NCBI GenBank assembly: GCA_015055905.1
Contig: SVHI01000014.1
Span: 1-34,193, forward strand
Source of the DNA: Clostridiales bacterium
Lineage (GTDB): Bacteria > Bacillota > Clostridia > Christensenellales > UBA1242
Direction: 5' to 3'
DNA: 34,193 nt
Of this stretch, positions 1-34,193 are shown piece after piece. Below the pieces are notes generated by a model. That model did no database searches, was not told the origin of the DNA, and saw only the letters and a list, made by a program, of their open reading frames with translations. Numbering within the stretch: the stretch's first letter is position 1; each line of letters opens with the position of its first letter. Made by a program: the position numbers and the translations under genes.

Positions 1-651
1 AAGAGTGTAATATTCTTCAGCGCCTTTGGCTGCAGTAACCAAGTGAAATACTGCATCATAACGGTCTCTAGCATAGTTTTCCTTAAGCCCAAGTTCCCTT
101 AATAGCATCGAAAATTCTTTTGGTGTGACATAAGACTTGCAATCCATAATGCCTCGGTCATAAATTAACACGATTTTCTTTTCATCAACAAGTTTTGCAA
201 GTTCGTCATAAACCTTTTCTTTTGCGATTTCGGCAAGCATAATTGCCTTTTCAAAATCATAGTTCGATTTAAAAACATTTCTATTAACGCCTGCCAAAAT
301 TAGTTCGGTGGCGGTTTCTGGAACAAATATGGTGTGAAAACCATTTCTTGAAAGTGCTCTTTGAATCCAGCCCATAGCGGTTGTCTTTCCAGAGCAAGGT
401 CCGCCAGTTATAACAAATTTAAAAATTTGTTTTTCTTCATTTAAAGCAAGATGCTTTGTTAAGTCTTCAATCGATAAATTAAATAGTTTCGCAAATGCCA
501 AAAGTTTTTCAGTTGATGGCTTGCTTGTTCCGTTTTCCCATTTAGAAACGGCTTTGTTTGTAACGTTCAAAAACGCTGCAAGTTCCGCTTGACTCATTCC
601 AGCCTCACGCCTAACTTTGCTCAAATAGTTACCAAACTCAAAATCGTTCAT
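1..651 (-). CDS. XRE-family HTH fused to a P-loop AAA_28-like ATPase/kinase domain (3' end outside window)
   Basis: The reading frame is open from the ATG at 651 to the left edge (217 codons, no stop), so the C-terminus is missing. Residues about 5-65 form a Cro/C1-type helix-turn-helix (GMSQAELAAFLNVTNKAVSKW, the classic XRE pattern). After a short linker comes a Walker A motif GGPCSGKTT at residues 83-91, followed by PETATELILAG and a later IYDRG segment. This layout matches the NadR/AAA_28-type nucleotide-binding fold with an N-terminal DNA-binding domain. The ribosome binding site is GAGGTG, 6-7 nt before the ATG, and a good promoter lies upstream. The likely role is a transcription factor whose DNA binding is coupled to a nucleotide or metabolite kinase/ATPase domain, but the ligand cannot be read from the sequence. 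The domain calls are firm; the function is inference. Confidence 0.75.
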   Translation of the reverse strand, partial: MNDFEFGNYLSKVRREAGMSQAELAAFLNVTNKAVSKWENGTSKPSTEKLLAFAKLFNLSIEDLTKHLALNEEKQIFKFVITGGPCSGKTTAMGWIQRALSRNGFHTIFVPETATELILAGVNRNVFKSNYDFEKAIMLAEIAKEKVYDELAKLVDEKKIVLIYDRGIMDCKSYVTPKEFSMLLRELGLKENYARDRYDAVFHLVTAAKGAEEYYTL

Positions 652-680
652 ATAACACCTCTTTTTCAATTTACGAATTC

Positions 681-709
681 ATTATAGCAAACAAAAAGTC
701 TCTTTTCAA
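681..709 (-). promoter_or_regulatory. SigA-type promoter of the XRE/P-loop gene
   Basis: On the minus strand TTGAAA (709-704) and TATAAT (686-681) are separated by 17 bp, about 30 bp upstream of the ATG at 651. Confidence 0.75.
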
Positions 710-719
710 TACATTTTTG

Positions 720-734
720 TCTACTATTGGTAGA
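720..734. promoter_or_regulatory. Inverted repeat upstream of the XRE gene promoter, possible operator
   Basis: TCTAC-N5-GTAGA lies about 11 bp upstream of the -35 box of the XRE/P-loop gene. XRE regulators commonly bind short palindromes near their own promoters, so this could be an autoregulatory operator. The palindrome is visible; its role is inference. Confidence 0.35.
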
Positions 735-756
735 TATTTTTTTATTTTGCAAAACA

Positions 757-784
757 AAAAGACCTTTTTATTTTAAGGTCTTTT
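757..784 (-). terminator. Terminator of the histidine phosphatase gene
   Basis: The arms AAAAGACCTT (757-766) and AAGGTCTTTT (775-784) give a hairpin with a T-run on the minus strand. The stop codon of the phosphatase gene (775-773) lies at the edge of the stem. Confidence 0.8.
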
Positions 785-1318
785 AAAAAGCTTAACAGCA
801 GCGTTTCCAAATGAGTTGATTTGCACTTGATTGTCAAAGTCTGGCTCAATGCCATTCAACACACATTCCATAAAAGAGCAGAGGTTGTTGTGTGAAACAA
901 TCAAAACATTCTCACGCTTTTCGTTTTCCAAAAGCCAAGCCAAAAACTCTTTCACACGCTTTAAAACATCTGGATATGGTTCCATTTTGCAAGAGACAAG
1001 TCTCTTTGCTTTCATTTCTTTTTCTTCATCGGTGAGCATTCTCCAAAGTCTTCTAGAGAATATTCCTTGGTCGATTTCAGTTATTCTTTCGTCTTTAATA
1101 ATAGGCACACCGTGATATTGATTCATTATTCTAGCGGTTTGCATTGTTCTCATCAATGGCGATGCATAAATGACATCAAACTTCACGTCTTTATATTGTT
1201 TTGCTTGGTTTTCTGCAAGTTCCAAACCCGCTTTGCTTAACTTGTTTTGTGTTCTGCCTTGAGTTCTGCCTTGTTCATTCCAATTTGTTGTGCCGTGGCG
1301 CATAATATAAATATTCAT
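773..1318 (-). CDS. Histidine phosphatase family protein (phosphoglycerate mutase-like)
   Basis: This 181-residue protein opens with MRHGTTNWN, the RHG signature whose histidine (His8) is phosphorylated in this superfamily. Arg57 in SPLMRTMQTA, Glu81 in the TEID segment and His143 in VSHNN complete the usual catalytic set. The length fits small bacterial cobC/PhoE-like phosphatases. The substrate cannot be told; sugar phosphates or cofactor intermediates are the usual ones. Residues 17-24 repeat GRTQ twice, a small duplication just after the motif. The start is supported by GAGG 8 nt before the ATG. The gene stands alone, divergent from dapA, and ends in its own hairpin. Confidence 0.85.
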   Translation of the reverse strand: MNIYIMRHGTTNWNEQGRTQGRTQNKLSKAGLELAENQAKQYKDVKFDVIYASPLMRTMQTARIMNQYHGVPIIKDERITEIDQGIFSRRLWRMLTDEEKEMKAKRLVSCKMEPYPDVLKRVKEFLAWLLENEKRENVLIVSHNNLCSFMECVLNGIEPDFDNQVQINSFGNAAVKLFKRP

Positions 1319-1370
1319 ATTTTACCTCAATTCAATTTTAGCATAACAGCATAATTTTGTCATTTATATT

Positions 1371-1400
1371 TTAACATAAGTTTTCCTTTGCTCATAACAT
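1371..1400 (+). promoter_or_regulatory. Putative promoter of dapA, nearly leaderless
   Basis: TTAACA (1371-1376) and TAACAT (1395-1400) are 18 bp apart, and the ATG of dapA follows the -10 by 7 nt. There is no Shine-Dalgarno sequence in the 20 nt before the ATG. The -10 is weak, so the call is tentative. Confidence 0.4.
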
Positions 1401-1407
1401 AAACTAT

Positions 1408-2292
1408 ATGAAAAAATGTATTTTTAAGGGCAGTGGTGTCGCATTGGTCACGCCTTTTAATAAGAACGGAGACATCAATTTTTTCGAACTAAAGCGACTA
1501 ATTGAGTTTCAAATTGTGTCAGGCACAAAGGCAATTATTGTTCTTGGAACAACAGGTGAATCACCAACAATAACTTTTGAAGAAAGAGAAAAAATTATCA
1601 AGTTTTGCGTGTCTCAAGTAAGTGGACGAGTGCCAGTGATTGTTGGAACTGGCTCAAACTCAACACAAACAGCAATCAATCTCACAAAACAAGCCGAGTC
1701 ACTTGGCGCAGACGCCGCACTCATTGTTTCACCATATTACAACAAATGCTCGCAGCGCGGTTTATTTGAACACTACAAATCAATCGCAAGGTCAAGTTCT
1801 TTGCCAATAATTTTATATAATGTTCCATCAAGAACTGGAGTTAACATCCTGCCACAAACCGCCATCAAACTCTCAAAGATAAAAAATATTGTTGGCATAA
1901 AGGAAGCCAGTGGCAACATTTCACAAATAATGGAACTTTTGCAAACAAAGCCTCTTTCTTTCAAGGTTTATTCTGGCGACGATTCACTCACATTTCCATT
2001 GATTTGTCTCGGTGCAAGCGGTGTTATTTCAGTTACTGCAAATTGCTATCCAAATGATGTTTCAAATCTTTGTGACTTTGCTTTAAAAGGTGACTTTAAA
2101 AATGCTCTTAGCCTACACAAAAAACTATATGAAATCAACAAAAACCTATTTTTAGAGTTCAACCCAATCTGCATAAAACACTATATGAATCTGCTTGGAC
2201 GAAATGTTGGTGAAACAAGACTTCCACTAACAAAACCAGCAAAAGAAACTATTCAAAAACTCATCAAAACAAAGGGGCTTTATGAAACTTAA
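1408..2292 (+). CDS. dapA: 4-hydroxy-tetrahydrodipicolinate synthase
   Basis: DapA condenses pyruvate with aspartate semialdehyde in the cytoplasm, the first committed step to meso-diaminopimelate and lysine. The 294-residue protein has the family length and motifs: GTTGESPT at 47-54, Tyr137 and Arg142 in YNVPSRTG, and Lys165 in GIKEASGN, which forms the Schiff base with pyruvate. YSGDDS follows further on. Its last 11 nt overlap the start of ddh, so the two are co-transcribed and translationally coupled. No dapB is in the window, although DapB is still needed between DapA and Ddh. Unlike most genes here, dapA has no recognisable ribosome binding site, and a promoter-like -10 lies directly before the ATG. 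Confidence 0.95.
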   Translation: MKKCIFKGSGVALVTPFNKNGDINFFELKRLIEFQIVSGTKAIIVLGTTGESPTITFEEREKIIKFCVSQVSGRVPVIVGTGSNSTQTAINLTKQAESLGADAALIVSPYYNKCSQRGLFEHYKSIARSSSLPIILYNVPSRTGVNILPQTAIKLSKIKNIVGIKEASGNISQIMELLQTKPLSFKVYSGDDSLTFPLICLGASGVISVTANCYPNDVSNLCDFALKGDFKNALSLHKKLYEINKNLFLEFNPICIKHYMNLLGRNVGETRLPLTKPAKETIQKLIKTKGLYET

Positions 2293-3241
2293 CATTGGCA
2301 TTATCGGCTATGGAAATCTTGGAAAATCAGTTGAGCAAATCATACTTTCAAAAAACGAATATAATCTCGTTGCAATCTTTTCAAGAAGGACAGTCAAGTC
2401 ACGCTATAACTCACTTATAGATAATTATGAAAATATAACAAAATATAAATCACATATTGATGTTATGTTGCTCTGCGGAGGTTCAAAAAATGATTTGCCA
2501 CCACAAACTGCTGAGGCCCTCAAGTTTTTTGATTGCATCAACGCATTCGATACCCACGCAAAAATTTGCGGTGAATTAACTAGACTTGGTCGCATCGCTA
2601 AAAAAACAAACCATAGACTAATTATGTGCACAGGATGGGACCCTGGCGTGTTTAGTGTTGTTCGTGGGCTTTTTTACGCAATCTCTAACCGCAAGCCAAC
2701 AACTTTTTGGGGAAAGGGCATAAGTATGGGGCACAGTGACGCAATTCGTCAGGTGGCGGGAGTCAAAGACGCTGTTCAATTCACAATACCAAACCCTAAC
2801 GCAATAAGGCTTGTTAGAAAAAATATGATTGACACAGAACTTCCACTTCACTTTAGAGATTGCTATGTGGTTTGTGACAAACCAAAACAAAAACAGATTG
2901 AGCGAACCATTAGGCAAATGCCAAACTATTTCAAAGGTCAACCAACAAGTGTGACCTATGTGTCACATAATACTATCAATAGCCTCAAAAAAAGAATGCG
3001 ACACAAAGGTCAAATTATAACATCTTTCAAAACAATTCAAGGCACAAAAACAGCTGCCGAATTTAAACTTTCAATGGAGTCAAATTCAAATCTCACCGCT
3101 GCAATTATGTGCGCATATATAAAAGCAATAGGCAACCTAAAACTCCACAAAGTCAGCGGGGCATACACTTGCTTAGATGTTCCAATCTCGTTTTTATTTT
3201 CTAAAGAAGAACGACAAAAAGTTATAAATGAACTATGCTAG
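2282..3241 (+). CDS. ddh: meso-diaminopimelate D-dehydrogenase
   Basis: Ddh reductively aminates tetrahydrodipicolinate with NADPH and ammonia to meso-DAP in one step, bypassing the succinylase/acetylase branches. At 319 residues it is the usual length. It carries the N-terminal Rossmann motif GYGNLGKS (9-16), then TGWDPGVFSVVRGLF and GKGISMGHSDAIRQVAGV, which are characteristic of the family. The start overlaps the 3' end of dapA. The ddh route is common in some Clostridia and Bacteroidetes and absent in many other Firmicutes, so it helps place the organism. The meso-DAP would feed peptidoglycan and lysine synthesis. Confidence 0.95.
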   Translation: MKLNIGIIGYGNLGKSVEQIILSKNEYNLVAIFSRRTVKSRYNSLIDNYENITKYKSHIDVMLLCGGSKNDLPPQTAEALKFFDCINAFDTHAKICGELTRLGRIAKKTNHRLIMCTGWDPGVFSVVRGLFYAISNRKPTTFWGKGISMGHSDAIRQVAGVKDAVQFTIPNPNAIRLVRKNMIDTELPLHFRDCYVVCDKPKQKQIERTIRQMPNYFKGQPTSVTYVSHNTINSLKKRMRHKGQIITSFKTIQGTKTAAEFKLSMESNSNLTAAIMCAYIKAIGNLKLHKVSGAYTCLDVPISFLFSKEERQKVINELC

Positions 3242-3265
3242 AGAGCTTTTGAACCATTAAATCTA

Positions 3266-3294
3266 TTTACAAAAATTGCTTAGTGTGATAGAAT
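3266..3294 (+). promoter_or_regulatory. Extended -10 promoter of the 3324-4118 gene
   Basis: TTTACA (3266-3271), 17 bp, then TAGAAT (3289-3294) preceded by TGA, an extended -10. Transcription would start near 3301. This excludes the in-frame start at 3276, which lies inside the promoter. Confidence 0.75.
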
Positions 3295-3323
3295 ATGAAC
3301 TAGACTATTTAGCGGAGGATTTT

Positions 3324-4118
3324 ATGACTTACGACGAGTCGGAAGAAAATATTTCTCTAGCATTAACCGAGCTAGACACAGTTAGAAACATTCTAAACAG
3401 AGAACATAAGGCAACAATGCAAATTTATGACAAGTTCAATCAAGCGTGCGAGTATTTTTCTTGCAAGGGCGAAATTGAATCAATGCCAACAAACATAGAC
3501 GAAGTTGATGGCTATTATGACTCAAGCAACTCCATTATGACAAAATATTTTATGTCAAAAGGTGACAAGTCTTGCTATAACAACTTATTCAACCTTGTGA
3601 ATTTCTTTTTAAATCACCAGGGCACAAGCGCGCAGTTTGCTGGAGCACTTTCACTTGTTTTTGCAAACGATAAAAATATTCGTGTTTTTCCTGTTAGAAT
3701 CAAGATTAAACTCAAAAATGCAGAGCAGACAGCCGATTCTTTCTGTTTTGTAAACCTTGTTCAAATCATTGATAACGACGGAACTCTCATTCACTCGTAT
3801 TATGTTGATATTTTCAACAACATTCCTGCAACCATTGAACACAGCAAACTTCTTTCAAGGCTTGCAGACAAACTTACAAACGAACACCAAGAGTGCATCT
3901 ATGCTGAAATTGACGGAATTAATTTTTATGACCCAGACATAGACATAAAAAAGAACTTCACAATATTTGAATGCTTGACAGATGCTGGCGGAGTTGACTT
4001 CAACTTTGACGGCTATAACTTTGACTACACAAACGCAGCAGTCGAAAATTGCATTGACCTAAAGAACTATATCGCAAAAAAAGATTATAAAGAACATTTG
4101 GAAAATTATTTAAAATAA
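3324..4118 (+). CDS. Hypothetical protein, possibly a degenerate transglutaminase-like fold
   Basis: I do not recognise this 264-residue protein. The start at 3324 is chosen because GGAGG lies 5 nt before this ATG and a good promoter sits just upstream; a longer frame from 3276 would begin inside the promoter. The N-terminal third is helical and acidic. The middle, around residues 100-155 (GTSAQFAGALSLVF, then CFVNLVQI and YYVDIFNN), follows the spacing of the transglutaminase-like core, but the catalytic Cys and His positions appear to be Ser/Thr and Phe. If that alignment holds, it would be an inactive fold. There is no signal peptide or membrane segment. It is monocistronic and ends in a strong hairpin. 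The reading frame is firm; the fold is a guess. Confidence 0.7.
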   Translation: MTYDESEENISLALTELDTVRNILNREHKATMQIYDKFNQACEYFSCKGEIESMPTNIDEVDGYYDSSNSIMTKYFMSKGDKSCYNNLFNLVNFFLNHQGTSAQFAGALSLVFANDKNIRVFPVRIKIKLKNAEQTADSFCFVNLVQIIDNDGTLIHSYYVDIFNNIPATIEHSKLLSRLADKLTNEHQECIYAEIDGINFYDPDIDIKKNFTIFECLTDAGGVDFNFDGYNFDYTNAAVENCIDLKNYIAKKDYKEHLENYLK

Positions 4119-4122
4119 AAAG

Positions 4123-4150
4123 GTCTTAGCAAAACGCTAAGACTTTTTTT
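4123..4150. terminator. Bidirectional terminator between convergent genes
   Basis: The arms GTCTTAGC (4123-4130) and GCTAAGAC (4136-4143) have a 5-nt loop and are followed by a T7 run; an A-run precedes them, so the hairpin works in both directions. It serves the plus gene ending at 4118 and the minus gene ending at 4149. Confidence 0.85.
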
Positions 4151-4382
4151 ATGCAACAACTTTTGGGTGTTTCCATACGATTGTGCAAACAAGGTCTGCC
4201 ACCCAGCAAATAACTGAGCCTGGAACAATCCACAAAATACCAACAACGAGCATAAGAGTGTTTTTCTCGGCAACAGCTTTGCAGATTCTATACACGCCCC
4301 AAGCAATGTTCAAAACAGGCAAGCATAATAAAATTTTCACAATCCAAGGCAATTTATCAAAAGCATTTACAACATCTTTCAT
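4149..4382 (-). CDS. Small membrane protein with two predicted TM segments
   Basis: This is a 77-residue protein with hydrophobic stretches at about 14-35 and 42-67 separated by a short basic/polar turn (CKAVAEKN). It probably forms a helical hairpin in the cytoplasmic membrane. GAAGGAG precedes the ATG at a good distance. The C-terminal part (ADLVCTIVWKH) aligns with CDLVLMIVSKH of the 74-residue protein encoded at 4559-4783, and the overall layout is the same, so the two look like paralogues. No function is recognised. Both flank a 176-bp intergenic region and are transcribed away from each other. Confidence 0.7.
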   Translation of the reverse strand: MKDVVNAFDKLPWIVKILLCLPVLNIAWGVYRICKAVAEKNTLMLVVGILWIVPGSVICWVADLVCTIVWKHPKVVA

Positions 4383-4494
4383 TTATTTATCTCCTTCATA
4401 GTTCAATAATATGAACCTTCGATTGCTTTTAGAATTATTTTGTGGCAAATTTTAAAAAATTATTTATAAATTGAAAGCATTAAGCGAAATTTAT

Positions 4495-4524
4495 TTGCCA
4501 ATGTGTCTCACTATTTGATAAAAT
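4495..4524 (+). promoter_or_regulatory. Promoter of the 74-aa membrane protein gene
   Basis: TTGCCA (4495-4500) and TAAAAT (4519-4524) are separated by 18 bp, about 35 bp before the ATG at 4559. Confidence 0.55.
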
Positions 4525-4558
4525 TAAATCAGCAAATAAAACAAATGGAGGAAAAACT

Positions 4559-4783
4559 ATGGCTAAGAAAACATCTGATTACTTTGGTTTAAGCTATATC
4601 GTAAGTTTAATTCTTGCAATTATTCCTATCACTTCTGCAATCTGTGGTTGTGTTACAAGAATTAAAGAAGGCAAAATTGTTGCTGGTCTTCTTCGTATTT
4701 TACTTGGTTGGAACGTTATTTATCTTTGCGACCTTGTTCTTATGATTGTTAGCAAACACATTTTAAGACTCCTTAATGTTTAG
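4559..4783 (+). CDS. Small membrane protein, paralogue of the 4149-4382 product
   Basis: This is a 74-residue protein with two hydrophobic segments (about 12-33 and 43-66) around a charged turn TRIKEGK. GGAGG sits 8 nt before the ATG. It shares the DLV-x2-IV-x-KH C-terminal signature and the same topology with the neighbouring divergent gene. The role is unknown; small membrane proteins of this kind are often stress- or envelope-associated, but nothing here shows that. It has its own promoter and its own terminator. Confidence 0.7.
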   Translation: MAKKTSDYFGLSYIVSLILAIIPITSAICGCVTRIKEGKIVAGLLRILLGWNVIYLCDLVLMIVSKHILRLLNV

Positions 4784-4797
4784 TTATAGGAAAAACG

Positions 4798-4824
4798 ACC
4801 TCTCTAGAAATAGGGAGGTTTTTT
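4798..4824 (+). terminator. Terminator with GAAA tetraloop
   Basis: The arms ACCTCTCTA (4798-4806) and TAGGGAGGT (4811-4819) have one wobble pair and close a GAAA tetraloop, followed by T6. Confidence 0.85.
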
Positions 4825-4853
4825 ATTTTGTTTCAAATAAAATAAGGTTTTTA

Positions 4854-4882
4854 TTGCTTTTTTCGATGCCTTATTATATAAT
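4854..4882 (+). promoter_or_regulatory. Promoter of the alaS-proS operon
   Basis: TTGCTT (4854-4859), 17 bp, TATAAT (4877-4882), with transcription starting near 4889. The leader is only about 30 nt, so there is no room for a T-box riboswitch. Confidence 0.75.
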
Positions 4883-4919
4883 ACATAATGTATTATTATA
4901 GATAAAAAAGAGGAATATT

Positions 4920-6734
4920 ATGGTTACAGATAGACAACTTAAAGCATTATGGAAAGACTTTTTCACAAAACACGGTTTTAAACAAATCCAAAACAGTTCA
5001 CTCATTCCTGAAAATGACCCAACTGTTTTGTTCACAACAGCAGGTATGCACCCGCTTGTTCCATATCTTTTGGGCGAAAAGCACCCGTCAGGTGATAAAC
5101 TTTTTGACACACAAAGATGTATTAGAACTGGCGACATCGACAGCGTTGGTGACTTCAACCACAACACATTCTTTGAAATGCTTGGAAACTGGTTCTTGGG
5201 TTCTTGTCCAAAAGACGAAATGATTAAACTCTCTTATGAGTTCTTAACAAGCAAGGAATATCTTGGAATCGACCCAAACAAACTTTCAGTTACAGTTTTT
5301 GAAGGTGACGAAACAGCACCAAGAGACGAACTCGCTGCAAAAACTTGGGAAGAATGCGGAATCGCAAAAGACCATATTTTCTTTAACCCTAAAGAAGACA
5401 ACTGGTGGGGACTTGGAAGTGGTGTAGGACCTTGCGGACCTGACACTGAAATGTTCTATGATTCAGGCAAAGAAAAATGTTCTCCAGATTGTAAACCTGG
5501 CTGTCACTGCGGAAAATACAACGAAATCTGGAACGACGTATTTATGCAATACAGAGTTGAAAACGCTGGCGAAAAAGCTCAAGCCCTTGCAAATCCAAAC
5601 ATTGATACTGGTATGGGCGTTGAAAGAACAATCTGCGTTCTCAATAATGTAAAGAGCAGTTACGACGTTGGTATCTTCAAAGAAGTTATCGACTTTATGG
5701 ATAGCAAAGCAGAAATCAAAAACAGCGATGAAACTGTTAAGTCATACAGAATTTTGGCTGACCACTTGAGAAGCACAGTGTTTATCTTGGGCGACGAAAA
5801 GGCTATCAAGCCATCAAACGTTGGTCAAGGCTACATTCTTCGTAGATTCATTCGTAGAAGTGTTAACCACGCAAGAAAAATCGGCTTAGACACAAAGTTC
5901 TTTGCTGATGTTGCTGACCTTTACATCAATTATTATTCTTATGACTATGACATTCTCACAAAGAATGCTGAAGTTATTAAAACAGAACTTTCAATCGAGG
6001 TTGAAAAATTCGCTAAGGCAATCGACCAAGGTTTCAAAGAATTTGAAAAGGTTATAAATGGAATTGAAAGACACAAACAATTTGCTAAAGAAGGCGAAAT
6101 TGTTGAAAATATCATTTCAGGAAAAGCCGCATTTAGACTCTTTGATACATTCGGTTTCCCATATGAACTTACCGAAGAAATCGCAAAAGAAAGAGGCTAC
6201 GAAGTTGACAAGGCTGGCTATGATGAAGCATTCAAGGCTCACCAAGACCTTTCTCGTTCAGCATCTGCTGGAACTTTTAAGGGCGGTCTCGCTGACTCAT
6301 CTTATGAAACAGCAAAACTTCACACAGCAACTCACATTATGCTTGCAGGTCTTAAAAAGATGTTTGGCAACCAAGTTGAGCAAAAAGGTTCAAACATCAC
6401 ACCTGAAAGACTTCGTTTTGACTTCAACCTTGACCACAAAATGACACCTGAAGAAATCAAAGAACTTGAAGATTTCGTTAACAACGTAATTCAAAAGAAA
6501 CTTGATGTAACTTGCACTGAAATGACTCTTGAAGAGGCTAGAGCAGCAGGTGCTCACGGTGTATTCGATTCAAAATATGGCGAAAAGGTTAAAATTTACA
6601 CAATCGGTGATGTAGACAAACAAATCTGTGGCGGACCACACGCTAAAAACACAGAAGACCTTCATCACTTTACAATCAAAAAAGAAGAAAGCTCTTCTTC
6701 TGGTATTAGAAGAATCAAGGCTATTCTCGACTAA
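4920..6734 (+). CDS. alaS: Alanyl-tRNA synthetase, short form lacking the C-Ala domain
   Basis: AlaRS charges tRNA-Ala in the cytoplasm. The class II catalytic core is clear: NDPTVLFTTAGMHPLVPYLLG, then HNTFFEMLGNWFLG and NEIWNDVFMQY. The editing domain keeps its zinc-type ligands, HTATH near residue 468 and CGGPH near 571. The protein stops at 604 residues, where typical bacterial AlaRS has about 850-880 and continues into a glycine-rich C-Ala domain. The frame ends with an in-frame TAA followed 11 nt later by proS, so this is not a frameshift artefact at the join. A Cys-rich insert (CSPDCKPGCHCGKYNEIW, near residues 181-200) is another unusual trait. Gene order and spacing indicate an operon with proS. 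Confidence 0.93.
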   Translation: MVTDRQLKALWKDFFTKHGFKQIQNSSLIPENDPTVLFTTAGMHPLVPYLLGEKHPSGDKLFDTQRCIRTGDIDSVGDFNHNTFFEMLGNWFLGSCPKDEMIKLSYEFLTSKEYLGIDPNKLSVTVFEGDETAPRDELAAKTWEECGIAKDHIFFNPKEDNWWGLGSGVGPCGPDTEMFYDSGKEKCSPDCKPGCHCGKYNEIWNDVFMQYRVENAGEKAQALANPNIDTGMGVERTICVLNNVKSSYDVGIFKEVIDFMDSKAEIKNSDETVKSYRILADHLRSTVFILGDEKAIKPSNVGQGYILRRFIRRSVNHARKIGLDTKFFADVADLYINYYSYDYDILTKNAEVIKTELSIEVEKFAKAIDQGFKEFEKVINGIERHKQFAKEGEIVENIISGKAAFRLFDTFGFPYELTEEIAKERGYEVDKAGYDEAFKAHQDLSRSASAGTFKGGLADSSYETAKLHTATHIMLAGLKKMFGNQVEQKGSNITPERLRFDFNLDHKMTPEEIKELEDFVNNVIQKKLDVTCTEMTLEEARAAGAHGVFDSKYGEKVKIYTIGDVDKQICGGPHAKNTEDLHHFTIKKEESSSSGIRRIKAILD

Positions 6735-6745
6735 AGGAGAAACTT

Positions 6746-8449
6746 ATGTTACTTAGCAAATTATGCGGAGTGAGAACAAAAGATATTCCTTCAGACGCAA
6801 AAATGGTCAGCCACCAACTTATGCTTCGTGCTGGCTATATGAAACAAATGTCTAACGGAATCTATACACTTTCTGCACTCGCACAAAAAACTTGTTTAAA
6901 AATAGAAAACATCATTCGTGAAGAAATGAACAAACTCGAAGGACAAGAAGTTAAATTCCCAGTCGTTATGCCAAAAGAACTCTGGGATATGTCTGGAAGA
7001 TACACTTCAATCGGCAGCGAGATGGTTCGTTTCGAAGATAGAAACAATCACAAAATGCTTCTTGGAATGACTCACGAAGAGGCTAGTGTTCACCTTGCAA
7101 AAAACTGGGTGACATCACACTCTCAACTTCCATTTATGATTTATCAAATCCAAACAAAGTTTAGAGACGAGCCAAGAAGTCGTGGCGGACTCATTCGTGT
7201 TCGTGAATTCACAATGAAAGACGCATATTCATTCCACACATCAATGGAAGACCTTGACAAATATTATATGCGTGTTCACGAAGCATACGAAAACATCTAC
7301 AAAAGAATTGGTCTTAAGCACTTCATTTCAGTTAAATCAGACACTGGTATGATGGGCGGAAGCGTTGCTCACGAATTTATGAGCATCAACGATTCTGGTG
7401 AAGATGAACTCATTCTTTGCGACTGTGGTTATAAATCTAACCAAGAAGTTGCTGAATGTGTTGAAATGCCTGCATCAAACGAGGCAGTTAAAGGCGAAAT
7501 CAAAGAAGTTTTCACTGACGACGCAAAAGAAATCGATGCAGTTTGCAAATTGCTTGGAACTGACGCTGCTCACACTGTTAAGGCTGTGGCATACGCAATC
7601 AAAGGCGAAGACGGAATCGTTCTTGCATTTGTTCGCGGCGACAAAGAAATCAATGAAGCAAAACTTAAAAAAGTTACTAAAAAGGATATCGTTCCTTTCT
7701 CAGCAGAAAATGACTCACGTCTTTGCGCTGGAAACATCGGTCCAATCGGCTTGAAACTTGATGGCGGCTGCGTTATTGTTTATGACAACTCTTTGAAAAA
7801 TGCCGTTAATATGGTTATTGGTGCAAACAAAAAAGATTATCACCTTGACAATGTTTGCATCGCTAGAGACCTTCCAAACATTGAATTTTTCGATATTGCA
7901 AAGGTTCAAGACGGTGACACCTGTCCACTTTGCGGCAAAGGCAAAGTTCACATTGCTCACGGCATTGAAATCGGCAATATTTTCCAACTTGGAACAAAAT
8001 ACACCGATTCAATGGGTATGCGTGTTTCTGGTCCAGACAGCAAAGAAATTACTCCAATTATGGGCTGTTATGGCATTGGCGTAGGCAGAAACCTCGCTTG
8101 TGTTATTGAAGATAACCACGACGATTATGGCATTATTATGCCAAAGGAAATCGCTCCTTATCCAGTTCACATTTGTGCTCTTAGACTCGATGACGAAAGA
8201 GTTCAAGAAACCACAAATAAACTCTATAGCGACCTTGAAAAGTCTGGCATTGAATGTTTATTTGATGACAGAAACGTGTCTCCAGGCATCAAGTTTGCTG
8301 AGGCTGACCTTATTGGTATGCCAGTTAGACTTGTTGTTTCACCAAAGGGTCTTGAAGAAAACCTTGTTGAAATCAAAAACAGAGCAACTGGGGAAGTTGT
8401 TAAGGTTAATCCAGACAAAGCAGTTGAAACAATTAAATCAATGTTATAA
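6746..8449 (+). CDS. proS: Prolyl-tRNA synthetase, bacterial type with INS editing domain
   Basis: ProRS charges tRNA-Pro. The 567-residue length is normal for the bacterial-type enzyme. Motif 2 is FRDEPRSRGGLIRVREF, and motif 3 is GIGVGRNLACVIEDNHDD. Between them, about residues 225-385, lies the YbaK-like INS domain (AAHTVKAVAYAIKG, AFVRGDKEINEAKL) that deacylates Ala-tRNA-Pro. A C-terminal anticodon-binding domain follows. The ribosome binding site AAAGGAGAA lies in the 11-nt gap after alaS. Pairing AlaRS and ProRS in one transcript gives both enzymes a shared supply; both handle small amino acids with known cross-mischarging. Confidence 0.97.
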   Translation: MLLSKLCGVRTKDIPSDAKMVSHQLMLRAGYMKQMSNGIYTLSALAQKTCLKIENIIREEMNKLEGQEVKFPVVMPKELWDMSGRYTSIGSEMVRFEDRNNHKMLLGMTHEEASVHLAKNWVTSHSQLPFMIYQIQTKFRDEPRSRGGLIRVREFTMKDAYSFHTSMEDLDKYYMRVHEAYENIYKRIGLKHFISVKSDTGMMGGSVAHEFMSINDSGEDELILCDCGYKSNQEVAECVEMPASNEAVKGEIKEVFTDDAKEIDAVCKLLGTDAAHTVKAVAYAIKGEDGIVLAFVRGDKEINEAKLKKVTKKDIVPFSAENDSRLCAGNIGPIGLKLDGGCVIVYDNSLKNAVNMVIGANKKDYHLDNVCIARDLPNIEFFDIAKVQDGDTCPLCGKGKVHIAHGIEIGNIFQLGTKYTDSMGMRVSGPDSKEITPIMGCYGIGVGRNLACVIEDNHDDYGIIMPKEIAPYPVHICALRLDDERVQETTNKLYSDLEKSGIECLFDDRNVSPGIKFAEADLIGMPVRLVVSPKGLEENLVEIKNRATGEVVKVNPDKAVETIKSML

Positions 8450-8456
8450 AACAAAA

Positions 8457-8485
8457 AAGATAAGCAAATTGCTTATCTTTTTTTA
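8457..8485. terminator. Bidirectional terminator between proS and the recombinase gene
   Basis: The arms AAGATAAGC (8457-8465) and GCTTATCTT (8471-8479) have a 5-nt loop, flanked by A6 and T7, so it can act in both directions. The stop of the recombinase gene lies in the T-run. Confidence 0.85.
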
Positions 8486-9535
8486 TTCCGCTCTAAGCGA
8501 TACTGCATTTGATGCCTCACGACGTATTTTGTCAGACATAGCAGCATAGTGCTTCTTTGTAGTGTTAACATCACGATGTCCCAAAACATCGGCAACTATA
8601 TAAATGTCTTGTGTGGCTTGATAAAGCCTTGTGCCATAAGTTGAACGAAGTTTGTGAGGTGTGATATGTTTGAGTGGAGCAACGATTGTTGCATACTTTT
8701 TAACAAGTTTTTGAACCGCTCTTGTGGTTATACGCTTGTTTTGAAGTGAAACAAACAGAGCAGGCTCATTAACAAGTTGTGGGTTTTTGGCGCGCTCTTC
8801 AATCCAATAGAATAACGCAACTTTAACCTCATCACTGAAATACAAAATTACTTGGTTTCCACCTTTACGGGTAATTTTCATACCATTGATTTTAAAATCA
8901 ATATCTTCAACGTTTAAACCGACACATTCCGACACACGCAGACCAGTTCCAAGTAACAGCGTCATAATTGCAGTGTCACGAATTTTTGTATGCTTATGAA
9001 AGCCTTTTTCGTGGCCAGACAAGCCATAACCAGACTCAACAGTTCCCAAAAACTTATAAACTTCATCATCTTCAAACCTAATGATTGGCTTATCGTGAAG
9101 TTTTGGCATTTCAATTTTACTCGCAAGGTCAACTGAAATCATTTCTCGTCTAAAGTAATATTTAAAAAATGAACGAACAGCCGCAATTTTTCTGGCTTTT
9201 CCACGTTCGCCATTTGTCACAATCTCGCCGTCTTTTTTTTCATAAGATGTGAGATAACTCATATATCTTTCAAAGTGTGTTGAATGAAACTTTTCAAGGT
9301 CTTTAACTTCAAGTTCAAACATCGACTTTTTATCACGAAACAAGTTTGTTTCTGTTAACGCCCAGTTAAAAAATGTTCGCAGGTCATAAGCATAATTAAT
9401 TCTTGTGAGCGCGCTGGTCTTATTTTCAATTCCAGTAAAAAAATCTAACGCAAAATCAGGGAAGTCATAAAGAACTTCTCTTAGCCTTGCGGTCAGTTTT
9501 GTTCGCTGCTCATTGTAATAATCTTGCTTTTTCAT
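8483..9535 (-). CDS. xerS: XerS-like tyrosine recombinase
   Basis: This 350-residue tyrosine recombinase has the full catalytic set: Arg200 (GTGLRVSE), Lys224 (TRKGG), His294 and Arg297 (HKLRSTYGT), His320 (LGHRD) and the nucleophile Tyr330 (KKHYAA). The N-terminal SAM-like core-binding domain (about 25-135) carries DLRTFFNW and RKIAAVRSFFKYYF. It is about 50 residues longer than XerC/XerD and close to the 356 residues of streptococcal/lactococcal XerS, which it resembles in layout. XerS-type enzymes act alone on dif-like sites beside their gene to resolve chromosome dimers. No phage or transfer genes are near, so an integrase role is less likely. The ATG has no ribosome binding site; a consensus promoter ends 6 nt before it, which suggests a leaderless mRNA. 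The XerS subfamily label is inference. Confidence 0.85.
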   Translation of the reverse strand: MKKQDYYNEQRTKLTARLREVLYDFPDFALDFFTGIENKTSALTRINYAYDLRTFFNWALTETNLFRDKKSMFELEVKDLEKFHSTHFERYMSYLTSYEKKDGEIVTNGERGKARKIAAVRSFFKYYFRREMISVDLASKIEMPKLHDKPIIRFEDDEVYKFLGTVESGYGLSGHEKGFHKHTKIRDTAIMTLLLGTGLRVSECVGLNVEDIDFKINGMKITRKGGNQVILYFSDEVKVALFYWIEERAKNPQLVNEPALFVSLQNKRITTRAVQKLVKKYATIVAPLKHITPHKLRSTYGTRLYQATQDIYIVADVLGHRDVNTTKKHYAAMSDKIRREASNAVSLRAE

Positions 9536-9541
9536 AATATA

Positions 9542-9570
9542 ATTATAAAATAGTAAATTTATTTTTGCAA
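9542..9570 (-). promoter_or_regulatory. Leaderless promoter of the recombinase gene
   Basis: On minus, TTGCAA (9570-9565), 17 bp, TATAAT (9547-9542), then 6 nt to the ATG, so the predicted +1 is the A of the start codon. Confidence 0.7.
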
Positions 9571-9588
9571 ATATTTTGCGAATAGTTT
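9563..9588. repeat. Tandem TTTTGCRAATA repeats over the recombinase promoter
   Basis: TTTTGCAAATA (9563-9573) is followed directly by TTTTGCGAATA (9574-9584). The second copy and its flank, TTTTGCGAATAGTTT (9574-9588), are identical over 15 bp to 11834-11848, which includes the right arm of the dif-like inverted repeat. The repeats cover the -35 box of the recombinase gene, as an autoregulatory binding site would. Confidence 0.7.
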
Positions 9589-9596
9589 TATTACAC

Positions 9597-9625
9597 TTGA
9601 CAAATTTTCTTTATAAATTTAAACT
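9597..9625 (+). promoter_or_regulatory. Leaderless promoter of the SerRS-arm-like gene
   Basis: TTGACA (9597-9602), 17 bp, TAAACT (9620-9625), then 6 nt to the ATG at 9632. The predicted +1 is the start codon itself, and no Shine-Dalgarno sequence is present. Confidence 0.65.
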
Positions 9626-9631
9626 AAAACT

Positions 9632-10432
9632 ATGATTGCATTAAATGAACTAGTTAAAAATTATGACAACTTTGTTGATAGATATAAGTTAATGGGGAAG
9701 AAAGCCAAACTCGACTCTATTATTTTTCTTGAGAAAAAATTTACAAAATTGCAACTTGAAACAAACCAAGAACGTTCAAACTGCAATAAACTCTGCGGCA
9801 ATGTTGCTGAAAAACTTAGACGCGGTGAAAGCACCACGAGTTTAATTGATGAAATCAACTCGCTCGACAAAAAGATTAATTCGTCAACAGCAAAACTCAC
9901 TTCACTTTATAAAAAAATCAACAACAAACTCAAAAAACTCCCAAGTTATCCAAGAGAAGATAACGTTTTAAATATTCCAATAAAAACAACTCAAACAAAT
10001 CTTGGTGCAAAAGATTTTGTTAATGAAATCGCAAAAATTGCCGAAATTAGAGAGTTGGAAGAAACAACTCTAGACTTTCTCAAATCTCAAGAAAACTGCG
10101 TTTTTGAGGTAGAAAAACTGCCAACTATCATTGGTTTTAAAAACAAAATTTCAATTCTATCTTCAAAAGACGATGTGCTTAAAATTTATGACAAACTTAT
10201 TAATTTTTTAGAGCAAAACGCAAAACTTTTAATCAAAAAGTCAATCAAGCAAATGAAAAAAGAAAGCACAAGTGAATACAGAACTGTGCTGGCAGACAGG
10301 TCAGTGATTGACATTAGGCTAGTTGAAGAATATTATTCAAGAGAATACAGCCTAAAATATCACGACTCAAAAAAAGATATGTCTAGGTTTTTAAACCAAA
10401 TAGACATATTCATTTATTCAAAATCATTCTAA
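9632..10432 (+). CDS. Orphan protein resembling the seryl-tRNA synthetase N-terminal arm
   Basis: The first 125 or so of 266 residues follow the layout of the SerRS tRNA-binding domain: an initial ELVKNYDNFVDRYKLMG segment, a long helical hairpin with KLQLETNQERSNCNKLCG and a GEST turn followed by LIDEINSL, and the exit KLKKLPSYPRED, which mirrors the LPNxPHxxVP linker of SerRS. The rest (about 130-266) does not show class II motifs 2 and 3, so it is not a working synthetase. It might be a degenerate core or an unrelated domain. The long arm of SerRS binds the variable arm of tRNA-Ser, so an RNA-binding role is conceivable. The gene is divergent from the recombinase gene with 96 bp between them, lacks a ribosome binding site and has its own terminator. 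Confidence 0.7.
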   Translation: MIALNELVKNYDNFVDRYKLMGKKAKLDSIIFLEKKFTKLQLETNQERSNCNKLCGNVAEKLRRGESTTSLIDEINSLDKKINSSTAKLTSLYKKINNKLKKLPSYPREDNVLNIPIKTTQTNLGAKDFVNEIAKIAEIRELEETTLDFLKSQENCVFEVEKLPTIIGFKNKISILSSKDDVLKIYDKLINFLEQNAKLLIKKSIKQMKKESTSEYRTVLADRSVIDIRLVEEYYSREYSLKYHDSKKDMSRFLNQIDIFIYSKSF

Positions 10433-10457
10433 CCAAACATTTTTGTTTGGTTTTTTT
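10431..10457 (+). terminator. Terminator of the SerRS-arm-like gene
   Basis: The arms AACCAAACA (10431-10439) and TGTTTGGTT (10444-10452) close a T4 loop and are followed by more T residues. The stop codon overlaps the first arm. Confidence 0.8.
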
Positions 10458-10465
10458 CTTGCAAT

Positions 10466-10492
10466 AAAAAAACCTTAGCGGTTAGGCTAAGG
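10466..10492 (-). terminator. Terminator of the Lys/Ala/Pro-tail membrane protein gene
   Basis: The arms CCTTAGC (10473-10479) and GCTAAGG (10486-10492) have a 6-nt loop; on minus they are followed by T7. Confidence 0.8.
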
Positions 10493-10493
10493 C

Positions 10494-11105
10494 TTATTTC
10501 TTTGTGGTTGTTTTCTTTGCTGTTGTTTTAGCAGCTGGTTTCTTTGTAGCAGCGGCTTTTGGAGCAGCTTTTGGAGCAGCTTTTGGGGCAGCTGGTTTTT
10601 CTTCAACAATTGTTTGTTCTGTTTTGATTGTGTTTACAAAGTTTGTTGCATTTTGGAAAGCATTTGTTCCACGGTTGAATGTAGCAACTTTCTCTTCAGC
10701 GGTGAGTGTCTTCTTTTCGCCTGAAACTTCAACAAAGTTATTAATTGCTTGTTTATCAACTGCTTTTTTTGTGTGTTGTTCAACTTCGTGATTAACAATA
10801 ACAGTAGATGAGTTTAATTCATCATTAGCAGCTTTGTTAACGTCTGTGATTTGATTTACAAAGTGAAGAACTGCATTGTCATCTTCATAAACGCGAGGTT
10901 CTTCAACTGGAGCCTCTTCAGGAAGGGCAACTTCGCCATCAACTCTTTCAACTCTGTCTTCAACTCTTTGAACATCTGTGCCGGTTTTCTTTCTTCTTAA
11001 GTTATACCAAATCAATAAACCAACTACAGCCAAAATTAAAACAATGTCCAAAACGATAATAGCAATCAAACTGCCATCAACTTTACATAAAAAGTTATTT
11101 AACAT
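10494..11105 (-). CDS. Single-pass membrane protein with a Lys/Ala/Pro-rich, histone H1-like tail
   Basis: The 203-residue protein starts with a short N-terminus, one hydrophobic helix (about 12-34) and the stop-transfer cluster RRKK, giving a cytoplasmic C-terminus. A polar acidic middle follows. The last 35 residues are three APKA repeats and then a tail of K, A, T and P only, like the H1-type tails of bacterial DNA-binding proteins. The sequence suggests a membrane anchor for nucleic acid or another anionic partner; no family is recognised. The ribosome binding site is AGAGAGGTGG, with TATAAT about 15 nt further upstream. It lies between the recombinase gene and the dif-like repeat, which makes a role in local DNA organisation worth testing, but that is speculation. 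Confidence 0.75.
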   Translation of the reverse strand: MLNNFLCKVDGSLIAIIVLDIVLILAVVGLLIWYNLRRKKTGTDVQRVEDRVERVDGEVALPEEAPVEEPRVYEDDNAVLHFVNQITDVNKAANDELNSSTVIVNHEVEQHTKKAVDKQAINNFVEVSGEKKTLTAEEKVATFNRGTNAFQNATNFVNTIKTEQTIVEEKPAAPKAAPKAAPKAAATKKPAAKTTAKKTTTKK

Positions 11106-11242
11106 AATCCACCTCTCTATATTATAACAATTTTATTATATCACATAAAAAAAATAATAAATAATAAAATTTTACACTTTTTCAAACTTTTTAAAAAATT
11201 TTTTGATTATTTAGGTGTTATTTCACACATAATTAGCAAATT

Positions 11243-11378
11243 AAAAAATCGGGTGAGTCATAATGACGATTTCTCACACAAAATTACAAAAACTTACCGC
11301 TAAATAATTTAAAGATTCTGTCTCACAGCGTCTCACAAAATCATTTCAAATTTTAAATGGAAACTCACCCGATTTTTT
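11243..11378 (+). repeat. Perfect 16-bp inverted repeat enclosing 104 nt, T-run at the end; possible small RNA
   Basis: AAAAAATCGGGTGAGT (11243-11258) is the exact reverse complement of 11363-11378, which runs on into further T residues. A transcript would close its own 5' and 3' ends with a 16-bp stem. CATAAT at 11228-11233 could be a -10 giving a start near 11240, with TTGATT 19 bp upstream as a poor -35. The stem is a direct observation; an RNA gene is inference. Confidence 0.45.
11315..11337 (+). repeat. 23-bp direct repeat, copy 1
   Basis: Identical to 11550-11572. It begins ATTCTGTCTCAC and holds two GTCTCAC heptamers 3 bp apart. Confidence 0.85.
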
Positions 11379-11549
11379 TTTCAATGATTTTTCTGGGGGA
11401 GTCACAAAAATTTCGCCCTAGTGTTATTCAGCAAATTAGAAACACTATTCAATCTCAAAATATCTCTTCAGCAAACACTATATGGAATTTTGGTTCACAC
11501 AGTTTATCGTGAAACAATTTGGTTGGATAATGGGTCAACAATTTTTTTC

Positions 11550-11572
11550 ATTCTGTCTCACAGCGTCTCACA
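11550..11572 (+). repeat. 23-bp direct repeat, copy 2
   Basis: Identical to 11315-11337, 235 bp away in the same orientation. It is followed by another CACAGCGTC unit. Confidence 0.85.
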
Positions 11573-11815
11573 CAGCGTCACGCAAAATAAATTCCCAGTA
11601 TCTCACATCACATAATACCACAGCGTGTCTCACAACACATAGCACCACAAACCATAAATAAAATCACACAAACGAAAATTAAAAATCAAGCCAAAGCGCG
11701 TCACAGCAAAACTACAAGCCAAATCAAAAACATTCAAATTCAAACTGGCTCACAAAACCAGATTCAAAAACCGACTGTTAATAACTGTCAACAACCCCAC
11801 TTCCACCCCTAGCAT

Positions 11816-11845
11816 CTATTCGCAAAAGCTGTGTTTTGCGAATAG
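11816..11845. promoter_or_regulatory. dif: dif-like site: perfect 12-6-12 inverted repeat
   Basis: The arms CTATTCGCAAAA (11816-11827) and TTTTGCGAATAG (11834-11845) flank a 6-bp centre GCTGTG. No T-run follows, so it is not a terminator. Arms of 11-13 bp with a 6-8 bp centre are the standard geometry of tyrosine recombinase core sites such as dif. It lies 2.3 kb from the recombinase gene, and 15 bp including the right arm recur in that gene's promoter. The structure is seen directly; function as the dif site is inference. Confidence 0.65.
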
Positions 11846-12033
11846 TTTGCACGAAGGTTTTTCACAATTCCCGAATTTATCAACATTCGCGGCTGTTAAT
11901 AATTTTGAATTTTTGACACTCCATTTTTCAAAAAAGACCTCTTTTTCTCTTCCACCCCACCGACAGTCTCTCTCTAGTGTTTAAAATTTTAGTCTCAAAT
12001 CGTGTTAAAATTTTTAAAAATTCAAAGTCAATT

Positions 12034-12143
12034 TTAATAAATCAAACACTAAAATTTAATCTAATTTTGATAATAAACTAGGCAAGTTTGATTAGGTGAG
12101 AAAATTAAATTCTATAAAAAACAGGTGAGAATTGATTTATTAA
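12034..12143. repeat. AT-rich 12-bp inverted repeat
   Basis: TTAATAAATCAA (12034-12045) is the perfect reverse complement of 12132-12143, with 86 bp between. Inside and beside it AGGTGAGAA occurs twice. In DNA this AT-rich the repeat may have no function. Confidence 0.4.
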
Positions 12144-12230
12144 ACACTTCAAATTTTTCTCAAAAATTTTTAAACTCACCCATTCACTCCCCTCAAAATT
12201 AGTTTTATACTAACCTACTAAATTTTTAAA

Positions 12231-12258
12231 TTGACAAAATTTTAAATTGAACTATACT
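12231..12258 (+). promoter_or_regulatory. Promoter of trmL
   Basis: TTGACA (12231-12236) and TATACT (12253-12258) are 16 bp apart. The start near 12265 gives a leader of about 34 nt with AAGGAG before the ATG. Confidence 0.7.
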
Positions 12259-12298
12259 TATAAATTGTTAAAACTACCCTATCACTCAAGGAGCAAAA

Positions 12299-12802
12299 AT
12301 GATTAATATTGTTTTAGTTGAACCAGAGATTCCACAAAACTCTGGAAACATTGTTAGAACTTGTGCAGCCATTGGTGCAAAACTTTATATGGTTAAACCA
12401 CTTGGCTTTATTATGGACGACAAACATTTCAAACGTGCTGGAATGGACTACTTAGATTTCGCAAGCGTTTCAGTTGTTGATTCATTCCAAGAAATTTTGG
12501 ACGCAAACAAAAATGCCACCTTTTATTATGCTAGCACAAAATCTCAAAAAAATTACTGTGACGTGACATATCCAGATGGCTGTTTTATTGTTTTTGGAAA
12601 AGAAAGCTATGGGCTTAGCGAAAACATATTGAAAAACAACTATGACAAATGCGTTCGTATTCCAATGAGTTCGAAAGCAAGAAGCCTCAACCTTTCAAAC
12701 TCTGTTGCAATTATTGCCTATGAGGCAATGCGTCAACAAAATTTTGAATCTCTTCAAGAATATGGCCAACTCACTGGAAGAATTGAAAATGACAACTATT
12801 AA
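12299..12802 (+). CDS. trmL: tRNA (cytidine/uridine-34 2'-O)-methyltransferase, SPOUT family
   Basis: TrmL uses S-adenosylmethionine to methylate the wobble ribose of leucine tRNAs. The 167-residue length is typical. The N-terminus IVLVEPEIPQNSGNIVRTC and the C-terminal knot motifs, FGKESYGLSE and IPMSSKARSLNLSNSVAI, are diagnostic for the YibK/CspR branch of the SpoU-TrmD superfamily. The trefoil knot forms around the last of these. AAGGAG lies 6 nt before the ATG. The gene is monocistronic, on plus among mostly minus genes, and converges on the metallopeptidase gene with a shared hairpin. Confidence 0.95.
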   Translation: MINIVLVEPEIPQNSGNIVRTCAAIGAKLYMVKPLGFIMDDKHFKRAGMDYLDFASVSVVDSFQEILDANKNATFYYASTKSQKNYCDVTYPDGCFIVFGKESYGLSENILKNNYDKCVRIPMSSKARSLNLSNSVAIIAYEAMRQQNFESLQEYGQLTGRIENDNY

Positions 12803-12803
12803 A

Positions 12804-12833
12804 AAAAGACCTCTATCTAAAGAGGTCTTTTTT
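12804..12833. terminator. Bidirectional terminator between trmL and the YgjP-type gene
   Basis: The arms AAAAGACCTCT (12804-12814) and AGAGGTCTTTT (12821-12831) close a 6-nt loop. The stop codon of the minus gene lies in the loop. Confidence 0.85.
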
Positions 12834-13500
12834 CATACATTCCAAGCAAGAAACTATATTCTTTTATTTCTTTTTTCTGTTTTTCATATTCAGGCAAAAA
12901 CTTTTTCACAAGTGCCCAGAATTCTTTGCTATGATTCATTTCTTTTAAGTGACAAAGTTCGTGAACAATTATATAGTCAATAATTTTTGGCGGCAACATT
13001 ACCACACGCCAGTTCAAGTGAACCACTCCAAATGAGTTGCACGAACCCCAGCGTCCTTTGCTGTCGCTAAGTTTAAGCGATGATGACTTGAGTCTTATTC
13101 GCTCTTCAATAAATTCAAGCCTTTCACCTAAAACTTGTTTTGCTAGTTTTTTATACCAAGCTGTTAATGCTTTGATAATTTTTTCTTCTTCATATTTGAT
13201 TGGAATCAACATTTCAAACTTATTGTTTGTTTCAATAGATTTAACTTGTGATTTTATTGGTTTATACCTATTACCAAACAACAAGAAACTCTTTAAGGCG
13301 ATTACGTCCTCAAATTTCGCCTTATTTTCTTTCACAATCATAAGTTTTTCACGAATCCAACCCTGTTTTTCTTCAATAAATCGATTAATAACCTCATCTT
13401 TCATCGAAATTGGGGCTTTAACGATAATATTTCCGTCCTTCAAAACCGTAAGCGACAAAGTTTTTCGCTTAGACCTTTCAATATAATCTGGAACAATCAT
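12817..13500 (-). CDS. YgjP-type zinc metallopeptidase (DUF45/M48-like)
   Basis: This is a 227-residue soluble protein. The zinc site is HELCH at 180-184 with the third ligand His190 in NHSKEFW, and the preceding RWGSC (150-154) is the hallmark of the YgjP/SprT-like DUF45 family. The N-terminal half is a beta-rich domain of unknown role. The physiological substrate of the family is not established. The start is supported by AGGAGAA before the ATG. It stands alone, convergent with trmL. There is no signal peptide, so it acts in the cytoplasm. Confidence 0.88.
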   Translation of the reverse strand: MIVPDYIERSKRKTLSLTVLKDGNIIVKAPISMKDEVINRFIEEKQGWIREKLMIVKENKAKFEDVIALKSFLLFGNRYKPIKSQVKSIETNNKFEMLIPIKYEEEKIIKALTAWYKKLAKQVLGERLEFIEERIRLKSSSLKLSDSKGRWGSCNSFGVVHLNWRVVMLPPKIIDYIIVHELCHLKEMNHSKEFWALVKKFLPEYEKQKKEIKEYSFLLGMYEKRPL

Positions 13501-13629
13501 AATTTCTCCTGCCTAACTATTATACATAATTTTATGCAAAAACTAAACAAAATCAACCACGCAAAATCTTAAATCTTGTTTTATTTATAATTATATAATA
13601 ATTTATTGTCGCAAAAATACTGAATTTAT

Positions 13630-13659
13630 TTGACTTAAGTGATTATAAAAGACTATTAT
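13630..13659 (+). promoter_or_regulatory. Promoter of the PadR-like membrane protein gene
   Basis: TTGACT (13630-13635) and TATTAT (13654-13659) are 18 bp apart, leaving a leader of about 50 nt. Confidence 0.6.
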
Positions 13660-13716
13660 TATATTGTCTATTACTATAAATTTTTGCACAAAATAAACTC
13701 AAAGGAATGAAACGAG

Positions 13717-16203
13717 ATGCGTAATATTGATAGTGATTTAATCCGCGGAAACATTGATACCATTATTCTCAAGACTATGCTTGAAGAAGATAAGTATGGT
13801 TTGGATATTATCAAAGAAGTTGAACAACGTTCTAGCGGAACCTATGAACTTAAACAACCAACCCTTTACAGTTGTTTAAAACGTCTTGAAAACCAAGAAC
13901 TTATCACCTCTTATTGGCTTGATAGTGACATTGGTGGCAGACGCCATTATTATAAACTTACTGAAAAGGGTCGTGAATTTTACAACAAAAAACAAGAAGA
14001 ATGGGCTAAGTCAAAATTCATTATTGACAACCTTTTAAGTAACTATGATTATGAAGAATATCGCCTTGTAAAGAAAGATGAATATGACCAAATTCAACAA
14101 GACAAAGAAATGATTGCAAGCGGTGCATACAAATCACAAAGTGCGTCAAATTCAGCATTTGAAAGTGCTATGTCTGGCAATACTCTGTCTAACATAACAC
14201 CTGAAGAAACTGACGATGAACCAGTGGAAGAATCACTTGAAGAAGCTGACGAAACAACAACCATCGACGAACTCATTGAGGAAAATAAATCAGCCTATGA
14301 CGAAGAAGACGAATATTCAAAAATCGATGAAATTGTAAGCGAAGAAGATGATGAAGACAACAACTTCTCTGTTGATGGAACTGAATTAAACTTTTCAATG
14401 GACGAACATTTTAATGATGACCACGAACACGATGAAGATTTTGAAACCACTCAGCCAGAAGATTTTGATGAAACCGAAGAAGAATTAAACACTGAACATC
14501 TTGATTTCTTTTCAAATAATGAAGAAACCGAAGAAGAAACCGATGACTCACCTGTTTATTATTCTAGCCAAGAAGTTGAGCCTGAGGAAGAAACAGAACC
14601 AACTATTAGTTATCCTCAAGCAGACCAAACAAACAATGAACTTAATATTTTGAGAAGTTTGCATAGCCAAGAAGATGAAGAAATCAACACTTATTATGGC
14701 GACAAATCTTCTTATGTTAATCATTTAAACAAAGATGTTGAAACTGAACAACAAAGTTTGCTTGATGCAAACCTCTATAACACTGTTAATGAGGTTGACA
14801 ATTCTATCAACAATTTCTCTGAAACAATCTCAAGACTCAACAATTTCAATAGCTCAAGAGTTGATGCTGAACCTGAAAACAATACAGAAGAAAGCGAAGA
14901 TGAAGACTTTGAAACCCACGAAAATTCAGACTTTAGAGATGAATTTAACCAAACAGACTCACCTGAATGGATTGAAACTGAAGAGACTGAACAACCAGAG
15001 GTTGACGAACTTGACGAACTCAAGTCTTTAAACCCACATTCTTCAACTGGTTTCTTCAAAAGTTTTGATGACACAGACTACTCAAAAACTTCAACAAAAG
15101 AAATCATTGATAGCATTAATGATGATGAACCTGACTATGACTACTTAGAAACAGACTCATCTGATGCAAGTTTTGAAAATGACAAAAAATTTGATGCATA
15201 CGAAGAATATTTATTCGGCGCAAACACCATTGAAAACGACTATAATACTGGCGATGACGAAAACGACTTCACTCCTCCAAACTATGAAGAGACTGAAGAA
15301 GAAACTGAAGAATTAACCTTCAATTTCGGCGGAAACACAACCGACAAACAAGAAGTTTGCAACATTGTTTCAAAAGAAACTTCAACTGAAAGTTTTGAAG
15401 AACGCAATCCAGATTGTTTTGTTGACTTTAGAACAAACACAGAACATAGATATGAACAAACAAACTTCGACGATATTAACGAAATAATTTCTAATAACGC
15501 AACAAACACATTTAGTTATGACGATGCAATATTTGCACCAATGGAAGTTAAACCAACTCAAAATCAAAACTACAAACAAAAACTTTCAAACCTTTCAGCA
15601 TATTCAAAGGTTTCTATCGATGATGAACCTGAAGTTAGAAACAATGAAGAGGCTCTCAAAAAAGCAAAAGATATTTCAGAACTCACAAAAGAGTTTGAAG
15701 AAGAAGGCATTGTTGTTAAACAACACTACAAAAACTCAACAGCTAGAAACTTTGACAGGTCTTACCTTCTCACCAATAAAATCAATCTTGTGAAGAGTAT
15801 GATTTTATTCTTTGGTTATATTTTCTTGCTTTCAGGCATCTACATTGTGCTCAACAACACATCATTTAGTGAATCTTATGGATTCTCAATCAAATATTTC
15901 TTATACGGATTCATTCCTTTTGCAGTTATAATGCTTTGCAGAGTTGCAATGTTCCTTATAAATCCATATAAAAAATCCCCTGCAAGATACGCCTCAAGAA
16001 TTATGATGTTTATTTCAATAATAATCACCATTCAATTACTTTTAATCACATACTGCGTTAACTTGCAACTTGGATTCTACAGTTTCTCACAACTTGGCTA
16101 CAATCACTTATACTGGATAATTCCAACAATTATCTCATTTGCGCCAATCGCTGACAACCTTATTTATATGGCTTTGTATAACTCAAAGAATTTCCACGTA
16201 TAA
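13717..16203 (+). CDS. PadR-type winged-helix domain, long acidic linker and four TM helices in one protein
   Basis: This is an 828-residue protein of unusual build. Residues 3-110 are a PadR-family winged helix (NIDTIILKTMLEEDKYGLDI, QPTLYSCLKRLENQELI, then GGRRHYYKLTEKG). Residues about 130-640 are low-complexity and strongly acidic, rich in E, D, N, S and T, with no recognised domain. Residues about 655-680 are more basic. Residues 689-828 contain four hydrophobic segments (about 692-712, 718-745, 757-780 and 799-822). A DNA-binding domain tethered to the membrane by a 500-residue acidic, presumably disordered linker is the simplest reading. PadR proteins are normally soluble and about 110-180 residues long. 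AAAGGA lies 10 nt before the ATG. It could sense the membrane or hold DNA there; neither is shown. Confidence 0.88.
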   Translation: MRNIDSDLIRGNIDTIILKTMLEEDKYGLDIIKEVEQRSSGTYELKQPTLYSCLKRLENQELITSYWLDSDIGGRRHYYKLTEKGREFYNKKQEEWAKSKFIIDNLLSNYDYEEYRLVKKDEYDQIQQDKEMIASGAYKSQSASNSAFESAMSGNTLSNITPEETDDEPVEESLEEADETTTIDELIEENKSAYDEEDEYSKIDEIVSEEDDEDNNFSVDGTELNFSMDEHFNDDHEHDEDFETTQPEDFDETEEELNTEHLDFFSNNEETEEETDDSPVYYSSQEVEPEEETEPTISYPQADQTNNELNILRSLHSQEDEEINTYYGDKSSYVNHLNKDVETEQQSLLDANLYNTVNEVDNSINNFSETISRLNNFNSSRVDAEPENNTEESEDEDFETHENSDFRDEFNQTDSPEWIETEETEQPEVDELDELKSLNPHSSTGFFKSFDDTDYSKTSTKEIIDSINDDEPDYDYLETDSSDASFENDKKFDAYEEYLFGANTIENDYNTGDDENDFTPPNYEETEEETEELTFNFGGNTTDKQEVCNIVSKETSTESFEERNPDCFVDFRTNTEHRYEQTNFDDINEIISNNATNTFSYDDAIFAPMEVKPTQNQNYKQKLSNLSAYSKVSIDDEPEVRNNEEALKKAKDISELTKEFEEEGIVVKQHYKNSTARNFDRSYLLTNKINLVKSMILFFGYIFLLSGIYIVLNNTSFSESYGFSIKYFLYGFIPFAVIMLCRVAMFLINPYKKSPARYASRIMMFISIIITIQLLLITYCVNLQLGFYSFSQLGYNHLYWIIPTIISFAPIADNLIYMALYNSKNFHV

Positions 16204-16205
16204 AA

Positions 16206-16233
16206 AAAGTAGGAAGACATCTTCCTACTTTTT
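16206..16233. terminator. Bidirectional terminator between the PadR-like gene and rnhA
   Basis: The arms AAAGTAGGAAG (16206-16216) and CTTCCTACTTT (16221-16231) close a 4-nt loop, with A and T runs on the two sides. Confidence 0.85.
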
Positions 16234-16240
16234 CTTTTGT

Positions 16241-16696
16241 TTATATATTTGCATTTTTCGCAATCTCACCCGTTGCAAGTGCATCACAACGATTGTTGTA
16301 TTCATTGTCTGCGTGACCTTTAACCTTGATAAATGTAACATTATGCACACCAAGAAGTTTGTCTAATTCTTGCCAAAGTTCAATGTTTTTCACAGGTTTT
16401 TTGTCTGAGCCCCTCCAGCCATTTGTTTTCCAGTTTTCAAGCCAGCCCTGATTTAGAGCATTAACAACATAGGCAGAGTCTGAATAAAGTTCAACATTGC
16501 AAGGCTTTTTTAGTTTTGTTAGTGCAACAATAACAGCGGTTAACTCCATTTTGTTGTTGGTCGTTTCAGGGTCAAAACCTGAAAACTCCTTCTTTTTTCC
16601 ATCGCACATCAAAATTGCGCCCCAACCTCCAGCACCTGGATTTCCTGAGCACGCCCCGTCTGTATAAATCGTTACATTAAAAGTTTTTTCTTCCAT
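16241..16696 (-). CDS. rnhA: Ribonuclease HI
   Basis: RNase HI removes RNA from RNA-DNA hybrids such as R-loops and primers. The 151-residue length is normal, and the DEDD catalytic residues are all present: Asp13 ([11 protein letters not shown]), Glu51 (NNKMELTA), Asp73 (YSDSAYV) and Asp138 (NNRCDALA), with His128 in KGHAD. There is no hybrid-binding N-terminal extension. GGAG precedes the ATG. It is monocistronic and convergent with the PadR-like gene. Confidence 0.96.
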
Positions 16697-16760
16697 AATA
16701 ACTCCACATACATCTTAACACCAAAATATGCTCTTTACCAAACAAATTGCTACAAAAACA

Positions 16761-16790
16761 TTGACAAAATTTTAAACTCTATGCTATAAT
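16761..16790 (+). promoter_or_regulatory. Consensus promoter of tRNA-Trp
   Basis: TTGACA (16761-16766) and TATAAT (16785-16790) match the consensus at all 12 positions with an 18-bp spacer, about 14 bp before the tRNA. Confidence 0.88.
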
Positions 16791-16803
16791 CTTACTCGTA
16801 TAT

Positions 16804-16877
16804 AGGGGTGTAGTTCATCGGTAGAATAAGAGTCTCCAAAACTCCTGAGGAGGGTTCGATTCCTTCCACCCCTGCCA
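16804..16877 (+). tRNA. trnW: tRNA-Trp (anticodon CCA)
   Basis: The 74 nt fold into a cloverleaf. The acceptor arm AGGGGTG pairs with CACCCCT, the discriminator is G and the CCA end is encoded. The anticodon loop CTCCAAA gives CCA, reading UGG. The T-loop is TTCGATT on a GAGGG/CCTTC stem with one wobble pair. The anticodon stem appears to have one A-C mismatch at its base. It has its own promoter and terminator, as a single tRNA unit. Confidence 0.93.
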
Positions 16878-16880
16878 ATT

Positions 16881-16901
16881 ACACCTTTAAGGTGTTTTTT
16901 T
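16881..16901 (+). terminator. Terminator of tRNA-Trp
   Basis: The arms ACACC (16881-16885) and GGTGT (16891-16895) are followed by T7, directly after the tRNA. Confidence 0.7.
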
Positions 16902-16931
16902 ATTACAAAATTTCTTTTGAGGAGTGACCCT

Positions 16932-17201
16932 ATGGAAAAGATTAAGCACGGCGACGAAAATGGAATGTGTATTCTTGACGAAACATTAAAATGTGATGAT
17001 TGTGGCGAATGTGACAGATGTGACATTGACCCTAACAAAATTTGTGACAACTGCGGTGCTTGTCTTGACGCATACAACACAAACGAAAAGGGTTTTGTTG
17101 AAATTCCTATCGACAAAATTGATGTTTCTGGCGGAGACCCAACACTTGAAGATTTCTATGAATCACTTGGTCTTAATGATGAAGACGATGACGAAGAATA
17201 A
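16932..17201 (+). CDS. Small Cys-rich acidic protein, probable metal-binding
   Basis: This is an 89-residue protein. A TTG at 16917 is also in frame, but GAGGAG (16919-16924) lies 7 nt before the ATG at 16932 and fixes the start there. Eight cysteines fall at 13, 21, 24, 27, 30, 38, 41 and 44, in a CxxCxxCxxC run followed by CxxCxxC. Such spacing can bind zinc or iron-sulfur clusters; I cannot decide which. The C-terminus is very acidic (DEDDDEE). It starts 54 bp after tRNA-Trp and behind its terminator, so it may depend on readthrough or its own weak promoter. I do not recognise a named family. Confidence 0.75.
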   Translation: MEKIKHGDENGMCILDETLKCDDCGECDRCDIDPNKICDNCGACLDAYNTNEKGFVEIPIDKIDVSGGDPTLEDFYESLGLNDEDDDEE

Positions 17202-17231
17202 AAAGAGTTAGCAAATGCTAACTCTTTTATT
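17201..17231. terminator. Bidirectional terminator, Cys-rich protein / MBL hydrolase
   Basis: The arms AAAAGAGTTAGC (17201-17212) and GCTAACTCTTTT (17217-17228) close an AAAT loop. The stop codon of the minus gene overlaps the second arm. Confidence 0.85.
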
Positions 17232-18021
17232 TTATTTCTAAACTTAAACCTGAACCCACTTCCAAAACATTGAGTCCCCTGTTTTTCATTTCACATTTAA
17301 CATCAAGTGTTGTGCAGTGACAAGGATATAATTTTTCAATATTTTCATTTTTCAAAAAGTCTATTGCCCTTTGAACGCTATCATCAAGTTTCCTTAAATG
17401 GAAACCACCAATAACAAGTTTGATTTCTTTGTTAAAAATCTTTTTTGCATAGCTTAATATATTACAAATTCCGCTATGCGAACAGCCCGTTATAACATAT
17501 AACCCTTCTTCGCCGTTAAAGACGAGCGCTGTGTCGTCTTTAAGTTCGTCGATTTCGATTTTATCGTTCTTTTTAACCTTTAAGTTTGGATTTGTTTTTT
17601 CAAACTCAGTCACTCTTGGAATCTCACCAAGATAGAAAAGATTTTTCGAAATTTCGGTGCAATTATCCACTTTTATAGCGTTAAACTTCTCTTTGATTTC
17701 ATCTTCTGTGTATGGCGGATTTGCATCGGCTTTTGAGCCGATTTTATACTCAAAACAGCCCTCAACATAATATAGTTCTGGCTTGTGGTTTATGTAAACC
17801 AAACCGTTTGAGTGGTCGTCGTGACCGTGCGACAACGCAACCTTGTTAACTTTTGTAAGGTCAATTCCAAGTTTTTCCGCATTCTTTAAAAACACATTTG
17901 AATAGCCTGTGTCAAACAAGATTTTGTCGTCTTCATTTTCAATATAAACCGAAAATGCAGGCTCGCCAAGCAAATATTTATTAATATATGTGTTATTGTC
18001 ACATAAAACAGTAAGTTTCAT
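17227..18021 (-). CDS. MBL-fold metallo-hydrolase, dihydropteroate-synthase-like subgroup
   Basis: This 264-residue protein has the metallo-beta-lactamase fold. The metal motif is SHGHDDH (His65, His67, Asp69, His70), followed by TGCSHSGICNIL and GGFHLRK, and a last histidine in CHCTT. The order and the TGCSH motif match the subgroup often annotated as beta-RFAP-synthase-like MBL proteins, which occur widely in anaerobes and whose bacterial reaction is unknown. There is no signal peptide. AGGGGAAAG precedes the ATG. It is monocistronic between two hairpins. Confidence 0.88.
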   Translation of the reverse strand: MKLTVLCDNNTYINKYLLGEPAFSVYIENEDDKILFDTGYSNVFLKNAEKLGIDLTKVNKVALSHGHDDHSNGLVYINHKPELYYVEGCFEYKIGSKADANPPYTEDEIKEKFNAIKVDNCTEISKNLFYLGEIPRVTEFEKTNPNLKVKKNDKIEIDELKDDTALVFNGEEGLYVITGCSHSGICNILSYAKKIFNKEIKLVIGGFHLRKLDDSVQRAIDFLKNENIEKLYPCHCTTLDVKCEMKNRGLNVLEVGSGLSLEIK

Positions 18022-18038
18022 ATCTTTCCCCTAAATGA

Positions 18039-18065
18039 AAACACCGAACTAGTCGGTGTTTTTCT
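18039..18065. terminator. Terminator of the alpha-oxoamine synthase gene
   Basis: The arms AAACACCGA (18039-18047) and TCGGTGTTT (18053-18061) close a 5-nt loop. On minus it lies just after the stop at 18065; the T-run is short (TTTTCATTT). Confidence 0.7.
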
Positions 18066-19252
18066 TATTTTTCTAATAAATCAAACTCTGCAAACACCTT
18101 TGCAATGATATCAGCAGCTTCTTCAAGTTGCTCGTTTGTGTGAGTTGTTGTATAGGTTGTTCTAACCAAACATTGTCCTGGAGGTGTTGCTGGTGGCAAT
18201 ACTGGGTTTGCATAAACACCTTCTTCAAATAATCTCTTGCAAACAAGAAGAGTTTTTTCTTGTTCATAAGTAAAGAGTGCGATGATTGGGGCTTTGCTAT
18301 CTGCAAACTTAACTCCACGTTCTCTCAAACATTTTCTCATATATTCAGCAACTTCAGTAAGGTGCGCAACTCTTTCTGGTTCTTCTTTTAAAATGTGAAG
18401 AGCCTCAAGTGTTGCAGCAAGACAACCTGGAGTGATTGACGCAGAGAAAATAAATGGTCTTGAGTTGTGACGAATATATTCAGCAACTTCGTGTGAACAA
18501 CCACAATATCCACCCATTGAAGCGAGTGATTTTGAGAATGTTCCATAAATAAGGTCAACTTCATCAACAAGCCCAAAGTGTTCAGCAGTTCCTGCACCAG
18601 TCTTTCCTAAAACACCAAATGAGTGAGCGTCGTCAACCATAAGTCTTGCGCCATATTTTTTCTTGATTTCAACAAGTCTTGGAAGGTCGCAAATATCACC
18701 AGTCATTGAGAAGATACCGTCAGTAACAATCAAAATTCCTGCATCTTTTGGAACTTCTTGAATCTTTCTTTCAAGTTCATCATAGTCTAAGTGGTTGAAA
18801 CGAACCATTGTTGCATAAGAAAGTCTGCAACCATCATAAATTGATGCGTGGTTTTCTTTATCACAGAAAATATAGTCTTTTCTGCCAGCGATTGCTGAAA
18901 TAACACCAAGGTTTGTTTGGAAACCTGTGCTCATTGTAACGCAGTCTTCTTTGCCCAAGAACTCTGCAAGTTCCTTTTCAAGTTGAATGTGAAGAGTTGT
19001 TGTTCCGTTCAAGAATCTTGAACCTGAACAGCCTGAACCATATTTTTCAGTTGCTTCAACTGCTGCCTTGATAACTCTTGGGTGGCTGGTTAAACCTTGA
19101 TAGTTGTTTGAACCAACCATAATTTTTCTTCCGCCTTCCATTTCAACAATAGTGTCTTGTTTTGACTCTAAAGTGTGGAAATATGGGTAAATTCCTGCAG
19201 CCTTAATTTCTTCTGCAAGAGTGAAATCTTTACATTTTTGAAATAAATCCAT
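18065..19252 (-). CDS. PLP-dependent alpha-oxoamine synthase, serine palmitoyltransferase / glycine C-acetyltransferase type
   Basis: This 395-residue fold-type I enzyme joins an amino acid to an acyl-CoA with loss of CO2. The PLP lysine is Lys241 in GTFSKSLASMGG; the stacking histidine is His135 in NHAS, and DDAHSFGV holds the cofactor Asp and His. Family members include Kbl, BioF, HemA and SPT. The N-terminal part (GIYPYFHTLES, then YGSGCSGSRFLNGT) and the later FIFSAS read, from memory, closest to bacterial serine palmitoyltransferases of Bacteroidetes, but Firmicute Kbl homologues share much of this. No tdh or bio genes are nearby to support Kbl or BioF. AAGGAGC precedes the ATG. The fold is sure; the substrate is open. 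Confidence 0.85.
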   Translation of the reverse strand: MDLFQKCKDFTLAEEIKAAGIYPYFHTLESKQDTIVEMEGGRKIMVGSNNYQGLTSHPRVIKAAVEATEKYGSGCSGSRFLNGTTTLHIQLEKELAEFLGKEDCVTMSTGFQTNLGVISAIAGRKDYIFCDKENHASIYDGCRLSYATMVRFNHLDYDELERKIQEVPKDAGILIVTDGIFSMTGDICDLPRLVEIKKKYGARLMVDDAHSFGVLGKTGAGTAEHFGLVDEVDLIYGTFSKSLASMGGYCGCSHEVAEYIRHNSRPFIFSASITPGCLAATLEALHILKEEPERVAHLTEVAEYMRKCLRERGVKFADSKAPIIALFTYEQEKTLLVCKRLFEEGVYANPVLPPATPPGQCLVRTTYTTTHTNEQLEEAADIIAKVFAEFDLLEK

Positions 19253-19325
19253 AAATAGTGCTCCTTAATAAACTTAGCATTTTAATTATATAATAATTAT
19301 TTATTACAACGCAAACAAATTCGTT

Positions 19326-19353
19326 TTGATAAAACATATTTTTTGTATATAAT
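19326..19353 (+). promoter_or_regulatory. Leaderless promoter of the PlsC-like gene
   Basis: TTGATA (19326-19331), 16 bp, TATAAT (19348-19353), then 6 nt to the ATG at 19360. There is no Shine-Dalgarno sequence. Confidence 0.7.
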
Positions 19354-19359
19354 TTAGTT

Positions 19360-20496
19360 ATGGACAAAGCTGAAAATAAAACAAAATTTATTATTGATAA
19401 AGAGTTTTTCTGTTTGCCAGAAAACAGGTTTTTAAGCAAACTCAAAACAAGGAATTTTCTTTTCGAAAATCAACAAATCGAACTAAAAACTCCTTGCTTG
19501 TTTGTGTGCTTTAATATTTCTAAATTTGACAAGTTTTTAATCAGCCAAACAATCGTTAGCAAGTTTGTGTTTTTAAACGACGAAACCAGAATTTCATTGT
19601 TTAACGGCTCGCTTTCAAAAACAAAATATTCAAAACTTTTAAATTCTATCCAAGAACTTTTCGAAAATGGATATTCAGTTGTTTTGATAAATGGTCAGTT
19701 CCCATCAATTTTTGGAAATAATCAAAAATTCACTGAGTCAACCGTTCAGTTTTTGTTTGACACAAACCTCGACATAAGGTTCTTGACTTTCCCTGGCGAA
19801 TACTTCGCTGACCCTGTTTGGTCATCAAACATAAGAAGATGCAAAACATTTTCAGTTCAACAACTGACCGTTTCTCACAGAATGATGCTTGGTTACAGCC
19901 AAAAAGAACTTTTTGACGCAATAAATGACGTTGTTCCATCAACTGCGACTATTTATTCTTATAAATATCTAACAGCGATAAGGTCAAACAGCAGAGCCAC
20001 AAACCTTGAAACTATCTTGTATTGCTGTCCAAAATGCAAATCGTTCTTCACGCTTTATTCAGAGTTTTCGTGCATAAAATGTAAAAATTGTTCTGCAGCC
20101 ATTGAACTTGCACCAGATGGGTCAATCTTGTTTTCAAAAGACATCAAAAACTTTGACCAAGTTGAATCATTTTTATATGACTGCTTAACCACAAAAGGCT
20201 TTGACACAAATCCATTAATAAGTTATGAAAAAATAATTGTTAAGAATTCGGTTAACGATAAACCAAAGTCTTGTCCTCAATCAAAAGTTGAAATTTTTGC
20301 GGACAAGTTTGTATTTGTTAACCCTGAAAACAAAAAAGAAACAACCTATCTTTTTGACGATGTTGAAAACATTAACTTAACTTTTGACAACACCCTAGTT
20401 ATTTCACTTCCTAAAAACAAAAACCTAATAATTCAGGGTGTAAACAAAGAGAATCTTTATATTATGAAAGACCTTCTCAAAATAAACAAAAACTAA
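19360..20496 (+). CDS. Divergent PlsC-like acyltransferase homologue with zinc ribbon, probably inactive
   Basis: This is a 378-residue protein I can place only loosely. Around residues 50-150 it follows the PlsC/LPLAT outline: a segment FNISKFDKF where the NHxSxxD motif is expected, then NGQFPSIFGNN in place of FPEGxRS, and a following FPGEYFADPVW. In the first, Asn52 stands where the catalytic His of HX4D should be, so acyl transfer looks lost. A zinc ribbon follows (CCPKC near 222, then CIKCKNC near 238-243), as in Clostridial PlsC relatives with a C-terminal ribbon. Residues 290-378 look like a small beta domain. No TM segment is evident. It has no ribosome binding site; the promoter predicts a leaderless mRNA. 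Confidence 0.6.
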   Translation: MDKAENKTKFIIDKEFFCLPENRFLSKLKTRNFLFENQQIELKTPCLFVCFNISKFDKFLISQTIVSKFVFLNDETRISLFNGSLSKTKYSKLLNSIQELFENGYSVVLINGQFPSIFGNNQKFTESTVQFLFDTNLDIRFLTFPGEYFADPVWSSNIRRCKTFSVQQLTVSHRMMLGYSQKELFDAINDVVPSTATIYSYKYLTAIRSNSRATNLETILYCCPKCKSFFTLYSEFSCIKCKNCSAAIELAPDGSILFSKDIKNFDQVESFLYDCLTTKGFDTNPLISYEKIIVKNSVNDKPKSCPQSKVEIFADKFVFVNPENKKETTYLFDDVENINLTFDNTLVISLPKNKNLIIQGVNKENLYIMKDLLKINKN

Positions 20497-20501
20497 AAAA
20501 A

Positions 20502-20536
20502 GAACTATCAAAAATTACTTTTGATAGTTCTTTTTT
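20502..20536. terminator. Bidirectional terminator, PlsC-like gene / ssb
   Basis: The arms GAACTATCAAAA (20502-20513) and TTTTGATAGTTC (20519-20530) close a 5-nt loop, with A- and T-runs outside. Confidence 0.88.
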
Positions 20537-21224
20537 AATTTTCAGCCAGCATAACTTGTCTATTGTTATTTTCTAAATAATCATAGTTTGAAATGGCTTC
20601 ATATTCCATATTTTGCGACAACGCAACACCAGATAACGAAACTTCATAAGCCACCCTTGTTTCAATATTATTTTCATCAACTTTCTTTTGATATTTTCTG
20701 CTTTGAATTCTACCTTGAACCTCAAGTTTTTCACCGATTCCAAGGTCTTTAACGAACCTAGCGTTTCTTCCCCAAGCAATGCAAGGCAAATAATCGCTCT
20801 TGTTGTATGCGCGATTAACTGCAAGCAATACATCGCAGATTTCACGACCGAATGGAGTTGTTCTATAAATTGGCTCTTTGCAGATATAACCAACAAGTGA
20901 CACTTGATTAATTTCCATAATCTCACTTGGGTCAACAAGTTCCTTAACGAAAACTGTCAGCATAAGTTTGCTCTTTTCACCGTCAAGTTTATTGTAACTG
21001 CGAAACTGCCCAACAATTCCAACAGTGTCACCAAGTTTAAAATCACCAATAAGTCTTTCAGATATTGTCACCGGCAAAACATCTGTTTCATTAGAAAGTC
21101 TTTCAACCTCAACATACATTTCAAAAAATCCCTCACCCATAACTGTATGCGAATATGCAGGGAGCTTAACTATTTTTCCTTTGACTAAAACATTATTATT
21201 GTTTTCATAAGAAGTGTTATTCAT
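20535..21224 (-). CDS. Single-stranded DNA-binding protein with two OB folds
   Basis: The 229-residue protein contains two SSB/PriB-like domains. The second (about 105-200) is a clear SSB: VSLVGYICKEPIYRTTPFG, DVLLAVNRAYNKSDYLPCI, then a GEKLEVQGRIQSRKY strand pair. The first (about 10-100) has the same layout with KGKIVKLPAYSH and LGDTVGIVGQFRSYN. It lacks the acidic DDDIPF-type tail of the main Ssb, so it is probably an auxiliary SSB and not the replication protein. AAGGAAT precedes the ATG, 16 bp after the end of the deacetylase gene, so the two are likely co-transcribed. Confidence 0.85.
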   Translation of the reverse strand: MNNTSYENNNNVLVKGKIVKLPAYSHTVMGEGFFEMYVEVERLSNETDVLPVTISERLIGDFKLGDTVGIVGQFRSYNKLDGEKSKLMLTVFVKELVDPSEIMEINQVSLVGYICKEPIYRTTPFGREICDVLLAVNRAYNKSDYLPCIAWGRNARFVKDLGIGEKLEVQGRIQSRKYQKKVDENNIETRVAYEVSLSGVALSQNMEYEAISNYDYLENNNRQVMLAEN

Positions 21225-21240
21225 AATTTATTCCTTATTG

Positions 21241-22005
21241 TTATTTTAGTTTTTGTAATCCGTTGTTATCTATTATGTAATTGTCATCATACGCAAGCTG
21301 AGAAATTTTAACAATGCTATAACCTTCTGTTTTTAAATAAGAAATCACTAGTGGAAGAGCCTCAAGAATATGGTCGGAGTTATTGTGACACAAAATAATA
21401 GACCCGTTTTTAACGCTCGCTTTAACACGTGAGAGAATTTCGTTTGCAGAAAGCCCTTTCCAGTCAAGTGAATCAACGTCCCACTGAATGGTTTTGAGCC
21501 CCAAGGAGCCTGCAACCGTCAAAAGAGTGTCGTTATAATCGCCAAAAGGCGCGCGGAAAAATCGAACAGGTTTGCCTGTTATATTTGTTATCATATTCAT
21601 TGAAGTTTCAAGTTCTTCTTTCATCTTCGCCTGAGATAATGTGCTCATTTTTGGGTGGGTGTTTGAATGAGTCCCAATATCAAATCCAGCCTCGTCAATA
21701 GCCTTTACCTTGTCTTTGTTTTGCTCAATCCAAAACCCAACAAGAAAGAATGTGCCTTTGACGCCAGCATCTTCAAGCGTTTTAACAATTTTTAAAGTTT
21801 TATCTGAACCCCACGCAGCATCAAACGTGAGAGCAACTTTCTTTTCCCTAGTGTCTACAGAATAAATTGGCACAAGTCTCGATGCATAGCCAAAATAAAT
21901 CGTGCCAGAGTTAGTTATAAAAACCACTGTAGCCATAACAATTGCAATAAGCGATAAAGATAGCATCTTGAAAAATGTCTTCATTTTTACACACAATATC
22001 TTCAT
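21241..22005 (-). CDS. pdaB: Polysaccharide deacetylase, PdaB-like
   Basis: This is a 254-residue NodB-type deacetylase with an N-terminal signal anchor (about 12-32) and an extracellular or intermembrane catalytic domain. The metal and catalytic motifs are TFDAAWG (motif 1, in the PdaB style), THSNTHP, RAPFGDYN, DVDSLDWKG and LCHNN. PdaB is needed to maintain spores in Bacillus, and the sigF operon lies just upstream on the same strand behind a terminator, which fits a sporulation role. GAGAGGTAA precedes the ATG. The PdaB subgroup call rests on the DAAWG motif and the context. Confidence 0.85.
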   Translation of the reverse strand: MKILCVKMKTFFKMLSLSLIAIVMATVVFITNSGTIYFGYASRLVPIYSVDTREKKVALTFDAAWGSDKTLKIVKTLEDAGVKGTFFLVGFWIEQNKDKVKAIDEAGFDIGTHSNTHPKMSTLSQAKMKEELETSMNMITNITGKPVRFFRAPFGDYNDTLLTVAGSLGLKTIQWDVDSLDWKGLSANEILSRVKASVKNGSIILCHNNSDHILEALPLVISYLKTEGYSIVKISQLAYDDNYIIDNNGLQKLK

Positions 22006-22071
22006 ACAAATTACCTCTCTATTTTAATCATCTATTCGCTCAAGGAGCAATACATAAAATTTCTAATTATG

Positions 22072-22085
22072 TTGATTTAAATCAA
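22072..22085. promoter_or_regulatory. FNR-box-like palindrome
   Basis: TTGATTTAAATCAA is a perfect 14-bp palindrome and fits the FNR consensus TTGAT-N4-ATCAA. It lies 67 bp upstream of the pdaB-like ATG. AT-rich DNA makes chance palindromes common. Confidence 0.3.
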
Positions 22086-22161
22086 TTTTTGTCGCATTTT
22101 GTCAACAAAATTATTCCCCTAAGTCTTTAAAATCTTATTAATGAAAATTAAAAAATATGAC

Positions 22162-22190
22162 AAAAAGATAGAGCAATATTTCTCTATCTT
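22162..22190 (-). terminator. Terminator of the spoIIA operon
   Basis: The arms AAGATAGAG (22165-22173) and CTCTATCTT (22182-22190) give a hairpin followed by T on minus, overlapping the sigF stop codon. Confidence 0.8.
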
Positions 22191-22926
22191 AAGTCATTTT
22201 CTTTCTAAGCATTTCAATTACTTTTGATTCTATTCTTGAAATTTGAACTTGTGAAATATCCATAATTTCAGCAACTTCGCCCTGAGTTTTTCCACGAAAA
22301 TACCTCAAAAGTATAATCTTTTTTTCACGCTCAGGAAGTTTCATAATTTCATTTTTTAGTGTAAATTTTTCAATCATCTCGTCGCTTTTGTCAAACACGG
22401 CGAGTTTGTCAATAACATTTTGACTATTTGGGTCATTTTCATCAATTTTTGCTTGAATTGATATGGTTTGCTGGCACGAATCAAGAGCAACCACAACATC
22501 GCTCACATCAACCTCAAAATGGCTTGCAAGTTCGTCAATCTTTGGTGATTCACCTGTTTCATTTTTAACCTTTTCAATATATGCCTTGAGTTTAATTGCC
22601 AAGGTTTTTATTGACCTCGAAATCTTAATTATTCCATCATCACGCAAGTGTCTTTTAATTTCACCCGAAATCATTGGAACGGCATAGGTTGAAAACTTAA
22701 CACCAAGCGTTGGGTCAAAGTTCTTGATTGCTTTTAAAAACCCAACACAGCCAAGTTGATAGAGGTCGTCATATTCAACTGATTTGTTTAAATAAGACTT
22801 CACAACTGCCTTAATTAATGGGAAATTCCCCTGCACAAGTTCATCAGTTGCGTCTTTGTCGCCCGCTTTGGACATCAAAATAAGTTCATTTGTTCGCTCT
22901 GCATCTATTGGCTTATATTGTTCCAT
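22189..22926 (-). CDS. sigF: RNA polymerase sporulation sigma factor SigF
   Basis: SigF is the first forespore-specific sigma factor. The 245-residue protein has region 2 (DLYQLGCVGFLKAIKNFDP, KFSTYAVPMISGEIKRHLRD), region 3 and region 4 (LPEREKKIILLRYF, then TQGEVAEIMDISQVQISRIE). Length and motifs fit SigF/SpoIIAC. It is the third gene of spoIIAA-spoIIAB-sigF; its ATG overlaps the spoIIAB stop by one base, giving translational coupling with its anti-sigma factor. Confidence 0.95.
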   Translation of the reverse strand: MEQYKPIDAERTNELILMSKAGDKDATDELVQGNFPLIKAVVKSYLNKSVEYDDLYQLGCVGFLKAIKNFDPTLGVKFSTYAVPMISGEIKRHLRDDGIIKISRSIKTLAIKLKAYIEKVKNETGESPKIDELASHFEVDVSDVVVALDSCQQTISIQAKIDENDPNSQNVIDKLAVFDKSDEMIEKFTLKNEIMKLPEREKKIILLRYFRGKTQGEVAEIMDISQVQISRIESKVIEMLRKKMT

Positions 22927-23348
22927 TATCCCTTAATCACCTTCTGCATATGAACAATTAAGCCGCCTTCTGGGTTTGCTTTGACTTCTAAATAATTCAT
23001 AAAAGAGTCCATTAGCGTAAAACCCATTCCAGAGTGTTCCTCTTGGGCTTTGCTAGTAAAAAATGGTTGGAGCGCCATATCAATGTCTTCAATTCCTTTT
23101 CCAAAATCAGTAACCAAAATGTCAATTTTGTTGTCAATTATCTTTGTTTCAAGCAAAACCTTGCCTTGTTTTCCGTCATAGCCGTGCACAATAGAGTTTG
23201 TAACCGCTTCACTGACTGCAGTTTTTAAATCATTAACCTCCGAAAGTGTCGGCTTTAGCCCTGCAGCAAACATTGCCACCACACCTCTTGCAAAACTCAC
23301 ATTTTCAACCTTTGCATCAAATTCAAGTTTAAAACTATTATTTTCCAT
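22926..23348 (-). CDS. spoIIAB: Anti-sigma F factor / SpoIIAA kinase SpoIIAB
   Basis: SpoIIAB binds and holds SigF and phosphorylates SpoIIAA. At 140 residues it is a GHKL ATPase with the N box EAVTNSIVHGY, the G1 box VTDFGKGI and the G2 box HSGMGFTLMDSFM. The size matches the family. It lies 11 nt after spoIIAA with a clear AAAGGAG between them and runs directly into sigF. Confidence 0.95.
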   Translation of the reverse strand: MENNSFKLEFDAKVENVSFARGVVAMFAAGLKPTLSEVNDLKTAVSEAVTNSIVHGYDGKQGKVLLETKIIDNKIDILVTDFGKGIEDIDMALQPFFTSKAQEEHSGMGFTLMDSFMNYLEVKANPEGGLIVHMQKVIKG

Positions 23349-23359
23349 TCATTTCTCCT

Positions 23360-23671
23360 TTAACATACCTTTGGAATAATTTGATATATTCCCGTCATTT
23401 CAAAAATTCTATTCACATAAGAAGTTGGATTTTTTATATACAAGTTAATATCTAACTTAGCAAACTTGTTATATCTGCCTAAAAGCATTCCAATGCCCGT
23501 GCTATCCATAAACGAAACATTTGAAAAATCCAAGATTAATTTTTTTGCCTTGATGTTTTGCCTAAGCAAGTCATCAAGCGAAATTCTCACATATTCAGCC
23601 GAACACTCATCAAGTTCGCCAGAAAGTTCTGCGATAAATTCATAGCCTTCATTTTTGTATTTAATATCCAT
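23360..23671 (-). CDS. spoIIAA: Anti-sigma F factor antagonist SpoIIAA
   Basis: SpoIIAA releases SigF from SpoIIAB in its unphosphorylated form. The 103-residue STAS domain has the phosphorylation site Ser57 in SFMDSTGIGMLLGRYN, where many homologues have DSSG; here the residue after the serine is Thr. GAGGAGGA precedes the ATG. It is the first gene of the operon. A hairpin with a T7 run ends immediately upstream of the ribosome binding site, so the operon's promoter must lie upstream of, or inside, that hairpin. Confidence 0.95.
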   Translation of the reverse strand: MDIKYKNEGYEFIAELSGELDECSAEYVRISLDDLLRQNIKAKKLILDFSNVSFMDSTGIGMLLGRYNKFAKLDINLYIKNPTSYVNRIFEMTGIYQIIPKVC

Positions 23672-23687
23672 TGATATTCCTCCTCAC

Positions 23688-23723
23688 AAAAAAATCTTAG
23701 CACTAATTCGTGTGCTAAGATTT
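23688..23723 (-). terminator. Terminator hairpin directly upstream of the spoIIAA ribosome binding site
   Basis: The arms AAATCTTAGCAC (23692-23703) and GTGCTAAGATTT (23712-23723) have an 8-nt loop. On minus the hairpin is followed by T7, and GTGAGGAGGA starts straight after it. It would end transcripts from the protease gene about 90 nt after its stop. Confidence 0.75.
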
Positions 23724-23811
23724 AGAGTTTATGTATAATCATAAGATATTTTGTCAAATTGTGAATTTTTCAGCATTTAGAAGTGTTATGTGTGACAATA
23801 TACCCCACACA

Positions 23812-25617
23812 TTAAACCACTTCAACAAACATTGAAGATGTCAAGTTTATAGTAACATCAACATCTTGAAGATTTCCTGAAACCACTCTTGAAACTTTCA
23901 AAACAATCTCATCTTCTTCAAGTGAAACATCTTTTAAGATTCTTTCAAAATCATAATTCATCAAGAAATATGTTTCAGCAACATAAGTCTCGCCGCCAAA
24001 AGTGATTGACTTAATAATGTCATCATCTCTAAGCCCTGATTGATATGCCACCCCTGTTGTGTCAACATTCTTTGCAACAACATTATAGCTTACGAGCCAT
24101 TCTTTGTTTCCGTTTGAATCTAAAACAACTTTTGACTTTGATGTTCCGTTTTCAGCGTTAAAACCAAGCGAATCTTCAGTAAGAACCGAAATTCTTGTGT
24201 TTGTGCTTGCTGGAGTCAAACCATCACATTGGCTGATAACCTGCTCAACGATTGAAACCGCGGTGTTTATTGGAATAACATATCCAATGTTGTCATAACT
24301 AGAACTAGCAATCTTTGAGTTTACAATACCAACAAGGTTTCCATAAAGGTCATAAAGACCGCCACCTGAATTACCTGAGTTAATAGCAGCCGAAACACGC
24401 ATAAGTCTCATTGTTACCGCTTTTGTTGAATCAATGATTGATTCCATTGTGTTCTCTTCACTAACAACGCTAACAACACCGTTTGTTGTAGACAAACACA
24501 AAGCCTTAATATATGCAGCCTCCGCCTCTATAATAGTTTCATTTCCTATAGTGTCAGGAATGAGTGGGTTTCCTACAGCGATAACATCTTCTCCTCCAAC
24601 AATTGTTGAACTATCACCAATGCTTGCTGGAACAAAGTAATTTGAATCAAAAAACAACTCAGCAGTTTCAGTTGAAAGATTCTTTCTTTCAATCTTTAAC
24701 ACTGCAATGTCATTATCGGCAGAACCACCCACAAAAGTCGCGTTTAGTCTTGAATCGGCTGTTTGATAACCATAGAGATAAATTCCATAGAAATCGTCGT
24801 TTTTGCCCGTTAAAAAGTGGGTTCCAATAATATCATCGTTGTTTGGAATGGTTATATCCTCTGCTAAGAAATACTCACAATCAACTGGATTGAATGGATT
24901 TGATGTATCTTGTGTTTCTTTTACATCTTCGTCTGCATATTTGCTAGCAAAGAAATACCTTCCAGTGTTCGCGTCATAATACAACACATAGTTGTCATCA
25001 TTACAATATGTTTCAATATATGCCACGTGATAGTTTGTGATAATATATGCAGTGTCAAGTTCTCCATTGGTGTCACTATCAAACATATCATAAATTACAC
25101 CAGCACCTGCAGAAAGTCCCTTTCCGTCTTTGTTATTCTCTGGATAAAGCCTATATGCTGGCTTGCTTTCTTCCCCTGGATTTCCAGATGAAACATACCC
25201 AGATGCAACATAATACATATACTCGCTGTATGTATAGCAAATATCAACTGTTGATGAATAAGCTATTTGTGTTGCGGTTTTTGCGTCATATTCTTTAACT
25301 ACTGAATAGTAATAAACTAAAAAGTCTTGATAAGAATATTCTTGTTCTGTTTTATTCACTACATCAAGATAAGCTTCATAGATATCTCTCACACCAACGT
25401 TAACAAGTGCGTTCTCGCCTCTTTCGCCTTTTAAGCTTCCAAGCCACTCCGCTTCAGTTCCACTAAAGCCGTTTTCACACGCAATCTCGTATGCTGTGAG
25501 TCCATCGTCGCCGTCAATGCCGTTTTTTACATTGTTTTTAAGCGACAACACAATTGTGAACACACACATTGCAATCATCATTATAAATGCAAATATATTA
25601 ACTTTTTTTGCTTCCAT
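23812..25617 (-). CDS. Membrane-anchored S1C (HtrA/DegP-like) serine protease with collagen-like segment and PDZ-like C-terminus
   Basis: The 601-residue protein starts with one TM helix (about 8-26). Residues 33-68 contain GIDGDDG and EIACENGFSGTEAEWLGSLKG, a collagen-associated module usually seen in secreted or phage-tail proteins. The trypsin-like domain has His near 197 (TNYHVAY), Asp near 302 (DNDIAVLKI) and Ser near 415 (NSGNSGGG). The C-terminal 130 residues include SGLRDDDIIKSI, typical of a PDZ domain. The region between TM and protease is Tyr-rich. It is probably an extracytoplasmic quality-control or sporulation protease. It follows fhs by 9 bp with AGGAGA overlapping the fhs stop. 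Confidence 0.88.
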   Translation of the reverse strand: MEAKKVNIFAFIMMIAMCVFTIVLSLKNNVKNGIDGDDGLTAYEIACENGFSGTEAEWLGSLKGERGENALVNVGVRDIYEAYLDVVNKTEQEYSYQDFLVYYYSVVKEYDAKTATQIAYSSTVDICYTYSEYMYYVASGYVSSGNPGEESKPAYRLYPENNKDGKGLSAGAGVIYDMFDSDTNGELDTAYIITNYHVAYIETYCNDDNYVLYYDANTGRYFFASKYADEDVKETQDTSNPFNPVDCEYFLAEDITIPNNDDIIGTHFLTGKNDDFYGIYLYGYQTADSRLNATFVGGSADNDIAVLKIERKNLSTETAELFFDSNYFVPASIGDSSTIVGGEDVIAVGNPLIPDTIGNETIIEAEAAYIKALCLSTTNGVVSVVSEENTMESIIDSTKAVTMRLMRVSAAINSGNSGGGLYDLYGNLVGIVNSKIASSSYDNIGYVIPINTAVSIVEQVISQCDGLTPASTNTRISVLTEDSLGFNAENGTSKSKVVLDSNGNKEWLVSYNVVAKNVDTTGVAYQSGLRDDDIIKSITFGGETYVAETYFLMNYDFERILKDVSLEEDEIVLKVSRVVSGNLQDVDVTINLTSSMFVEVV

Positions 25618-25626
25618 TATTTTCTC

Positions 25627-27306
25627 CTAAGATAAGCCAACAATAGTTCCGTCTTCAAAGATATCAATCTTGACAGCATTAGGAACCTTTGAAAGACCTG
25701 GCATAAGCATCATATCGCCAGCAATAACAACAATAAATCCGCTTCCGGTTTTAAGTTCAATATCACGAACATTAACCTTAAAGCCTGTTGGCGCGCCAAC
25801 TCTTGCTTTGTCATCTGTAAAACTAAACTGTGTTTTTGCAATTATTATTGGCAATTTATCATATTTATATTTATTGATAAACTTAATCTTTTCTTTGGCT
25901 TCGTCTGAAAGAACAATGCCGTCACCGCCATAGATTTTCTTAACAATAGCCTCGATTTTGTTTTCAACTTTATCGTTTAATTCATAAGCATATTCAAGTT
26001 TGCTATCGCCCATATTTTCAAGCACGGCGTTAGCAAGGTCCATTGTGCCGTCAGCACCTTTTGCAAAGCACTCATTAACAACGCAATCAACGCCTCTTGA
26101 TTTAAGCTCATTAATAACAAACGCAATTTCTTCATCTGTGTCACTCAAGAACTTATTAAGAGTAACGACAACATTTGTTTTATAAACATCTTTAAGGTTT
26201 GAAATGTGCTTATATAAGTTTTCCAATCCCTTTTCAATATAGCTTGTTGGGTTTTCTGTTTCATCATCTGGCATTTCACCGTGATACTTAAGACCCCTAA
26301 TTGTAGCAACCAAAACCACAACACTTGGGTCAAGCCCAGCAATTCTGCACTTTACGTCCAAGAACTTTTCAGCACCAAGGTCACTTCCAAATCCAGCCTC
26401 TGTAATAACATAGTCAGCAACTGAAAGCCCAAGTTTTGTTGCCATAATAGAGTTGCAACCGTGAGCGATATTTGCAAAAGGTCCAAGGTGAACAAACGCT
26501 GGAGTGTGGTCGATTGTTTGAACAAGGTTTGGGCAAAGAATGTTTCTAAGCAACACCGCCATACTGCCTTCAGCCTTAAGGTCTCTAGCATAAACTGGTT
26601 CGCCTTTTTTGTTAAGTGCAACCATAATATTTCCAAGTCTTGTTTTAAGGTCATCAAAACTTGTTGCCAAACAGCAAATCGCCATAACTTCACTTGCTGC
26701 AGTAATGGTTAAATGGTCTTTTCTTAAAAGATTTTGTTTGTTTCCATCTTTGTCTTTGCCAGTAATATAATAACTAATGTCACGAAGAGACCTGTCATTA
26801 ACGTCTAAACATCTATTGAACAAGATTTTTTCAACATCAATGTCAAGTTCGTTTCCACTAAAGATGTGATTATCAATCATCGCGCAAAGAAGATTGTTTG
26901 CTGAAGTGATAGCATCAAAGTCACCTGTAAAGTTTAAGTTGATGTCTTCCATAGGCAAAACTTGTGAATATCCGCCACCAGCAGCGCCGCCTTTAATTCC
27001 AAACACAGGTCCAAGTGATGGCTCACGAAGTGCCAAGCATACCTTTTTGTCAAGTTTAGCAAACGCATCAGCAAGACCGATTGAAACAGTAGTCTTTCCA
27101 ATACCAAACTTAGTTGGGCTCATAGCAGTAACCAAAATGAGTTTGCCTTGTTTTTCTGCTCTATCCAAATACTTTTGATAGTTTTTAACCTTTGCCACGG
27201 TTTCGCCATACATCAAAAGGTCGCTTTCAGCGATGTTGAGTTTAACCGCAATTTCCTTTACCGACAAAAGTTTAGTGCTTTGTGCAATTTCAATATCTGT
27301 TAACAT
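25627..27306 (-). CDS. fhs: Formate--tetrahydrofolate ligase
   Basis: Fhs makes 10-formyl-THF from formate, THF and ATP, feeding purine synthesis and, in acetogens, the methyl branch of Wood-Ljungdahl. The 559-residue length is normal. ALREPSLGPVFGIKGGAAGG and PMEDINLNFTGDFDAI are diagnostic. The P-loop reads FGIGKTT (67-73), whereas most homologues have AGEGKTT, so the Glu is replaced by Ile while the Gly-Lys-Thr core is kept. It lies 3 bp after nrnA with GGAGGGA before the ATG. Together with rubrerythrin it fits an anaerobe. Confidence 0.96.
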   Translation of the reverse strand: MLTDIEIAQSTKLLSVKEIAVKLNIAESDLLMYGETVAKVKNYQKYLDRAEKQGKLILVTAMSPTKFGIGKTTVSIGLADAFAKLDKKVCLALREPSLGPVFGIKGGAAGGGYSQVLPMEDINLNFTGDFDAITSANNLLCAMIDNHIFSGNELDIDVEKILFNRCLDVNDRSLRDISYYITGKDKDGNKQNLLRKDHLTITAASEVMAICCLATSFDDLKTRLGNIMVALNKKGEPVYARDLKAEGSMAVLLRNILCPNLVQTIDHTPAFVHLGPFANIAHGCNSIMATKLGLSVADYVITEAGFGSDLGAEKFLDVKCRIAGLDPSVVVLVATIRGLKYHGEMPDDETENPTSYIEKGLENLYKHISNLKDVYKTNVVVTLNKFLSDTDEEIAFVINELKSRGVDCVVNECFAKGADGTMDLANAVLENMGDSKLEYAYELNDKVENKIEAIVKKIYGGDGIVLSDEAKEKIKFINKYKYDKLPIIIAKTQFSFTDDKARVGAPTGFKVNVRDIELKTGSGFIVVIAGDMMLMPGLSKVPNAVKIDIFEDGTIVGLS

Positions 27307-27309
27307 TTC

Positions 27310-28260
27310 TTATCCCTCCACCTTTAAAAATTCTTGAATTTCTTTTTCTACGAGTTCGATTGCTTTTTCAATAGGTTCATTAATGGCACAACCAGAGGCA
27401 TTTTTATGCCCACCGCCGCCAAACTTTGCCGCAACAACCGAACAATCATATTCAAATTTAGAGCGGAAAGAACAGTGAATTCCGTCCTCTCTTTCTTTTA
27501 ATATAACCGCAAGTTTATATCCACAATTAAGATATGTGTTTGGAAGATTGCCAATATTTTCACTTTGTGGAACACCAAACTTGTCAAAATCGTCTTTAGA
27601 AACGGTCATAATAACATACTTTAGTTCGTCATTAATCTTAGCATTTAACAGTGTGCTTGATGTGAGACGAACATTTGGAACATTGCGTTTATCAAAAAAC
27701 TCTGCATAAACTCGCCTAACTTCTGCGCCTTTTTCAAGTAAGTCCGCACAAACCTCAAATGTTTTGCTGTCAGTGTTAGAATTTCTAAACAACCCCGTGT
27801 CGCCACAAATTCCAAAATAAAGCGCAGTCGCAATGCTTGGTGTTATTTTAACCTTGAGTTTATTAATAACTTCATAAATCAAAATTGCACACGCACTATA
27901 AGTTTTAACTAGTTTCTTCTTAGAAAATTCTACACCATTTGCGTGGTGGTCAAGCTTTATTGTATTAGGAAAATTCACAAAGCTTTCTTCAAACTTGCCA
28001 AACATTGTGTTTGTTGGAACGTCAACCGAAACATAAAGGTCAAAGCCCTCTAATTCATCGGTATTATATCTGTCATAATACTCCAAAAACGCGTAATTTT
28101 CGCCATTTTCAACATCGCAGAACACACTAACTTGTTTGTTCATTGTCACCAGTGCTTCATATAAAGCAAGGGTCGAACCAATGGTGTCAGGGTCTGGATT
28201 TGAATGTGAAAACAAAGCAATCTTTTTGGAACGCTTTAAAAGTTTAATAATATCTCGCAT
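27310..28260 (-). CDS. nrnA: DHH/DHHA1 phosphoesterase, NrnA-type oligoribonuclease/pAp phosphatase
   Basis: NrnA degrades nanoRNAs and dephosphorylates pAp in Firmicutes that lack Orn. The 316-residue protein has motif I SHSNPDPDTIGS (His19, Asp23, Asp25), the DHH motif in KLDHHANG and the C-terminal GGGGHKNASGCAI that binds the substrate in DHHA1 domains. It is the first gene of an nrnA-fhs-protease operon. GGAGAA precedes the ATG and a good promoter is visible upstream. Confidence 0.92.
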   Translation of the reverse strand: MRDIIKLLKRSKKIALFSHSNPDPDTIGSTLALYEALVTMNKQVSVFCDVENGENYAFLEYYDRYNTDELEGFDLYVSVDVPTNTMFGKFEESFVNFPNTIKLDHHANGVEFSKKKLVKTYSACAILIYEVINKLKVKITPSIATALYFGICGDTGLFRNSNTDSKTFEVCADLLEKGAEVRRVYAEFFDKRNVPNVRLTSSTLLNAKINDELKYVIMTVSKDDFDKFGVPQSENIGNLPNTYLNCGYKLAVILKEREDGIHCSFRSKFEYDCSVVAAKFGGGGHKNASGCAINEPIEKAIELVEKEIQEFLKVEG

Positions 28261-28280
28261 CGCCTATTTCTCCAAGTTCT

Positions 28281-28310
28281 ATATTATCACAAACACAAGC
28301 CCTGTGTAAA
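28281..28310 (-). promoter_or_regulatory. Promoter of the nrnA-fhs-protease operon
   Basis: On minus, TTTACA (28310-28305), 18 bp, TAATAT (28286-28281) with TGA before the -10. Confidence 0.65.
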
Positions 28311-28345
28311 CAATAATTTTTTTTGATTTACATTTTTGTTCAATA

Positions 28346-28380
28346 TAAAAACATTTGAGACAATATTGCCCCAAATGTTT
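28346..28380 (-). terminator. Terminator of the rubrerythrin gene
   Basis: The arms AAACATTTG (28349-28357) and CAAATGTTT (28372-28380) enclose a 14-nt loop that can pair further (CAATATTG). T residues follow on minus. Confidence 0.7.
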
Positions 28381-28382
28381 AG

Positions 28383-28988
28383 TTATGCTTCTTTTAACGC
28401 TTTTTCAAACGCCTCAGTAAAGTCAAGTGTAATATATCCTTGTTCAAGTGAACAAAGCGGACATTCTTTCCAGCCGTCAGCCTGCTGTGCAATATGCCCG
28501 CAGTTTGAGCATTTTAACAGTCTCTTTGACTTGCACTTATAGAGTGAATTTTTCTTATAGCCATTGCAGATTATTTCCAAAATATTTGCGTGTGTCTTTT
28601 CCACCTTTGCAACAAGTTCATAACTTTCTGCAATATCTTTAAACCCTTCTTCTTTTGCAATCCTTGCAAATTCAGGATAAAGCGTATCAAACTCTTCCTG
28701 TTCAATCTTCATTTCAGCACACAAACTTTTCTCGAGTGACGGCTCAACATAAGGATAATCGGCTTTAAGGTCAACCACACACTCTCCCGACTTTTCAATA
28801 ATATAATCATAAAACAACTTGGCGTGAGCCATTTCGTTTTTAGCAATCATCTTCATTGTGTCTTTGACATAAACAAGCCCCTCCATTTGCGCCTGTGTCG
28901 CCATAAACTGATATCTCGCACCCGCCTGACACTCCGCTGCAAAACTCTTTGCTAAGTTAACCTTAGTCTTACTCTCATTAAAATTCAT
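28383..28988 (-). CDS. rbr: Rubrerythrin
   Basis: Rubrerythrin reduces hydrogen peroxide in anaerobes. The 201-residue protein has a ferritin-like di-iron domain (Glu in AAECQAGARYQF, NEMAHAKLF with ExxH, then KEEGF and KVEKTHANI with the second ExxH) and a C-terminal rubredoxin domain with CSNCGH and CPLC. This is the usual order and size. GGAGGAG precedes the ATG. It is monocistronic. Confidence 0.95.
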   Translation of the reverse strand: MNFNESKTKVNLAKSFAAECQAGARYQFMATQAQMEGLVYVKDTMKMIAKNEMAHAKLFYDYIIEKSGECVVDLKADYPYVEPSLEKSLCAEMKIEQEEFDTLYPEFARIAKEEGFKDIAESYELVAKVEKTHANILEIICNGYKKNSLYKCKSKRLLKCSNCGHIAQQADGWKECPLCSLEQGYITLDFTEAFEKALKEA

Positions 28989-29006
28989 AACTCCTCCTTG
29001 AATTTG

Positions 29007-29036
29007 ATTATGTCCAACAAGTTTTTATTTATACAA
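29007..29036 (-). promoter_or_regulatory. Promoter of the rubrerythrin gene
   Basis: On minus, TTGTAT (29036-29031), 18 bp, CATAAT (29012-29007). The -35 box overlaps the T-run of the upstream gene's terminator. Confidence 0.5.
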
Positions 29037-29058
29037 AAAAAAGTGAGCATTAGCCCAC
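29034..29058 (-). terminator. Terminator of the M19 dipeptidase gene
   Basis: On minus, GTGGGC (29058-29053) pairs with GCTCAC (29048-29043) over a 4-nt loop and is followed by T8. The stop codon lies in the loop. Confidence 0.75.
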
Positions 29059-29874
29059 CTTTTTAAAAAACCTATTCGCATTTTCAAACAATATTTTATT
29101 TATACTCTTTTCAGTGTATCCCAGTTTCAAAAGCCTCTTTGATAGTTCAGCAGAAAGTGCCTTATATGTGCTAATTCCCCGAGGCAAATGTCTGGTTCCA
29201 TAAAAGTCAGTGCCGATAGCAAGGTTATCAATTCCAAATCTACACGCAAAATAATCAATATGACTCACAATATCGCCTATATCACACTTGTTTGTTCCGT
29301 TTATAAACATACTCACCAAACACAGCCCCACAAGCCCTCCAGAGCCAACAATCATCTTAATTTGATAATCTTTCAAGTTCCTTGATGTCTCACAAAGCCC
29401 ATAAAACGCCGTATGCGAGCAAAACATTGGCTTTGTTAGATTTTTTGCAACATCGTTGAAGCTTTCTTCATTAAGATGCGCAAGGTCAACTTTAATATTG
29501 TTTTCCTCAAGAGTCTTGACCACTTTCTTGCCAAGCGATGTTATCCCGCCACACTCGTGAGCCCCGCCCGCTAACGCGTTGCTCCTATTCCAAGTCAGCC
29601 CCGCATAAACAGGCTTTAAATCAACAAGCCTCTCAAGATTGTCTTTCCCAATAAAATGCAAGTCTTCAACTCCCAGAAAGAGTTTTTCGCTTGAATTCAC
29701 AAAGTCTCTGGCTGACTCAATCATAGAAAAGGACTCTCTTTCATTCAGTTCACTTGTCCAAACTGCTGAAATGATGTTTCCCGCTTGTTCTTGTTTGTCT
29801 ATATAACTTTTCTTTTTGATGTCACCCACAATGCTAAGAAAATAGTCATTATGTAAATCGAAAATTTTATACAT
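29050..29874 (-). CDS. M19-family membrane dipeptidase homologue
   Basis: I place the start at 29874 (MYKIFDLHNDYF), giving 274 residues. A longer frame from 30054 would run through the rny terminator and overlap rny. The metal motif DLHND opens the protein, followed by VDLAHLNEESF, MFCSHTAFYG and IGTDFYG, the order expected for renal-dipeptidase-like zinc enzymes that split dipeptides. It is shorter than the usual 300-400 residues and has no signal peptide, so it should be cytoplasmic. There is no ribosome binding site at this ATG; a weak promoter ends 8 nt before it. Confidence 0.82.
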   Translation of the reverse strand: MYKIFDLHNDYFLSIVGDIKKKSYIDKQEQAGNIISAVWTSELNERESFSMIESARDFVNSSEKLFLGVEDLHFIGKDNLERLVDLKPVYAGLTWNRSNALAGGAHECGGITSLGKKVVKTLEENNIKVDLAHLNEESFNDVAKNLTKPMFCSHTAFYGLCETSRNLKDYQIKMIVGSGGLVGLCLVSMFINGTNKCDIGDIVSHIDYFACRFGIDNLAIGTDFYGTRHLPRGISTYKALSAELSKRLLKLGYTEKSINKILFENANRFFKKVG

Positions 29875-29882
29875 ATTATAAT

Positions 29883-29911
29883 ATATTAAATATTTTAACA
29901 AAATTATACAA
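29883..29911 (-). promoter_or_regulatory. Putative promoter of the M19 gene, nearly leaderless
   Basis: On minus, TTGTAT (29911-29906), 17 bp, TAATAT (29888-29883), 8 nt before the ATG. Both boxes are imperfect in AT-rich DNA. Confidence 0.35.
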
Positions 29912-29929
29912 AAAATTAAAAATTTAGCA

Positions 29930-29959
29930 AAAGAAAAACCAAGGCGAACCTTGGTTTTT
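29930..29959 (-). terminator. Terminator of rny
   Basis: AAAAACCAAGG (29934-29944) and CCTTGGTTTTT (29949-29959) enclose a loop that reads TTCG on minus, a stable UUCG tetraloop, followed by T-rich sequence. Confidence 0.85.
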
Positions 29960-29962
29960 GAT

Positions 29963-31516
29963 TTATGACGCGATGTCAGTAGCCCTAACTTCACGAATAA
30001 TATTAACTTTAATTTGTCCAGGATATTCAAGTTCTGCCTCAATTTTTCTAGCAATTTCTTTTGCTAAGATAACCATTGATGCATCATCAACTTCTTCTGG
30101 CTTAACAGCGATACGGATTTCTCTACCTGCTTGAATAGCAAATGAAGAATCAACGCCTTTGAAACTATTTGCAATAGCCTCAAGTTTTTCAAGTCTCTTT
30201 ACATAAGCATCAAGTGATTCACGTCTTGCACCTGGTCTAGATGATGAAATAGCGTCAGCAACTTGAACCAAAATAGCCTCGATTGACTTAAACTCAACAC
30301 CGCCGTGGTGAGCTTCAATACAGTGAATAACCTCTGGGCTTTCTTTGAATTTTTTAGCAACGTCAACACCAATTGAAACGTGAGTTCCTTCCATTTCAAA
30401 GTCAAGAGCCTTTCCAATATCGTGGAGAAGACCTGCACGCTTTGCAAGTGCAACGTTTGCACCGAGTTCGCCAGCAAGAAGTCCTGCGATATAAGAAGTT
30501 TCTAAACTATGTTTCATAACGTTTTGACCATAGCTTGTTCTGTATTTAAGTCTTCCCAAAATTTTGATAAGTTCTGGGTGAAGATTGAATACACCTGCTT
30601 CAAAGCTAGCATTTTCACCAGCATCTTTGATTGTGTTTTCAATATCTTTCTTAACCTTTTCAACAATATCCTCAACACGTGCTGGGTGAATTCTTCCATC
30701 AGTGATGAGTTTTTCAAGAGTAAGTCTTGCAACTTCTCTTCTAATTGGATCAAATGAAGAAAGGATAACAGCGTCTGGAGTATCGTCAACAATAAGGTCA
30801 ACACCAGTTGCATTTTCAATGGCGCGGATATTTCTACCTTCACGACCAATGATTCTACCTTTAATTTCATCGCTTGGAAGTGTAACTGTTGTAACTGTAA
30901 CATCTGCAGTTTGGTCAGTTGCACATTTTTGAATAGCAAGTGTCACGATGTCACGAGCTTTCTTTTCGCCTTCTTCACGTGCTTGGTTTTCAATGTCACG
31001 CACAATGTTTCCAGCATCTTTTCTAGCCTCATCAATGATGCCATCAACAACTTGTTTCTTTGCTTCTTCACGAGTGAGTCCAGCAACTTTTTCAAGTTCT
31101 TTTTGGATACCTTCTTTTTCTTTCAAGATTTCTTGTTTTGCATCTTCAAGTTCTTGTTTTTTTGTTTCCAAATTTTGTTTTGCATCGTCAATAGATTGCA
31201 TTTTTTGGTCGAGTATATCGTTTTTTCTATCGATATTTTCTTCTTTTTCTAAGATACGAGCTTCCATTTTTTGGATTTCGTTTCTTCTTTCTCTGCATTC
31301 ATTTTCAGAATCAGTTTTGATTTTTAAAGCTTCTTCCTTGGCCTCTAAAACAGCTTCTTTTTTAATAGTAGATGCTTTTTCTTCAGCATCTTTAATCGCT
31401 TTTTCGGCAATATGCTTGGCATTACCCAATTTCTTTTCAAGCATCTTTCCAGTAATAAAGTAAGATGCAACGCCACCTACAGCCAAGGAAACAACTGCTA
31501 CAATAGCATAAATCAT
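29963..31516 (-). CDS. rny: Ribonuclease Y
   Basis: RNase Y is the membrane-bound endonuclease that starts mRNA decay in Firmicutes. The 517-residue protein has an N-terminal TM helix (about 2-22), a long coiled coil (about 25-200), a KH domain with [15 protein letters not shown] and an HD domain with [10 protein letters not shown] and a later EAHHGG. The length is typical. GGGGGAA lies before the ATG. It follows recA on the same strand but has its own promoter, in the recA-rny order common in Firmicutes. Confidence 0.97.
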
Positions 31517-31598
31517 TTAATGTTTCCCCCTAAAAAAATATATATGTATAAACACAAAAGCAATGATAAACCATTACTTTCCAATTTACCATACATTA

Positions 31599-31627
31599 AT
31601 ATTATCATAGTGAAAAAGTTAAGTCAA
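31599..31627 (-). promoter_or_regulatory. Extended -10 promoter of rny
   Basis: On minus, TTGACT (31627-31622), 17 bp, TAATAT (31604-31599) preceded by TGA. The leader is about 75 nt. Confidence 0.7.
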
Positions 31628-31660
31628 TTAATATAAAACATTCGCTATTATTTTAGACAT

Positions 31661-31691
31661 AAAAAAACTCAAAACTTGTCGTTTTGAGTTT
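31661..31691 (-). terminator. Terminator of recA
   Basis: The arms AAACTCAAAAC (31665-31675) and GTTTTGAGTTT (31681-31691) close a 5-nt loop; T7 follows on minus. Confidence 0.88.
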
Positions 31692-31697
31692 TAGTTT

Positions 31698-32717
31698 TTA
31701 AGCCTCTTCAGTTGTTTCAGTTTCAGCAGATGGAATTAAAAGAGCCTTGAGTTTAGCAGAAACCTCTTCGCAAAGTTCAACATTTTCAACCAAGAGTTTT
31801 CTAACATTTTCTCTGCCTTGACCAATCTTTTCACCATTATAGCTGAACCAAGCACCACTCTTTTGAATGATGTCGTGTTCAACAGCAAGGTCCAAGATAC
31901 AAGATTCATTTGAAATACCCATACCGAAAATCATATCAAATTCAGCAACTTTGAATGGAGGTGCACACTTGTTTTTAACAACCTTAACTTTTGTTCTTGC
32001 ACCAACAGCAGTGTCGCCGTCTTTAATAATTTCACCTTTTCTAACATCAAGACGAACTGATGTATAGAACTTAAGAGCAACACCACCCGCAGTTGTTTCA
32101 GGGTTACCAAACATAACACCAATCTTTTGTCTTATTTGGTTAATGAAAATAACACAAGTTTTGGTTTTGTTTGTGATAGCAGTAAGTTTTCTTAATGCTT
32201 GTGACATAAGTCTTGCTTGAAGACCCATATGGCTCTCACCCATTTCGCCGTCAATTTCAGCCTTTGGAGTGAGCGCAGCAACAGAGTCAACAACAACAAC
32301 GTCAAGTGAACCTGAACGAACCAAGTTCTCCAAAATTTCAAGAGCTTGTTCACCATCGTCTGGTTGTGAAACATACAAGTTTTTAATGTCAACACCAAGT
32401 CTTGCAGCATAGGTTGGGTCTAATGCGTGCTCTGCATCAATAAATGCTGCAGTTCCACCCATTTTTTGTGCTTGAGCAATAATGTGAAGTGAAACTGTTG
32501 TTTTACCTGAACTTTCAGGTCCATAGATTTCAACAATTCTGCCACGTGGCACACCACCAACACCAAGAGCAAAGTCAAGTGCCATACAACCAGTTGGAAT
32601 AACTTCAATATTTTGTGCTTGATAGTCACCAAGACGCATAATAGCGCCCTTTCCAAAAGATTTCTCTATTTGAGCGATTGCTTGTTCAAGATTTTTTTCT
32701 TTATCATTAATAGCCAT
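31698..32717 (-). CDS. recA: Recombinase A
   Basis: RecA drives homologous recombination and SOS cleavage. The 339-residue protein has Walker [10 protein letters not shown] at 66-74, [19 protein letters not shown] as Walker B and the L1/L2 regions around [10 protein letters not shown] and [17 protein letters not shown]. The length is usual. GGAG lies before the ATG, 11 bp after pgsA, so it belongs to a rimO-pgsA-recA transcript. In Bacillus cinA sits between pgsA and recA; here it does not. Confidence 0.98.
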
Positions 32718-32728
32718 AATTTTCTCCT

Positions 32729-33361
32729 TTATTCGTCGTCCTCTTCAACAGGCGATTCCTCTACAACTTTTTGTGATTCAGTAAGTCCCTTAACAGCCTT
32801 AACTGAATAGTTTACGCAAGACATAACTGAAAGCGCAACACCAACAATCATAAGTGCAAGACCAGCATATTTAACATACTCAATGCCTTCGCAGGTGCAA
32901 ACAACAGAAAGTCCAACATAAAGCATCAAAACCATAGATGCAACATCTAAGAATAATGATTTAATTTTTCCATAAATATCTGCAGCAATAACAAAGTTTT
33001 TGTTTGCAGCAACCATTCTAATACCACTGATTAAAATGTCTCTCAACACAACAATCAAAAGCATTAAAACAGCAAGCCATTTCCAAACAATGCCTTCAAA
33101 CAACACCAAAATCATAGCGGTAGTTGTTATAAACTTATCAGCGATTTGGTCCATAAACTTTCCAAAATCTGTGATAAGGTTATATTTTCTAGCAATCTTT
33201 CCGTCCAAAAGGTCGGTAAAGCAAGCCAAGATATAAATGCCAAGAGCAACAAACTTGCCCACGCCATTTGGAATTGGCAATAAGAATAATAGAACCATAA
33301 TAGGTGTGCAGAAAATTCTTACCATTGTAAGAGCATTAGGAACATTCATTTTAAATTTCAT
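32729..33361 (-). CDS. pgsA: CDP-diacylglycerol--glycerol-3-phosphate 3-phosphatidyltransferase
   Basis: PgsA makes phosphatidylglycerol phosphate in the membrane. I place the start at 33361 because AAGGAGAGG lies 6 nt before this ATG; a longer frame from 33385 starts upstream of that site. The product has 210 residues, about four to five hydrophobic helices and the CDP-alcohol signature DGKIARKYN-x4[11 protein letters not shown], with all three aspartates after the glycine. The C-terminus is acidic. Its first 11 nt overlap the end of rimO, which implies coupled translation. Confidence 0.95.
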
Positions 33362-34193
33362 CTTCAACCTCTCCTTGCAAGTCATAACCTTTAACTTTGG
33401 TTATTCTCACCTTATAAAATTTTCCAATATCAATTGGTTTTTTAGATTTAAAGAACACGAGTGTGTCAGCCTCTGGGGTTTGATACTCGCATCTTCCAAA
33501 GAATAGTTGTTTGTCATAGTCAATGCCTTCATAACAAACTTCAATAGTCTTTCCAACGAAAGACTTATTAACTTCTGCAGCAATCTTCTTTTGGATTTTA
33601 ATAAGTTTCAAAAGACGTCTTGTTTTAATATCTTCATCAACTTGACCTGGAAGTTCCGCAGCAGGTGTTCCTGGCTCTTTTGAATAAGCAAAGAATCCAA
33701 CGTGCATAAGTTTAAACTTTTGAACAAACTCGCAAAGTTCTACAAAGTCTTCTTCGGTTTCACCTGGGAAACCAGTCATAAGCGTTGTTCTAACCGCAAT
33801 GAACTTGTCTGCCTTTTTAATCTTTGTTAAAAGTGTCTCAATGTCCTTGTGTGAAGTTTTTCTGTTCATTCTCTTCAAAACATTGTCAGCAATGTGTTGA
33901 AGTGGAATATCAATATATTTGCACACCTTTGGGTTATTGATGATTTCATCTAAAAGTTCATCAGTAAGTTTTTCTGGATAGCAATACAATAATCTAATCC
34001 ACTTGAGATGCTTGATTGTTGAAAGTTTGCGAATGAGTTTAACAAGTTCACTCTTGCCAGTCTTGTCTTCACCATATCTAGAAATGTCTTGTGCAACCAA
34101 GATAAGTTCTGAAGCACCGTGTTCAACGAGACTGACAGCCTCTTCATAAAGGTTGTCAATTTCCATTGACCTGAACCTTCCACGAATGTAAGG
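33351..34193 (-). CDS. rimO: Ribosomal protein S12 methylthiotransferase RimO (5' end outside window)
   Basis: RimO is a radical-SAM enzyme that adds a methylthio group to Asp of ribosomal protein S12. The frame is open to the right edge (PYIRGRFRSMEI at the border), so the N-terminal domain and the CxxxCxxC cluster motif lie outside. Visible are ELILVAQDISRYG, YIDIPLQHIADNVLKRMNR, MTGFPGETEEDF and FFAYSKEPGTPAAELPGQV, which separate RimO from MiaB, and a C-terminal TRAM domain. It is the upstream gene of the pgsA-recA transcript. Confidence 0.95.
   Translation of the reverse strand, partial: PYIRGRFRSMEIDNLYEEAVSLVEHGASELILVAQDISRYGEDKTGKSELVKLIRKLSTIKHLKWIRLLYCYPEKLTDELLDEIINNPKVCKYIDIPLQHIADNVLKRMNRKTSHKDIETLLTKIKKADKFIAVRTTLMTGFPGETEEDFVELCEFVQKFKLMHVGFFAYSKEPGTPAAELPGQVDEDIKTRRLLKLIKIQKKIAAEVNKSFVGKTIEVCYEGIDYDKQLFFGRCEYQTPEADTLVFFKSKKPIDIGKFYKVRITKVKGYDLQGEVEDEI

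Follow-up and report, generated by a model that had tools for sequence, protein, structure and literature searches.

Within the window (the entire 34,193-nucleotide stretch of DNA analysed here, from a gut bacterium) one intact open reading frame encodes an 828-amino-acid protein, called here the PadR-TM protein, which joins a PadR winged helix, a long acidic linker and a membrane domain (Table 1). A YgjP-like metallopeptidase gene is its conserved divergent neighbour, and further upstream are a dif-like palindrome and the gene of an XerS-like recombinase. Most loci of relatives have a similar layout, with the metallopeptidase divergent from the PadR-TM gene, RNase HI after it and an XerS-like recombinase often close. 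None of these neighbours explains a membrane-tied PadR; it was the recombinase that led us to the replication terminus.

Table 1. Features of the window, with positions, strand and the basis of each assignment.
Feature	Positions	Strand	Basis
Candidate site TGACCTATGTGTCACATAATACT	2952..2974		Pattern search
XerS-like single tyrosine recombinase, 350 aa	8483..9535	-	NCBIfam XerS E 2.7e-55, below its cut-off; PF00589
Candidate site CGTATTTTGTCAGACATAGCAGC, 3' end of xer gene	8523..8545		Pattern search
Candidate site GGTGTTATTTCACACATAATTAG, 0.6 kb from dif	11214..11236		Pattern search
dif-like palindrome CTATTCGCAAAA-GCTGTG-TTTTGCGAATAG	11816..11845		Palindrome comparison with relatives
YgjP-like metallopeptidase, conserved divergent neighbour	12817..13500	-	PF01863 E 9.6e-57; synteny
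PadR-TM gene (PadR, acidic linker, four TM helices), 828 aa	13717..16203	+	Intact ORF, Pfam, relatives
PadR winged helix and dimerisation helix, aa 8-109	13738..14043	+	Pfam and AlphaFold2; closest solved relatives LmrR-type PadR
Acidic linker, predicted disordered, aa 113-612, net charge -130	14053..15552	+	AlphaFold2 pLDDT mostly <50; composition
Two overlapping candidate sites inside PadR-TM gene (aa ~150-161)	14164..14201		Pattern search
Short predicted helix within linker, aa 357-375	14785..14841	+	AlphaFold2, pLDDT ~74
Conserved linker motif YKxxLxxL, predicted helix aa 613-630	15553..15606	+	AlphaFold2; Y619 in 92% of rows
Four-helix membrane domain, aa 686-822, predicted N-in/C-in	15772..16182	+	AlphaFold2 pLDDT 91; positive-inside rule
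Candidate site AGTGTTATGTGTGACAATATACC	23782..23804		Pattern search
Candidate site GGTATTATATCTGTCATAATACT	28060..28082		Pattern search

Several other features of these neighbourhoods were noted. A 266-amino-acid protein encoded at 9632–10432, between the recombinase gene and dif and conserved in two congeners, has the N-terminal domain of seryl-tRNA synthetase only (PF02403). The window's RNase HI (16241–16696) is without the N-terminal extension of about 150 amino acids found in locus L078 (4914–5840) and other congeners; adjoining it is the gene of a small, acidic, Cys-rich protein of 94 amino acids (16917–17201) that has no Pfam match, and a similar small protein occupies this place in relatives. 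In several genera of the family to which the window belongs (loci L052, L043 and others), though not in its own genus, the PadR-TM gene is closely followed by an ABC-2 type exporter (ATPase and permease).

A PadR domain, an acidic linker and a membrane domain in one protein

The sequence-only reading had described a PadR domain, an extremely acidic region of about 500 residues and four TM helices in a single protein, a description that Pfam, composition and AlphaFold2 confirm. PF03551 matches residues 17–89 with E 2.2e-18 and 66.4 bits, where the cut-off is 27, and no other PadR in the window's 1.19-Mb genome scores above the Pfam cut-off. With 828 amino acids and a four-TM domain, the protein departs from the small, soluble build that is typical of, if not strictly defining for, the PadR family. 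The 500 residues of the linker include 61 D, 94 E, 17 K and 8 R, which gives its net charge. A full-length AlphaFold2 model built with 59 relatives is confident in the PadR and membrane domains and places two helical islands in the disordered linker (Table 1); the second bears the motif YKxxLxxL, which was found in 66 of 73 relatives and in 7% of shuffled linkers, and apart from which the linker sequence is unconserved. It had been suggested that linker length and charge might be kept while sequence is not. Acidity does persist (the linker is net negative in all 73 relatives with four predicted TM helices) and the sequence does diverge outside short motifs, but length varies widely (152–557 residues, as defined in one way).

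Three TM helices are clear from hydropathy, and AlphaFold2 adds a fourth, kinked one at residues 798–822 whose proline is conserved in 90% of relatives; modelled alone (pLDDT 91), the domain consists of four membrane helices preceded by a short helix. Positive charges average 3.3 before TM1, 4.5 in the TM2–TM3 loop and 1.9 in the tail, against 1.2 and 0.5 in the other two loops, and both ends of the protein are therefore predicted to be inside the cell, with the PadR domain located where the DNA is. Comparison of the membrane domain with the PDB gave no clear match (best Foldseek E 1.6, best Z 4.6 with a second structural aligner), which is not proof of a new fold. A descent of the membrane domain from the membrane partners of HAAS/PadR systems (DUF1129, DUF1700) was considered, and the matches to it were weak: DUF1129 is hit by 5 of 78 family members (best E 0.00097), and HAAS_TM/DUF1129 is almost absent from 60 genomes of the class.

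All genomes used were drafts or metagenome assemblies with genes called as longest open reading frames, and in 77 of 80 named relatives the PadR domain, the linker and 3–4 TM helices are in one frame; of the remaining three, a contig end truncates two, and L109 is short. This rules out an assembly fusion, which relatives with a stop between the HTH and the linker would have betrayed, as the origin of the architecture. The architecture recurs in congeners of the window, throughout the family and in further families of the order, and the isolate Pumilibacter intestinalis (L099) also carries the gene. A membrane-domain profile matches 137 of 248 genomes of this order and, among 398 genomes sampled elsewhere in the phylum, a single marginal one; the family seems limited to one clostridial order, which contig titles put near Pumilibacter and Christensenellaceae. 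The sequence-only reading knew of no described system built in this way, and we found none either in the open-access literature.

dif, the recombinase gene and the replication terminus

The dif-like palindrome of the window is placed between the recombinase gene and the PadR-TM gene, 1.9 kb upstream of the start of the latter. Single-recombinase Xer systems adjoin their dif site (PMC5357621), and the window has this arrangement in a putative XerS/dif module, with one recombinase gene beside the dif-like site. In 44 of 120 loci, which belong to several families and include some genomes twice, the PadR-TM gene has a dif-like site 0.2–4.3 kb upstream. In two relatives, G986 and G991, a dif-like palindrome TTCGTAAAA-6-TTTTACGAA occurs at 280,099 and 103,944, respectively. 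GC skew and gene strand flip at about 100–105 kb of G991 contig 1, where dif is at 103.9 kb and an exact copy of the candidate site described below at 103.4 kb; the flip in G986 is at about 275–285 kb, with dif at 280.1 kb and an exact site at 280.6 kb. The distance from dif to the nearest exact copy is about 0.5 kb or less in both. The PadR-TM gene of the congener G005 (166.8–169.0 kb) is itself at the skew flip, with dif at 172.0 kb.

Around dif in the window there is an ORF-free region of 1.2 kb (11100–12310) with many CTCACA/GTCTCACA repeats and a strong C bias, in which the 23-mers at 11315 and 11550 are identical. The CTCACA repeats were considered as binding sites and dropped, not being conserved in two congeners.

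Palindromic candidate sites at the gene's own promoter and around dif

A dyad count found TATGTNNNACATA in 23 of 71 regions upstream of the PadR-TM gene, where shuffled sequences give about 0.05. Exact copies number 27 in the 14.5 kb upstream of the gene and 15 in 829 kb elsewhere in the same loci, an enrichment of about 100-fold that fits the expectation for autoregulation, and this self-promoter site is the only one that recurs across families. Many relatives carry at the gene's own promoter a candidate palindromic operator of the ATGT/ACAT type, as is usual for PadR-type regulators; known PadR operators have the similar half-sites GTACTAT (cdPadR1) and ATGT/ACAT (LmrR) (PMC5050560). The core of the site is TATGTCWGACATA, with the extended half-site RGTRYTATGT, and the candidate sequences for binding by the PadR domain are TATGTCWGACATA and RGTRYTATGTNNNACATARYACY. 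Dyad counting in the window's own genus gave nothing convincing as a promoter palindrome; CTTGANNNTCAAG, which is conserved there, sits in the PadR coding sequence and was set aside as codon conservation.

Whole genomes hold 2 to 27 copies, above control in most, and three of them have 24, 27 and 23 sites where controls have 2, 3 and 2. In 40 segments around sites of two of these genomes TATGTCWGACATA occurs 35 times exactly and 16 times with one mismatch (permuted palindromes, 0 and 0.35); the segments were picked for exact sites, so the exact count arises by construction and the one-mismatch excess does not. Copies with two mismatches are at chance, and the site is accordingly sharply defined.

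The distribution of sites over the whole genome was followed in two draft genomes, G986 and G991. All 20 sites (≤1 mismatch) on the 393-kb contig of G991 are at 3–239 kb and none is further along, so that 20 of about 26 sites of that genome fall in 14% of it. Nine of the 11 sites in G986 are at 208–331 kb, or 8% of the genome, and the skew flip that G991 led us to predict inside this cluster was found there. Permuted-palindrome controls gave 0.64 and 0.72, against the 20 sites of G991 and the 9 of G986. Genes beside sites in G993 and G994 have orthologues near dif of both G986 and G991. Confinement of palindromic sites to the terminus region around dif, as in MatP/matS, was thus found in G986 and G991 and not in G005, where the gene is at the terminus, 400 kb showed no site excess and a palindrome search found none enriched. 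G987 and G989 have only 2 exact sites per genome, which is close to plain autoregulation, and in such relatives the sites could in fact be bound by a soluble PadR paralogue.

Sites lie inside genes in 5 of 9 and 10 of 20 cases in the two genomes. Many copies of the site are mid-way along long genes, which is unusual for promoter operators and counters a simple local regulon. About half lie outside genes, where 7–11% would be expected, and part of the sites may for this reason be regulatory. The PadR-TM protein might then be a membrane-bound one-component transcription regulator of CadC/ToxR layout, whose four TM helices sense a membrane or lipid signal and whose PadR domain governs, besides its own gene, a local regulon, for instance the divergent acyl-ACP thioesterase of other families. 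Such a role would agree with the sites in the self-promoter, with the normal function of PadR proteins as repressors and the LmrR-type fold, and with the presence of that thioesterase gene in 36 of 80 loci (L073–L152, position -1), where the intergenic region that it has in common with the PadR-TM gene often bears the palindrome; the window's genome has its acyl-ACP thioesterase elsewhere. However, the sites cluster at dif with half of them inside genes, the intergenic ones show no preference for gene starts (1 of 4 and 6 of 10 are near one, compared with 72–74% of random intergenic positions), and the divergent gene varies between families while the dif link and the architecture persist. We regard a regulator of this kind as unlikely, though deserving some weight.

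Terminus-clustered sites, a gene at the terminus and autoregulation are also features of the replication fork traps RTP/Ter (Bacillus) and Tus/Ter, which are soluble and have polar sites whose orientation is inverted across the terminus. A winged helix bound at the terminus could stop forks here too, and the apparent autoregulation and the position of gene and sites would suit it, but the best sites are symmetric and hence non-polar, and the asymmetric sites of G991 do not take opposite orientations on the two sides of dif (12 of 14 to the right and 3 of 5 to the left point the same way). A membrane anchor and a 500-residue linker would also be unexpected in a fork trap, and we judge this reading highly improbable.

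The sites are connected with the PadR-TM protein by promoter position and operator likeness, and on these grounds we infer that the protein binds them. Conceivably the dif-centred sites belong instead to another protein, a soluble PadR or a part of Xer/FtsK control, by which a PadR-TM gene that just happens to be near the terminus is regulated; the kind of link between protein and site would allow this, and several members of the order carry further small PadRs. Against it, the self-promoter site is the one site recurring across families, and the window's genome has sites with a single PadR above cut-off. We think this explanation decidedly doubtful.

The sites of the window itself were sought in two ways. 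A weight matrix made from other families finds three strong sites (control mean 0.04), and the extended half-site pattern gives five matches at ≤3 mismatches, where the control mean is 0.125 and none of 400 controls reaches five; the pattern was tuned on sites from the window and relatives, which makes this control somewhat generous. The congener G007 has four matches to the extended pattern at ≤2 mismatches, neither method found strong sites in G005, and other genera of the window's family gave only 2 strong matches in 327 kb. With sites in the window and G007 and none in G005, the site evidence is uneven within the window's genus.

A proposed terminus tether and its known counterparts

From the sequence alone the protein had been read as either a membrane-bound one-component regulator or a DNA–membrane tether. 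The adjacency to dif, the clustering of sites around it and the location of half of these inside genes favour a tether, and one of the replication terminus, while a regulatory side remains because many relatives have sites in the gene's own promoter region. Nothing in particular supports the accompanying idea that the linker is a DNA mimic. Our preferred interpretation, held with somewhat more belief than doubt, is that the PadR-TM protein is embedded in the membrane, binds specific sequences at the chromosome terminus and, similar to MatP/matS in its working but unrelated in sequence, probably ties the terminus region to the cell membrane. The cytoplasmic PadR dimer would bind the palindromic sites gathered around dif and the four-helix C-terminal domain would serve as membrane anchor; the linker, long and acidic, would permit the two ends to be far apart, and its negative charge should keep the linker itself off the DNA. 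YKxxLxxL may recruit a partner, perhaps of the division machinery, and the terminus would be held at the membrane or division site, as it is by MatP/matS in E. coli. The protein would also repress its own gene.

The chances seem to us evenly balanced that this is an undescribed class of chromosome-organising system, conserved across a clostridial order, in which a multi-pass membrane protein directly binds terminus sites and by its acidic linker moors Ter to the membrane or septum. If true, tying of the terminus to the envelope would have evolved independently with unrelated parts, and a family that is conserved throughout the order, and that can so far be recognised only as PadR regulators, would gain a role. 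A direct test is possible, since both the protein and the DNA site can be transferred to laboratory bacteria.

Among known systems, CadC and ToxR have a winged HTH, one TM helix and an extracytoplasmic sensor, and the PadR-TM protein has four TM helices with short loops and no outer domain. The PadR-s2 repressors LmrR and cdPadR1 have the same winged helix and dimer helix and similar operator half-sites but are soluble proteins of ~110–145 amino acids. The nucleoid occlusion proteins Noc and SlmA bind sequence-specifically at scattered chromosomal sites, and SlmA also binds lipid membranes (PMC7468209); however, SlmA sites are missing from Ter (PMC6538776), which reverses the pattern seen here, and folds and anchors differ. 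The nearest DNA-to-membrane link in Firmicutes that we found in the open-access literature is RocS of Streptococcus pneumoniae, which links chromosome and membrane by an N-terminal DNA-binding domain and a C-terminal membrane anchor (PMC11500499); a coiled coil and a C-terminal amphipathic helix take, in RocS, the place of the predicted disordered acidic linker and the four-helix multi-pass domain of the PadR-TM protein, and we found no report of terminus-specific sites for RocS in the open-access literature. We found no MatP-like terminus organiser of Firmicutes in the open-access literature.

The nearest working analogue is MatP/matS, which organises the Ter macrodomain of E. coli. Its 23 matS sites are found only in Ter, and MatP connects Ter with the divisome and makes contact with lipids too (PMC6538776). 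Interaction with ZapB and a midcell Ter are further marks of that system. The likeness is in the DNA, where copies of a short palindrome surround dif and are mostly limited to the terminus; the proteins differ, the one here having a PadR winged helix, a four-TM anchor integral to the membrane and a linker that is long and acidic. A Pfam search of the 828-amino-acid protein gave no MatP domain, its DNA-binding part being PadR. The PadR-TM protein is not a MatP, since fold and anchor differ, and it is in its working that the two systems would resemble each other.
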